From a virus, in the IMG/VR virus record IMGVR_UViG_3300036766_000065, positions 1 to 42,350 of that record: a DNA stretch of 42,350 nucleotides. One strand, written 5' to 3'. A model generated the notes under the pieces. It saw only the letters and a program-made list of their open reading frames with translations, did not search any database and was not told where the DNA came from. The position numbers were made by a program, and so were the translations under genes. Below, piece after piece: positions 1-42,350 of this stretch (position 1 is its first letter; every line of letters starts with the position of its first letter).

Positions 1-82
1 GAGATGCCCAATTCCAATCGAATTTGTCCGCAACTTCCAGACAAACATCGACGGTTGGAACAACTCCATTTGGAAAGAGCTT
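1..82. repeat. Terminal direct repeat, left copy (contig overlap)
   Basis: These 82 bases recur identically and in the same orientation at 42269-42350. An open reading frame on the minus strand passes through the join without interruption, which is what a circular or circularly permuted map cut at an arbitrary point would give. It is most simply an assembly overlap rather than a biological terminal repeat. Confidence 0.95.
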
Positions 83-151
83 TTCGAAAAGCTCAACTTG
101 CGAAGTGCAAGCGTGCTTTTCCTCCAACATTGCAACTGTGATTTTACGCAT
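1..151 (-). CDS. 11-residue-repeat protein, 5' part (continues at 42268)
   Basis: This is the N-terminal coding part of a gene split by the contig ends. Reading leftward from ATG at 151, it runs to base 1 (equal to 42269) and on without a stop to 41751, giving 222 residues in total. The N-terminal 55 residues are non-repetitive (MRKITVAMLEEKHACTSQVE at the start, then an acidic and aromatic stretch ending in ASLNLLS) and precede 14 tandem 11-residue units. An alternative ATG at 160 is only one base from GGAG. The ATG at 151 has GGAG ten bases upstream and is preferred. The 55-residue head resembles N-terminal segments that I believe precede similar AxKAY repeats in other phage proteins; the function is unknown. 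It is the second gene after the leftward promoter, so it should be expressed early. Confidence 0.8.
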   Translation of the reverse strand, partial: MRKITVAMLEEKHACTSQVELFEKLFPNGVVPTVDVCLEVADKFDWNWAS

Positions 152-201
152 GGTTTCCATTCTCCGGTCCGGTTGATAACAGGCGGGATATTAGGCTTTC
201 A

Positions 202-245
202 CAGGCTCGCAGGGAAGGAACAATGTGCCAAAGATTGCGAGCCTG
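202..245 (-). promoter_or_regulatory. Inverted repeat between the first two leftward genes
   Basis: CAGGCTCGCA at 202-211 and its perfect complement at 236-245 form a 10-bp stem with a 24-base loop. It lies between the stop of the 59-residue gene (255) and the start of the repeat-protein gene (151). There is no U-run after it on the minus strand, so it is more likely an mRNA processing or attenuation element than a classical terminator. Confidence 0.5.
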
Positions 246-254
246 CGAAACAGA

Positions 255-434
255 TTACCAATTCTCGCCGTCTTGTTCTGGTGTTTTGCGGTGTGCTTCG
301 CGCAAGGCAAAATAAGCCTGTTTGGCTTTCATGTAGGCTTTCCTAGAGGAAATGTACTCTGCCCGTTCGGGGGAAGCTTCCATTATGGCCTGAAACTCTT
401 TGCGTTTGGCTATTCTCTCTTTTGTGGTTTTCAT
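255..434 (-). CDS. Small basic early protein, 59 aa, function unknown
   Basis: First gene of the leftward arm. ATG at 434 is preceded by GAGGGA nine bases upstream, and the frame runs to TAA at 255. The product begins MKTTKERIAKRKEFQAIMEA and is lysine/arginine- and alanine-rich, strongly helical in appearance, with no membrane segment or cysteine. It sits directly behind the strongest-looking promoter of the window (TTGCTT-N17-TATAAT), so it should be among the first proteins made; such phage proteins often bind host factors or DNA, but nothing in the sequence proves a role. I do not recognise the family. It is supported by ribosome binding site, promoter and position. Confidence 0.7.
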   Translation of the reverse strand: MKTTKERIAKRKEFQAIMEASPERAEYISSRKAYMKAKQAYFALREAHRKTPEQDGENW

Positions 435-453
435 TGATCATTCCCTCTAATTT

Positions 454-465
454 TTGGTATACCAA
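454..465. promoter_or_regulatory. Palindromic operator candidate TTGGTATACCAA
   Basis: A perfect 12-bp palindrome lies immediately downstream of the -10 box of the leftward promoter and covers its expected start point (about 461). A dimeric repressor bound here would block leftward early transcription. No obvious repressor gene was recognised, so the binding protein could be from phage or host. Confidence 0.6.
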
Positions 466-467
466 TT

Positions 468-496
468 ATTATACCTCTTTCATCCTGTGAAAGCAA
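468..496 (-). promoter_or_regulatory. Leftward early promoter, sigma70 type
   Basis: On the minus strand TTGCTT (496-491), a 17-base spacer and a consensus TATAAT (473-468) precede the 59-residue gene by about 27 bases. It is the best match to the sigma70 consensus in the control region and the natural start of the early operon that crosses the contig junction. Confidence 0.75.
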
Positions 497-541
497 GGCT
501 CGCCAGTGTTTGCAAGGATAGCAAAAACATGCTTTGGACAA

Positions 542-556
542 AACCTCGGCGAGGTT
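542..556. promoter_or_regulatory. CTCGSCGAG palindrome 1
   Basis: AACCTCG-G-CGAGGTT has perfect 7-bp arms around one central base. It is the longest of four related palindromes in the control region. A weak minus-strand -35-like TTGACA lies just upstream on that strand (581-576), so the site could act as an operator for a second leftward promoter. Confidence 0.45.
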
Positions 557-582
557 GTATAAGAATTGGATGAAATGTCAAC

Positions 583-765
583 GATTTCAATATGTTAGGA
601 GCGTAGGACAGGTTGTGCTCTTTTTTCTTGCACTATGTCCTACGGTTGCATACACCAATAAGTAGGGGCGTAGGACATTGCCGATTGAATGATTTCAATG
701 GGTTAGATAGCGTAGGACATAGCGTAGGACATTATGTCCCACGGTTGCAAGCATAGCGTAGGACA
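583..765. repeat. Iteron array GCGTAGGACA, candidate replication origin
   Basis: GCGTAGGACA occurs at 601-610, 668-677, 710-719, 722-731 and 756-765. Inverted relatives (TGTCCTACG and TGTCCCACG) sit at 636-644 and 735-743, each followed by GTTGCA, so ATGTCCYACGGTTGCA is itself repeated at 635-650 and 734-749. GATTTCAAT recurs at 583-591 and 691-699. The array therefore looks like a duplicated unit of about 100-110 bases. Iterons bound by an initiator are typical of plasmid and some phage origins. The early arm encodes a primase and a RepA-like helicase, which suits an origin here; initiation at this place is an inference. Confidence 0.65.
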
Positions 766-768
766 CGT

Positions 769-793
769 GTTTCCACCCCGATAGGGTGGAAAC
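769..793. promoter_or_regulatory. Perfect 10-bp hairpin next to the iterons
   Basis: GTTTCCACCC at 769-778 and GGGTGGAAAC at 784-793 enclose the 5-base loop CGATA. It starts three bases after the last iteron. No U-run follows in either direction. A hairpin beside iterons resembles single-strand initiation hairpins used by RepB-type primases of RSF1010-like plasmids; a transcription-related role cannot be excluded. Confidence 0.55.
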
Positions 794-850
794 CGTTACG
801 AGCTTGTTTCGGTATCAATCGGCGGTCTATTTGAATGCAAGTTGATAAGA

Positions 851-861
851 CCTCGCCGAGG
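851..861. promoter_or_regulatory. CTCGSCGAG palindrome 2
   Basis: CCTCG-C-CGAGG, same motif as at 542-556 with the central base complemented; a plausible operator or host-protein site. Confidence 0.4.
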
Positions 862-986
862 CATTCGAGGATTGGCATTTGCTCTCACTGTCAAAATGGC
901 TCATTTGCTCATAGGCCAGCTAATTCACAGAAATTGCACCAAATCGCAGGGCCAAGGCCGCATTAGAAGGCCGTACGCGCGTTATT

Positions 987-1000
987 CCAAGGTGCCTTGG
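987..1000. promoter_or_regulatory. Palindrome CCAAGG-TG-CCTTGG
   Basis: Six-base perfect arms around TG. The half-site CCTTGG recurs in the 14-base direct repeats at 1020-1033 and 1135-1148, and its complement CCAAGG occurs at 1243-1248, so one DNA-binding protein may recognise all of them. Confidence 0.35.
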
Positions 1001-1062
1001 TACGATCCTACCTCCCAAACCCTTGGCTTTCGAGGCACATCACATAGGCCCGGCCTTAGTAT

Positions 1063-1075
1063 GCCTCGCCGAGGC
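1063..1075. promoter_or_regulatory. CTCGSCGAG palindrome 3
   Basis: GCCTCG-C-CGAGGC, perfect 6-bp arms; third member of the control-region set. Confidence 0.4.
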
Positions 1076-1248
1076 CATGCCATAGTGCTGCTCGCCCTTG
1101 TCTCGCGTCCATCACTCTTCTCTTCGCCCTCTATCCCTTGGCTTTCGACCGAGGGGAGGGGTGTGGGTGGGCGTACCCCCGAACCCGATCGGCTGTGTAT
1201 GTTATCAGGTGCTTTCTTTCCCGCGCGCGACTTTTCAAGAGACCAAGG

Positions 1249-1257
1249 CTCGCCGAG
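1249..1257. promoter_or_regulatory. CTCGSCGAG palindrome 4
   Basis: CTCG-C-CGAG, 31 bases upstream of the -35 box of the rightward promoter. It is placed where an activator or repressor of late transcription could act. Confidence 0.4.
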
Positions 1258-1287
1258 GCTAACTCGCGCGGAATTTTTCGAAAAAGA

Positions 1288-1316
1288 TTGACTTCCTGCC
1301 CCTATGGCTATAAAAT
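1288..1316 (+). promoter_or_regulatory. Rightward late promoter before terS
   Basis: TTGACT, exactly 17 bases, then TAAAAT. The expected start point is about seven bases further, at or next to the A of the terS ATG (1323), so the first message may be almost leaderless. Confidence 0.65.
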
Positions 1317-1322
1317 GTCATA

Positions 1323-1910
1323 ATGGTCAATCTCCCCGCAGTAGTAGTCCTCCCCGATGAAGGTGAACTCGGCCCCGCCATGCGCGCGTTGCCGAGTGAC
1401 CGGATGCGCCGTTTCGTCATAGCCATGACGGAGAATGCCGCCACCGGGGTTGAGACTTCCAAGACCAGGGCCGCGAAAGACGCCGGCTATGGAGGGGGGA
1501 TCGAGACCCTTCGCTCCTTGGGCTCCAAACTTGCCCATGACGAACGGATTATTTCCGCCATTCGCGAGGAAGGACATCGCCGTCTTGGCTCCGCGCTGCC
1601 CCTGGCAGTCGGTGCCCTGGTGAACTTGCTCGCCGACAATGACAAGAAAATTCAATTGCAGGCGATCAAGATGGTTCTGAACCGCGCCGGCATCCCCGAA
1701 GTCACCGAACAGAAGATGACCGTCGAGCATCTGGAGAACGAAGGTCAGAAGATCGACCGCATCATCATGCTCGCCAAGGCGCTCAACCTCGACCCTCGCA
1801 CTTTGCTTGGCCGCGCCGCGGACGGCCTGCCTCAGTTGGGGCCTGCAGACAGCGCATCCGCTGTCGAGGCCGAGTTCACCGTGGTCGCGGAGAACCCTCA
1901 TGGTTTTTAA
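1323..1910 (+). CDS. terS: Terminase small subunit
   Basis: DNA recognition subunit of the packaging motor: it binds the phage packaging site and hands DNA to the large subunit. The 195-residue product carries an N-terminal HTH-type region (about residues 25-75, RFVIAMTENAATG followed by TRAAKDAGY, the usual pattern in small terminases). The C-terminal half is more charged. It directly precedes the large subunit, the standard order. No ribosome binding site stands before ATG 1323, and the promoter lies so close that the message may be leaderless; later in-frame ATGs have no better site and would cut into the N-terminal segment usually seen before the HTH. Confidence 0.85.
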   Translation: MVNLPAVVVLPDEGELGPAMRALPSDRMRRFVIAMTENAATGVETSKTRAAKDAGYGGGIETLRSLGSKLAHDERIISAIREEGHRRLGSALPLAVGALVNLLADNDKKIQLQAIKMVLNRAGIPEVTEQKMTVEHLENEGQKIDRIIMLAKALNLDPRTLLGRAADGLPQLGPADSASAVEAEFTVVAENPHGF

Positions 1911-2082
1911 GAAACTATTCCGATGGCTTCGTGATAGAAAGACAGTTATCAACTATCGCGTTGATGGTTGGGATGAAGCACCCGTGAACTTCTCCGTGGA
2001 TGGAGAGCCCCGGTTCCCGATCGAACACCTTGACGCCAGGTTTCGGCGCATGGAAGGCAAGTATGGAGACCCCACCCTATGA
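1900..2082 (+). CDS. Small protein between terminase subunits, 60 aa
   Basis: ATG at 1900 overlaps the end of terS by 11 bases, and its stop overlaps the terL start as ATGA. The product starts MVFKKLFRWLRDRKTVINYR: a short basic amphipathic N-terminus followed by a mixed-charge segment. I do not recognise it. Tight overlap on both sides and in-frame coding support a real gene with a packaging-linked or accessory role. Confidence 0.65.
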   Translation: MVFKKLFRWLRDRKTVINYRVDGWDEAPVNFSVDGEPRFPIEHLDARFRRMEGKYGDPTL

Positions 2083-3527
2083 CTGAGATCGACGATGTTC
2101 TCGCTTCGCTGGAATTTGCAATGGAGCGCCGCACCTATCGTCGGCTCGACTTCTATGAGCCCTACACCAAGCAGCGCGAGTTTCACAACAGTCTCGCGCG
2201 CGAGCGCCTGCTCCGCGCTGGCAACCAGATCGGCAAAACCTATGCCGGCGCCGCGGAGACGGCCTACCATCTGACCGGGGAATATCCCGAATGGTGGAAG
2301 GGGCATCGCTTCGATCACCCGGTCAATGGCTGGTGTGCCGGCGAAGGGGCTGTTCTCACGCGCGAGGGACCGCAGACCTTGCTCTGCGGCAAACCTGGTG
2401 TCGAAGGTTCTCTTGGCACCGGGCTAATCCCGCGCGATCGTTTCCTCGATAAGCCCTCGCTCTCCCGCGGTGTCACTGACGCCTTCGACATGATCCAGGT
2501 CCAGCATCGGACCAATGGCGTGATCGACGGGGTATCGACACTGAGTTTCAAGTCTTACGATCAGGGTCGCGCCAAGTTCCAGACTGCCACACTCGATTTC
2601 GTCTGGTGCGACGAGGAACCGCCCGAGGACATCTACACCGAATGTCTGGCGCGCATTGCTTCGAAGACAGACGGCTTCGTGTTCATCACCTTCACGCCGT
2701 TGAAGGGCATGTCCACCGTGGTTATGAAGTTCCTTCAGGAAAGTTCCCTGCATCGCTCCGACACGGTGATGACAGTTTGGGACGTGCCCGGTCAGACACG
2801 GGAACACGTCGATCAGATGATGGCCGGCTATCCCAAGTGGCAACACAACGCGCGCATGATGGGAGTGCCAATGCAGGGATCGGGTCAGGTGTTCCCCTAT
2901 GACCCGGAGAGCATCACCGAGAACCCGCTGGTCTTTGTGCCGCATGAGTGGACAAAACTGTGGGGCATCGACTTTGGCATCGGGCATCCCTTTGGCGCCG
3001 TCCTGACTTTTTGGGATCGTGAACAGGACATCATCCACGTTCACGCCGCGATCAGAATGGCCGACAGTCTTCCCCTCCAGCACGCCTCGGCCATGCGCAC
3101 AATTGCCGGCTCGACACGCATCGCATGGCCGATCGACGGCACCCATCGGCGTGATGACGGGTTGCCCATGTCCCGCCAGTATACCGTGCAAGGGCTTCGC
3201 ATGTTGCCGACACATGCCACCTTCCCCGATGGTTCGATCTCGACGGAAGCCGGGATCATTGAAATGTGCGACCGCATGACGACCAACCGTTTCAAGGTCG
3301 CGCGCACACTGATGCAGGGACCGTGGGGTGACGAGTGGCGCATGTATCACCGTGACGAGGAAGGGCAGATTGTCAAGAAGGGCGACGATCTCATGTCGGC
3401 TACGCGCATCGCCATCATGGCGAAACGTCATGGTCAGCCGGGACCATTCGGCGGAGAGTTTGGTCGCGGCCGTCGCGCCGACATTCCTCAGGCTGTTGCG
3501 GATGGAATTGACTTTCCGTTGTTTTGA
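2079..3527 (+). CDS. terL: Terminase large subunit
   Basis: ATPase and nuclease of the DNA packaging motor, docking on the portal. The 482-residue product has a Walker A motif AGNQIGKT at about residues 47-54, a Walker B region around VWCDEEP (about 175), and C-terminal nuclease-like acidic motifs: IDFGIG, followed by an acidic IDGTHRRDD segment and KGDDLMSATR near the end. Length matches the family. The start is fixed by an ATGA overlap with the preceding small gene. A promoter for the lysis genes begins inside its last 20 bases. Confidence 0.93.
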   Translation: MTEIDDVLASLEFAMERRTYRRLDFYEPYTKQREFHNSLARERLLRAGNQIGKTYAGAAETAYHLTGEYPEWWKGHRFDHPVNGWCAGEGAVLTREGPQTLLCGKPGVEGSLGTGLIPRDRFLDKPSLSRGVTDAFDMIQVQHRTNGVIDGVSTLSFKSYDQGRAKFQTATLDFVWCDEEPPEDIYTECLARIASKTDGFVFITFTPLKGMSTVVMKFLQESSLHRSDTVMTVWDVPGQTREHVDQMMAGYPKWQHNARMMGVPMQGSGQVFPYDPESITENPLVFVPHEWTKLWGIDFGIGHPFGAVLTFWDREQDIIHVHAAIRMADSLPLQHASAMRTIAGSTRIAWPIDGTHRRDDGLPMSRQYTVQGLRMLPTHATFPDGSISTEAGIIEMCDRMTTNRFKVARTLMQGPWGDEWRMYHRDEEGQIVKKGDDLMSATRIAIMAKRHGQPGPFGGEFGRGRRADIPQAVADGIDFPLF

Positions 3528-3536
3528 GCGTACCAT
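3508..3536 (+). promoter_or_regulatory. Late promoter at the end of terL
   Basis: TTGACT, 17-base spacer, TACCAT. It shares spacing and -10 form with the promoters before the capsid, tail tube and tail fibre genes, and would drive the lysis and portal genes. Confidence 0.6.
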
Positions 3537-3560
3537 GATGGCTCATTGGAGATTTCCCAC

Positions 3561-3656
3561 ATGGATCGAAACACAGCAGTTGTCACCAATAACTTCGTTG
3601 GGGTCTTGGCGATCCTCGCGTTCTTCGCGTTCATTGCAATCATCGTGGTGTTCTAG
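3561..3656 (+). CDS. 31-aa single-span membrane peptide, holin-like candidate
   Basis: ATG 3561 has GGAG nine bases upstream and lies 24 bases after the -10 box of a promoter. The product starts MDRNTAVVTNNFVG and the rest is an almost uninterrupted hydrophobic helix (residues about 12-31). Such a peptide must be membrane-inserted. Placed two genes before a SAR endolysin, it could be a pinholin-like or antiholin peptide; another holin candidate lies at 27414. The TAG stop overlaps the next GTG start (TAGTG). Confidence 0.6.
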   Translation: MDRNTAVVTNNFVGVLAILAFFAFIAIIVVF

Positions 3657-3853
3657 TGGCAAACTTCAACGATCGTCTCAAGAATGTCATCCGGGGCATA
3701 GTTCCTTCTGGCGGGGTCACTGATCCTTCCATGCCGATGTATCCGCCGACGCTTGGCCGACAGATGGGCAAGGACGATAAGCCTGTTCCGTTTGGCAAGC
3801 GGATTTCAGCGCTTGCACGCAGCAAGAAGAAACCCACGTCAACCTATGCCTAG
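3656..3853 (+). CDS. Hypothetical protein in lysis region, 65 aa
   Basis: GTG start overlapping the stop of the membrane peptide. The product is soluble and basic (start MANFNDRLKNVIRGIVPSGG, lysine-rich end), with a proline/glycine-rich middle and no membrane segment. Its end overlaps the endolysin start by eight bases, indicating coupled translation. Family not recognised. Confidence 0.6.
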   Translation: MANFNDRLKNVIRGIVPSGGVTDPSMPMYPPTLGRQMGKDDKPVPFGKRISALARSKKKPTSTYA

Positions 3854-4322
3854 TATTCGCGATCTTGTCAAGACCGGACGCTCGGCGCTGGCGATTGCGA
3901 TCGTCTTGACTGGATCATTCGAAGGTGTGCGTCTATGGGCGTACAAGGACGTGGTAGGAATACCAACGGTTTGCTTCGGGGAAACCCGCGGCGTACGCAT
4001 GGGAGATCATTACACACTGGAGGAATGCCAGGCGATGCTTGGCACAGCACTCGTCGAGTTTCAGGCCGGCATGGACAAGTGCATCAGGAAACCGGAAGCA
4101 ATCCCGAACGAAACGCGGGCGGCTTTCGACAGTTTCGCCTACAACGTTGGGGTCAACGCCTTCTGTCATTCGTCCGTACTCACGTCGATTAACGCCGGTA
4201 ATCTCCGCAAGGCGTGCGGTGATCTTCTGAAGTGGACGAGGGGCGGAGGTCGCGTTCTGAGTGGCCTCGTCAACCGTCGCGCGCAAGAGAACAAAATTTG
4301 TCTGGAAGGATTGAACCCATGA
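3846..4322 (+). CDS. SAR-type endolysin, glycoside hydrolase family 24 lysozyme
   Basis: Cleaves the glycan strands of peptidoglycan at lysis. The 158-residue product has the GH24 catalytic signature E26-8aa-D35-5aa-T41 (FEGVRLWAYKDVVGIPT) typical of T4/P22/R21 lysozymes. A weakly hydrophobic segment at residues 11-25 (GRSALAIAIVLTGS) immediately before the catalytic Glu fits a signal-arrest-release anchor, so export would use the host Sec system and activation would follow membrane depolarisation. ATG 3846 overlaps the upstream gene, and its stop forms ATGA with the spanin gene. A nearby pinholin-type holin would be expected and the 31-residue peptide is a candidate. Confidence 0.9.
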   Translation: MPSIRDLVKTGRSALAIAIVLTGSFEGVRLWAYKDVVGIPTVCFGETRGVRMGDHYTLEECQAMLGTALVEFQAGMDKCIRKPEAIPNETRAAFDSFAYNVGVNAFCHSSVLTSINAGNLRKACGDLLKWTRGGGRVLSGLVNRRAQENKICLEGLNP

Positions 4323-4651
4323 TCCCCGCTGTTGTCCTTGGCTGGATTGCTCCACTTCTGAAATTGCCGACCTGGGTCTGGTTACTTCTGGCCTTGCTTG
4401 TTGGGGGTCTTCTGGTGTATCATTGGGGTGACGTGCATGGCGCATCCCGCGAACACGCTCGATGGGTCGCGGCCGAGAAGGCCACTTTGAAGCTCGGAAA
4501 GGACGCCCGTGATCAAGCCGAAAAAGAGTTCCCGCTCTCCACTGTGGGAGGTTTGGCCTCTGTTCCCGATAGCCCTCTTGGCGGTAAGCCTTGCCGGGTG
4601 TTCGACGACCTTGACCGGGAGTGCCAAGGCATCGGTGTGCGCGCCCGCTAG
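4319..4651 (+). CDS. Inner-membrane spanin, Rz-like
   Basis: 110 residues with one strong membrane helix at about 16-34 (PTWVWLLLALLVGGLLVY) and a charged C-terminal periplasmic segment, the i-spanin pattern. It starts by ATGA overlap with the endolysin. A second gene (4509-4745) starts within it in another frame and encodes a lipoprotein, the hallmark arrangement of an Rz/Rz1 pair that fuses inner and outer membranes in the last step of lysis. Sequence similarity alone would be weak; the call rests on topology and context. Confidence 0.8.
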   Translation: MIPAVVLGWIAPLLKLPTWVWLLLALLVGGLLVYHWGDVHGASREHARWVAAEKATLKLGKDARDQAEKEFPLSTVGGLASVPDSPLGGKPCRVFDDLDRECQGIGVRAR

Positions 4652-4745
4652 GGCAATCACTTACAACGGTTCCCACGACACACAGCGCACCGTAATCCAA
4701 ATTCGCGCTCACAACAAGACCTATCACAATTTGGGGTGCTGGTAG
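4509..4745 (+). CDS. Outer-membrane spanin lipoprotein, Rz1-like
   Basis: GTG start with AAGGA five bases upstream, inside the Rz-like gene in a different frame and extending beyond it. The 78-residue product has a hydrophobic N-terminus and a clear lipobox LAGC (Cys31), predicting lipidation after signal peptidase II cleavage to a 48-residue outer-membrane protein. It has two more cysteines in the mature part (near residue 44 and the second-last residue). The stop directly abuts the next gene. Confidence 0.82.
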   Translation: MIKPKKSSRSPLWEVWPLFPIALLAVSLAGCSTTLTGSAKASVCAPARAITYNGSHDTQRTVIQIRAHNKTYHNLGCW

Positions 4746-4958
4746 ATGGTTGGCTCAATTTTCTCTGGCTCCGCATCCACCGATCTCGGCGCCGGCTCCA
4801 TGTCGAACGGCAATCAACTTGTCGATCAGTTGCAAACGGCCCTCGCCGAACGCCGAAAAAAGAAGCAATTGGAACTTCCCAATTTCAAGGCTGGACTGAC
4901 TTCAATGTTCGGTGACGCCCGTCGAGACCTGTACGGGGCAAGTGGCGTCAATGGTTGA
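4746..4958 (+). CDS. Small hypothetical protein before portal, 70 aa
   Basis: Starts at the base after the spanin stop and overlaps the portal start by eight bases. Glycine/serine-rich N-terminus followed by a helical, lysine-rich centre (QLQTALAERRKKKQLEL). No recognised domain. Position between lysis genes and portal is common for small virion accessory proteins, but no role can be assigned. Confidence 0.65.
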   Translation: MVGSIFSGSASTDLGAGSMSNGNQLVDQLQTALAERRKKKQLELPNFKAGLTSMFGDARRDLYGASGVNG

Positions 4959-6672
4959 CCTGAATAATTTCATCACTACGCCCATGCAGTCAGAGCGCGA
5001 TCAGCAACTCTGTGAGATCACTGTGCGCGACATGGCACAGCTTGCATCGCGCCGGTCTCTGCTCAATAATCAGTGCGAAGAAATTGCCGGTCTGATCGAC
5101 CCTGCCAGTCGCGGTACATTCCTGTTCGGAAGCGAGCCCGTCCCCTATTCGAAGAAGACCGATCAGCAAGTGGACAGCACGGGCATGATTGCCCTCAGCC
5201 GCTTCGCCGCCATTTGCGATAGTTTGCTTACGCCGAAGAACATGACATGGCACACGCTGTCCGCGGATAACGACTATGTGATGAAAGACCGCGACACAAA
5301 GATGTGGTTCTACAATACCACGCGCAAACTGTTCCGGTATCGCTACGCAGCTACGTCCGGTTTCGTTTCCGCCAATCAACAGGTCTTCAAGAGCCTTGGT
5401 GCCTACGGTAATGGTGTCGCCTGGGTGGACAGTTTCTATGATCCGATTGGTCGCACCAAGGGTCTTCGCTACGCGCAAATTCCATTCGGCGACATCTACA
5501 TCGAGCGCGACTTTCAAGGCGTGCCGATCGGGTTCTATCGCATTCTTCGCTTGACTGCGCAGCAGGCATACGGCTTCCCCGCTTGGCGGACGAAACTTCC
5601 CGAGATCATCAAGAATGCCTTGATCTCTGGCTCACAACAGCAATTCACATTTATCCATCGTGTCTGCCGGCGCGACGATTACGATCCTATCCGTCTCGAC
5701 TATAAGGGTAAACCCTACGCCTCCTACTACATCTGCCGTGATAGCAAGACCCTGATGTCGGAAGGTGGATACAACTCGTTGCCGATCTCGGCTTCGCGTT
5801 ACACGCAGGCGCCGTCCGAACAGGACGGGCGCTCGGTAGCGATGGAAGTCCTGCCGGCACTGAAGACCCTTAATGCGCAGAAGAAGGTGTTCCTCAAGCA
5901 AGGGCATCGCGCGGCCGATCCGGTTCTGCTCATGGCAGATGACGGCCTGATCAATATGAACATGACCCCCGGTGCCAACAACAAGGGCGGCGTCACCGCG
6001 GATGGAAAACCACTGGTTCACATTCTGCCCACGGGCGACATTCAAATTTCTGAAAAGATGATGGCCGTCGAGATCGACGTGATCAACGACGCCTTTCTTG
6101 TCAAGTTGTTCTCGATCGCAGAGAAAACGAACATCACCGCGACACAGGCGATCGAGATCATCAACGAGAAGGGCATCCTGATTGCGCCGACCCTTGGCCG
6201 TCAGGAGAGCGAGTATCTTGGCCCCAACACTGTTCGTGAAATGGACGTGATGGCCGACATTGGTGCCCTCGATCCAATGCCCCCGCGTCTTCGCGAAGCA
6301 CGTGGCGAATACAAGGTCGTCTTCACTTCGCCGTTGGCGCAGTCCGTGCGAGCGGGCGAAGCGGCTGGTTTCTTCCGGTCCGTCGAAGGCGTCAAGGAAC
6401 TCGTCAACATCACGGGCGATCAATCCTTGCTCGACCCCTTCCAGTTCGATCGCGCTATCCCCGATATCGCTACCAACATTCAAGGCACGCCGGAACCGTG
6501 GATGGCGACAGAGCAAGAGATCGCCGGCAAGCGTCAGGCGCGGGCACAGGCCGCGAAGACCGAACAGGCGATCAAGGCCGCGCCGGCCGCTGCCGCAATG
6601 ATCAAGGCTCAAGCCGGATTGAACCCGGCACAGCGGGATATTTCGTCTCCCGCGCCCGCACAAGGATTGTAG
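4951..6672 (+). CDS. Portal protein, head-tail connector of podovirus type
   Basis: Forms the dodecameric ring at the capsid vertex through which DNA passes. The 573-residue product, from ATG 4951, matches the length and layout of T7-type connector proteins: helical N-terminus with RRSLLNNQCEEIAGLIDP, the SLGAYGNGVAW segment, a long central wing/stem, and an alanine-rich helical C-terminus. It is followed by a Bbp19-like protein, scaffold and capsid, as expected. The N-terminal extension read from 4912 is ignored because the ATG at 4951 starts right at the end of the upstream gene and begins the recognisable protein. Confidence 0.9.
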   Translation: MVDLNNFITTPMQSERDQQLCEITVRDMAQLASRRSLLNNQCEEIAGLIDPASRGTFLFGSEPVPYSKKTDQQVDSTGMIALSRFAAICDSLLTPKNMTWHTLSADNDYVMKDRDTKMWFYNTTRKLFRYRYAATSGFVSANQQVFKSLGAYGNGVAWVDSFYDPIGRTKGLRYAQIPFGDIYIERDFQGVPIGFYRILRLTAQQAYGFPAWRTKLPEIIKNALISGSQQQFTFIHRVCRRDDYDPIRLDYKGKPYASYYICRDSKTLMSEGGYNSLPISASRYTQAPSEQDGRSVAMEVLPALKTLNAQKKVFLKQGHRAADPVLLMADDGLINMNMTPGANNKGGVTADGKPLVHILPTGDIQISEKMMAVEIDVINDAFLVKLFSIAEKTNITATQAIEIINEKGILIAPTLGRQESEYLGPNTVREMDVMADIGALDPMPPRLREARGEYKVVFTSPLAQSVRAGEAAGFFRSVEGVKELVNITGDQSLLDPFQFDRAIPDIATNIQGTPEPWMATEQEIAGKRQARAQAAKTEQAIKAAPAAAAMIKAQAGLNPAQRDISSPAPAQGL

Positions 6673-6675
6673 CAC

Positions 6676-6960
6676 ATGGCGGTTCTTTCTTGGGAGAACT
6701 GGCAACGCCTGATCGACAAGATCGCTGCTCGATCGGGCATTTACAAACGCTGTTTTGGAAACCCGGATGGCCGTGCCGTCCTGAAAGACCTTGCCCGAGT
6801 GTGCCACGCGAATGCTACGACATGGCATGAAGACGCCAGTCGTCGCGACGTGATGATTGGCTACCGGGAAATCTACCTCTACATTCAGAGGAAACTGAAC
6901 TTGACCCCCGAAGAAATTGCCGCATTGGGCGGCTTCACAATCGAGAAGGAAAACGACTAA
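6676..6960 (+). CDS. Bbp19-like structural/accessory protein, 94 aa
   Basis: Short helical protein between portal and scaffold. The segment from CFGNPDGRAVLKDLARVCHA through YIQRKLNLTPEEI matches the pattern of the Bbp19-like phage domain found at this position in several podoviruses (named after Bordetella phage BPP-1). The family is virion-associated or assembly-related; the exact role is not established. The TAA stop overlaps the next ATG (TAATG). Confidence 0.75.
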   Translation: MAVLSWENWQRLIDKIAARSGIYKRCFGNPDGRAVLKDLARVCHANATTWHEDASRRDVMIGYREIYLYIQRKLNLTPEEIAALGGFTIEKEND

Positions 6961-7799
6961 TGGCAATCGACCCTGCAACTGGCCTCGAAGTTGTCGTAAA
7001 GACGCAAGAGACAACCTGGGTTCCGGCTGGCACTGACGCAGAAATCGTCGGGCATATCCAGAACAAGGGTTGGGACAAGAAGACTGTGGCGGAAGCCGCG
7101 ATCGACGCCGCTAAGTCTCACCGCTCCGCTGAGTTGATGCTTGGTGGCGGCGTTGACAATCTAGTCCGTCTGCCCAAGGATCAGAATGACGAGGCCGGCT
7201 GGAAAGCTGTGTACTCGAAACTTGGTGCCCCCGCGGATGCTAAGGCATACGATCCAATCTTCAAGGAAGTCACATTCACCGACAAGACGGAAATCGACCA
7301 ACCCTTCGTTGATGTGCTTCGCAAGACCGCTGTCAAGAACCATTGGACAGTCGAAGAACTTCGTGACGTGACCAAGGCCGTTGTCTCTTACGTTGAGAGC
7401 GGTGACGCTGGGGACGCCGCGACCAAGCAAGCCGCTGTTGCTCTCGAACAGAAGAAGCTGGTCGAGAATTGGGGTGCCGCTAATGTCGATGTCAACATGA
7501 TCATCGCACGAAATGCGGTCGCCAAATTGGGTATCAAACCGGAAGCTGTCGCTGCTTTGCAGGATCAGGTTGGTTACGCTGCCGTCATGGAAATGTTCCA
7601 TAAGATCGGTTCCTCGATTGGTGAAGACAGTCTCATTCGCAGCCTGAATGGCGGCGGATCGCCGACACTTTCGAAGGAACAGGCAACCGCTCGTATCGCC
7701 GAACTCAAGAAGGACACGGACTGGACCAAGCGGTATCTCGAAGGCAGTTCCAAGGAAGTCTCGGAACTGACTGCCTTGATCGCAATTCAGGCGGGATAG
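6960..7799 (+). CDS. Putative scaffolding protein
   Basis: 279-residue acidic, helix-rich protein without membrane segments or cysteines, placed just before the major capsid gene, where podoviruses encode the internal scaffold that guides procapsid assembly. The region RLPKDQNDEAGWKAVYSKLG (about 69-88) is a pattern seen in scaffold-like phage proteins, and the C-terminus is charged and helical. Assignment is by context, composition and that motif. Confidence 0.7.
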   Translation: MAIDPATGLEVVVKTQETTWVPAGTDAEIVGHIQNKGWDKKTVAEAAIDAAKSHRSAELMLGGGVDNLVRLPKDQNDEAGWKAVYSKLGAPADAKAYDPIFKEVTFTDKTEIDQPFVDVLRKTAVKNHWTVEELRDVTKAVVSYVESGDAGDAATKQAAVALEQKKLVENWGAANVDVNMIIARNAVAKLGIKPEAVAALQDQVGYAAVMEMFHKIGSSIGEDSLIRSLNGGGSPTLSKEQATARIAELKKDTDWTKRYLEGSSKEVSELTALIAIQAG

Positions 7800-7800
7800 C

Positions 7801-7986
7801 ATGGCAAAGAAACATTGGATTGCTGGAGCCATTCGGCATCCAGGCGCTGAGAAAAAAGCCGCAGCCGCGGCGGGTGAAAGCACGCAACAGTACATGAGGG
7901 AACACGTCAATTCTCCCGGTACTGCCGGCAAGCGCGCCCGCCTCGGTCTTGCTCTTTCTCGCATGTCGAAGAAACGGAAGGCTTGA
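7801..7986 (+). CDS. Small basic protein before capsid gene, 61 aa
   Basis: Starts MAKKHWIAGAIRHPGAEKKA and ends in a lysine/arginine-rich tail (RMSKKRKA). ATG is two bases after the scaffold stop. Very basic small proteins of this kind occur next to capsid genes in related phages; it may bind DNA in the procapsid, but this is conjecture. Confidence 0.7.
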   Translation: MAKKHWIAGAIRHPGAEKKAAAAAGESTQQYMREHVNSPGTAGKRARLGLALSRMSKKRKA

Positions 7987-8011
7987 CAGCCAAACCGGAC
8001 AAGCGTATCAT
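7983..8011 (+). promoter_or_regulatory. Strong promoter before the major capsid gene
   Basis: TTGACA (consensus), exactly 17 bases, TATCAT. It is 70 bases upstream of the capsid ATG, as expected for a gene needing high expression. Same architecture as the promoters at 3508, 14513 and 25889. Confidence 0.75.
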
Positions 8012-8069
8012 TGATGACATCGGCCCCCTGAAGATGGATACGGCCCCACGAAATTCTGGCCCCATCTAA
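7983..8069 (+). CDS. Possible 28-aa leader peptide before capsid
   Basis: TTG start overlaps the upstream stop as TTGA and the frame ends at TAA 8067-8069, 12 bases before the capsid ATG; GGAAGG precedes the start closely. The same bases contain the capsid promoter, which may be their real function, so coding is doubtful. Confidence 0.25.
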   Translation: MTAKPDKRIIDDIGPLKMDTAPRNSGPI

Positions 8070-8081
8070 AGGAACCGGCAA

Positions 8082-9005
8082 ATGTCCGAGAACCTGATCA
8101 ATCTCGCGGTAACTCAATTTTCCGCCACGTTGGAAATGAAAATCCAACAGTTGACTTCGGCCCTTCGTGGCCGGGTCGCTGAAGGCACCCATAAGGGCAA
8201 GCAGGCTTCGCCCGTCAATTACATGGGTCCGGTCAAGTTCCAAATCCCGCAGGGCCGCTTCTCCCCGCTTGTCGCGCAGAGCGCGAACTTCGAGCGTCGG
8301 TGGGTGTTCCCGAAGGATCGCGATCTTCCGCAGTTGGTCGATACTTTCGACGAACTTCGCCTGATCTCCGATCCGAAGTCTCAGTACGTTGCCAACACGA
8401 CCGCCGCCGCGGCCCGTGAATGGGACGATCAGATTATCGTTGCCGCCACGGCTGACGCCAAGACCGGCACCGATGTCGATGCACTCGGTACCGAGACCTT
8501 CGACACTTCCATCTACCGCATTGCCGACACCTTTGGCGCTTCTGCGGCTACCGGCCTCACGGTCGCGAAGCTCAAGGAACTGAAGCGCAAGTTCCGGCAC
8601 TATGGTCAGGACGGCAATTCGGACAATGAAGTCCAGACCGTTGTCATCGGTTCCCAACAGGAGAGTGATCTCTTGGGCGAGACCGAAGTCACGTCGCTCG
8701 ACTACAATTCCCGGCCGGTTCTGGTGGACGGCAATATCAGCCGCTTCATGGGCTTCAACTTCATCGTCATGGAGCGTCTGCCCACCTACACCACGAGCAC
8801 CCGTGGCGTCCTTGCCTTTATGAAGTCGGGTCTCTATCTCGGCATCTGGAGCGATCTCGCCAATGCAGTCGATCGTCGGACGGACCTGTCTTCGCAGCCC
8901 TGGCAGTTGTACAGCAAGCTCACCTGTGGCGCCACTCGCCTTCAGGCTGGCAAGCTGATCCAGATCGCGTGCCTCGACACGACCGGCGCTTCGATCATCC
9001 CGTAA
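8082..9005 (+). CDS. Major capsid protein
   Basis: 307-residue coat protein, preceded by AAGGA and by its own promoter, right after the scaffold. Features consistent with phage capsid proteins of podoviruses: helical N-terminal arm (about 1-40), a segment VDTFDELRLISDPKSQYVAN followed by AAAAREWDDQII (about 86-125), and a C-terminal strand-rich domain (SRFMGFNFIVMERLP). The abundant gene position, length and neighbourhood make this the coat protein of the HK97-like fold; fold assignment itself is inferred. Confidence 0.85.
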   Translation: MSENLINLAVTQFSATLEMKIQQLTSALRGRVAEGTHKGKQASPVNYMGPVKFQIPQGRFSPLVAQSANFERRWVFPKDRDLPQLVDTFDELRLISDPKSQYVANTTAAAAREWDDQIIVAATADAKTGTDVDALGTETFDTSIYRIADTFGASAATGLTVAKLKELKRKFRHYGQDGNSDNEVQTVVIGSQQESDLLGETEVTSLDYNSRPVLVDGNISRFMGFNFIVMERLPTYTTSTRGVLAFMKSGLYLGIWSDLANAVDRRTDLSSQPWQLYSKLTCGATRLQAGKLIQIACLDTTGASIIP

Positions 9006-9029
9006 CGGCCTAGAACAAGGAAAACTACG

Positions 9030-9617
9030 ATGACTGTTTATCATGTAAAGGCCGCTGACATTACCAGCCGTGACGCCTCCCCCGCGGTGCGCGTCTCGGC
9101 CGGCAAGGGTGAAGCTGGCCGCGTCAAGTCGATCGAGGCTTTCGCTACCCCGACCGCTTCGGCCGGCGTTGACAGCACGATCCAGTTCGCTCGCGTTCCT
9201 TGGTCTGCCAAGGTCAAGGAAGTCGAAGTTCTGATCGCGACCGCACAGGATACGACCGGCATTTTCGACTTCGGCGTTTATCACGCCACGGACGGTTCCA
9301 ATGCTTCGAGTGTTCCGGGCGGGCTTCTCGCCGCTGCCGCAGTCGATCAGGATTTGTTCTCGATCACCGCTCTTGACGCTGGTGGCAATGCTGCCTACGC
9401 CAAGTGGGTTCCCGGCGGTGGCTTCCGTATCACCAACGCCACGCCGGCAATCGACGACAACTCGGTCTGGCCGGAAAGCGCTGCCAATCTGGAACTGTGG
9501 GAGGCCGCTGGTCTCACCAGCAATCCGGGCGGCAATGCCGACATCGTTGGCACCGTGACGGAAGCTCCTGGCGCTTCCACGACCCCGATCTACGTTCGGG
9601 TCCAGTACATCGAGTAG
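9030..9617 (+). CDS. Capsid-associated / decoration protein candidate
   Basis: 195 residues, strand-rich, no cysteines, starting after AAGGA 24 bases behind the capsid gene. Repeated small residues and motifs such as IQFARVPWSAKVKEVEVLI and GTVTEAPGASTTPIYVRVQY suggest a beta-sandwich. Position behind the coat gene suits a head decoration or minor capsid protein. No specific family recognised. Confidence 0.65.
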   Translation: MTVYHVKAADITSRDASPAVRVSAGKGEAGRVKSIEAFATPTASAGVDSTIQFARVPWSAKVKEVEVLIATAQDTTGIFDFGVYHATDGSNASSVPGGLLAAAAVDQDLFSITALDAGGNAAYAKWVPGGGFRITNATPAIDDNSVWPESAANLELWEAAGLTSNPGGNADIVGTVTEAPGASTTPIYVRVQYIE

Positions 9618-9628
9618 GGAATACGTCA

Positions 9629-10216
9629 ATGGCTACCGCCGCGTTTAGGGCAGTCTTGAATGCGGCGGGCAATCCGTCTGCGGTTTCCTTGCCCGAACAG
9701 GTCGGGTCACTGGACACCGCAGTTGATTTGGTGAAGACCGACACGGCCGACGCCAAAACCAAGATTGCGACAGCCAAGGTTGATACTGCCGCAGCCAAGA
9801 CCTCAATTGCCACCGCCAACACCGACACGATCGCTGTGTCCATCACGGCACTTTCCGCTGCCCTTGATGTTCTGGTGGCGGACGACGTTGTGCCGACACA
9901 GGCACACGTCAACACGGCCAAGGCAGCTTATGATACGATGGCGGCTTTGCTCGTCACCGCCAAGTCCACCGTCGCTTCTGCCAAGACCCTTGTCGATACC
10001 GCAGATACCTCCACTGGCACCGCCAAGACCGCGGTTGACTTGTCTGACACTGACGCTGGCACAGCGGCCACTCTCTCACAGTTGGATGCGGATGCGATCT
10101 CTGGCGGCATCTATGTCGCGGTTGATCTCTCCGTCATCGCCACGGTTTCCAAACTGCGGAAACTGTTCAATGAGTCCCTGTTCGCCGCTTCTGGCGATGG
10201 TCGGTTTACTGGATAG
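9629..10216 (+). CDS. Heptad-repeat coiled-coil structural protein
   Basis: 195 residues, of which about 30-150 are almost only Thr, Ala, Asp, Lys, Val and Ser arranged in seven-residue units (KTDTADA, KTKIATA, KVDTAAA, KTSIATA), a coiled-coil or fibre shaft pattern. The N-terminus is globular-looking and the C-terminus (LSVIATVSKLRKLFNESLF) forms an amphipathic helix. Likely a thin head or tail fibre component. It starts at ATG 9629 after GGGAATACGTCA. Confidence 0.65.
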   Translation: MATAAFRAVLNAAGNPSAVSLPEQVGSLDTAVDLVKTDTADAKTKIATAKVDTAAAKTSIATANTDTIAVSITALSAALDVLVADDVVPTQAHVNTAKAAYDTMAALLVTAKSTVASAKTLVDTADTSTGTAKTAVDLSDTDAGTAATLSQLDADAISGGIYVAVDLSVIATVSKLRKLFNESLFAASGDGRFTG

Positions 10217-10221
10217 ACCAC

Positions 10222-10338
10222 ATGACCCTCTTGACCCAACTTCAGGCAATCGCGGCGGCTCTGGCCGACATCATCACCAAGACGGCCCTGGCGACTACCG
10301 CCTTGACCAACTTGTCCACTTTTCTCGCAACAGTCTAG
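10222..10338 (+). CDS. Small helical ORF, 38 aa, possible first half of a frameshifted gene
   Basis: ATG five bases after the previous stop; product MTLLTQLQAIAAALADIITK then Thr/Ala/Leu-rich. Downstream, the +1 frame is open without a start codon and runs in frame into the next gene (10442-10666), so the two may be one protein made by a +1 frameshift at GTC-TAG (10333-10338), or a natural split. On its own, a short amphipathic peptide. Confidence 0.5.
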   Translation: MTLLTQLQAIAAALADIITKTALATTALTNLSTFLATV

Positions 10339-10441
10339 TGCAAAGGAGTATGCAAGAGAGCGTTTACGAAATTCTAACCACACCCTTCTAGGTGTTGTTG
10401 ACGCGCTTGATGACATACTTGGCTACATAGGAAATATGGCG

Positions 10442-10666
10442 ATGACTGATCATTTCATTGGGGTTTTCCGCGGCAATCTTGGAACCCGAGACGACAAGTT
10501 CGTCATGGGCACTTCCGCTGCATCGCCCGCCGCCGATCTCGAAGTCCGTATCGCTGACGCGAAGAACTGGACCCGCCAGGAATTGTACACGGCCCTGAAC
10601 CTGATCGCGGATAAGATCGTTCACGTCGATCCGCATATCACCGCCACTCTGTTCCCGAAGAAGTAG
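10442..10666 (+). CDS. Small structural-region protein, 74 aa
   Basis: Contains FRGNLGTRDDKF and IADKIVHVDPHITATLFPKK. ATG 10442 has AGGA nine bases upstream; ATG 10436 is only three bases from it. The same frame is open upstream to about 10304, and that part encodes the plausible segment HTLLGVVDALDDILGYIGNM with no start codon, suggesting a longer product by frameshifting. No family recognised; part of the late structural block. Confidence 0.6.
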   Translation: MTDHFIGVFRGNLGTRDDKFVMGTSAASPAADLEVRIADAKNWTRQELYTALNLIADKIVHVDPHITATLFPKK

Positions 10667-10669
10667 CAC

Positions 10670-11122
10670 ATGGCCGCTGGCGTTTTCGAAAACCTTCGCA
10701 ATCGGTACTTTAAGTCCGCGGACGGCACCGGCACGGTGGCTGATCCGTTCGTTCCGGTCGTGGAAGTGGTTGGCGTAGTTGATGGCGATGTTGTGATTGA
10801 CTTCACGGCCATGAACGCCTATCTCGCCAAACTTGCCGGCCGTGGTTACGAGACTGTTGCCGCTGGGCAGACCGCACAGGTTCTTGGCGGAGCCGGCGCC
10901 GCGGGTGACGTTCTCGTTCGCCTAATCGTCATCCCGGCTACCACTTCTCCGGGCCTCGTCACGATCCTTGACGGCGCCACATCAATCCCCGTGTGGGTTG
11001 GTGGTACCGTTGGTGCCGACCTGAAGCCCTTCGTGGTCGAACTTAACGTGACCGCCGCTACGGCCTGGAAAGTTACAACCGGGTCGAACGTCTCTGTCAT
11101 CGCGGTAGGAACCTTCACATGA
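10670..11122 (+). CDS. Putative structural protein, beta-rich, 150 aa
   Basis: Valine-, glycine- and alanine-rich protein with alternating hydrophobic residues (VFENLRNRYFKSADGTGTVA near the start; GTVGADLKPFVVELNV later), typical of beta-sandwich virion proteins. Its stop overlaps the next start as ATGA. No family recognised; virion location is inferred from context. Confidence 0.65.
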   Translation: MAAGVFENLRNRYFKSADGTGTVADPFVPVVEVVGVVDGDVVIDFTAMNAYLAKLAGRGYETVAAGQTAQVLGGAGAAGDVLVRLIVIPATTSPGLVTILDGATSIPVWVGGTVGADLKPFVVELNVTAATAWKVTTGSNVSVIAVGTFT

Positions 11123-11343
11123 CCATCAATCTAGACGGGCTCAAGGACTTCATCGCTGCCAATGCTGGTGAGATCGCCAACGCGGACGACCTTGAAGTCA
11201 TCAAGGAAGCTGCCGCTCGCATCAATACCGCGGTCGCCAGCGCCGCCAAGGCGCATGTCGTCCACAAGGCGAATGCCCGCAAGTCTGACGAAATCGCCAC
11301 GCTCAAGGCGCGTCTTGAAGTTCTCGAAGGGCCGAAGGAGTAA
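11119..11343 (+). CDS. Small coiled-coil protein, 74 aa
   Basis: Entirely helical and charged (INLDGLKDFIAANAGEIANA, later ATLKARLEVLEGPKE), with heptad-like spacing. ATGA overlap with the upstream gene. Possibly an assembly chaperone or minor virion component; no family recognised. Confidence 0.6.
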   Translation: MTINLDGLKDFIAANAGEIANADDLEVIKEAAARINTAVASAAKAHVVHKANARKSDEIATLKARLEVLEGPKE

Positions 11344-11346
11344 CCC

Positions 11347-11769
11347 ATGTCGGTCTCATTCAACAAGTTTCGTCCCTTTGTCGAGAACTTGGCGGAGAAG
11401 GTTTTCAACCTTGGCTCCGATACGCTAAAGCTCGCGCTCACGAATACGGTTCCGACTAATACCATGAACCAGTATTCGGAACTGACCCCGATCACGGCGG
11501 AGAATGGTTATGCATCTGGTGGGCCGACTGCCTCGATCACATCTTCGGCACAGACCACAGGCACCTACAAACTCGTCCTTGTTGACGTGGTTGTCACGGC
11601 TTCAGGCGGCACCATTGGCGCTCTCCGCTATGTCGTGCTTTACGACGACACAGCGACGAACGATGAACTGATCGGCTGGTGGGACTACGCTTCTTCGATC
11701 ACGCTTCAGGACGGCGACACCTTCACGGTGGACTTCGACGCATCTGCGGGTGTGCTGACAATCGCATAG
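11347..11769 (+). CDS. Conserved-type phage structural protein, 140 aa
   Basis: ATG has AAGGAG seven bases upstream. The start MSVSFNKFRPFVENLAEKVF followed by LGSDTLKLALTNTVP is a pattern I associate with a widespread phage structural protein encoded near tail or head-fibre genes; the remainder is beta-rich (TGTYKLVLVDVVVTASGGTI, GDTFTVDFDASAGVLTIA). Function in the virion is not established. Confidence 0.65.
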   Translation: MSVSFNKFRPFVENLAEKVFNLGSDTLKLALTNTVPTNTMNQYSELTPITAENGYASGGPTASITSSAQTTGTYKLVLVDVVVTASGGTIGALRYVVLYDDTATNDELIGWWDYASSITLQDGDTFTVDFDASAGVLTIA

Positions 11770-11781
11770 CGGGAGGGCCGC

Positions 11782-13497
11782 ATGGCGATTGTATGGGCTG
11801 ATGGTTGCGACTACCTTGCTACCGTTGCTGAACTTTCCAATACCAGCACGGGCGGCTATACCATAAATCAGGCGAATGACGCAAGTCACTATGCTATGCT
11901 TCCCACGGGAGGCAAGTATGGCGGCGGAGCCTATCAAATGATAGGTTCTACAACTGACGACACCCGCATTACCCGAAGCCATGCATCTGCTACCGCGAGC
12001 GGCCGAAGTGCTTGGTGGCAGAAGATGGACAAGGTTGGGACCGGGGTAACTGCTGCGGCTTTCGCGCGCATCACAAGCGGCGGAACCAATCAACTTGAAC
12101 TAGGTTTCACGTCTTCCACCAATGCTCTTGGTATCTATCGCGCCGGCACACTTCTTGGCTCGACAGGTACATCTGACATTGATGATGGTAACTGGCACTT
12201 CATCGAGTGGAACTGGAGTATCGCCGACAGTGGCGGCACCAGCCAAGTGCTTGTCGATGGAGTGAGCATTGTCAACATTACTTCTGACGACACCAAGAAC
12301 GGTACCAACACCACAGCCAGCCGTATTCTTTGGGCGGCTCGTCGCACCGATGCGAGCAATTATTGGAACCTGACGATCGACGATGTTTTGTCTGACGACA
12401 GTTCGACATTGGTCGGCACCCATCGCATTCTTCCACTTGTGCCGATCTCAGATACAGCCACGATCCAGATGACGCCGGATAGCGGGAGCAATCATTTTAG
12501 CCGCATGAGTGATCTTCCTTATTTGAGCACGACCTACAATAAGTACACGGCATCAGACAAGACTGATCTCTACAACATGACGGCATTGCGGGCTTTGCCG
12601 GGGGGCTCTACGATCTTGGCTCTCCAGATGGTCGCGCTATTCTCGCGCGTGAGCACGGCACAGACAGCACACTTGAAGAACCGGATTATTTCCAATGGCA
12701 ACACTTCGGACGGAGTTGACACCAGTTGCAACTCCGCCTCGGCTTTCACAGCCAAAACTTTCTACACGACTGATCCGAACACGTCCGCAGCATGGACCCA
12801 ATCCGGCATCAATGCCTGCACGATGGGAGCCAATGGTGTCTCGATTTCCGGCGGAGACGCGCGCTACTATTCCTGCGTGGCCGAAGTTATTGTAACGCCA
12901 GCTTTCACGGGCGTCGATTATCCGGCCGCAGTCGATGTCGGTGCCTTCACGTTGACGGGCATTGCCGTGACATTGACCTATGTAGCTCACTCTGTTGCAT
13001 ACACTCTGGCTGTCGCTGTCGGCGCCTTCACTCTGACGGGCATCAATGCGATTTTGAGTTTCGGTCACATTGGGGCCGGTTTTTTGACTGGTGCTTTCAC
13101 TTTCACTGGCAACAGCGTAGGCGTTGCCGCGGCCAAGAGCATCGCCATAGGAACGGGTTCGTTTATTCTGACCGGGATCAATGCAGCAATCACAGGCACT
13201 CGCACGATGGCGGTCGCCGTGGCCTCTTTCACGCTGACAGGTATCAGTATCACTTTACGCAGGACTTCCAGCGTCGGGATTGGTGTTGGTTCCTTCGTAC
13301 TGTCTGGCATTGACGCGATTCTACGGCATGGGCAGAGTATTCATCCGGGTGCTGGCTCCTTCCTGTTTACTGGCATCGCCACGCTCTTGCGTAAGGTTCT
13401 CCAGCATCCTCGTAGGACCAACCTCAAGACTGTCCTCCCCGGAGCGCAACCTTTCTTGGCCCGTGTCAGGGGCGCCGCTGCGCGTTTGGTGAAGTAG
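11782..13497 (+). CDS. Tail/fibre protein with LamG-like domain and 22-residue repeats
   Basis: 571 residues, RBS GGGAGG. The first ~230 residues look like a concanavalin/LamG-type beta-jellyroll (GYTINQANDASHYAMLPTGG, IYRAGTLLGSTGTSDIDDGN, WHFIEWNWSIADSGGTSQVL), a fold that often binds glycans. From about residue 380 there are seven units with the core G-(A/S)-F-x-(L/F)-T/S-G spaced about 22 residues (first near base 12938, last near 13351). The same repeat ends the next gene. Likely a receptor-binding or fibre protein built by module duplication. Confidence 0.7.
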   Translation: MAIVWADGCDYLATVAELSNTSTGGYTINQANDASHYAMLPTGGKYGGGAYQMIGSTTDDTRITRSHASATASGRSAWWQKMDKVGTGVTAAAFARITSGGTNQLELGFTSSTNALGIYRAGTLLGSTGTSDIDDGNWHFIEWNWSIADSGGTSQVLVDGVSIVNITSDDTKNGTNTTASRILWAARRTDASNYWNLTIDDVLSDDSSTLVGTHRILPLVPISDTATIQMTPDSGSNHFSRMSDLPYLSTTYNKYTASDKTDLYNMTALRALPGGSTILALQMVALFSRVSTAQTAHLKNRIISNGNTSDGVDTSCNSASAFTAKTFYTTDPNTSAAWTQSGINACTMGANGVSISGGDARYYSCVAEVIVTPAFTGVDYPAAVDVGAFTLTGIAVTLTYVAHSVAYTLAVAVGAFTLTGINAILSFGHIGAGFLTGAFTFTGNSVGVAAAKSIAIGTGSFILTGINAAITGTRTMAVAVASFTLTGISITLRRTSSVGIGVGSFVLSGIDAILRHGQSIHPGAGSFLFTGIATLLRKVLQHPRRTNLKTVLPGAQPFLARVRGAAARLVK

Positions 13498-14508
13498 ATG
13501 ACCCTCTCAGCAGTCTCGCCTGGCGCTACTTCAAATGCCACTACGATCGCTCTCCAGTCTGACATTCAGGCCGGCGACCTGATCGTCATTGGCGACCGCG
13601 CCAAGAACACGGATGCCTCGACGCCTTCTGAAGTTACGCCTTCCGGGTTCACTCGCGTCGGCAGCGGCGGCGGACAAGACGGCGCATTCACACATTCGCG
13701 TATCGTGGTCTCTTTCAAGATTGCAGATGGAACCGAAGGCGGTACATCTATCACTGGCATGGTCGCTACCGCAGCTATGACTAAGGTCGCCGTGGTCTTC
13801 CGCGCTGCTGGTCCGATCGAGACGGCTACGGCGCAGGACTTCGAAGTTCATGCAACGAGTTCCGATCCGGCCGATGCTAACATTGGTTCCTCCGCTGGCA
13901 CGGACCCTACAATCGCGATTGGGCTATTTGCGAGTTCAGGATCAACTGCTGCCGCTACGTTGACAGATGAAACCGACCGTCTTCACTACGCCGATGTCGA
14001 TAGTGTGGACTTGGTGTTCGCGATCTATGACACTTCACCTGGTGACGTGGTTGCTGCTATGGGTGACGCGGGCAGCAATAACGTAGTGCTCGGGTTCTAC
14101 TTCGACCTGACGGTAGGGCACTCCAACTTCAAGATTGTGGTTGCGGTTGGCACATTCACCTTAACTGGAATTGCCGTGACCTTGGAACGCACCCTCACTG
14201 TCGCGGTTGATGTTGGCGCCTTCCTCCTGACAGGCATAAATGTCGTGATCCGGCACGGGCCAAACTTCGTCGTGGACGCAGGAGCCTTCGTCATGACCGG
14301 AATTTCGGTAGTTCTGAGCAAAGCGAACATCATTGCTGTGGGCGTCGGGTCTTTCCTTCTGACAGGGTTCCCGACCCTCTTGAAAAAGCTGGTTTTCTTC
14401 ATTCCGCCGCTTCGGCGCCAGCCTTCGGCCTATCCTGCGGCGCGGGTCAAAGACCCCAAGCTCTCCAAGGGACGGGAAACCGCCTCAAAACTGACAAAAG
14501 TACGATAA
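13498..14508 (+). CDS. Tail/fibre protein sharing the 22-residue repeats
   Basis: 336 residues starting at the base after the previous stop. The N-terminal ~210 residues are a different beta-rich domain (LSAVSPGATSNATTIALQSD, followed by AGDLIVIGDRA) of a type common in phage and secreted proteins. The C-terminal part has four G-x-F-x-(L/M)-T-G-(I/F) units exactly 66 bases apart (near 14145, 14211, 14277, 14343), matching those in the upstream gene. The two probably arose by exchange or duplication of the C-terminal module and may assemble together. Confidence 0.68.
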   Translation: MTLSAVSPGATSNATTIALQSDIQAGDLIVIGDRAKNTDASTPSEVTPSGFTRVGSGGGQDGAFTHSRIVVSFKIADGTEGGTSITGMVATAAMTKVAVVFRAAGPIETATAQDFEVHATSSDPADANIGSSAGTDPTIAIGLFASSGSTAAATLTDETDRLHYADVDSVDLVFAIYDTSPGDVVAAMGDAGSNNVVLGFYFDLTVGHSNFKIVVAVGTFTLTGIAVTLERTLTVAVDVGAFLLTGINVVIRHGPNFVVDAGAFVMTGISVVLSKANIIAVGVGSFLLTGFPTLLKKLVFFIPPLRRQPSAYPAARVKDPKLSKGRETASKLTKVR

Positions 14509-14512
14509 GGGC

Positions 14513-14541
14513 TCGACTTTCCGGGCTCTGTAGTGTATCAT
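14513..14541 (+). promoter_or_regulatory. Promoter before tail tubular protein A
   Basis: TCGACT, exactly 17 bases, TATCAT; followed by TAGGCTCC, which resembles the TAGGTTCC after the promoter at 25889. It lies in the 57-base gap before the gene at 14566. Confidence 0.6.
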
Positions 14542-14565
14542 CTAGGCTCCAAGTGAAGGTTCAAA

Positions 14566-15801
14566 ATGGCTAATCCCGTCTTCCTCGACAGCCTCGACAT
14601 AGCGAACCGCGTTTGCAACCATTGCGGCGTCCCCGAGATCAAATCCGTGGATGAAGCCAGCAATCGTCGGGTCGCGATTGCGGGTGTGTACGACAAAATT
14701 CGCCAGTACGAGTTGCGCCGGAATGTCTGGCGCTTCGCCAAGAGGAAAGCCGTGCTTCGCGCCATTGACGCGACCACTCGACTGCTCAATCCGGCCGATT
14801 GGGACGAGACGGCATTGTATCTTCCCGGCTCCGTAGTGAAGTGGACGAACGACACCATCTGGATTTCGTTTGTGACCGAGAATGTCGGCAATGAGCCGGG
14901 AGTTTCGGAAGTGTGGGAGCAATACTACGGTCCCCTGTCGGTCAGTCTCTATTCGTCTGAGACTTCCTACTATGCGGGCGAACTTGTGTACAAGGCCGGC
15001 GCACTCGACGGTAGTTTCATCGTCTATCTGTCGCTGGCGAATGCCAATTCCGATGTCCCCAGCACGACCACGGCTTATGATGCGACCAAGACCTATGACA
15101 TAGACGATCTCGCTTACTCTGGCGGCTACCAGTGGCGCAGCGTCATTGCGGTCAACACTGGCAACGCGCCCGCGGTCGCACCCGACGACTGGTTGGCCGA
15201 ACATACCTACGCCTTGAATGACACGGCTGTCGCCACGGACGGCTATATCTACACGTCTCAAGGCAACGGCAACTTGGGCAATGACCCGCTGACGACTGCG
15301 GATTGGGTGCAGGGCAATCCGCTCGCATGGGAGCGCGTGCCGGCGCTTCAGGCATCTTCGAGCAAGTGGCTTCCCCTCTATGCCGGCCTTCTGCCAGTTG
15401 GTCTCGAATATCTCACCCTTGGCATCGGTCCCTCCATCGGTTCAAACATTTTCCGTTCGCCAGCCGGCTTCCTCCGCAAAGCCAACCTGACGCCGAAGAT
15501 TTCGAGCCCTGCCAACGATCAAGAGGAAGTGGGAGACTACATCACCAGTGCCGAAAGCATTCTCATTCTTGCCTTTAGCGCGGACATCACTCGCGTCAAG
15601 AAGTTTGACACGATGTTCTGCGAAGGACTGGCCGCGCACATTGCACTCGAAGTCTGTACGACCCTGACACAGAGCAGCGACAATCTCGCGGAGATCATGC
15701 GCAAGTATGTCCAGTACATGACTGAGGCGCGCACTGTCAACGCAATTGAAGTCGGCGCAGAGCAGCCTGAAGAAGACGAGTTTATAACGGTTCGAGGATA
15801 A
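14566..15801 (+). CDS. Tail tubular protein A (adaptor) with inserted sugar-binding-like modules
   Basis: The adaptor ring joining portal and nozzle in T7-like tails. Ends are typical: residues 1-80 contain VDEASNRRVAIAGVYDKIRQ then YELRRNVWRFAKRK, and the last ~120 carry the helical part. T7 gp11 has about 196 residues; this protein has 411, because residues ~82-248 hold four repeats of the pattern W/Y-x-Y-x-x-G/D-x-V with GN-x-P-x-x-x-x-x-W ends, resembling carbohydrate-binding modules of family 5/12. GAAGG precedes ATG 14566. The stop overlaps the next start (TAATG). Confidence 0.85.
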   Translation: MANPVFLDSLDIANRVCNHCGVPEIKSVDEASNRRVAIAGVYDKIRQYELRRNVWRFAKRKAVLRAIDATTRLLNPADWDETALYLPGSVVKWTNDTIWISFVTENVGNEPGVSEVWEQYYGPLSVSLYSSETSYYAGELVYKAGALDGSFIVYLSLANANSDVPSTTTAYDATKTYDIDDLAYSGGYQWRSVIAVNTGNAPAVAPDDWLAEHTYALNDTAVATDGYIYTSQGNGNLGNDPLTTADWVQGNPLAWERVPALQASSSKWLPLYAGLLPVGLEYLTLGIGPSIGSNIFRSPAGFLRKANLTPKISSPANDQEEVGDYITSAESILILAFSADITRVKKFDTMFCEGLAAHIALEVCTTLTQSSDNLAEIMRKYVQYMTEARTVNAIEVGAEQPEEDEFITVRG

Positions 15802-18800
15802 TGGCAGAGCCTTTCGCGAACTCCCAATCGGACTTCCGCGGTGGCCTATGGTCGCCGGAAGCGCAGGGTCGTTTTGACGATCCGCGTTATAAGACCGGCA
15901 TGAACGAATGCCTGAACGGTTTCCCTGTTCAGGAAGGTTCCTGGTCTCGTCGCCCCGGCTTTCTTGAAGCCTCCAGCACTCGCGACGGCAATCCCGGCGT
16001 CCTGTTCCCGCTCTCAGTCAATGCTTCGCCGTCGCATACTCTGGAGTTCACGGACGGGCATCTTCGCATCTACAACGGTGCCCGCCTCGTCACGGACGAC
16101 TTTCGTCAGCGCGTAGTCACTTTCACAACCGCCAACCCCGCAGTCATCACCACGGACACGAACCACGGGTGGAGCACGGGCGACCGCATTCTGTTCAAGC
16201 TCGAAGGTCTCAATGCCGGGGTCTCAATTTCGAACTTCGCTCCGATCCTGTTCCGCGAGTTCGAGATCATTATCACTGGCGCCAAGACATTCAAGCTCTA
16301 CGATTTGACTGGCGTAAGCGTGGCCGGCATCACTTTCAATTCCGCAATCGCGCAGCTTTCGGTGGCGCGCATCACTGACTTGACCACGCCCTACGAGTTT
16401 GGGGAATGGGCCAAGGTCGATGTTGTGCAATCCACCAAGAAGGCTTTTCTTCTGCATCCTAGTCATGCGCCCAATGTTCTAAGGATTGAGGAAGGCAGCA
16501 TTCCCTTCTCGATCGACGCTGCGGAGTTTTGGGACGGCCCCTATCTTGATCCGATCAATGGCATCGTTGTGACTGCCGCGAACAAGACTGGCGTGGTGGA
16601 CATCACTTTCTCCTACACACCTTGGGACACAGACAAGACCTACTCGGAGGGGGATTTCGTCGGGGCTCCCGGCAGTCAGTTCGGTTGGGTCTCTCTTCAG
16701 GACTTGAACCAAGGCAACTCTCCATCTTCGAGCCCCGCCTGGTGGAGCAAGATCACTGTGCTCAACGGCTTCGCCAATGACGGCGGCGGCATCACTGAGG
16801 AAGATATTGGTCGCCACGTCCGTCTTTATTCGGAGCCGCCCGATTGGGTTCCGGGCGTGACCGTGGGGGACTATGCGATCAATTCCAATGTCTCGTTTGG
16901 CGACGGAGACAATCGCACCTACTATACTGCGATCACGGCGATCACTGGCGTAGCCGATGCTGATGGCAAGACCAACCCCAACCAGCCGGGTTTTGACGCA
17001 ACCAAGTGGGCACCCAATCCCGCTGCCGCGCGCTGGACATGGGGGCCGATTGTTCGTGCTCGCCCGCTGGAAGTTCCGATCCTGACCGGGCATTGGGAAG
17101 TGCCAGGGTTCACTCTTGTCAGCCAATGCACCAATCACACGGACAGCAACACCGCGGGCTACTACAATGCTCTTGCTGCCGATCTCAAAGCGGCTCTCAC
17201 CATCCTGCCAGCAACCGATTTGAACCTCGGAGGCTCTGGCAGCGCGTTACCGATCTACACAACCCCTCCCACTTTCGGTTTCGGGGGCGGCTGCGGCATC
17301 CAGAGTTTTGTCCACGCGAATGAGATCAACGGATACAATGTTGGCATCCCGGCTGACAATGCTTCCAGTTTCGTCATTGCGCAATTCAACAATACGCTTT
17401 TCGGATCGAACAAAATGTATCCGTGGCAGTATTGGGGGAGAAATGCCGGTTCGACGGAGCCGCCGACGCAACCTGTGTTCGTACTCGATGAAGTCAGTAC
17501 GATTGAGGGACTGCCGGGAACAGCTTTCGGAAACCTGACGGAAGGCGTCGGCCTCAACAAACTGTTTGTTGGCAGCACGGCGGCCACTTTCGCCAGTCAC
17601 CCCGGCAACAATGGCTATGCCGGTCTCGCTCTCAATGCCCCGTCCACGATCTCCAGCGGGCGCGTATATCCGGTGTCGGAGAGCGAGGGCATTGAACTCG
17701 GCTTCGCCGCGGGCGGCATCACCAAGAGCATCACCGCGAAACTGTGGGCCAGCACTTCGGAGCCCGCGTCTCAGACTGACGGTACTCTGCTTGGAACCAA
17801 GACGGTCAAGGGACCAATCCTTAGCGGTGCCCCGATCACGGTTGCGAACACCGCCAATCTCGGAACTGCTTATTCCTTCGTCTGGTTCGAACTGATTGTC
17901 AACGTGGTCTCAGCCGATGTTGGCAACTACTCGACATTCGGCGGCGGCTTCGACTTCGCGGTGCCGGCGACCTTCTCCGTCGCTGCGAGCAAGATGGCCT
18001 TCTTCGATAACGTGTCGATCCCGGCCGGCACTGACATCGGCGTTCAGTTGAAGGGCGATCCGCTTCTCTACACGGGTGAGATCAAGACGTGGCGCCTTGG
18101 CCGCTACAACGGACATATGCCGACTTGGCCGACCACGGGATGCTTTCATGGCGATCGCCTCTGGCTTGCTTCGGGCAAGAACCACGGCGACGTGAGCGAG
18201 CCTTTGCTGCTGACCGGGCCAGTGCGTTTCACGCCCACGGAACCTGATGGCAAGGTAACGGAAGGCAACGCGATCAGCTTCGACATCATCAGCGACAGCG
18301 AGAACGAAATTCAGTGGATGAAGCCGGAACTCAATGGCGTCCTCGTTGGTACTTCCGCGAAGGAGTGGTTGATTAGTGCCTCGCAGGGCAACATCATCAC
18401 TCCCATCAGCCGTCAAGTCGAGCCAGTGTCCAGTTTTGGTAGCGCGGACGTGTTGCCAGTCTCCACGTCTTTGACCACGGTATTCGTTCACAAGAATGCC
18501 CGCGCCCTTTTTGAACTTATGCGTGATGCATATTCAGGACAACTGGTGGCGACAACGATGCAAGAGTTCGCACAATCGGTCACGGTTGGGGGCGTCAAGC
18601 GTCTCGCCTATCAAACTGCGTTGACCCCGATCGTTTGGGGCTACACTGGCAAAGGTGAATTGGTAGCCACCAGCTATCGTCGTGATCATCGCGTCTCTTG
18701 GCAACCGCCTACTTTCAATGGTTGGCATCATCACACACACGGCAACCCCGGCCGTAAGTTCATTAGTATTGCTGGCAATGCGGGGACCACGGGTGTTCTC

Positions 18801-19535
18801 GACAGCTTGACCGTGATGACACAGGACGAGGCTGGTCAGTGCCGTGTGGAAGTCTTGACCGATCTCATGGAGACGGACGACAATATCTTCGACGCAAATT
18901 TCCTTGATGGTGGCATTGTACCGGCCGCGGCAACCTACAACGGAACCACGGGCGTCAAGCTCCTTGGTCTATGGCCGCTGAACAACAAGATTGTCACCGT
19001 CTTCATTGGTGGTCTTGACTGTGGCGAACACACTGTCGTCAATGGCATCGCCTCGGTCGATTATGGCAGCGACCCGGACGGCTTCTTCAAGCGTCGGTAT
19101 CTCGAACAGGTCGCCGCACTTGGGCAAGACTTCGGGAACCTGGCTGTCCACATTGACGGGCTCCAGACTGTGCCGTGCGTGGTTGGTTACACCTACGCCA
19201 GCCGGGGACAGCGCCTACGCTCGATTAACAGTGACGAGACCGGGCGCCCTGACGGCACCGGGCTCGCCCGCCAGCGCCGCGTCCACGAAGCGGCATTCCT
19301 GTTCAATAACACTCGCGGCGTCTCTATGGGCACGGACTTCAGCACAATGGCGGCGTGCAGTCTCCGCGGCCCCGATGACGAGGAACTGACACCTACGGAG
19401 TTGTATTCCGGGGTGTTCAAGGATACAATAGGGGATGAAAGTTCCTATGATGGCATGGTCGCCTGGGAAACCACGAGACCATTCCCGACCAATGTTGCCG
19501 CGGTTGGCAGCTTCCTCAAGGTACAGGCTGACTAA
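15801..19535 (+). CDS. Tail tubular protein B (nozzle), enlarged
   Basis: Forms the tail nozzle below the adaptor. The N-terminus has the family signature: FRGGLWSPEAQGRFD, then NECLNGFPVQEGSWSRRPGF (residues ~34-53). At 1244 residues it is much longer than T7 gp12 (about 794); extra modules include a sugar-binding-like repeat near residues 270-320 (TYSEGDFVG, later NQGNSPSSSPAWW) and beta-rich insertions near 440-800. Start and stop both overlap neighbours as TAATG, indicating a co-translated tail block. Confidence 0.85.
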   Translation: MAEPFANSQSDFRGGLWSPEAQGRFDDPRYKTGMNECLNGFPVQEGSWSRRPGFLEASSTRDGNPGVLFPLSVNASPSHTLEFTDGHLRIYNGARLVTDDFRQRVVTFTTANPAVITTDTNHGWSTGDRILFKLEGLNAGVSISNFAPILFREFEIIITGAKTFKLYDLTGVSVAGITFNSAIAQLSVARITDLTTPYEFGEWAKVDVVQSTKKAFLLHPSHAPNVLRIEEGSIPFSIDAAEFWDGPYLDPINGIVVTAANKTGVVDITFSYTPWDTDKTYSEGDFVGAPGSQFGWVSLQDLNQGNSPSSSPAWWSKITVLNGFANDGGGITEEDIGRHVRLYSEPPDWVPGVTVGDYAINSNVSFGDGDNRTYYTAITAITGVADADGKTNPNQPGFDATKWAPNPAAARWTWGPIVRARPLEVPILTGHWEVPGFTLVSQCTNHTDSNTAGYYNALAADLKAALTILPATDLNLGGSGSALPIYTTPPTFGFGGGCGIQSFVHANEINGYNVGIPADNASSFVIAQFNNTLFGSNKMYPWQYWGRNAGSTEPPTQPVFVLDEVSTIEGLPGTAFGNLTEGVGLNKLFVGSTAATFASHPGNNGYAGLALNAPSTISSGRVYPVSESEGIELGFAAGGITKSITAKLWASTSEPASQTDGTLLGTKTVKGPILSGAPITVANTANLGTAYSFVWFELIVNVVSADVGNYSTFGGGFDFAVPATFSVAASKMAFFDNVSIPAGTDIGVQLKGDPLLYTGEIKTWRLGRYNGHMPTWPTTGCFHGDRLWLASGKNHGDVSEPLLLTGPVRFTPTEPDGKVTEGNAISFDIISDSENEIQWMKPELNGVLVGTSAKEWLISASQGNIITPISRQVEPVSSFGSADVLPVSTSLTTVFVHKNARALFELMRDAYSGQLVATTMQEFAQSVTVGGVKRLAYQTALTPIVWGYTGKGELVATSYRRDHRVSWQPPTFNGWHHHTHGNPGRKFISIAGNAGTTGVLDSLTVMTQDEAGQCRVEVLTDLMETDDNIFDANFLDGGIVPAAATYNGTTGVKLLGLWPLNNKIVTVFIGGLDCGEHTVVNGIASVDYGSDPDGFFKRRYLEQVAALGQDFGNLAVHIDGLQTVPCVVGYTYASRGQRLRSINSDETGRPDGTGLARQRRVHEAAFLFNNTRGVSMGTDFSTMAACSLRGPDDEELTPTELYSGVFKDTIGDESSYDGMVAWETTRPFPTNVAAVGSFLKVQAD

Positions 19536-20176
19536 TGGTTGACTTTGGCGCCGGTTTCGGCTTCTTCGGGGATGCGGTGGGAGACCTGTTCGCCATGAAC
19601 GGGGCGAACATCGCTGCCGCGGGCTACAAGACCGCGGCGAAGTACGAGGAAACCAGCGCGCAGCTTGAACGGGCGAACACCAAAATCAAAATGTCCGCAG
19701 CGGAGCGAGCAATCGAGGGCGCCTTGGGCGGGCAGAAGTCCGACATCACTGGCCAAGGTTTCCAGTTCTCAGGCACGGCAATCGACTTGGCCGCGGATAG
19801 TGCGCATGAGGGCGCGATCACCAAGGCTCTGATCGAGACGCAAGGCAGCATTGCCGTCAATGCGCATGAGAGCGCGAAACAGCAATATCTCAGCCAAGCG
19901 GCACAAGCGAAGAATGCCGCGGCCGGCGCTGGTGTCAGCGGTCTCTTGAGTATCGTTGGCGGCGTCTTCTCGCTGTTCTCCGACGAACGTCTGAAAGAGA
20001 ACATCGTGCGCATTGCTCGTGACGTGGACGGCAAGAACATTTACGAGTTCAACTACACCGGACTTCCCAAGAAGAAGTTCCGCGGCTACATCGCGCAAGA
20101 ACTTGATCCGTCTCAGGTGACGAACGCCGTTGGCTTCCTCGTTCCCGATGAAGCGCATAGGAGCGTTGAAGTCTAA
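19535..20176 (+). CDS. Internal virion protein with C-terminal S74-like chaperone fragment
   Basis: 213 residues. The N-terminal ~145 are alanine- and glycine-rich helix (MVDFGAGFGFFGDAVGDLFA, EETSAQLERANTKIKMSAAE), like small internal core proteins of podoviruses. From about residue 150, SDERLKENI, then YEFNYTG and FRGYIAQEL match the beginning of the Peptidase_S74 intramolecular chaperone domain, usually found at the end of tail spikes, but shortened to about 60 residues. Self-cleavage at the Ser of SDERLKEN is possible; truncation makes it uncertain. Confidence 0.72.
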   Translation: MVDFGAGFGFFGDAVGDLFAMNGANIAAAGYKTAAKYEETSAQLERANTKIKMSAAERAIEGALGGQKSDITGQGFQFSGTAIDLAADSAHEGAITKALIETQGSIAVNAHESAKQQYLSQAAQAKNAAAGAGVSGLLSIVGGVFSLFSDERLKENIVRIARDVDGKNIYEFNYTGLPKKKFRGYIAQELDPSQVTNAVGFLVPDEAHRSVEV

Positions 20177-22368
20177 TGCCAGTTATTAGAGAATACGAGA
20201 ACCCGATCAACGGCCTTCAGATCGACGACAGTGGTGCCAGCAATGTAGCGCGAGCGGCAGAATATGCGCAGCGCACGCAGGAAGACATTGGCGGGCGCTT
20301 TGCGCAAGGGATCAATCGTCTCGGCGGCGTCCTTCAGAAGATGCAGGACAAGGCGGACAAGGCGAAGGCACAGAAGGAAATTATCACTGGCATCGCTACT
20401 CTCTCGACCATTGAGGACAATCTCAATACCGAGTGGGATCAGATCGCCAAAAGCACTGACCCGAACAATCTCGATCAGGTACGAGCGGCTTTCCTTGATA
20501 AAGCCCAACAGCAACTCTCCGCTGTCAGCGAAGGGATGACCACGCCTGAAGGACAAATGTGGGCGGCGGAACATGCTGCTTCGGTGGGTTCGACTTTCCA
20601 TCGCACGACTGCGGCCGACAGCGCCAATGCTGCATTCTATGCGACCCATGAAAATCTGAATGTCGCAGCGAACACGCAGGCCGAGAGCGTTCGTATGCAC
20701 CCGGATACGGCCGACGACAAGATTGCACAGGTGGACAGTTCAGTTGACGCTGTGCTTCAGTCGAGCAATGTGGATGCTGCAAATTCTGCAAAAGAACACG
20801 CTCAAATGGCGAGTCAGTGGAAGAAGGCGATCGCCGTAGCCGCCATTCAAGGACAGATTGATAAGCAGATTGCGGCCAAGGACGGAGACCCTGCCACGGT
20901 GGCGCAGGATATTGCGCTTGGCAAGTACGACAAGTGGGCTCCCTTCCTTGGCGAAGACGGCCTCAAGTCCATGCAGGACGAGGCCATGCAGGCAAGCCGC
21001 GCCAAAAATGCACAGGACAATGCCACGGACGCGGAAAAACTTCGTGTCGAGAATGAACATTCGAAGCAAGCTGCTGCCGCAGTTGTTCTCAAGGCTTACG
21101 ATCCCGCCACTGGCAAGATTAATATCGAAGACAATTTCATAACTGAAGTGATGAAACATCAGGCCGAACTTGGGATCAAGAACGACGACATGGTTTCGAC
21201 TGTTGCCGCTTTGGAGAGATTGAAAGCAGGCGGAGCCACAGAGAAGACCACGGATGGACTGGTGAACGACATTGTGAAGCGTTCGCAGTTGCCGATGGAC
21301 GATCCTAATCGTCCGACGACTGCGGAGATCAATGGCTATGTCGGCAACAACGCTCCGGGCGGCAAGACCCTGACGAACGCCGACTACGATTTCGTTAACA
21401 AGTTCGTGAACCCGACGACTGCGGAAGACAAACAGACTGGCGCTCTCTACACAGACAGTATCCAGACTGCGGACGCAATTGTTAATCCGCCTAAGCCAAT
21501 TGACTACAACGATCCCGTTGGCCTTGCCCGCGGCGCCTATCGTCAACGCACGATGGAACTCGCTGCCCGTCAGGCATTCATTGCCGGCACCAAAGCCAAT
21601 ACGCCAGGCTTGCTCGACCCGAATAGCCCGAACTATATTTTCAGCAACAAGTTCCTGAATTTCTATAGCACACTTGAGCCGCCGACTGGCGGACAATTGC
21701 CGGTGCCGGTTGCTCCTGCTGCAACGACGAACACGGTTGCACCGCCGTTGTCGGATGACGACGCAGCCAAGCGTGTGCAGGAAATTCTCAAAGGACAAAG
21801 TTCGATTGCACCGGACGCCACAGTTCAAAACGCCAGTCTTGAAGTAGGTCCAACGGTAAACCGCTCGCAAGAGGCAGTAGCAAATATTTCGGGTGGGCCT
21901 GACGAACGTTCTGTTGGTGGAGCTACGCACGTTGTCGCTGCCGGCAAGGGCTTCACCAAGGTCGCCCTCAGTGATGGTACGGTGATCAATCGTCGTGGCG
22001 TCCGCAATTGGCGCAACAACAATCCGGGCAACATAGAATATGGGAAGTTCGCTCGCGGTGCAGGCGCCATCGGCACCGATGGTCGCTTTGCTGTGTTCGC
22101 AACACTCGAAGCGGGACGCAAGGCACAGGAACATCTTCTCTTTGAAGTGCCTCGTTACGCCAACAAGACGATCTCCGCGGCTATTGCTCAGTGGGCTCCG
22201 CCTTCAGAGAATGACACTGGTGCCTATACCGCATCTGTTGCATCAGCAGTCGGTGTCGATTCTTCTACCAAGATGGGTGACTTGACAAAAGCACAGCGTC
22301 AAGTGTTTCTTGCAGCCATGCAAAAGGTGGAAGGTTTCAAGCAAGGCAGCGAGACGGTTGAAGCATAA
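20176..22368 (+). CDS. Internal virion protein with C-terminal NNPGNIEY domain
   Basis: 730 residues, mostly long helices rich in Ala, Gln, Asp and Lys, as in ejected core proteins. From about residue 608, NWRNNNPGNIEYGKFARGAG, DGRFAVF and LLFEVPRY match a domain found in virion-associated proteins of several phages, thought by similarity of layout to act on the cell wall; activity is not proven here. Position between the small core protein and the giant one parallels T7 gp14-gp15-gp16. Confidence 0.75.
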   Translation: MPVIREYENPINGLQIDDSGASNVARAAEYAQRTQEDIGGRFAQGINRLGGVLQKMQDKADKAKAQKEIITGIATLSTIEDNLNTEWDQIAKSTDPNNLDQVRAAFLDKAQQQLSAVSEGMTTPEGQMWAAEHAASVGSTFHRTTAADSANAAFYATHENLNVAANTQAESVRMHPDTADDKIAQVDSSVDAVLQSSNVDAANSAKEHAQMASQWKKAIAVAAIQGQIDKQIAAKDGDPATVAQDIALGKYDKWAPFLGEDGLKSMQDEAMQASRAKNAQDNATDAEKLRVENEHSKQAAAAVVLKAYDPATGKINIEDNFITEVMKHQAELGIKNDDMVSTVAALERLKAGGATEKTTDGLVNDIVKRSQLPMDDPNRPTTAEINGYVGNNAPGGKTLTNADYDFVNKFVNPTTAEDKQTGALYTDSIQTADAIVNPPKPIDYNDPVGLARGAYRQRTMELAARQAFIAGTKANTPGLLDPNSPNYIFSNKFLNFYSTLEPPTGGQLPVPVAPAATTNTVAPPLSDDDAAKRVQEILKGQSSIAPDATVQNASLEVGPTVNRSQEAVANISGGPDERSVGGATHVVAAGKGFTKVALSDGTVINRRGVRNWRNNNPGNIEYGKFARGAGAIGTDGRFAVFATLEAGRKAQEHLLFEVPRYANKTISAAIAQWAPPSENDTGAYTASVASAVGVDSSTKMGDLTKAQRQVFLAAMQKVEGFKQGSETVEA

Positions 22369-25300
22369 TGGCGAACACCGACTTTCCCGACATCGTGAAT
22401 GTGCCGGACCCGAATGCTTCGCCTTTGGTTCCTAACCCCATTGTGCCTCCCAAACAAACGCTTGGCGAGTTTGCCGATCAGACTTCGGTAGGTCAACCCC
22501 CCGACACCACAGCGGACATCTTCCTGTCGCACATTGTCCAGATGCGCCAGCGCGGGCTCACCAACGATCAGATCGACCGCCTCTATGTTCGGCCGATGCA
22601 CGACAAAGCGATCTCCTTGGGCGTGACCGAGGAACAATTTCTGAAGTCGATCGGTGCCAATGGTGGAGACCCGACGCAGATCGACAATGCCGGTCGCGCG
22701 GGTCGCCCGCCCGAGAAACAGTCGGACGTGTTCTCGACTGTCATTAATTCCTTCCTGAATGAAGACCCTCTTGGCAACGCGGTCAACCTCGCAGTCAAGC
22801 AGCCTGAACTCGGTCCTCAAGACCTGGACATGATTCACCGTCTCGCCAAGATGACGGGCGCCAATGTCACCACACTTGCGGCCACAGCGACAATGGCAAC
22901 TGCCGGTGCTACCGTTGGTGCCTTTGGTGGTCCCGCCGATGTCGTCACGGTCCCCTTGGGGGCAGTTATTGGTGGCTCCCTTGGCTGGTTCTTCCCCGAT
23001 TGGGCTCGTAACATCATTGGAGACGTGAAGAAGAACGGGGGAATGTCCAATGAAGACATCGCTGCACGCCTTGCCGTGACCGCCTGGCAGTCTGCCAAAG
23101 AGACCGCTCCGGTTGCCGGCATGATCGCTGGCGGCGCCTTAGCGGCCCCCATAATGGCTGCTGCGGGGGCTGGCGCTGGCACGTCTGCCCTTGGTATCGG
23201 TGCCGCGGAGCTTGCCGGCCTTGTTGGCACAACGAAACTGATGACCGGGGCAATGCCGTCCGGCCAAGACCTTGCCGATCAGGTGGCGTTCATGCTCCTG
23301 TTCCACGGCATGAAGGCCACGCCGGCCGCGGTGCGTGGGGTACGCAATGCTCTGGTTGACAATTGGGTCAAGTATAATCAATCTCCCAAGGAAGCTGCGG
23401 CGGGCGTACAGGCGGGCACACAATCGCTTGCCACGATCGACGGCCAACTTCAGATCACGGTGCCTCCGGGTGGCGAACCCAAGACGCCTCCGGTTTCTCT
23501 TGCCAAGCAACCGTCGATCAGGAAGGTTGCCAAGGAAGCGGCTACCACCGTCGATGATCTTTTGCACGAAACCCTGACCGGGCGTTCTGCCGACGATATT
23601 GAAATGCGCAAGCGCGTCGAAGCTCTGCCGCCCGAGATCAGCAAACCTCCTGTGACTGGCGCCTATTCGACACTGGACGAGAAGTTCTATCATCATCAGG
23701 AGAACCCGCAAGCCCATCCTCTGACAGTTGAAGAACAAAAGGTTTGGGACGAGAACGCCGTTGCCCTGAACAAGATGGAAGAAGAAGCCCGTACTGAGGC
23801 GGAACCCTTCATCGTCCGGGGCAGCATTGAAGCGGCAGCGATTGATCCCGAGAACTACATTCACCGCATTCCAGTTGGCAAGGGAAGCGAGCAAGACTTC
23901 GCTTCAGGCGAACAGGTCCGGGCTCCATTCCTTCGCAGCAATCGTCGCACCAGTCGCCTCTCAACCTCGACACCATCGGCTAAACCGACGACCTATTACA
24001 CGCTCGTCGATCGTGCTGGTAATCGCATGGTGGTCAGCGACTATCCCGAAGGCGATGGTGTCTATGTCCACACCAACGGAACTCGTAGTGCAGAAGCTGT
24101 GTATGGCGGCACCGGACGATTGATCGAGGGCAAGTGGGTTGAAGAAAAAACCACGCCCGAGAAGATAACTGTCGAGAAGGTCAAGGTTCCTGAAATCAAG
24201 AACAACGATTTTACCAAGGGCAAGGTGACGCCGGGCGGCAAAGACGTGCCCGAGAAAACCACCGCGGCTCACGACACCTATGACGCACTGGTTCCCGGTT
24301 CGACCCGGCTCAAGGTCGGCGAATATTTCCGCGTAGCTCCGAAAGGCAAGGTTATCAATGCCTCTCCGAATGCTGAGGAAGGCAAGACCTGGAAGATTGA
24401 GCGGTCGAACACCGCGGAACTGGAACAGCACACGGCTACGCGCTACTACAAATCCTTCTTCGGTTCGAAGATCGACAACATCATGCGCCTGCGGCAAGCT
24501 GCTCGCAACGGCAATGTTCGTAAGATGACCATTGACGAAATGGTTGCGCGCGGCATGGCAATCCGCGCAGAGGGCAACCATTTCGTCAATGGTCATCTTA
24601 CGAACATTCCCGGCTACGAGGGTTGGTTGCTCCATCCCCAAGTCGCCGAAGTTCTGGAGGATTTTCAGAAGGGCGGTCCCCGATTGATCGACAATCCTCC
24701 GGCCATGCTCGACAATGCCAACAAACTTGCAATCAGTTCCATGTTCTTCAGCGGCCTCGGCGGTATCGCCCACGGACGCAATCTCTATGCCACATCATTC
24801 ACTGGACGCGGGCTCGACAATCTTCGTGGGCTTCCCCTATTCTCGATGCGGGCATGGCGCGCAGTCAACGATCTTTCGCCGGAATACATTCAAGCCCTCC
24901 GCGACGGCGCCTCCCTTTTGTCGTCCGGTGTTGGCAAAGACAGTCTTGCCAAGTTCGTCATGGATCGCATGGGGCAGGAGATCGCCCGCGATGGCGACAA
25001 CTACAATGAAATCGCGCAGAAACTTGGTTTGCCCAACGCTGTCGCTCTTGCCAAGACAATCAGCAATTGGCAGTCACACGAACTGTTCCGCATCAATGAC
25101 GTGTTCTACATGCAGCGGTATCTCGAATTGATGGACAAGGGCCTGTCCTCGAAGGAAGCAATCAAAGAGACCGAACGTTTCGCGGTTCCGAATTACCGCA
25201 TGTCGTCGAGGGTTGGCGGCTTCCGCACTCTGGCTCGCGCTCTTGGTGACACGAACATCACATGGTTCGGACGCTGGACGAGAGCCAAGTTCGGCATCTT

Positions 25301-25886
25301 GACCAACATGGTCACGTCACTGGCGGAAGGCATCAAGGATCGAGACCCCGAAGTCGTATCTCAAGCCCTTGGTCGCTTCATGGCGATGGGTGTGTATGCT
25401 TTGGTTGTTATTCCCATCATGTCGTCGATCGGTCAGAAAATCACTGGCAACAAAAATACCGAATGGCGTCCGGGTGGCATCCTCAACGATATTGAAGATG
25501 CGGAGAAGGAAGCCAGCAATCCGACGCTTCAGGGATTGTTCAAACTAGGCAACTCATTCTTTAATCCGGCCGGCGTCACTCAAGAGTTTCTGGATCAGCG
25601 CGGCAACAACGACGAATTTACCGGCAATCCTATTCGTTTACCGGGCGCTGGTCTTCAGCAACAGATTGCAGAGACTTTGTACCACGCTCTCAAGAAGGAA
25701 TTTAGTTTTCCGCTTACTCCCGTGGAGGATTGGGCGAAGTATCTGGAGAGCGGCGCCGGCTGGAATAATCCAAGTCCCGCTTCCATGTTCTTCAAGAATG
25801 GCGGCGTCACACAGCAACAAAGCCGGGACGCTGCCAAGGCGCGAGCGAAAGCTCCACTTTTGGAGAAGTTGATGGGTGGCTACTAG
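22368..25886 (+). CDS. Giant internal virion (ejection) protein, 1172 aa
   Basis: Largest core protein at the position of T7 gp16. Start by TAATG overlap. It has hydrophobic stretches at about residues 164-210 (TTLAATATMATAGATVGAF) and 235-280 (VAGMIAGGALAAPIMAAAGA), and another near 1005 (ALVVIPIMSSIGQ), which could insert in the host envelope during DNA ejection. The centre is charged and Pro/Lys-rich; the C-terminal third is helical. No lytic transglycosylase motif was seen, unlike T7 gp16; that role may belong to the preceding protein. Confidence 0.75.
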   Translation: MANTDFPDIVNVPDPNASPLVPNPIVPPKQTLGEFADQTSVGQPPDTTADIFLSHIVQMRQRGLTNDQIDRLYVRPMHDKAISLGVTEEQFLKSIGANGGDPTQIDNAGRAGRPPEKQSDVFSTVINSFLNEDPLGNAVNLAVKQPELGPQDLDMIHRLAKMTGANVTTLAATATMATAGATVGAFGGPADVVTVPLGAVIGGSLGWFFPDWARNIIGDVKKNGGMSNEDIAARLAVTAWQSAKETAPVAGMIAGGALAAPIMAAAGAGAGTSALGIGAAELAGLVGTTKLMTGAMPSGQDLADQVAFMLLFHGMKATPAAVRGVRNALVDNWVKYNQSPKEAAAGVQAGTQSLATIDGQLQITVPPGGEPKTPPVSLAKQPSIRKVAKEAATTVDDLLHETLTGRSADDIEMRKRVEALPPEISKPPVTGAYSTLDEKFYHHQENPQAHPLTVEEQKVWDENAVALNKMEEEARTEAEPFIVRGSIEAAAIDPENYIHRIPVGKGSEQDFASGEQVRAPFLRSNRRTSRLSTSTPSAKPTTYYTLVDRAGNRMVVSDYPEGDGVYVHTNGTRSAEAVYGGTGRLIEGKWVEEKTTPEKITVEKVKVPEIKNNDFTKGKVTPGGKDVPEKTTAAHDTYDALVPGSTRLKVGEYFRVAPKGKVINASPNAEEGKTWKIERSNTAELEQHTATRYYKSFFGSKIDNIMRLRQAARNGNVRKMTIDEMVARGMAIRAEGNHFVNGHLTNIPGYEGWLLHPQVAEVLEDFQKGGPRLIDNPPAMLDNANKLAISSMFFSGLGGIAHGRNLYATSFTGRGLDNLRGLPLFSMRAWRAVNDLSPEYIQALRDGASLLSSGVGKDSLAKFVMDRMGQEIARDGDNYNEIAQKLGLPNAVALAKTISNWQSHELFRINDVFYMQRYLELMDKGLSSKEAIKETERFAVPNYRMSSRVGGFRTLARALGDTNITWFGRWTRAKFGILTNMVTSLAEGIKDRDPEVVSQALGRFMAMGVYALVVIPIMSSIGQKITGNKNTEWRPGGILNDIEDAEKEASNPTLQGLFKLGNSFFNPAGVTQEFLDQRGNNDEFTGNPIRLPGAGLQQQIAETLYHALKKEFSFPLTPVEDWAKYLESGAGWNNPSPASMFFKNGGVTQQQSRDAAKARAKAPLLEKLMGGY

Positions 25887-25888
25887 CC

Positions 25889-25917
25889 TTGACCCTTCGG
25901 CGAGATTGGCGTATCAT
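25889..25917 (+). promoter_or_regulatory. Promoter before the tail fibre gene
   Basis: TTGACC, exactly 17 bases, TATCAT, in the 91-base gap between the giant core protein and the fibre gene. The 60-base leader after it ends with GAGG eight bases before ATG 25978. Confidence 0.7.
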
Positions 25918-25977
25918 ATAGGTTCCCCTGGCCCCCGGTTCGGATACGGCCTCCCATAGTTCGGCGAGGCTCGAAGC

Positions 25978-27414
25978 ATGTCCGGCCCCATTGTTACCAC
26001 AGACGGCCTCCGTACCGGCCCCAAGGCCGCAGCGAGCCTCGCAGCGAGCCAGTGGGCTGAGGCGACAGGTTCGGCCGATGTCCTCCAGGCCGCTTATCCT
26101 ACCCCCCTCGCAGCCCTTTACGATGGCCTTATCGTCGGGGTCCGGGCTCTCTATGCCAATCTGACCACGACCCCTGTGTTCTCACCGGATGGCTTCACGG
26201 CCTATGTCATCAAGAAAGGCGCCACAATCGCCTTGGCGCCGGGGGATATTGCTGGCGCCGGCTATGAAATGTTCCTCCGGTTCAACCTTCTTGGTTCATT
26301 TTGGGAACTTCTGAACCCCTACGTCCCCTTCCGCGGCCCCACTTCCGACTTCGCGATATCGACAGGCTCCGCGGACGCCCTCGTAGCGACCTTCTCCCCG
26401 GCCTATGGCACGTTGTTCGACGGACTGGCTATTCGCGTCCGGGCCAACGCCACGAACCTCACCACGGCCCCCACGCTGGCCCCTGACGGGCATACCGCCC
26501 GGATCATCTACAAGGCCGGTCAGCAGGCACTTGCCGCGGGCGATATTCCAATCACTTCGGATGGCATCTATGTCTTCCACGATGACACGACCGATTGGTG
26601 GGAACTTGCCAACCCGGCGACTGGCTCCAGCGGGTCCGGCTCCTTCGCCATTGCCAGTGGCACCGCGGACACGATCGAGGCGACATTCTCCCCGGCCCAT
26701 AGCGGACTCTCTGACGGGCTCACGCTGACAGTGCGCTTCGGTGCCACCAATCTGACGAGTGCGCCCACCTTCAACCCGGATGGTCTCGGTACCAAGATCA
26801 TTTACAAGAAAGACAAACAGCCGCTTAACGTCGCCGACATTCGTGCCTTGCAAGACGGTATCCTTGTCTTCCATGACGAGAGTACAGATTGGTGGGAGCT
26901 TACGAACCCGACTGGCGGCGCCCAAACGACTTCTATCGCCACGGATGACACTGGCGCGGCCGATGTCAACACGGCGCAGGCGTGGTTCCCGACCGCACAG
27001 GATGCGGTTAAAGTTGCCAATGGCAGCGAATACGACTTCGAGGGTGTCTTGTACATGACGCGCGGGGCCGGCGCCAACTCGCACACGACTGGCATTCTGT
27101 TCGCCGGCACCGCCACATTCGATCGCTTTTTCTATCATGCCGACAGCTTGGACGGCGATGTGTTGACTACGCTGGCACTCAAGCGCGCGGTTGGTCTCGA
27201 TGCAACAAGCACTGTCGTCGCCAAGGGTGCTTCGACTTCCACTTCCGAGAAGACCTGGATTTACGTCAAGGGCCGGTTCAAAGTTGCCGCGGCCGGCGTC
27301 GGTACAATCATTCCACAATTCATCTATTCATCCGCTCCGGGTGGGGCACCGACACGCAAGGTGGGAACGTATTTCAAGATCACGCCTTCACCGCAAGAAG
27401 GGACTTGGGCATAA
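25978..27414 (+). CDS. Tail fibre protein with three tandem ~95-residue repeats
   Basis: 478 residues. Residues ~30-310 consist of three related units, each with G-(S/T)-A-D-x-(L/I), then LYDGLIVGVRA or SDGLTLTVRF, N-L-T-(T/S)-(T/A)-P, P-D-G and GDI, ending in W-W-E-L-(A/T)-N-P. The C-terminal ~150 residues are a distinct beta-rich domain (YDFEGVLYMTRGAGANSHTT, FDRFFYHADSL) likely to form the tip. Own promoter and RBS imply strong late expression. Probably the host-recognition fibre. Confidence 0.75.
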   Translation: MSGPIVTTDGLRTGPKAAASLAASQWAEATGSADVLQAAYPTPLAALYDGLIVGVRALYANLTTTPVFSPDGFTAYVIKKGATIALAPGDIAGAGYEMFLRFNLLGSFWELLNPYVPFRGPTSDFAISTGSADALVATFSPAYGTLFDGLAIRVRANATNLTTAPTLAPDGHTARIIYKAGQQALAAGDIPITSDGIYVFHDDTTDWWELANPATGSSGSGSFAIASGTADTIEATFSPAHSGLSDGLTLTVRFGATNLTSAPTFNPDGLGTKIIYKKDKQPLNVADIRALQDGILVFHDESTDWWELTNPTGGAQTTSIATDDTGAADVNTAQAWFPTAQDAVKVANGSEYDFEGVLYMTRGAGANSHTTGILFAGTATFDRFFYHADSLDGDVLTTLALKRAVGLDATSTVVAKGASTSTSEKTWIYVKGRFKVAAAGVGTIIPQFIYSSAPGGAPTRKVGTYFKITPSPQEGTWA

Positions 27415-27626
27415 TGTCTAATCTTGATCCAGATCATCTGATCGCACACACTGTCTCAGCCGGCGCCATTGTCGGCACCATAACCGGACACCTTCCTACC
27501 ATCGCCGCCGTGATCGGCATGATATGGTATGGACTACAGGTGTGGGAAACCAAGACGGTGCAGGCCAGTCGTCCGGCTAAGAGCCTGAAGCATTTGTGGT
27601 CGCGTCTGACGCGGCTTCAGCCTTAG
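27414..27626 (+). CDS. Holin candidate, 70 aa
   Basis: Starts by TAATG overlap with the fibre gene. One or two membrane segments lie between residues ~14 and 45 (AGAIVGTITGHLPTIAAVIG, then MIWYGLQVW), followed by ETKT and a basic tail, a pattern seen in small phage holins encoded behind tail fibre genes. It could release or trigger the SAR endolysin by membrane permeabilisation. Its last 50 bases overlap, in antisense, the end of the leftward arm. Confidence 0.65.
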   Translation: MSNLDPDHLIAHTVSAGAIVGTITGHLPTIAAVIGMIWYGLQVWETKTVQASRPAKSLKHLWSRLTRLQP

Positions 27627-27930
27627 CTTCTTCCTCAAGCTCGATCTCCAGCAAGGCCATCGCCCGCCAGGCGAGCTTGCCTGAGTGCCGCTGCCCGTCG
27701 CTGTCCCGCGTCCCCCGCTCCAGAAGATGACGGCCGATGCAGTCAGCATGATCGGTTGACTTTTCTTTCGCCCAATGCAGGGGCTCACCCGGATTGTGCT
27801 GATCATTGCCGGCCTTGGAGACGCGGGCAACCTCCATGATCGCAAGCGGGAAATAATCGAACACACCAGTCGTGACCGGCGCCGCCTTGCGTTCCTTGGC
27901 ATCGCTAGGGAGTTTTACGGCCGTGGACAT
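27577..27930 (-). CDS. dATP/dGTP diphosphohydrolase N-terminal domain protein (DUF5664)
   Basis: 117 residues from ATG 27930 (GGAGAG upstream). The sequence KERKAAPVTTGVFDYFP, SKAGNDQHNPGEPLHWAKEK, STDHADCIGRHLLERG and LAWRAMALLEIELEEE is characteristic of the DUF5664 family, annotated as the N-terminal domain of dATP/dGTP diphosphohydrolases and related to MazG-type helical NTP pyrophosphatases. It probably adjusts nucleotide pools during replication. Acidic low-complexity C-terminus. Last gene of the leftward arm, overlapping the HAD gene and, in antisense, the holin candidate. Confidence 0.85.
   Translation of the reverse strand: MSTAVKLPSDAKERKAAPVTTGVFDYFPLAIMEVARVSKAGNDQHNPGEPLHWAKEKSTDHADCIGRHLLERGTRDSDGQRHSGKLAWRAMALLEIELEEEAKAEAASDATTNASGS
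27585..27620. terminator. Nested hairpin in the convergent gene overlap
   Basis: CTGAAGC (27585-27591) pairs with GCTTCAG (27614-27620), and inside it CGCGT-CTG-ACGCG (27601-27613) forms a tight stem. It sits where the rightward and leftward arms meet. It lacks long U-runs, so bidirectional termination is suggested by position, not proved. Confidence 0.5.
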
Positions 27931-28258
27931 CTTTCGCTCTCCAATGAACCAGCATTTCAGGGGTGTAGGCGGAACCAAGGGTGACACCTTCGGGATGATC
28001 GTCTATCCAGATGTCGATATGATGGCCGTGTTTTGTCGTCACTTCCTTCTTCGATTGCCCGTCGCAATAGATGATGGGGACACCCATGCGGTCGAAATTG
28101 TCTTCGTACTTCTCATGCAACTGATCGACGGGATGGCCGCGCGCCGTGACGACATAGACCCGCGTCTGCCACCCTTGCATGAGCGCAATAACCTCGTCCC
28201 ACATGGGCGGGTTCCGGGTATAGGTATCGTCAAAGTCGAGCGCGATGCGCAGGGTCAA
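27905..28258 (-). CDS. HAD-superfamily phosphatase
   Basis: 117 residues. Motif I is LDFDDTYT (nucleophile Asp and acid/base Asp), motif II is VVTARG, and motif IV DIWIDDHPEG supplies the Mg-binding acids, so the active site looks complete. Small phage enzymes of this type are often nucleotide or polynucleotide phosphatases; the substrate is unknown. TTG at 28258 is chosen because it overlaps the upstream TGA (TTGA) as in neighbouring pairs and has GGAG ten bases upstream; the motif then starts at residue ~8, as usual. Confidence 0.8.
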   Translation of the reverse strand: MTLRIALDFDDTYTRNPPMWDEVIALMQGWQTRVYVVTARGHPVDQLHEKYEDNFDRMGVPIIYCDGQSKKEVTTKHGHHIDIWIDDHPEGVTLGSAYTPEMLVHWRAKDVHGRKTP

Positions 28259-28398
28259 CGCCAGCGAACTCCAAAAAGGGCTTTCACATGGGAGACGGAG
28301 TAGTCCCATGCCTTGCGGAGTGTGTCGAACAAAGTTCGTTTCATCGACATATCGCCGACATGCGCTCCACGCGCCTTCATGCCATAGTGCTTAGCCAT
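28255..28398 (-). CDS. Small basic protein, 47 aa
   Basis: From ATG 28398, overlapping the end of the upstream gene by eight bases; begins MAKHYGMKARGAH and continues SMKRTLFDTLRKAWDYSVSH. The 13-base word TAAGCACTATGGC is nearly duplicated across the start. The stop is coupled to the HAD gene by TTGA. No family recognised. An upstream ATG at 28464 would add 22 residues but overlap more of the previous gene. Confidence 0.6.
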   Translation of the reverse strand: MAKHYGMKARGAHVGDMSMKRTLFDTLRKAWDYSVSHVKALFGVRWR

Positions 28399-28696
28399 AG
28401 TGCTTGGCCTCCGCTTCATGCCGACGCCGCTCGGTTTCTTCCCAACGGGCGCGTATGTAGCCACGTCCCCACAGCATCACCGTGATCCGTGCTTCGTGCG
28501 CGTTCTGGACGCCGGCCGCAATCTCGATCCCGGTTCCATTGGCGACATAAAAGACCTTGCGCGCGACTGGATGGTACTCGAAGAAGGTCGGCTTCAGCGC
28601 CGGCACTTCAATGTGATACGGCTCCGTTGTAGAACGCGGCTGAAGCAAGGGCTTCAGGAAGTCAGGGACTTCAAACAATCCTTTGGCGTCAGTCAT
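28391..28696 (-). CDS. Hypothetical early protein, 101 aa
   Basis: ATG 28696 shares its A with the upstream TGA (TGATG). The product begins MTDAKGLFEVPDFLKPLLQP and has a mixed beta region (EYHPVARKVFYVANGTGIEI) and a basic helical end (RARWEETERRRHEAEAKHYG). No domain recognised; coding is supported by tight overlaps on both sides. Confidence 0.68.
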   Translation of the reverse strand: MTDAKGLFEVPDFLKPLLQPRSTTEPYHIEVPALKPTFFEYHPVARKVFYVANGTGIEIAAGVQNAHEARITVMLWGRGYIRARWEETERRRHEAEAKHYG

Positions 28697-29946
28697 CAGA
28701 ATTTCTCCTGAACAAACTTCGGCACTGATTGCGTGGTACGCGTATCTTCGCCACGTTCCCGATGATGCGTGATCGCAACCATGCTGCGGCCGGATGAGTA
28801 GCCGGACTGGTAGTGCCAGTTATCTTTTGCCGTGAGCGACTGGAAGACTTCGTAAACGAGGCCGTGCTGTTCGCCGCCGCCCTTGATCTTGTTGTGCAAA
28901 TGCCCAAGATAGCAGTAGCGGAACTCGGTACGACCCCATGCTTCCGGCCAATAGGCGGCAACCACGCCCGGCATCTGTTCCGGCTTGATCATGTCGCCGT
29001 GCGTGCTGGTCAACATGACCTTACCGAACTCATGCATCCAGAAGGACGAGGGGCTGGTGTCCACAGTCACGCGCTTGTTGGCGTGAAAGAAAGCGTCCAA
29101 GGCGATCGACAGAGTAAGTGCGGTCTGCGTGTCGTGGTTGCCAGGAATGTTGCGGACAAGAACTGTCTTATGCTTGGTCAATAGAAGCTCGACCGCATAG
29201 ATCAGGAGCTTGACACCAATCGACAGAACCTTGGCATAGCGCCCCTCCACGTCCAGTGCATTACCAGATCGTCGCGTCCGGTTCTCATTGCTGTCCGAAT
29301 GAATGAAGTCACCCAGGTTCAAGAGAACTCCGGTCTCACTGGCTGGCGTCTTGGCAACCAGTTTGTGCAGGGTATCCTTTAGGATCATTTCAGCGATCTT
29401 CAGGTCGTAGTTGGTGCCTGTCTCAGGCTTCCACGCAAGCAGACCCAAGTGGTGATCCGCCAAATTATAGACGGTGATCGTGTCCTTGTCGATCGACTTT
29501 GGAGCACGCAAGACAGGACGAGCCGACTTCCAAATCTGGAAGGTGCTTTCTAGCGCTTCGACAAGAAGACGATTGTCGGGCTCCAGGCGGGTCTTGATCC
29601 ATTGCTGGATCGTGGCACCATCGGGGCCGACGAGGCTACTGATACCCTTGATCTCATGCCCTTCGGGCACCACAAACGGCTCTCCGGCTTCCTGTCGCTG
29701 CTTGACATGGGTCGCTTTGATATTGCCGGCAGCGTCATGTTCGGTCGAGACTTGACTGACAGCGAAGCCAGGCAACACTGGAGCGAACCCCATGAAGCCG
29801 CGCTTGGCGGCTTGCTTGATTTGATGCTTGAATGTGGAGACAGGAACACCGGCTTCGTTCGCAGCCTTGGCCTTGTTGCCGCTGTTCTTCAACAGGAGAG
29901 CAACTGCGGTTTTGCAGGCTTCAGCGGAGAGGGGTTCGATCTTCAT
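28696..29946 (-). CDS. HTH-containing metallophosphoesterase
   Basis: 416 residues. Residues ~10-40 (NSGNKAKAANEAGVPVSTFK) look like a helix-turn-helix. The C-terminal half carries the calcineurin-type phosphoesterase motifs in order: LADHHLG, LGDFIHSD, IPGNHD, THGD and GHLHNK, all metal ligands present. Such HTH-phosphoesterase proteins occur in phage replication modules and may act as sequence-targeted nucleases or phosphatases on DNA ends, like Mre11/SbcD in chemistry. ATGA overlap with the nuclease gene upstream suggests joint action in recombination or repair. Confidence 0.82.
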   Translation of the reverse strand: MKIEPLSAEACKTAVALLLKNSGNKAKAANEAGVPVSTFKHQIKQAAKRGFMGFAPVLPGFAVSQVSTEHDAAGNIKATHVKQRQEAGEPFVVPEGHEIKGISSLVGPDGATIQQWIKTRLEPDNRLLVEALESTFQIWKSARPVLRAPKSIDKDTITVYNLADHHLGLLAWKPETGTNYDLKIAEMILKDTLHKLVAKTPASETGVLLNLGDFIHSDSNENRTRRSGNALDVEGRYAKVLSIGVKLLIYAVELLLTKHKTVLVRNIPGNHDTQTALTLSIALDAFFHANKRVTVDTSPSSFWMHEFGKVMLTSTHGDMIKPEQMPGVVAAYWPEAWGRTEFRYCYLGHLHNKIKGGGEQHGLVYEVFQSLTAKDNWHYQSGYSSGRSMVAITHHRERGEDTRTTQSVPKFVQEKF

Positions 29947-30278
29947 GTCCGGTCCTTGATCAGCTTCAGGAAGTCTTCAAGCTCCAGAATTGCAATCCAA
30001 TTATGCCCGTTCTTGCGGTGGATTACAAGGGGTATTTTGTCGAACCCGGCGTCCCTTTGGGCTTGACTAAGCCAGTTGTAGGGGTTGCCAGCCTCTACCC
30101 TTTTCGCCTCGATATGAAAACCAGGTAGGCCAACGACATCAGGACTATCAGCGCCGCCACTGAACTGCTGACCGCGAGCGGCAGCATATCCATGAGATTT
30201 GAGTACATTGGCCAACTCCCTTTCGCCCCCGGCGCCCTTCTGCCGGCTGTTGATTTTCTTCTTTTTCTTCACCCGCAT
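29943..30278 (-). CDS. Holliday-junction-resolvase-like / VRR-NUC nuclease
   Basis: 111 residues of the PD-(D/E)XK type: KGAGGERELANVLKSHGY (N-terminal helix with Glu), GGADSPDVVGLPG (catalytic Asp), FHIEAKRVE (E-x-K). These phage enzymes resolve branched DNA before packaging or degrade host DNA. ATG 30278 is used; GTG at 30272 would give a GTGA overlap with the upstream stop, and GTG at 30287 is also possible. No clear RBS decides. Its stop is coupled to the phosphoesterase gene. Confidence 0.8.
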   Translation of the reverse strand: MRVKKKKKINSRQKGAGGERELANVLKSHGYAAARGQQFSGGADSPDVVGLPGFHIEAKRVEAGNPYNWLSQAQRDAGFDKIPLVIHRKNGHNWIAILELEDFLKLIKDRT

Positions 30279-30412
30279 TTCGGGCACCAGAGAATGACCA
30301 CGGGACCGAACCCGAAGAATGTGACTTCACCGAACTCGCGCGAGAAGCCAAGCCAGAAAGACCTTGGCGCCCACTGAATGTACCAGTTGCGTGCGATCCG
30401 CTTCGTCTTCAT
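30269..30412 (-). CDS. Small protein ending in CPKCG, 47 aa
   Basis: ATG 30412 overlaps the polymerase stop as ATGA. Begins MKTKRIARNWYIQWAPRSFW; aromatic-rich core and a C-terminal CPKCG, half of a zinc-ribbon knuckle, which could pair with a second molecule. No family recognised. Conserved-looking coupling on both sides supports translation. Confidence 0.6.
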   Translation of the reverse strand: MKTKRIARNWYIQWAPRSFWLGFSREFGEVTFFGFGPVVILWCPKCG

Positions 30413-32421
30413 TTTCTGTAACGGTCCCCTGACCATGTTTCTGCGGCAATCGGAATGCGAAGTTCCCGTGACCAAGAAGTACCGTACTCCATGATTTGCC
30501 GGAAAGCAACCTCGTCAACCCGAGAATTTTCAACCTCCCCCAAGTCTTCGTCGTGGACGGTTAACACAATGGGATAGCCCTCGGCTTCCAGCCGCAGGGT
30601 GGCGTCGGCCAAGAGATCGCGAGCGAGACCACTGGCAACATTCTCAGCCAGGAGACCGCCGAAAGCGTGGCACGTCTTCCACTGACCCATCTTCATTGCC
30701 TCGTATTCCCAGCCGGGGCGAATGTCGGGTTCCTCCGCGGTTGACCACGGCATTGCCTTGCGCACCGGGCGCGCGTTGGCATAGTAGAGCTTGCGCCCGC
30801 TGGGAAGGCGAGCGGTGAGCCAGATGTCTTCCATCTGGAAGGTGACGCCATATGCTTCAGTCGTCTTCTTTCCCCACACGGCGTCGATCGAGGCACTATC
30901 GAGAGCCTTCCAGAGCTTAGGAACTTCCGGCGCCCATTCATTGCGGTAGATATAGATCACGCGCTCTGCGAACTCCGGGTCTTGCTTCGGAGCGTATCGT
31001 GTTCGGAATTTCTTGGCTCCCATCTGGAAGCCGCAGCCAAGGACCGTGTTCTTGCCGATCGTGTATTCAGCCAGGTTATTCGCCTTGTCGATGTGGAACC
31101 CATAGATCAGGTCCGCCATATCGACGTAGGGCTTCCCGGTTACAAACAGTTGCACCTTATCATGCTGGCCGGCAAGGGCAAGCACGATACGGGCTTCGAT
31201 TTGTGCAAAGTCTCCGCTGACGAAACTTTTTCCCGGCGCCGCAATGAGGGAATGACGCAAGCCAGAAACCACGGTCTCCACCGGATTGCCAACTGTTTCC
31301 TGAACATATTGGTAGTCCCCGGTTTGAAGTGCAGCGACGATCAGTTCGTGCGAGACAGCATGGCCCTCAAGTTTGAGGGTGGGTCTTGGGAAATTTTGAG
31401 GCTGAAGTATCCTCCCGGCCCAACGTCCCGTTCCCGCCCCATGATACTGAAGCAAACCATATGCCCTTCCATCAGCGCAGACACTAGCCCGCATTCGAGC
31501 AAGTTTCTTGATACTTGCTGAACCAACAAGTTGTCGTATCTCAAGGGCTCGTCTGACGTGTTCTGGAACGTGGCGACTGTTTCCAGCCGGGTCAAGATCG
31601 CTTCCGTCATCGTCTTCTCCCGCGTCAATGTTTTTTCCCAGCACGGCCACCAGAGTTTCTTTCTGAAGGTTATCCAGCGGGTATCCTTGGGCGTTGACCC
31701 ACTCGACCACGGCCTTCGCCTGCGTGAACTGGAGGCCACCAGTAATCTTGCGGAACTCCTGTGCCAGTGGTGCCGTCGCTTCGTCCACGATCTTCTGACA
31801 GGCAGCGACGTACTTGAGATCGACACCGACGCCACGCTCATTGATCTTCTGATCGAGCAGCCACACCTTGCGCTCGCCAGACTGGAAGCCGCCTATGTAA
31901 TCGTGGACTTCCCGTTCCTCCCGCACGTCAGAAGTGACGTACTGATACACGCGCTCCATCACAACCGGCGTCCGCTCGATCACGGGCCTGCCCTTCTTGC
32001 CGGTGTTCGACAAGCTGATCGTGAGCTTCGAGCCTTCCCGGTCTTTGCCGTACCCGGTGCCAAGCACGCTCGTCAGGGTGTCCATGTCTTGCGGCAGAGA
32101 CTTCATGGCGGCGACGGCCATCGTATCATGCCACCGCTCGTCAGGAATATCCAGAAAGCGATAGACCGGGACCATGATCCGGCGCCAGATTGCTTTCTCG
32201 AACCCGGTATTGTGCGCGATGAAAACTACTTCGTCATCAAGGACAAGGGCTCGAAGCAATGTGTCATCATCGCCGGGTTTCCAGACTTCCACTCGCCCGT
32301 TATGTTCGAAACCAAGGCAAAGAATTTCTGTGTTCGGGTCTTCGGCATAGCGCCAGGCGCCGGCCACCTTCAGGTCGGTCGGGCTCGCTGTCTCGAAATC
32401 CACGACCACATATCGGGTCAT
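30409..32421 (-). CDS. DNA polymerase, family A, phage type
   Basis: 670 residues from ATG 32421 (ATGA overlap). It has proofreading exonuclease motifs VDFETAS (~8-14), FIAHNTGFEKAIW and YVTSDVREE, and polymerase motif A SGDFAQIEARI, motif B around KNTVLGCGFQMG, motif C TVHDED. No 5'-nuclease domain. This is the replicative polymerase of the phage, expected to work with the primase, RepA-like helicase and DUF2815 protein encoded upstream. Similar phage polymerases include those of 2-aminoadenine phages, but no purZ is present here. Confidence 0.93.
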   Translation of the reverse strand: MTRYVVVDFETASPTDLKVAGAWRYAEDPNTEILCLGFEHNGRVEVWKPGDDDTLLRALVLDDEVVFIAHNTGFEKAIWRRIMVPVYRFLDIPDERWHDTMAVAAMKSLPQDMDTLTSVLGTGYGKDREGSKLTISLSNTGKKGRPVIERTPVVMERVYQYVTSDVREEREVHDYIGGFQSGERKVWLLDQKINERGVGVDLKYVAACQKIVDEATAPLAQEFRKITGGLQFTQAKAVVEWVNAQGYPLDNLQKETLVAVLGKNIDAGEDDDGSDLDPAGNSRHVPEHVRRALEIRQLVGSASIKKLARMRASVCADGRAYGLLQYHGAGTGRWAGRILQPQNFPRPTLKLEGHAVSHELIVAALQTGDYQYVQETVGNPVETVVSGLRHSLIAAPGKSFVSGDFAQIEARIVLALAGQHDKVQLFVTGKPYVDMADLIYGFHIDKANNLAEYTIGKNTVLGCGFQMGAKKFRTRYAPKQDPEFAERVIYIYRNEWAPEVPKLWKALDSASIDAVWGKKTTEAYGVTFQMEDIWLTARLPSGRKLYYANARPVRKAMPWSTAEEPDIRPGWEYEAMKMGQWKTCHAFGGLLAENVASGLARDLLADATLRLEAEGYPIVLTVHDEDLGEVENSRVDEVAFRQIMEYGTSWSRELRIPIAAETWSGDRYRK

Positions 32422-32684
32422 GGATGCTCCCACACGAGACGAATGTTCTCACGGTTGACGCGAGCAGCGGCTTCCAGCGCGATCCTGGCGTTCATGACAG
32501 CAAGGTTCATCTGGTATGGGTCCGCGGTCATTGGTTTCTTGGGTTCTCCCTTGGGCGTCCACGGGCATCGTTCGTCGCGATCTCGTCGCGTCTGCGTGAG
32601 AATGTCGCTGCACCGACGAGCTTCGTCCATCGTGTCGATAGGTCTTCGTCCGAAAGCTCTTTCAACTGGAGGCCATTCTTGCAA
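32418..32684 (-). CDS. Hypothetical early protein, ~88 aa, start uncertain
   Basis: The frame before the polymerase ends with MNLAVMNARIALEAAARVNR and couples to it by ATGA. TTG 32684 has AGGAG six bases upstream and is preferred over ATG 32720, which lies in the loop of a hairpin. An alternative is two shorter genes: another frame (ending 32528) and a 37-residue gene from ATG 32531, also joined by ATGA. I cannot decide from sequence alone. Function unknown. Confidence 0.5.
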   Translation of the reverse strand: MQEWPPVERAFGRRPIDTMDEARRCSDILTQTRRDRDERCPWTPKGEPKKPMTADPYQMNLAVMNARIALEAAARVNRENIRLVWEHP

Positions 32685-32706
32685 GACAATCTCCTGTGAG
32701 AAGGAA

Positions 32707-32737
32707 CGCCACCGGGCCATGCGTAAACCCGGTGGCG
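32707..32737 (-). promoter_or_regulatory. Perfect 10-bp hairpin downstream of the DUF2815 gene
   Basis: CGCCACCGGG (32707-32716) and CCCGGTGGCG (32728-32737) enclose an 11-base loop. It lies in the 140-base gap after the SSB-like gene and before the polymerase block. Without a U-run it may serve as an RNA stability or processing element separating highly and weakly expressed genes. Confidence 0.5.
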
Positions 32738-32824
32738 ACCCATTTAGCGAGGCAATGCCCTAATTTTCATGGGGACTTACGCGCTCGCCTCCGTCCTAAC
32801 CCTTATCCTAAAACGGTTTCGGTG

Positions 32825-33520
32825 CTAGTACGGAATTTCGTCGTCCTTCTCTTGCCCGATGGTCGGGTCCGTTTCCGAGACGTGCCCGGTGTAGGCTCCG
32901 AAGTTGGACGTGCTGGAGGAACCGCCCGCCAGCTTCTCGCCCTTGCCGGTCGAGACGATGTTGGCAAGGTATGCCTTCACGCCCGATTTTTGGCTTTCGT
33001 TCTTTGCCTTGTACCACTTCAGGTTCACCACGGCAAGCCCGAGGGCGCCCGTGTAGAACCATCCGTCACCGTTCTTCGTGCCGGCGTATTTCTTGATCAA
33101 GGCTTCATCGTTGCCGAGATCAAGGGCGCCGTCCTTCGGATTGCCCGAGGGAAAGACGCCTAGCTTGGGCGGATACTTGACGCCCGTGCTGGTAGTGAAG
33201 ATGACCTTACCACGATAGAAGGCACCGGCCGTAGCCGACTTCTTCTTTTCGGCAATCCCATCGGCTTTCTTGTCACCCGACTTAAACAACTTGTTGAAGG
33301 TGTCAAGCGGCGCCTGGCTATTCTCACGAATGAGCTTCAGCCAGAGAGCCTTAAGGGTTTCCAGGTCTTTGCTTGCTGGGTCGAACAGGAACTCCGTGCT
33401 GAAATAGAACGAACCTTCCGGCTTGTTCTCGTAGCTTTCCGGTGTGACCAGCTTCGGCCACACCATGATCGCCGGCTCAGTGAACTTGAAAATCTCGCCG
33501 GGTTTCTTTTCGTTTGCCAT
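32825..33520 (-). CDS. DUF2815 protein, single-stranded-DNA-binding candidate
   Basis: 231 residues from ATG 33520 (AAGGAC upstream). KFTEPAIMVWPKLVTPESYE, then FSTEFLFDPASKDLETLKAL near the start, a central GDKKADGIAEKKKSATAGAF region, an aromatic GAYTGHVSETDPTIGQ end and an acidic C-terminus (EKDDEIPY) fit the DUF2815 family, which is encoded beside DUF2800 and polymerase A genes in many phages and is considered an SSB-like protein related in layout to T7 gp2.5. The acidic tail would recruit other replication proteins. Confidence 0.8.
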   Translation of the reverse strand: MANEKKPGEIFKFTEPAIMVWPKLVTPESYENKPEGSFYFSTEFLFDPASKDLETLKALWLKLIRENSQAPLDTFNKLFKSGDKKADGIAEKKKSATAGAFYRGKVIFTTSTGVKYPPKLGVFPSGNPKDGALDLGNDEALIKKYAGTKNGDGWFYTGALGLAVVNLKWYKAKNESQKSGVKAYLANIVSTGKGEKLAGGSSSTSNFGAYTGHVSETDPTIGQEKDDEIPY

Positions 33521-33539
33521 GTGCTTGTCCTTTCGGGAC

Positions 33540-33595
33540 CATTGCTTCCCCAACGCGGGGCAATGAGTGTGGCGGCTTCAGTCGCCAGCCGCCAC
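33540..33595 (-). promoter_or_regulatory. Two hairpins between protease and SSB-like genes
   Basis: CATTG...CCCC-AACGC-GGGGCAATG (33540-33565) and GTGGCGGCT-9-AGCCGCCAC (33569-33595, perfect 9-bp stem) stand side by side in the 122-base gap. No U-runs follow. They may limit read-through or stabilise the SSB-like message. Confidence 0.5.
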
Positions 33596-33642
33596 TATCC
33601 TTTCTCGGACGAAAATTGCCGAGTGCGACCGGAGCCAGTATG

Positions 33643-34320
33643 TTACCGCGTTTCCCCAATCAGGTCAAGGGCGGAACAAAGGATAGTAGAGGGAATAGCG
33701 ATCCCGATAGCGATGACGGCGCCATGAAAGGCAGGAACCCCCACAATGACCCCCAAGAGGGCTCCTGAAGCGTCGAATACACCGCCCCCTGAGTTGCCTG
33801 GCGCCACGGTCGCATCCAGAGCGTAGGCTATGCGCCAATGACTTCCTTCGAAGTGTGTGAAGGGACCGGCGACATGCCCATCAACCTGAAGGAACCCGAG
33901 ATCGAGGGGATAGCCACGAACAGTGATAGGCTCCCCGACGATAGGTTGACGGCAAGCGACGGGGGTCGAGAAGATGTCGCTGGGGCTATCCGCGCGAAGG
34001 ATAGAGAGATCGTTGATCCCGTCCCAAAAGACCGGGCGAGCGGACAGCTTGTGACCGTGTTCCGTAATCAGGTCAACGGACTGATCGACGCGATCGGCGA
34101 CATGCGAGGCGGTGACAAAATAGCCCTTGCCGAGATAGACCGCGGAACCGGAGCCAGTTTCTGTGATAACCTGTACGGTCGAACGATCCCAGCCTTCAAA
34201 GGCGTTGTCGTCCTTGGCGTAGGCCGGGTGCCCGCAATAAGCAAGGCCAAGGATAGAAAGCATGACGCCAACAAAACTAGCGCGAGCGAAAATTTTCTTG
34301 GGAGAAGAAACTAAAGTCAT
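33643..34320 (-). CDS. Secreted trypsin-like serine protease
   Basis: 225 residues. N-terminal signal peptide: basic start, hydrophobic FVGVMLSILGLAYCG, likely cleavage after AYA near residue 35. The catalytic triad is visible: TASHVAD (His), INDLSILRAD (Asp), APGNSGGGVF (Ser). The protein would act in the periplasm or outside, which is unusual in a replication operon. ATG 34320 shares its A with the upstream TGA (TGATG); GTG 34323 is equally possible. Possible roles: superinfection control, envelope modification, or defence against host proteins; none is shown. Confidence 0.85.
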   Translation of the reverse strand: MTLVSSPKKIFARASFVGVMLSILGLAYCGHPAYAKDDNAFEGWDRSTVQVITETGSGSAVYLGKGYFVTASHVADRVDQSVDLITEHGHKLSARPVFWDGINDLSILRADSPSDIFSTPVACRQPIVGEPITVRGYPLDLGFLQVDGHVAGPFTHFEGSHWRIAYALDATVAPGNSGGGVFDASGALLGVIVGVPAFHGAVIAIGIAIPSTILCSALDLIGETR

Positions 34321-35465
34321 CACCAGTTCTCCGTCGCTTGAGGCGGAAACAATTCCGCGTTGGTTTTCACTTTGACACCAACACGTTTATCGCCCTTTAG
34401 CGCCAGTGTCAAGCCGCTATCCGGGGTGAATGCAAATTCATGCACCAGTCTTTTTGCCGCGTCTCCGATCTTTTCCATCCGTGCCGGCGACTTCAGAGAC
34501 GCGGGCTCGAATGCTTCGTCGCCAAAGTTGGACACGAACACGTCCTTGGCTTCGGGCTTCCAAGCGCGGTCGGCTTTCATTTTGACGAGCTTGATTTCCT
34601 CGAACTCGGCGCCGTTGTTCGCGCGGCGGAAGGCTTCGCCCTCGAACGCCTTGATGTATTGCTTGGCGCCGGACAAGAGCGGATAGTCACGGTCAATGTC
34701 AGCGTCTGTGAGGGTGACAACTTGGCGAGCGTCGGCTCTAACGGCAGCTTCAAAAAGTCCTCTAAGCACCGGGCAAACGAGCTTTGCAGGACAGAACCGA
34801 CACCATTCACCCTGGACAAGACCTCCGTCATTGTTATCAGCCCGGACCATTGAAGGTTGCAAGACGCCACTCGCCCAATCTCTGAGATATTGGGCAGAAC
34901 ACTCCCAGGATCGAACAACGCCTCCGGGGTGCCAGGTGATGCGGGGTTGGATGATGGTGATACGGACATTCTCGACCTCCGGGTGAAGCGCAAGGACACC
35001 ATAGGCATAGTACATGGTTTGAACGTTTTCGCCGACCTCGACCGCTACGCCTTCACCAAACTTAAAGTCGGCAATGTCGAGCGTTGTGCCATTGACCGCG
35101 GCGAAGTCCACTGTACCGAAGAATTTCTTGTGAAACTCCGGGCGAGCCATTGGATACTCGATGTACCGGGCGACGGCATTCACCATCAAGGGGCGCGCGA
35201 AGTCGATGAAGGTCTGGATGGCGCGAGCCATGTCCGGTGTGATGATGACGCCGTTCTCATGCTTCTGCCCGACAACCATGTAAGCATCTTCGCCGGCTTC
35301 CAGAGCGGTCGCGAGACCCCAATGGGCAGCGGTGCCCTCGGCCCGGTATTCGGGCTCGTCAGTTTCATGAAGTTCAAGCTGCCGGATCAGCGCGACAGAG
35401 CCGACACACTTCATCCATCTCTCGGCGCCGCTCGCTCCTAGGTCACTGTGTCCAGCTTCAGTCAC
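34320..35465 (-). CDS. DUF2800 protein, RecB/Cas4-like PD-(D/E)XK nuclease
   Basis: 381 residues, GTG start at 35465 overlapping the upstream gene by eight bases. The nuclease core is GTVDFAAVNGTTLDIADFKF (Asp, then D-x-K). Cysteines in AERWMKCVGS (N-terminal) and WCRFCPAKLVCPV (about 235) match the four-cysteine iron-sulfur cluster of Cas4/AddB-type nucleases. In phages the DUF2800 gene lies with DUF2815, polymerase and SNF2 genes, and is thought to process DNA ends in recombination. Confidence 0.85.
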   Translation of the reverse strand: MTEAGHSDLGASGAERWMKCVGSVALIRQLELHETDEPEYRAEGTAAHWGLATALEAGEDAYMVVGQKHENGVIITPDMARAIQTFIDFARPLMVNAVARYIEYPMARPEFHKKFFGTVDFAAVNGTTLDIADFKFGEGVAVEVGENVQTMYYAYGVLALHPEVENVRITIIQPRITWHPGGVVRSWECSAQYLRDWASGVLQPSMVRADNNDGGLVQGEWCRFCPAKLVCPVLRGLFEAAVRADARQVVTLTDADIDRDYPLLSGAKQYIKAFEGEAFRRANNGAEFEEIKLVKMKADRAWKPEAKDVFVSNFGDEAFEPASLKSPARMEKIGDAAKRLVHEFAFTPDSGLTLALKGDKRVGVKVKTNAELFPPQATENW

Positions 35466-35631
35466 GTTTCTTTAGCTCCGTTCGAATGACTGTTACGTCC
35501 GCGCTTCCGGGTTGTATGACTGACACGACCGTAACATGCTCGCTCACGATCAGGCGTCGGTTCAAACTCTCCTGAATAAACTCACAGATCGTGGCTTGGT
35601 TGAGGCGCAATTCATTAATGCCTATCGACAT
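35458..35631 (-). CDS. Small protein before DUF2800, 57 aa
   Basis: ATG 35631 has a strong AGGAG seven bases upstream. Begins MSIGINELRLNQATICEFIQ and ends with a beta-rich VVSVIQPGSADVTVIRTELK. It follows a long folded leader and overlaps the nuclease gene. The N-terminal helix (NELRLNQATICEFIQESLNR) could bind nucleic acid or a partner; family not recognised. Confidence 0.65.
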   Translation of the reverse strand: MSIGINELRLNQATICEFIQESLNRRLIVSEHVTVVSVIQPGSADVTVIRTELKKRD

Positions 35632-35651
35632 GCTTTTACTCCTGTTTGGAA

Positions 35652-35830
35652 CCGAGAGACCCACTTACGCAACTAACGCTGAGGCGACGTGCCGTGGTTT
35701 CTCTCGGCCCGGAAGTACCCGCTTCCACGGGGTTCAAAAAATACGTTTGGCGGTCAAGCATGTTGCATTTGTCCCGACGACCCTTGCAATCACTCAGGTA
35801 GCAACCTGACGCCTATGTGCTTGACCGCCA
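35652..35830 (-). promoter_or_regulatory. Structured leader RNA candidate before the nuclease genes
   Basis: The 252-base gene-free gap at 35632-35883 contains, in 5'-3' order on the minus strand: a 13-bp arm pair (35818-35830 with 35748-35760) enclosing a 6-bp tetraloop hairpin (TCAGGT-AGCA-ACCTGA, 35794-35809); CCGTGG/CCACGG (35692-35697, 35725-35730) enclosing GGAAG/CTTCC (35711-35715, 35722-35726); and an 8-bp pair CCGAGAGA/TCTCTCGG (35652-35659, 35700-35707) that overlaps the previous element and could compete with it. This looks like a regulatory 5' leader. Confidence 0.55.
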
Positions 35831-35883
35831 TCCTTCCGTTGATCCGCCGATAACGAGTTTGGCAGAACGATCAAACGGCCCAT

Positions 35884-36414
35884 TCAGGCCAGCGCGGCCA
35901 ATTCCTCTAAAAACTTCGCGCGGATTGATTGCGGCAGAGTGATCACCGACTTGGTGAGATCGGCCACATACTTCGCCTTGAGGGCGCGCACCTTGGTCGG
36001 GCCATCGGCGCCGACCTTGGCAACTGCGCGATTGCAGGCGCTAAGAAGATCGTCGTTGCTGATCTCGGCCACGACAGGAGCGTCGAAACTCTCGACCACT
36101 TCGGATGGGTCTTTGGCCTTGACGCCAGCGAAGGCTTCCTTGTTCAGATCAGCGTCGGTGACTGTCTCTGTCACTTCCGCAGCGTCAACCTTCTTCGCAC
36201 GTGGCTTACGTTCCTTGACAGGTTCCGTTGCGGGCACGACAACTCCCGCGACGTTGCCGCCTAAGAGATTGGCGACCACTGACTGTGCATGGACCGCAGC
36301 ATTCGCCACGTCAGCGGGGTCATCAAACGCGAACGTCGCATCGGCCCGCTTCGAATTGTAGTCGCCCAGGTTGACGGTGCGACCGTAGGTGATTGATCCG
36401 CCAGTGATTGCCAT
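35884..36414 (-). CDS. Hypothetical early protein, 176 aa
   Basis: ATG 36414 has GGAG six bases upstream. The N-terminus AITGGSITYGRTVNLGDYNS then KRADATFAFDD is a pattern I associate with a phage family encoded in replication or recombination modules. A Lys/Arg-rich linker (KERKPRAKKVDAAEV) precedes an acidic middle and a C-terminal helical domain (VRALKAKYVADL). It may bind single-stranded DNA or act as an adaptor; function unknown. Confidence 0.7.
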   Translation of the reverse strand: MAITGGSITYGRTVNLGDYNSKRADATFAFDDPADVANAAVHAQSVVANLLGGNVAGVVVPATEPVKERKPRAKKVDAAEVTETVTDADLNKEAFAGVKAKDPSEVVESFDAPVVAEISNDDLLSACNRAVAKVGADGPTKVRALKAKYVADLTKSVITLPQSIRAKFLEELAALA

Positions 36415-36436
36415 GTCGATCTCCAAAAGTTAGGCC

Positions 36437-36450
36437 GCGGGGACGGTTCC
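36437..36450 (-). promoter_or_regulatory. Short hairpin before the 176-aa gene
   Basis: GGGGA-CGGT-TCCCC, a GC-rich stem with a four-base loop, in the 82-base gap between two early genes; on the minus strand TTTT follows about 13 bases later. Possible attenuator. Confidence 0.35.
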
Positions 36451-36496
36451 CCAGGATACCCGGCCGATGGTGTCCAGTTTCAGGAGTTCCCAAGGG

Positions 36497-36718
36497 TCAG
36501 GGCGTGCCCGCCTCTTGCCTTGGCTCCTGTCCGCCCGTGCGGCCAGCTTCCTCTACACTACTCGAACTCGGCGAGGCTGTCAAGGGCCGATTAAGAGTAG
36601 CGTGGATGATGGTTCCGCGTCGATTACGGAAATGCCCCATGCTTGCCCAATCGCGAAGATTGCCAAGCAATCGAACGGTATTGCGACGGGCTGTGCGATA
36701 GGTGGCAGGGTCTCTCAT
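36497..36718 (-). CDS. Small basic protein after the helicase, 73 aa
   Basis: ATG 36718 overlaps the helicase stop as ATGA. Begins MRDPATYRTARRNTVRLLGN; arginine-rich first half and a low-complexity Ser/Gly/Glu end (ASPSSSSVEEAGRTGGQEPR). No family recognised. The N-terminal half looks coding, while the tail could be drift past a lost stop. Confidence 0.5.
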   Translation of the reverse strand: MRDPATYRTARRNTVRLLGNLRDWASMGHFRNRRGTIIHATLNRPLTASPSSSSVEEAGRTGGQEPRQEAGTP

Positions 36719-38364
36719 GCTATTCTCCGATCGAGTGCCTTTTCAGCAATCTGCCCTTTTCTGAGGGCTTTGGCAAGTACCCTTTCCGCAAAGGAACCGG
36801 GGATTACGAAAATGTCGCCTTGAACGGTACGTCGCTGCCCCCCTCGATCAAGGCGGTCAAAGCATTGTTCATTCTGACCGTGGACCCAATCGGGCTCCGC
36901 AAGTAGAGCGTGCCAGGCAACGTCTTGTAGTCCATCAGTGCCCGTCCCAAGAGTGAGGACGTTGCCAATGATGAAATCCACCGCAGGGTCTTTGAGGAAA
37001 CGGTTTTTCTTTTGCTCATTCGAGGCTCCCTGACCGGGACGATAGCGGACGAGGCCATACTTAGACAGCCGCGCCTCCAGAATGTCAAGCACTTCCGTAT
37101 GCCATGCGAAAACGACCAACTTCTTTTCACCCCCGTCAATCAGCATATCGAGATAGTCGCACACCAGCGGCGCCATTGCAACGCCCATCTGTTGTCGCAC
37201 GGTCGCGATGGCGCCACCAAACGTTGCCACATCAGCGCCTTCCAGGTTCTCAGGGTCGATGTCAAGCAAACGTTCCGCGGCAAGCGCCTGGCGCACGGCG
37301 GCATCGGTCTCGTCAAGCTCAATAATGTCGAACTTGGGCAACTTCAATTGATCCATGACACCATCGGGGCCGCGTTTCAGGTGCCGCGACATGAAGTTGA
37401 CGCGCATCCGCGCTTGAAGCTCGGCGTGCCGGCCGGTGCGTTCGTCCGTGAAGACCTTGACCCGATGCTCGGCTTCGTCCCATTTCTCAATTTTGCGAGA
37501 AGGGTTGAACCGCTCACGGAAATGATCTTCGCTCATGTAGTCGATCGCGTCCCAATTCAATCCGCGAGCAAGAGTATAAGCCTCTCTTGGTCGATTGGGA
37601 AGAGGCGTTCCAGTAAGTGCAAGCACGTTATCTGCCCTCGACGATAGAGGGTCAAAAAGCGGATTTTCGCCACCGCCAAACACCGCGCGTGTTCTTCGGG
37701 CGTCAATTGATTTAAGGTAGTGGCCTTCATCGAGGATAAGAAGATCGTAGTGATCTTTAGCCAATGCGCGGCCGATCGCCTCTGACCGCGCAAGTTCATA
37801 GCTGACAACTGTCCATTGAGCGTTGGGATGGGTTCCATCTTTCGAACTCCTGATCAGGTGGACATGATAAGGGAATTTCATCGTCGTCCATTCACGAATA
37901 CGCTTGACCCATTGCCCGCGAATTGCTGCCGGCACGATGACCAGAATGCGCCGCGCCTGGCGTTCGTTGGCGAGAGCGATGGCGACTTGGGTCTTGCCGA
38001 GACCGGGCTGGTCGCCGACAAGAATGTTCGACCGAGTGCGGCAGTAGTCCAGATCGGCAACCTGAAAAGGCCAAAGCTCAAGGCCATAGGGCACGGGGTA
38101 GTGCCCGGTGCCGGCTTTCGCCCATGAAGCATCATATTCCTTCTGCATCGCTGCCAGCACTTCCTTGGCGCGAGTGGTGCCGAACTTCTCCGCGAAGGGC
38201 AAAGCAGCATATGGTTCCTTGGTGAAAAACACAGCGGTCTCGGCTGTCGAAGCTGGCGCCGACAGGTCAAGTCCGTGTTCATTCATAAAGGCGTCAATGT
38301 CCCTTCTCGCGCGTGGGACACGCAAGACGAACGTCTCATTCGCCTTGTTGTAATCGAGCTTCAT
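36715..38364 (-). CDS. SNF2-type superfamily 2 DNA helicase/translocase
   Basis: 549 residues. Motifs in order: LWPFQVADL, GDQPGLGKTQVA (Walker A, ~117-128), VPAAIRGQW (Ia), LILDEGHYLK (DEGH box, motif II), LTGTPLPNRP (III), then in the second lobe NVLTLGTGTDGLQDV (V) and CFDRLDRGGQ (VI, Arg finger region). It lacks a fused nuclease. In phages these ATPases accompany DUF2800 and polymerase A genes and probably remodel replication or recombination intermediates. It starts at the base after the upstream stop. Confidence 0.9.
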   Translation of the reverse strand: MKLDYNKANETFVLRVPRARRDIDAFMNEHGLDLSAPASTAETAVFFTKEPYAALPFAEKFGTTRAKEVLAAMQKEYDASWAKAGTGHYPVPYGLELWPFQVADLDYCRTRSNILVGDQPGLGKTQVAIALANERQARRILVIVPAAIRGQWVKRIREWTTMKFPYHVHLIRSSKDGTHPNAQWTVVSYELARSEAIGRALAKDHYDLLILDEGHYLKSIDARRTRAVFGGGENPLFDPLSSRADNVLALTGTPLPNRPREAYTLARGLNWDAIDYMSEDHFRERFNPSRKIEKWDEAEHRVKVFTDERTGRHAELQARMRVNFMSRHLKRGPDGVMDQLKLPKFDIIELDETDAAVRQALAAERLLDIDPENLEGADVATFGGAIATVRQQMGVAMAPLVCDYLDMLIDGGEKKLVVFAWHTEVLDILEARLSKYGLVRYRPGQGASNEQKKNRFLKDPAVDFIIGNVLTLGTGTDGLQDVAWHALLAEPDWVHGQNEQCFDRLDRGGQRRTVQGDIFVIPGSFAERVLAKALRKGQIAEKALDRRIA

Positions 38365-38619
38365 CTACCAGGCCGGATCAGCCGGCTTGACAATGTTGAA
38401 GCCCTGATGACGAGGCTTGCCGTCAATGAAAATCCGGGTCAGGTTGACCTTGACCCTGCGGCCGATGGCGGTCTTATAGATGACGAAACAGTCGCCGCCG
38501 TTGTGCCCGTCATAGACTTCGACAATCTCGACAGTCTTGTTGGCTGGCGCTGTCCGCGGCTCATTGTTTGTCATCAGAAGGCCAATCTTCACGTCTTTCA
38601 GTGTGGCTCGAATTGTCAT
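38365..38619 (-). CDS. Hypothetical early protein, 84 aa
   Basis: ATG 38619 overlaps the metallopeptidase stop (ATGA). Beta-rich and charged: VEIVEVYDGHNGGDCFVIYK, GRRVKVNLTRIFIDG. Probably a small beta-barrel or regulator; no family recognised. Abuts the helicase gene. Confidence 0.65.
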   Translation of the reverse strand: MTIRATLKDVKIGLLMTNNEPRTAPANKTVEIVEVYDGHNGGDCFVIYKTAIGRRVKVNLTRIFIDGKPRHQGFNIVKPADPAW

Positions 38620-39035
38620 GCTCTACTCCATCTTTCAATCTTCGGGTCAATGTCAAACTTTTTCTGTCGATCTTTCTCAATCCAATCCCGAACGTTTTCC
38701 TTTGCCCGCTTCAGTTGACCGCGCGGAACGGGAATTTTTTCGTTTTGCATGGCCGCGATGGCGTATCGCTCGGCTTCGTACTCTTCGACGTGGGGTCGAG
38801 CGTGGCCTTTATGCGCGGCCTCATAGAAATCGTGGCGATAGCGGACATGGCCGACCTCATGGAAGAAAATGAAAATGCCGTCGCGTGTATCGAGCGGTGG
38901 ACAATCAATCCGGCGCCTGTGCGGGTCCGTCTGCCCCCATAGCGTAGCGGTCGGTGGACGCTGATGCACGCGCCAGCCGCGCGGACGATGACGACGAACG
39001 ATCCCGTCAATCTGAATTGCGGTCAGGCGTGACAT
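38616..39035 (-). CDS. Small HExxH zinc metallopeptidase-like protein
   Basis: 139 residues from ATG 39035 (AAGGG upstream). IFIFFHEVGHVRYRHDF carries HExxH (zinc ligands and catalytic Glu) and EEYEAERYAIAAM about 20 residues later supplies the third ligand Glu, the gluzincin/ImmA-like layout. Phage proteins of this type may cleave a repressor or host factor early in infection; the target is unknown. The C-terminal half is basic and helical. Confidence 0.75.
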   Translation of the reverse strand: MSRLTAIQIDGIVRRHRPRGWRVHQRPPTATLWGQTDPHRRRIDCPPLDTRDGIFIFFHEVGHVRYRHDFYEAAHKGHARPHVEEYEAERYAIAAMQNEKIPVPRGQLKRAKENVRDWIEKDRQKKFDIDPKIERWSRA

Positions 39036-39204
39036 GGAGCCCTTCTCCCTCGGTCGTGTCATCAAAATCACTATCTATCCCGGCTGTTGCCTCAATGTCA
39101 ACAGGCCCAAGATACTCGCGCCACTTGCGCGAGCTTTTCCGGTCTTTTTCGGAGGGCAGAATTGGCATGGGGTGGCGAGCTTTCGGATCATACTTAGGCC
39201 GCAT
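39007..39204 (-). CDS. Hypothetical early protein, 65 aa
   Basis: ATG 39204 has GAGG six bases upstream, inside the end of the RepA-like gene. Begins MRPKYDPKARHPMPILPSEK, with a basic middle (KDRKSSRKWREYLG) and an acidic end (DSDFDDTTEGEG). No family recognised; overlaps the next gene by 29 bases. Confidence 0.55.
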   Translation of the reverse strand: MRPKYDPKARHPMPILPSEKDRKSSRKWREYLGPVDIEATAGIDSDFDDTTEGEGLHVTPDRNSD

Positions 39205-40669
39205 CTTCATCCTCGGCCGGCAGATACCAGAGGGTACGATTCGATTGTCCGCCAACGCCGGGATAGGCATAGCCAACAAGGCTCTTGGGGCCGCGTAGCG
39301 GGTTCGCCCGGCGCTGCAAAGCCTTCTGCACAGTCTTGACCCGGCGCTCGTATTCAGGGTCGGCTTCGTTGGGGAAACGGGGAGTAATCTCTTGCGCCAG
39401 GACATTCACGGTGCGCCCGTTGGCGGGGCCGTAGGCGTGCAACCGATCGAGCCCTTCGACCACCTTGAAGGTAAGAGGATCATCCTCGGCCGGCCCTTTC
39501 TTCTCGACTGTTGCGCTTTCCGGCGCCCATTTGAGGGTTTCGCCGCGGCCATTCTCGCCCCAAGTCGTGATCTCGCGCTTGATCCCGAACGGCCGACTGT
39601 CGTCGCCTCGGCCGACGCGGGAAAAGCGGCGCATGTCGTCCACTTCCTCAAGCTCCGCGAAAGCGTCAAAATTGGCAGTCGTGGCATTCGATCCGCGCAA
39701 GCCTTTCTTGCTGTCTTTGCCGACATGAGCAATGGTGAAAGACGCACATTCGAAATCGTCCATCAACTCGCGCGACATGCGATCATACAGGTTTGCGGAG
39801 GCCGGATTGTTTTCATCCAAGCCGGCGAGAGACCGTGAATAGGTATCGACTACAAGCAGGACAGGCTTGCGGTCGCCAAGAGCGGCGCGAATTTTGGCTT
39901 TGTATTCCGCCAGGCTTCCGGGCTCCCCAGCCAAGGGAACGTCCGTGATGAAAATGAAAGTCTCCATCAAGTCGTCAATGTTGATCCCGCGCGCATTCAT
40001 CCACGCTTCGGCGCGTTGCCCGAGATAGCTTTGCCCTTCCGACGACATATAGACGACAGGCCCATGCCGGTACACGCGAAGATGGCCCAAGACTGGAATG
40101 CCGGCCGCGACTGACATGGCCGCGTCGAGTGTGAACAAGCTCTTGCCCTTCTTCGGAGGACCATAGAGGACGAAATTTTCGCCTTCCATGATGACGTTCT
40201 CGATCAGCGGCGTCGGCGGAGGCAAGGCGAGAATGTCGGCAATCGTCAGGACGCGGACGCGATCTAGCTTTTCTTTCTTCGGCTCTTTCCAGGCGCCGAA
40301 CTCGGCCGAGTTATCCTTGGCGGGCTCGGGAGCGTCTGCCGATGGGCCACTGTAGCCCCCGGCTTGGGCAAAATGAAGCAATGAACCGTAACCCAAGCCC
40401 CCTTCTTTTGGAGGCATGGTTCTCCAAATTGTATCAAGTTCTCCATGAAATTCAGGGTCGATTTTTCCGTGAAGTAGAGCGTACCGATCTTCAATAGTTC
40501 CTGAATTTGTGGCTTGGACAGCCGCAACAAGATTGCGCCAACCCGTTCGATCTATTGGTTTCACAATAGAAACAAGGGTTAAAAGGTGATCCCAAGGCAC
40601 AGGTTCGCCAACAGCAGCGGAGGCTGGCGCTTCCGGGAGAAGTTCAGGTAGACCTTCGAGAACTGTCAA
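39194..40669 (-). CDS. RepA-like replicative helicase with PriCT-2-type N-terminal domain
   Basis: 491 residues. N-terminal ~110 (IDRTGWRNLVAAVQATNSGT, DTIWRTMPPKEGG) resemble primase C-terminal domain 2. Then an AAA_25/RepA-type RecA fold: NFVLYGPPKKGKSLFTLDAA (Walker A), HGPVVYMSSEGQ, KPVLLVVDTYSRS (Walker B), IAHVGKDSKKG. It should unwind DNA at the origin as a ring. TTG 40669 is preferred over TTG 40681: it forms TTGA with the primase stop and has GGGAG five bases upstream. C-terminal part is charged and may bind partners. Confidence 0.85.
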   Translation of the reverse strand: MTVLEGLPELLPEAPASAAVGEPVPWDHLLTLVSIVKPIDRTGWRNLVAAVQATNSGTIEDRYALLHGKIDPEFHGELDTIWRTMPPKEGGLGYGSLLHFAQAGGYSGPSADAPEPAKDNSAEFGAWKEPKKEKLDRVRVLTIADILALPPPTPLIENVIMEGENFVLYGPPKKGKSLFTLDAAMSVAAGIPVLGHLRVYRHGPVVYMSSEGQSYLGQRAEAWMNARGINIDDLMETFIFITDVPLAGEPGSLAEYKAKIRAALGDRKPVLLVVDTYSRSLAGLDENNPASANLYDRMSRELMDDFECASFTIAHVGKDSKKGLRGSNATTANFDAFAELEEVDDMRRFSRVGRGDDSRPFGIKREITTWGENGRGETLKWAPESATVEKKGPAEDDPLTFKVVEGLDRLHAYGPANGRTVNVLAQEITPRFPNEADPEYERRVKTVQKALQRRANPLRGPKSLVGYAYPGVGGQSNRTLWYLPAEDEDAA

Positions 40670-41190
40670 GGGCGCTCCCAAGTAACTAGCTGCGGTTCAC
40701 CCTTCAAGTGTAGCGTACCAGGCAATCTGAGAATGCGCGACAGGTTGCAAACTGCCGGGTCGGAGTGATAGTAGGCAATGATCCTGCGGCAGATTGGTTT
40801 GAAGTTCTTCAGGGGAACGGAAGTCAGCCAAAGAGCCTGCCCTTTGCCGGCGCTGGTGCGCACGATAATGTCGGGCTTCGAGTGCCAGGCGGTCGGAATG
40901 CCATTATCAAAGTCGGCGGGGATAGCGCGCACGCGCGTCACGTCCGCGTCGGTGACGTATCCCATAGGCTTAGGGCGGGTTTCGTTGAGCACATAGAAAA
41001 CAGCGTATCCTTCGGATTGGACCGCAAGCAACAAAGGCCAAGCCTTTTCTATCGTATCCGTAAACTCTCGAACGAAAAGATTTTGACCGCGAATTTTGTC
41101 ATGGATCAAACGGAAGCGGAGCGGGGTCTCGCCCGCTCCAGTCAGTGCTTCAATGAAGGATTTGGCGATCCCGATGTCAGCCGTGGGCAT
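40666..41190 (-). CDS. Prim-pol type DNA primase (RepB_primase-like)
   Basis: 174 residues, only the catalytic domain. IPADFDNG (~90) gives the metal-binding D-x-D, followed by IIVRTSAGKGQALWL and YHSDPAVCNLSRILRLPGTL, then HLKGEPQLV, the classic archaeo-eukaryotic primase pattern of RepB/phage primases. It synthesises primers for the family A polymerase. It overlaps the RepA-like helicase gene, so together they form a split primase-helicase such as RepB'/RepA of RSF1010. Confidence 0.85.
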   Translation of the reverse strand: MPTADIGIAKSFIEALTGAGETPLRFRLIHDKIRGQNLFVREFTDTIEKAWPLLLAVQSEGYAVFYVLNETRPKPMGYVTDADVTRVRAIPADFDNGIPTAWHSKPDIIVRTSAGKGQALWLTSVPLKNFKPICRRIIAYYHSDPAVCNLSRILRLPGTLHLKGEPQLVTWERP

Positions 41191-41425
41191 TTAGCAACGC
41201 CACAATTTGTTTAGCTTCAGCTTCAAGTTCAAAGTCTTGGAACTCCGGGTCTAAGATTGTTGCCAAATGAACCCCATTTCGAAAAATTTTTCCGTGCTTT
41301 TCTACCGTCCAGTGCGGGTGATGCTCGACTGCATGTTGCGCCGCTTGTTCTCTCATTATGTCGAAAGCATTGCCGCCAGTTGAAGTGTGCGACGGCCAAC
41401 CGTCGCGAGAATGATGCTCGGTCAT
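41177..41425 (-). CDS. Hypothetical early protein, 82 aa
   Basis: ATG 41425 overlaps the previous stop (ATGA). Begins MTEHHSRDGWPSHTSTGGNA; histidine-rich, with a beta segment WTVEKHGKIFRNGVHLATIL and a helical end FELEAEAKQIVALLNAHG. Could be a small DNA-binding or adaptor protein near the primase; family not recognised. Confidence 0.6.
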   Translation of the reverse strand: MTEHHSRDGWPSHTSTGGNAFDIMREQAAQHAVEHHPHWTVEKHGKIFRNGVHLATILDPEFQDFELEAEAKQIVALLNAHG

Positions 41426-41754
41426 GCTCTTGCTCCCTCGGAAAACGGAATGTTGATCCCGGCCGCTACACGGGCTTGAATGCGGGCGCGAGCGTCGGTT
41501 CTGACTTCGGACGGAAGCCAATAGCCCTGCCTCATGTAGCGCATGGCGCGACCGTAAGCGAACGGGTCGCTGTGATCCGATTGGGCATACAAGCGCGCGG
41601 CTTCACGCAATTGCCAGTCAGTGCCAAGAGCAAAGACCGGGCGAGCGGCCGGCGCATGGAGTGTTGGATCAGGAATGTCTTTGATAAATTCCTGCCAGCG
41701 TTGATTGATCAATTCCAGAAGCGGGGTCGTCTTACTGACGGCGCGAATTGTCAT
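41422..41754 (-). CDS. Hypothetical early protein, 110 aa, initiator candidate
   Basis: ATG 41754 overlaps the repeat-protein stop (ATGA). Contains LLELINQRWQEFIKDIPDPT, LREAARLYAQSDHSDPFAYG and RAMRYMRQGYWLPSEVRTDA; helical and basic. If the iterons are an origin, an iteron-binding protein is needed, and this and the 82-aa protein are the neighbours of the primase to test. No family recognised. Confidence 0.6.
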   Translation of the reverse strand: MTIRAVSKTTPLLELINQRWQEFIKDIPDPTLHAPAARPVFALGTDWQLREAARLYAQSDHSDPFAYGRAMRYMRQGYWLPSEVRTDARARIQARVAAGINIPFSEGARA

Positions 41755-42350
41755 TTGTTGTCGTGCTCCCATGCTTGTGCAAACGCGGTCGCTCTGGCTT
41801 CGTGGTAAGCCTTCAACGCGGGCGCTGTGGCTTCGTCGTAAGCCTTCCACGCGGGCGCTCTGGCTTCGTCGTAAGCCTTCTGCGCGGGCGCTCTGGCTTC
41901 GTCGTAAGCCTTCTGCGCGGGCGCTATGGCTTCGCGGTAAGCCTTCTGCGCGGACGCTATGGCTTTGTCGTAAGCCTTCTGCGCGGTCGCTCTGGCTTTG
42001 TCGTAAGCCTTCTGCGCGGGCGCTGTGGCTTCGCTGTAAGCCTTCCGCGCGGGCGCTGTGGCTTCGCTGTAAGCCTTCCACGCGGGCGCTCTGGCTTTGT
42101 CGTAAGCCTTCTGCGCGGTCGCCATGGCTTTACGGCAAGCCTTCAACGCGGGCGCTGTGGCTTCGTCGTAAGCCTTCCACGCGGGCGCTGTGGCTTCGTC
42201 GTAAGCCTTCTGCGCGGGCGCTCTGGCTTTACGGCAAGCCTTCCACGCGGGCGCTGAAAGCAAGTTTAGAGATGCCCAATTCCAATCGAATTTGTCCGCA
42301 ACTTCCAGACAAACATCGACGGTTGGAACAACTCCATTTGGAAAGAGCTT
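41751..42350 (-). CDS. 11-residue-repeat protein, 3' part (5' part at 151-1)
   Basis: Continuation of the gene that starts at 151. Residues 56-209 of the 222-residue product are 14 tandem 11-residue units of the form A-P/T-A-x-K-A-Y/C-x-x-A-x (APAWKAYDEAT, APAQKAYDEAR, ATAQKAYDKAI), then ATAFAQAWEHDNK. Period 11 with small residues facing one side and charged ones the other suggests a long right-handed helical bundle or rod. A local start at TTG 42263 gives 170 residues but lacks an RBS and ignores the head encoded across the junction. The stop is coupled to the next gene (ATGA). Role unknown. Confidence 0.8.
   Translation of the reverse strand, partial: KLFPNGVVPTVDVCLEVADKFDWNWASLNLLSAPAWKACRKARAPAQKAYDEATAPAWKAYDEATAPALKACRKAMATAQKAYDKARAPAWKAYSEATAPARKAYSEATAPAQKAYDKARATAQKAYDKAIASAQKAYREAIAPAQKAYDEARAPAQKAYDEARAPAWKAYDEATAPALKAYHEARATAFAQAWEHDNK
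41790..42260. repeat. 33-bp tandem repeat array inside the repeat-protein gene
   Basis: About 14 units of 33 bases, such as GCCTTCCACGCGGGCGCT with variable ends. Because the unit is a multiple of three, several frames on both strands stay open, producing large false ORFs. The copy number could be wrong in a short-read assembly. Confidence 0.9.
42269..42350. repeat. Terminal direct repeat, right copy (contig overlap)
   Basis: Exact second copy of bases 1-82. Both copies lie inside the coding sequence of the 11-residue-repeat protein, a further reason to regard them as one locus read twice. Confidence 0.95.

Follow-up and report, generated by a model that had tools for sequence, protein, structure and literature searches.

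Strongly folded hairpins in the gap upstream of an exonuclease gene in a viral replication region, with long stems at the same junction in relatives

Described systems and the genomic setting of the gap

The early region of phage T7 contains RNase III processing hairpins such as R1.1, which separates genes 1.0 and 1.1, is about 60 nt long, contains a defined asymmetric internal loop and is a proven site of cleavage (PMC6121014). In phage T4, the DNA polymerase gp43 represses translation by binding an operator hairpin that precedes its own start, and the top 10 bases of the operator are common to T4 and RB69 (PMC3014915). The gap described here resembles R1.1 in being a stem-loop between consecutive genes of a phage operon, and the gene 43 operators in placing a hairpin upstream of the ribosome-binding site of a phage replication gene. 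It differs from R1.1 in having a branched loop closed by a perfect 13-bp stem, the structure being a predicted one, and from the operators in that the stems of its relatives share position and not sequence. Intrinsic terminators and attenuators likewise have a GC-rich stem with a U-tract nearby, and some relatives show the textbook form, whereas the U6 tract of this gap is 6 nt away, the loop is 57 nt long and no significant T enrichment was found. As in leader-peptide switches of the ermC/trp type, a short ORF overlaps one arm of a stem, but this ORF has no usable Shine-Dalgarno (SD) sequence, no conservation and no switch in the calculated ensemble. The DUF2800-associated RNA motif, a published candidate that would lie near DUF2800 genes, is a possible lead; neither the window nor the relatives scanned gave a match to an Rfam 15 family. 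Beyond the presence of stems, the gap has none of the defining features tested for specific known families.

The window, the whole stretch of 42,350 nt analysed here, is an IMG/VR virus record with its replication genes in the right part on the minus strand. In operon order these are an SNF2 helicase (36715-38364), an upstream gene of about 176 aa (35884-36414), the gap (35632-35883), a 57-codon ORF (35458-35631), a DUF2800 / PD-(D/E)XK exonuclease of phrog_69 (34320-35465), a trypsin-like (protease-like) gene, a gp2.5-like ssDNA-binding protein (32825-33553) and a family A DNA polymerase (30409-32421), with an AAA_25 ATPase also encoded among them on the same strand. The same order of helicase, small gene, RecB-type exonuclease, ssDNA-binding protein and polymerase occurs in Microcystis phage Mae-Yong1326-1, and the upstream gene is conserved, adjoining the exonuclease in the relatives too. 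The 252-nt gap runs from the TGA of the upstream gene (35886-35884) to an ATG at 35631-35629. A preliminary description had presented it as a leader before the recombination nuclease; the gap is indeed found at this position, but the first gene after it is the 57-codon ORF, for which a homologue search detected none and whose stop overlaps the GTG of the exonuclease (35465).

Hairpins of the gap and their significance

Two structural elements were found on the minus strand of the gap. Element 1 (35748-35830, 83 nt) has a perfect 13-bp outer stem (TGGCGGTCAAGCA/TGCTTGACCGCCA at 35748-35760/35818-35830) closing a 57-nt loop that contains a tetraloop hairpin (35794-35809, TCAGGT-UGCU-ACCTGA) and a second inner hairpin (35763-35789). 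Among the matches listed for the whole window, this is the only fully complementary pair of at least 13 nt within 250 nt. A U6 tract (35736-35741) starts 6 nt past the 3′ end of element 1 (AACGTA TTTTTT). Element 2 (35652-35707) consists of an 8-bp stem (CCGAGAGA/TCTCTCGG at 35652-35659/35700-35707) with an inner CCAC/GTGG stem of 4 bp. Its 3′ end lies 20 nt before the ATG (35631) of the 57-codon ORF, the SD sequence of which (AGGAG) occupies 35637-35643 with the next bases, while element 1 is 116 nt from the same ATG. The 252-base gap, the 13-bp long-range pair, the tetraloop hairpin and the nested double stem of the preliminary description were therefore all located in the sequence, and the predicted structure includes a double-stranded stem between genes, as is expected of an RNase III site.

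The gap folds into unusually strong hairpins, which confirms the original observation. The minimum for the whole gap is -96.8 kcal/mol, with z-scores of -3.3 on the minus strand and -4.1 on the plus strand; the corresponding values for element 1 are -5.3 (minus, sense) and -6.2 (plus, antisense), and element 2 has a z-score of -3.4. In a dinucleotide-corrected scan of the whole window at a step of 2, element 1 ranked second on the plus strand and third on the minus strand among independent 85-nt stretches. A coarser scan at a step of 30 missed it because no scanned window contained both arms. Seven perfect 8-bp complements were found in the gap against 0.44 expected from mononucleotide shuffles, six of the seven being derived from the single 13-bp arm.

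No family of the Rfam 15 covariance models reached its gathering threshold in the window, the only match in the gap at E<=5 being a chance-level one outside both elements, and the relatives scanned with the same models gave no match. A search of viral and genome contigs with the exact arms as a pattern found no copy of element 1, and the scan for promoter-like or terminator-like sites reported none within the gap.

Long stems in related loci

Searches with the exonuclease, the upstream gene, the 57-aa ORF and the helicase gave no close relative, none exceeding 49% exonuclease identity, and DNA-level searches of phage records and of genome contigs were likewise without a close relative. The exonuclease alignment provided 80 loci of 30-49% identity with the conserved upstream gene. 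Strong folds were observed in the ORF-free gaps before the exonuclease at L019, L009, L034, L008 and L002, and in that of L035, which contains only a 30-codon ORF. Perfect stems of 10 or more pairs, enclosing loops of 20-75 nt, concentrate in the exonuclease gap, in the gap before the DNA polymerase and about 4 kb upstream.

The recurrence of stems was counted on an enlarged, de-duplicated set of IMG/VR relatives in which the gene order is kept, and the window itself is outside the 55 loci counted at the exonuclease. A helix of at least nine Watson-Crick pairs precedes the exonuclease in 15 of 55 gaps (3.0 expected from dinucleotide shuffles, a five-fold excess) and the DNA polymerase in 33 of 57 (3.5 expected), although these locus counts are not fully independent because the loci are related by descent. 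In 13 exonuclease and 20 polymerase gaps the stem has its 3′ end 10-40 nt ahead of the start codon, with 0.9 expected for each; start codons were assigned by a script on the basis of tblastn and SD scores, and some assignments will be wrong. The control gaps, taken from an earlier set, show no enrichment and stay near the shuffles (2 of 25 before the upstream gene, 1 of 30 before the ssDNA-binding gene), so that the enrichment depends on the junction. About 70% of the exonuclease gaps of the relatives have no such stem, and many relatives have either no gap or a small gene there; the stem is therefore not essential. Element 1, at 116 nt from the ATG, falls outside the 10-40 nt cluster. Element 2 is inside it, but its 8 contiguous pairs are below the nine-pair cut-off.

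The longest stem of this kind among the relatives, perfect over 22 bp and with a 58-nt loop (L033:6933-7034), ends 12 nt ahead of the start codon of the polymerase. Long stems cluster at a third place in the family as well, about 4.3 kb upstream of the stop of the upstream gene, where perfect stems of 11-15 bp with loops of about 40 nt occur in L003, L004, L024 and L035. The L003 stem at this position covers the final codons of an ORF on the reverse strand.

The stem sequences are mostly unrelated between loci, and among more closely related loci the pairing is kept while the sequence changes. Such is the case in the polymerase gap for L147 (GGGGCC-GAAA-GGCCCC) against L153 (GGGGTC-GAAA-GACCCC) and for L046 against L067. 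In the exonuclease gap, pairing is kept past the common TAAGGAA at the gap start between L008 (ATGGCAGGG/CCCTGCCAT) and L101 (TGGGGTGG/CCACCCCA), two stems that were compared by eye as the MAFFT alignment misplaced them. At the same junction the nearest relative found, L019 (49% identity in the exonuclease, 61% in the helicase), has an 83-nt element with a 14-pair stem, which equals element 1 in length, lies 6 nt past the upstream stop and has a z-score of -4.8. The L019 gap is 49% identical to the one studied here, which is within the maximum of 52% reached by shuffled sequences (mean 43%), and the two gaps are therefore not alignable. Stems at the same position in L019, L008 and L101 thus pair with different sequence, and all the relatives are too distant for covariation of element 1 to be assessed.

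An 11-mer, TAGTTGCGTAA, is common to the gap (35665-35675) and L019:4815-4825 (BLAST E 0.013); among the fetched loci it was otherwise found only in L068, on the opposite strand, and in copies of the same records. The inner loops of the long stems of the relatives have a mean z-score of -0.55 in the sense direction, scarcely more structured than shuffles, which means that branching is not conserved and that the recurring part is the outer stem. A conserved three-way junction was rejected on this ground. The preliminary description had suggested that the region may be an undescribed cis-regulatory RNA. This is supported in part: the region is structured and matches no Rfam family, relatives repeatedly have long stems at this junction, and the open-licence papers searched contain no description of such an arrangement.

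Possible roles of the stems

We consider, with moderate confidence, that the gap serves as intercistronic punctuation in which the hairpins would act on the mRNA through processing, end protection or partial termination. Once transcribed, the gap would fold into the long-stem hairpin of element 1 and the second stem of element 2, 20 nt before the start codon. These stems may be processing or end-protecting hairpins, serving as RNase III-like cut sites or as roadblocks to exonucleases; alternatively they may be leaky terminators. Expression of the upstream gene would be separated from that of the 57-codon ORF and the exonuclease, the ribosome-binding site would be kept clear of upstream structure, and the hairpins probably set the amount of the next protein. 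The analysis establishes the stems, their significance and their recurrence at this junction with largely unrelated sequence in relatives; it suggests action as sense RNA, and we infer the effects on processing, termination and expression. If the hairpins do act in this way, many uncultured tailed phages would share a structure-based setting of the ratio of recombination to replication proteins. Such a device would be visible only as structure and position, and would thus be missed by sequence-based and Rfam searches. It would also offer a testable rule, in which the 3′ end of a long stem lies 10-40 nt ahead of a polymerase or exonuclease start codon.

Termination could also be the whole explanation, element 1 and U6 forming a leaky intrinsic terminator or attenuator at which some transcripts would stop once past the upstream gene, and we regard this as possible though doubtful. 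In addition to the U6 tract downstream of element 1, TTTTAATT (L008) and TTTTATTTT (L101) are found directly 3′ of the corresponding stem, and the polymerase gap of L146-L153 has a textbook GC stem, tetraloop and T7 tract. The U6 tract, however, starts only at 6 nt past the stem, too far for a canonical terminator, and the terminator scan is silent on it; neither the short loop nor the immediate U-tract of an intrinsic terminator is present, the loop having 57 nt. T-rich sequence follows the stem in 1 of 11 exonuclease gaps against 7 of 45 stemless ones at the corresponding place, and in 6 of 18 polymerase gaps against 9 of 39. The enrichment of T over stemless gaps is not significant and termination was rejected as a general explanation.

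An autogenous translational operator, in which a replication or recombination protein would bind the stem near the ribosome-binding site and repress translation, appears unlikely. The 3′ ends of the stems do cluster just 5′ of the exonuclease and polymerase SD sequences, and the T4 DNA polymerase with the operator hairpin upstream of its own start offers a precedent (PMC3014915), but no common loop or junction sequence was noticed across the relatives, in contrast to the top 10 bases shared by the T4 and RB69 operators. We give a similarly low probability to a chance fold of a non-coding stretch that has no function. Most exonuclease gaps of the relatives have no stem and the exact element has no homologue, as such a fold would predict, whereas the z-scores of -5.3 and -6.2, the rank of two to three in the window and the five-fold enrichment of stems at the junction in relatives argue against it.

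No more probable in our estimate is the broader proposal of lineage-wide hairpins 5′ of the exonuclease and polymerase ribosome-binding sites, locked in position and variable in sequence, which would have co-diverged with a phage or host partner that controls the dosage of the replication genes.

An element acting at the DNA level instead of as RNA, namely a single-strand initiation site, an origin or a protein-binding inverted repeat, is quite unlikely. It would fit the location among replication genes and the perfect Watson-Crick stem that is slightly more stable on the non-gene strand. Against it, stems of the same class are positioned relative to start codons, and at their wobble-compatible positions G-U exceeds A-C: the counts are 12 to 1 in the polymerase-gap stems (p=0.003 against base composition) and 21 to 7 for both gaps pooled (p=0.008), while the exonuclease-gap subset alone gives 9 to 6, which is not significant. 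This G-U excess suggests sense RNA for the stem class, although element 1 itself folds slightly better as antisense.

The preliminary description had further proposed that translation of a 13-codon ORF could switch the gap between alternative folds. The ORF does exist on the minus strand (35790-35831; ATG 35831-35829, TGA 35792-35790) and spans the 5′ arm of element 1, but GGAAGG (35837-35832) touches the ATG, and with zero spacing there is no usable SD sequence; we judge the ORF not to be functional. A comparable short, SD-preceded uORF is absent from 51 gaps of 80-300 nt in the relatives, where most ATGs that follow an SD sequence begin ORFs of 51-449 codons and the only short ones have 2 and 6 codons. 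The 8-bp complement of the start-codon region, ACAUGCUU, is likewise present. In the ensemble calculation its pairing with this region has a probability of 0 in the unblocked RNA and of no more than 0.065 when a ribosome-sized footprint blocks the 5′ arm, and the unpaired probability of the start-codon bases stays at 0.04-0.19, leaving the accessibility of the AUG unchanged, so that two competing folds of similar stability are not seen. With zero SD spacing, no such uORF in relatives and an alternative pair that scarcely forms when the arm is blocked, a translation-driven switch is highly improbable.

Several other structured or repeated regions were observed in the window. The gap before the ssDNA-binding protein (33541-33642) contains a 9-bp hairpin (GTGGCGGCT/AGCCGCCAC) that ends about 26 nt before the start codon, with a whole-gap z-score of -1.7. 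The strongest fold of the window (z about -11) is a 46-nt inverted repeat at 24509-24612, 91% complementary with a 12-nt loop and located inside a 1172-aa ORF, which could be real or an assembly artefact. Near the left end, iteron-like repeated GCGTAGGACA/CATAGCGTAGGACA units at 596-765 overlap strongly folded stretches at 626-729 and about 723-810. At the right end (41685-42344), about 20 copies of a tandem 33-nt unit lie within overlapping ORFs.
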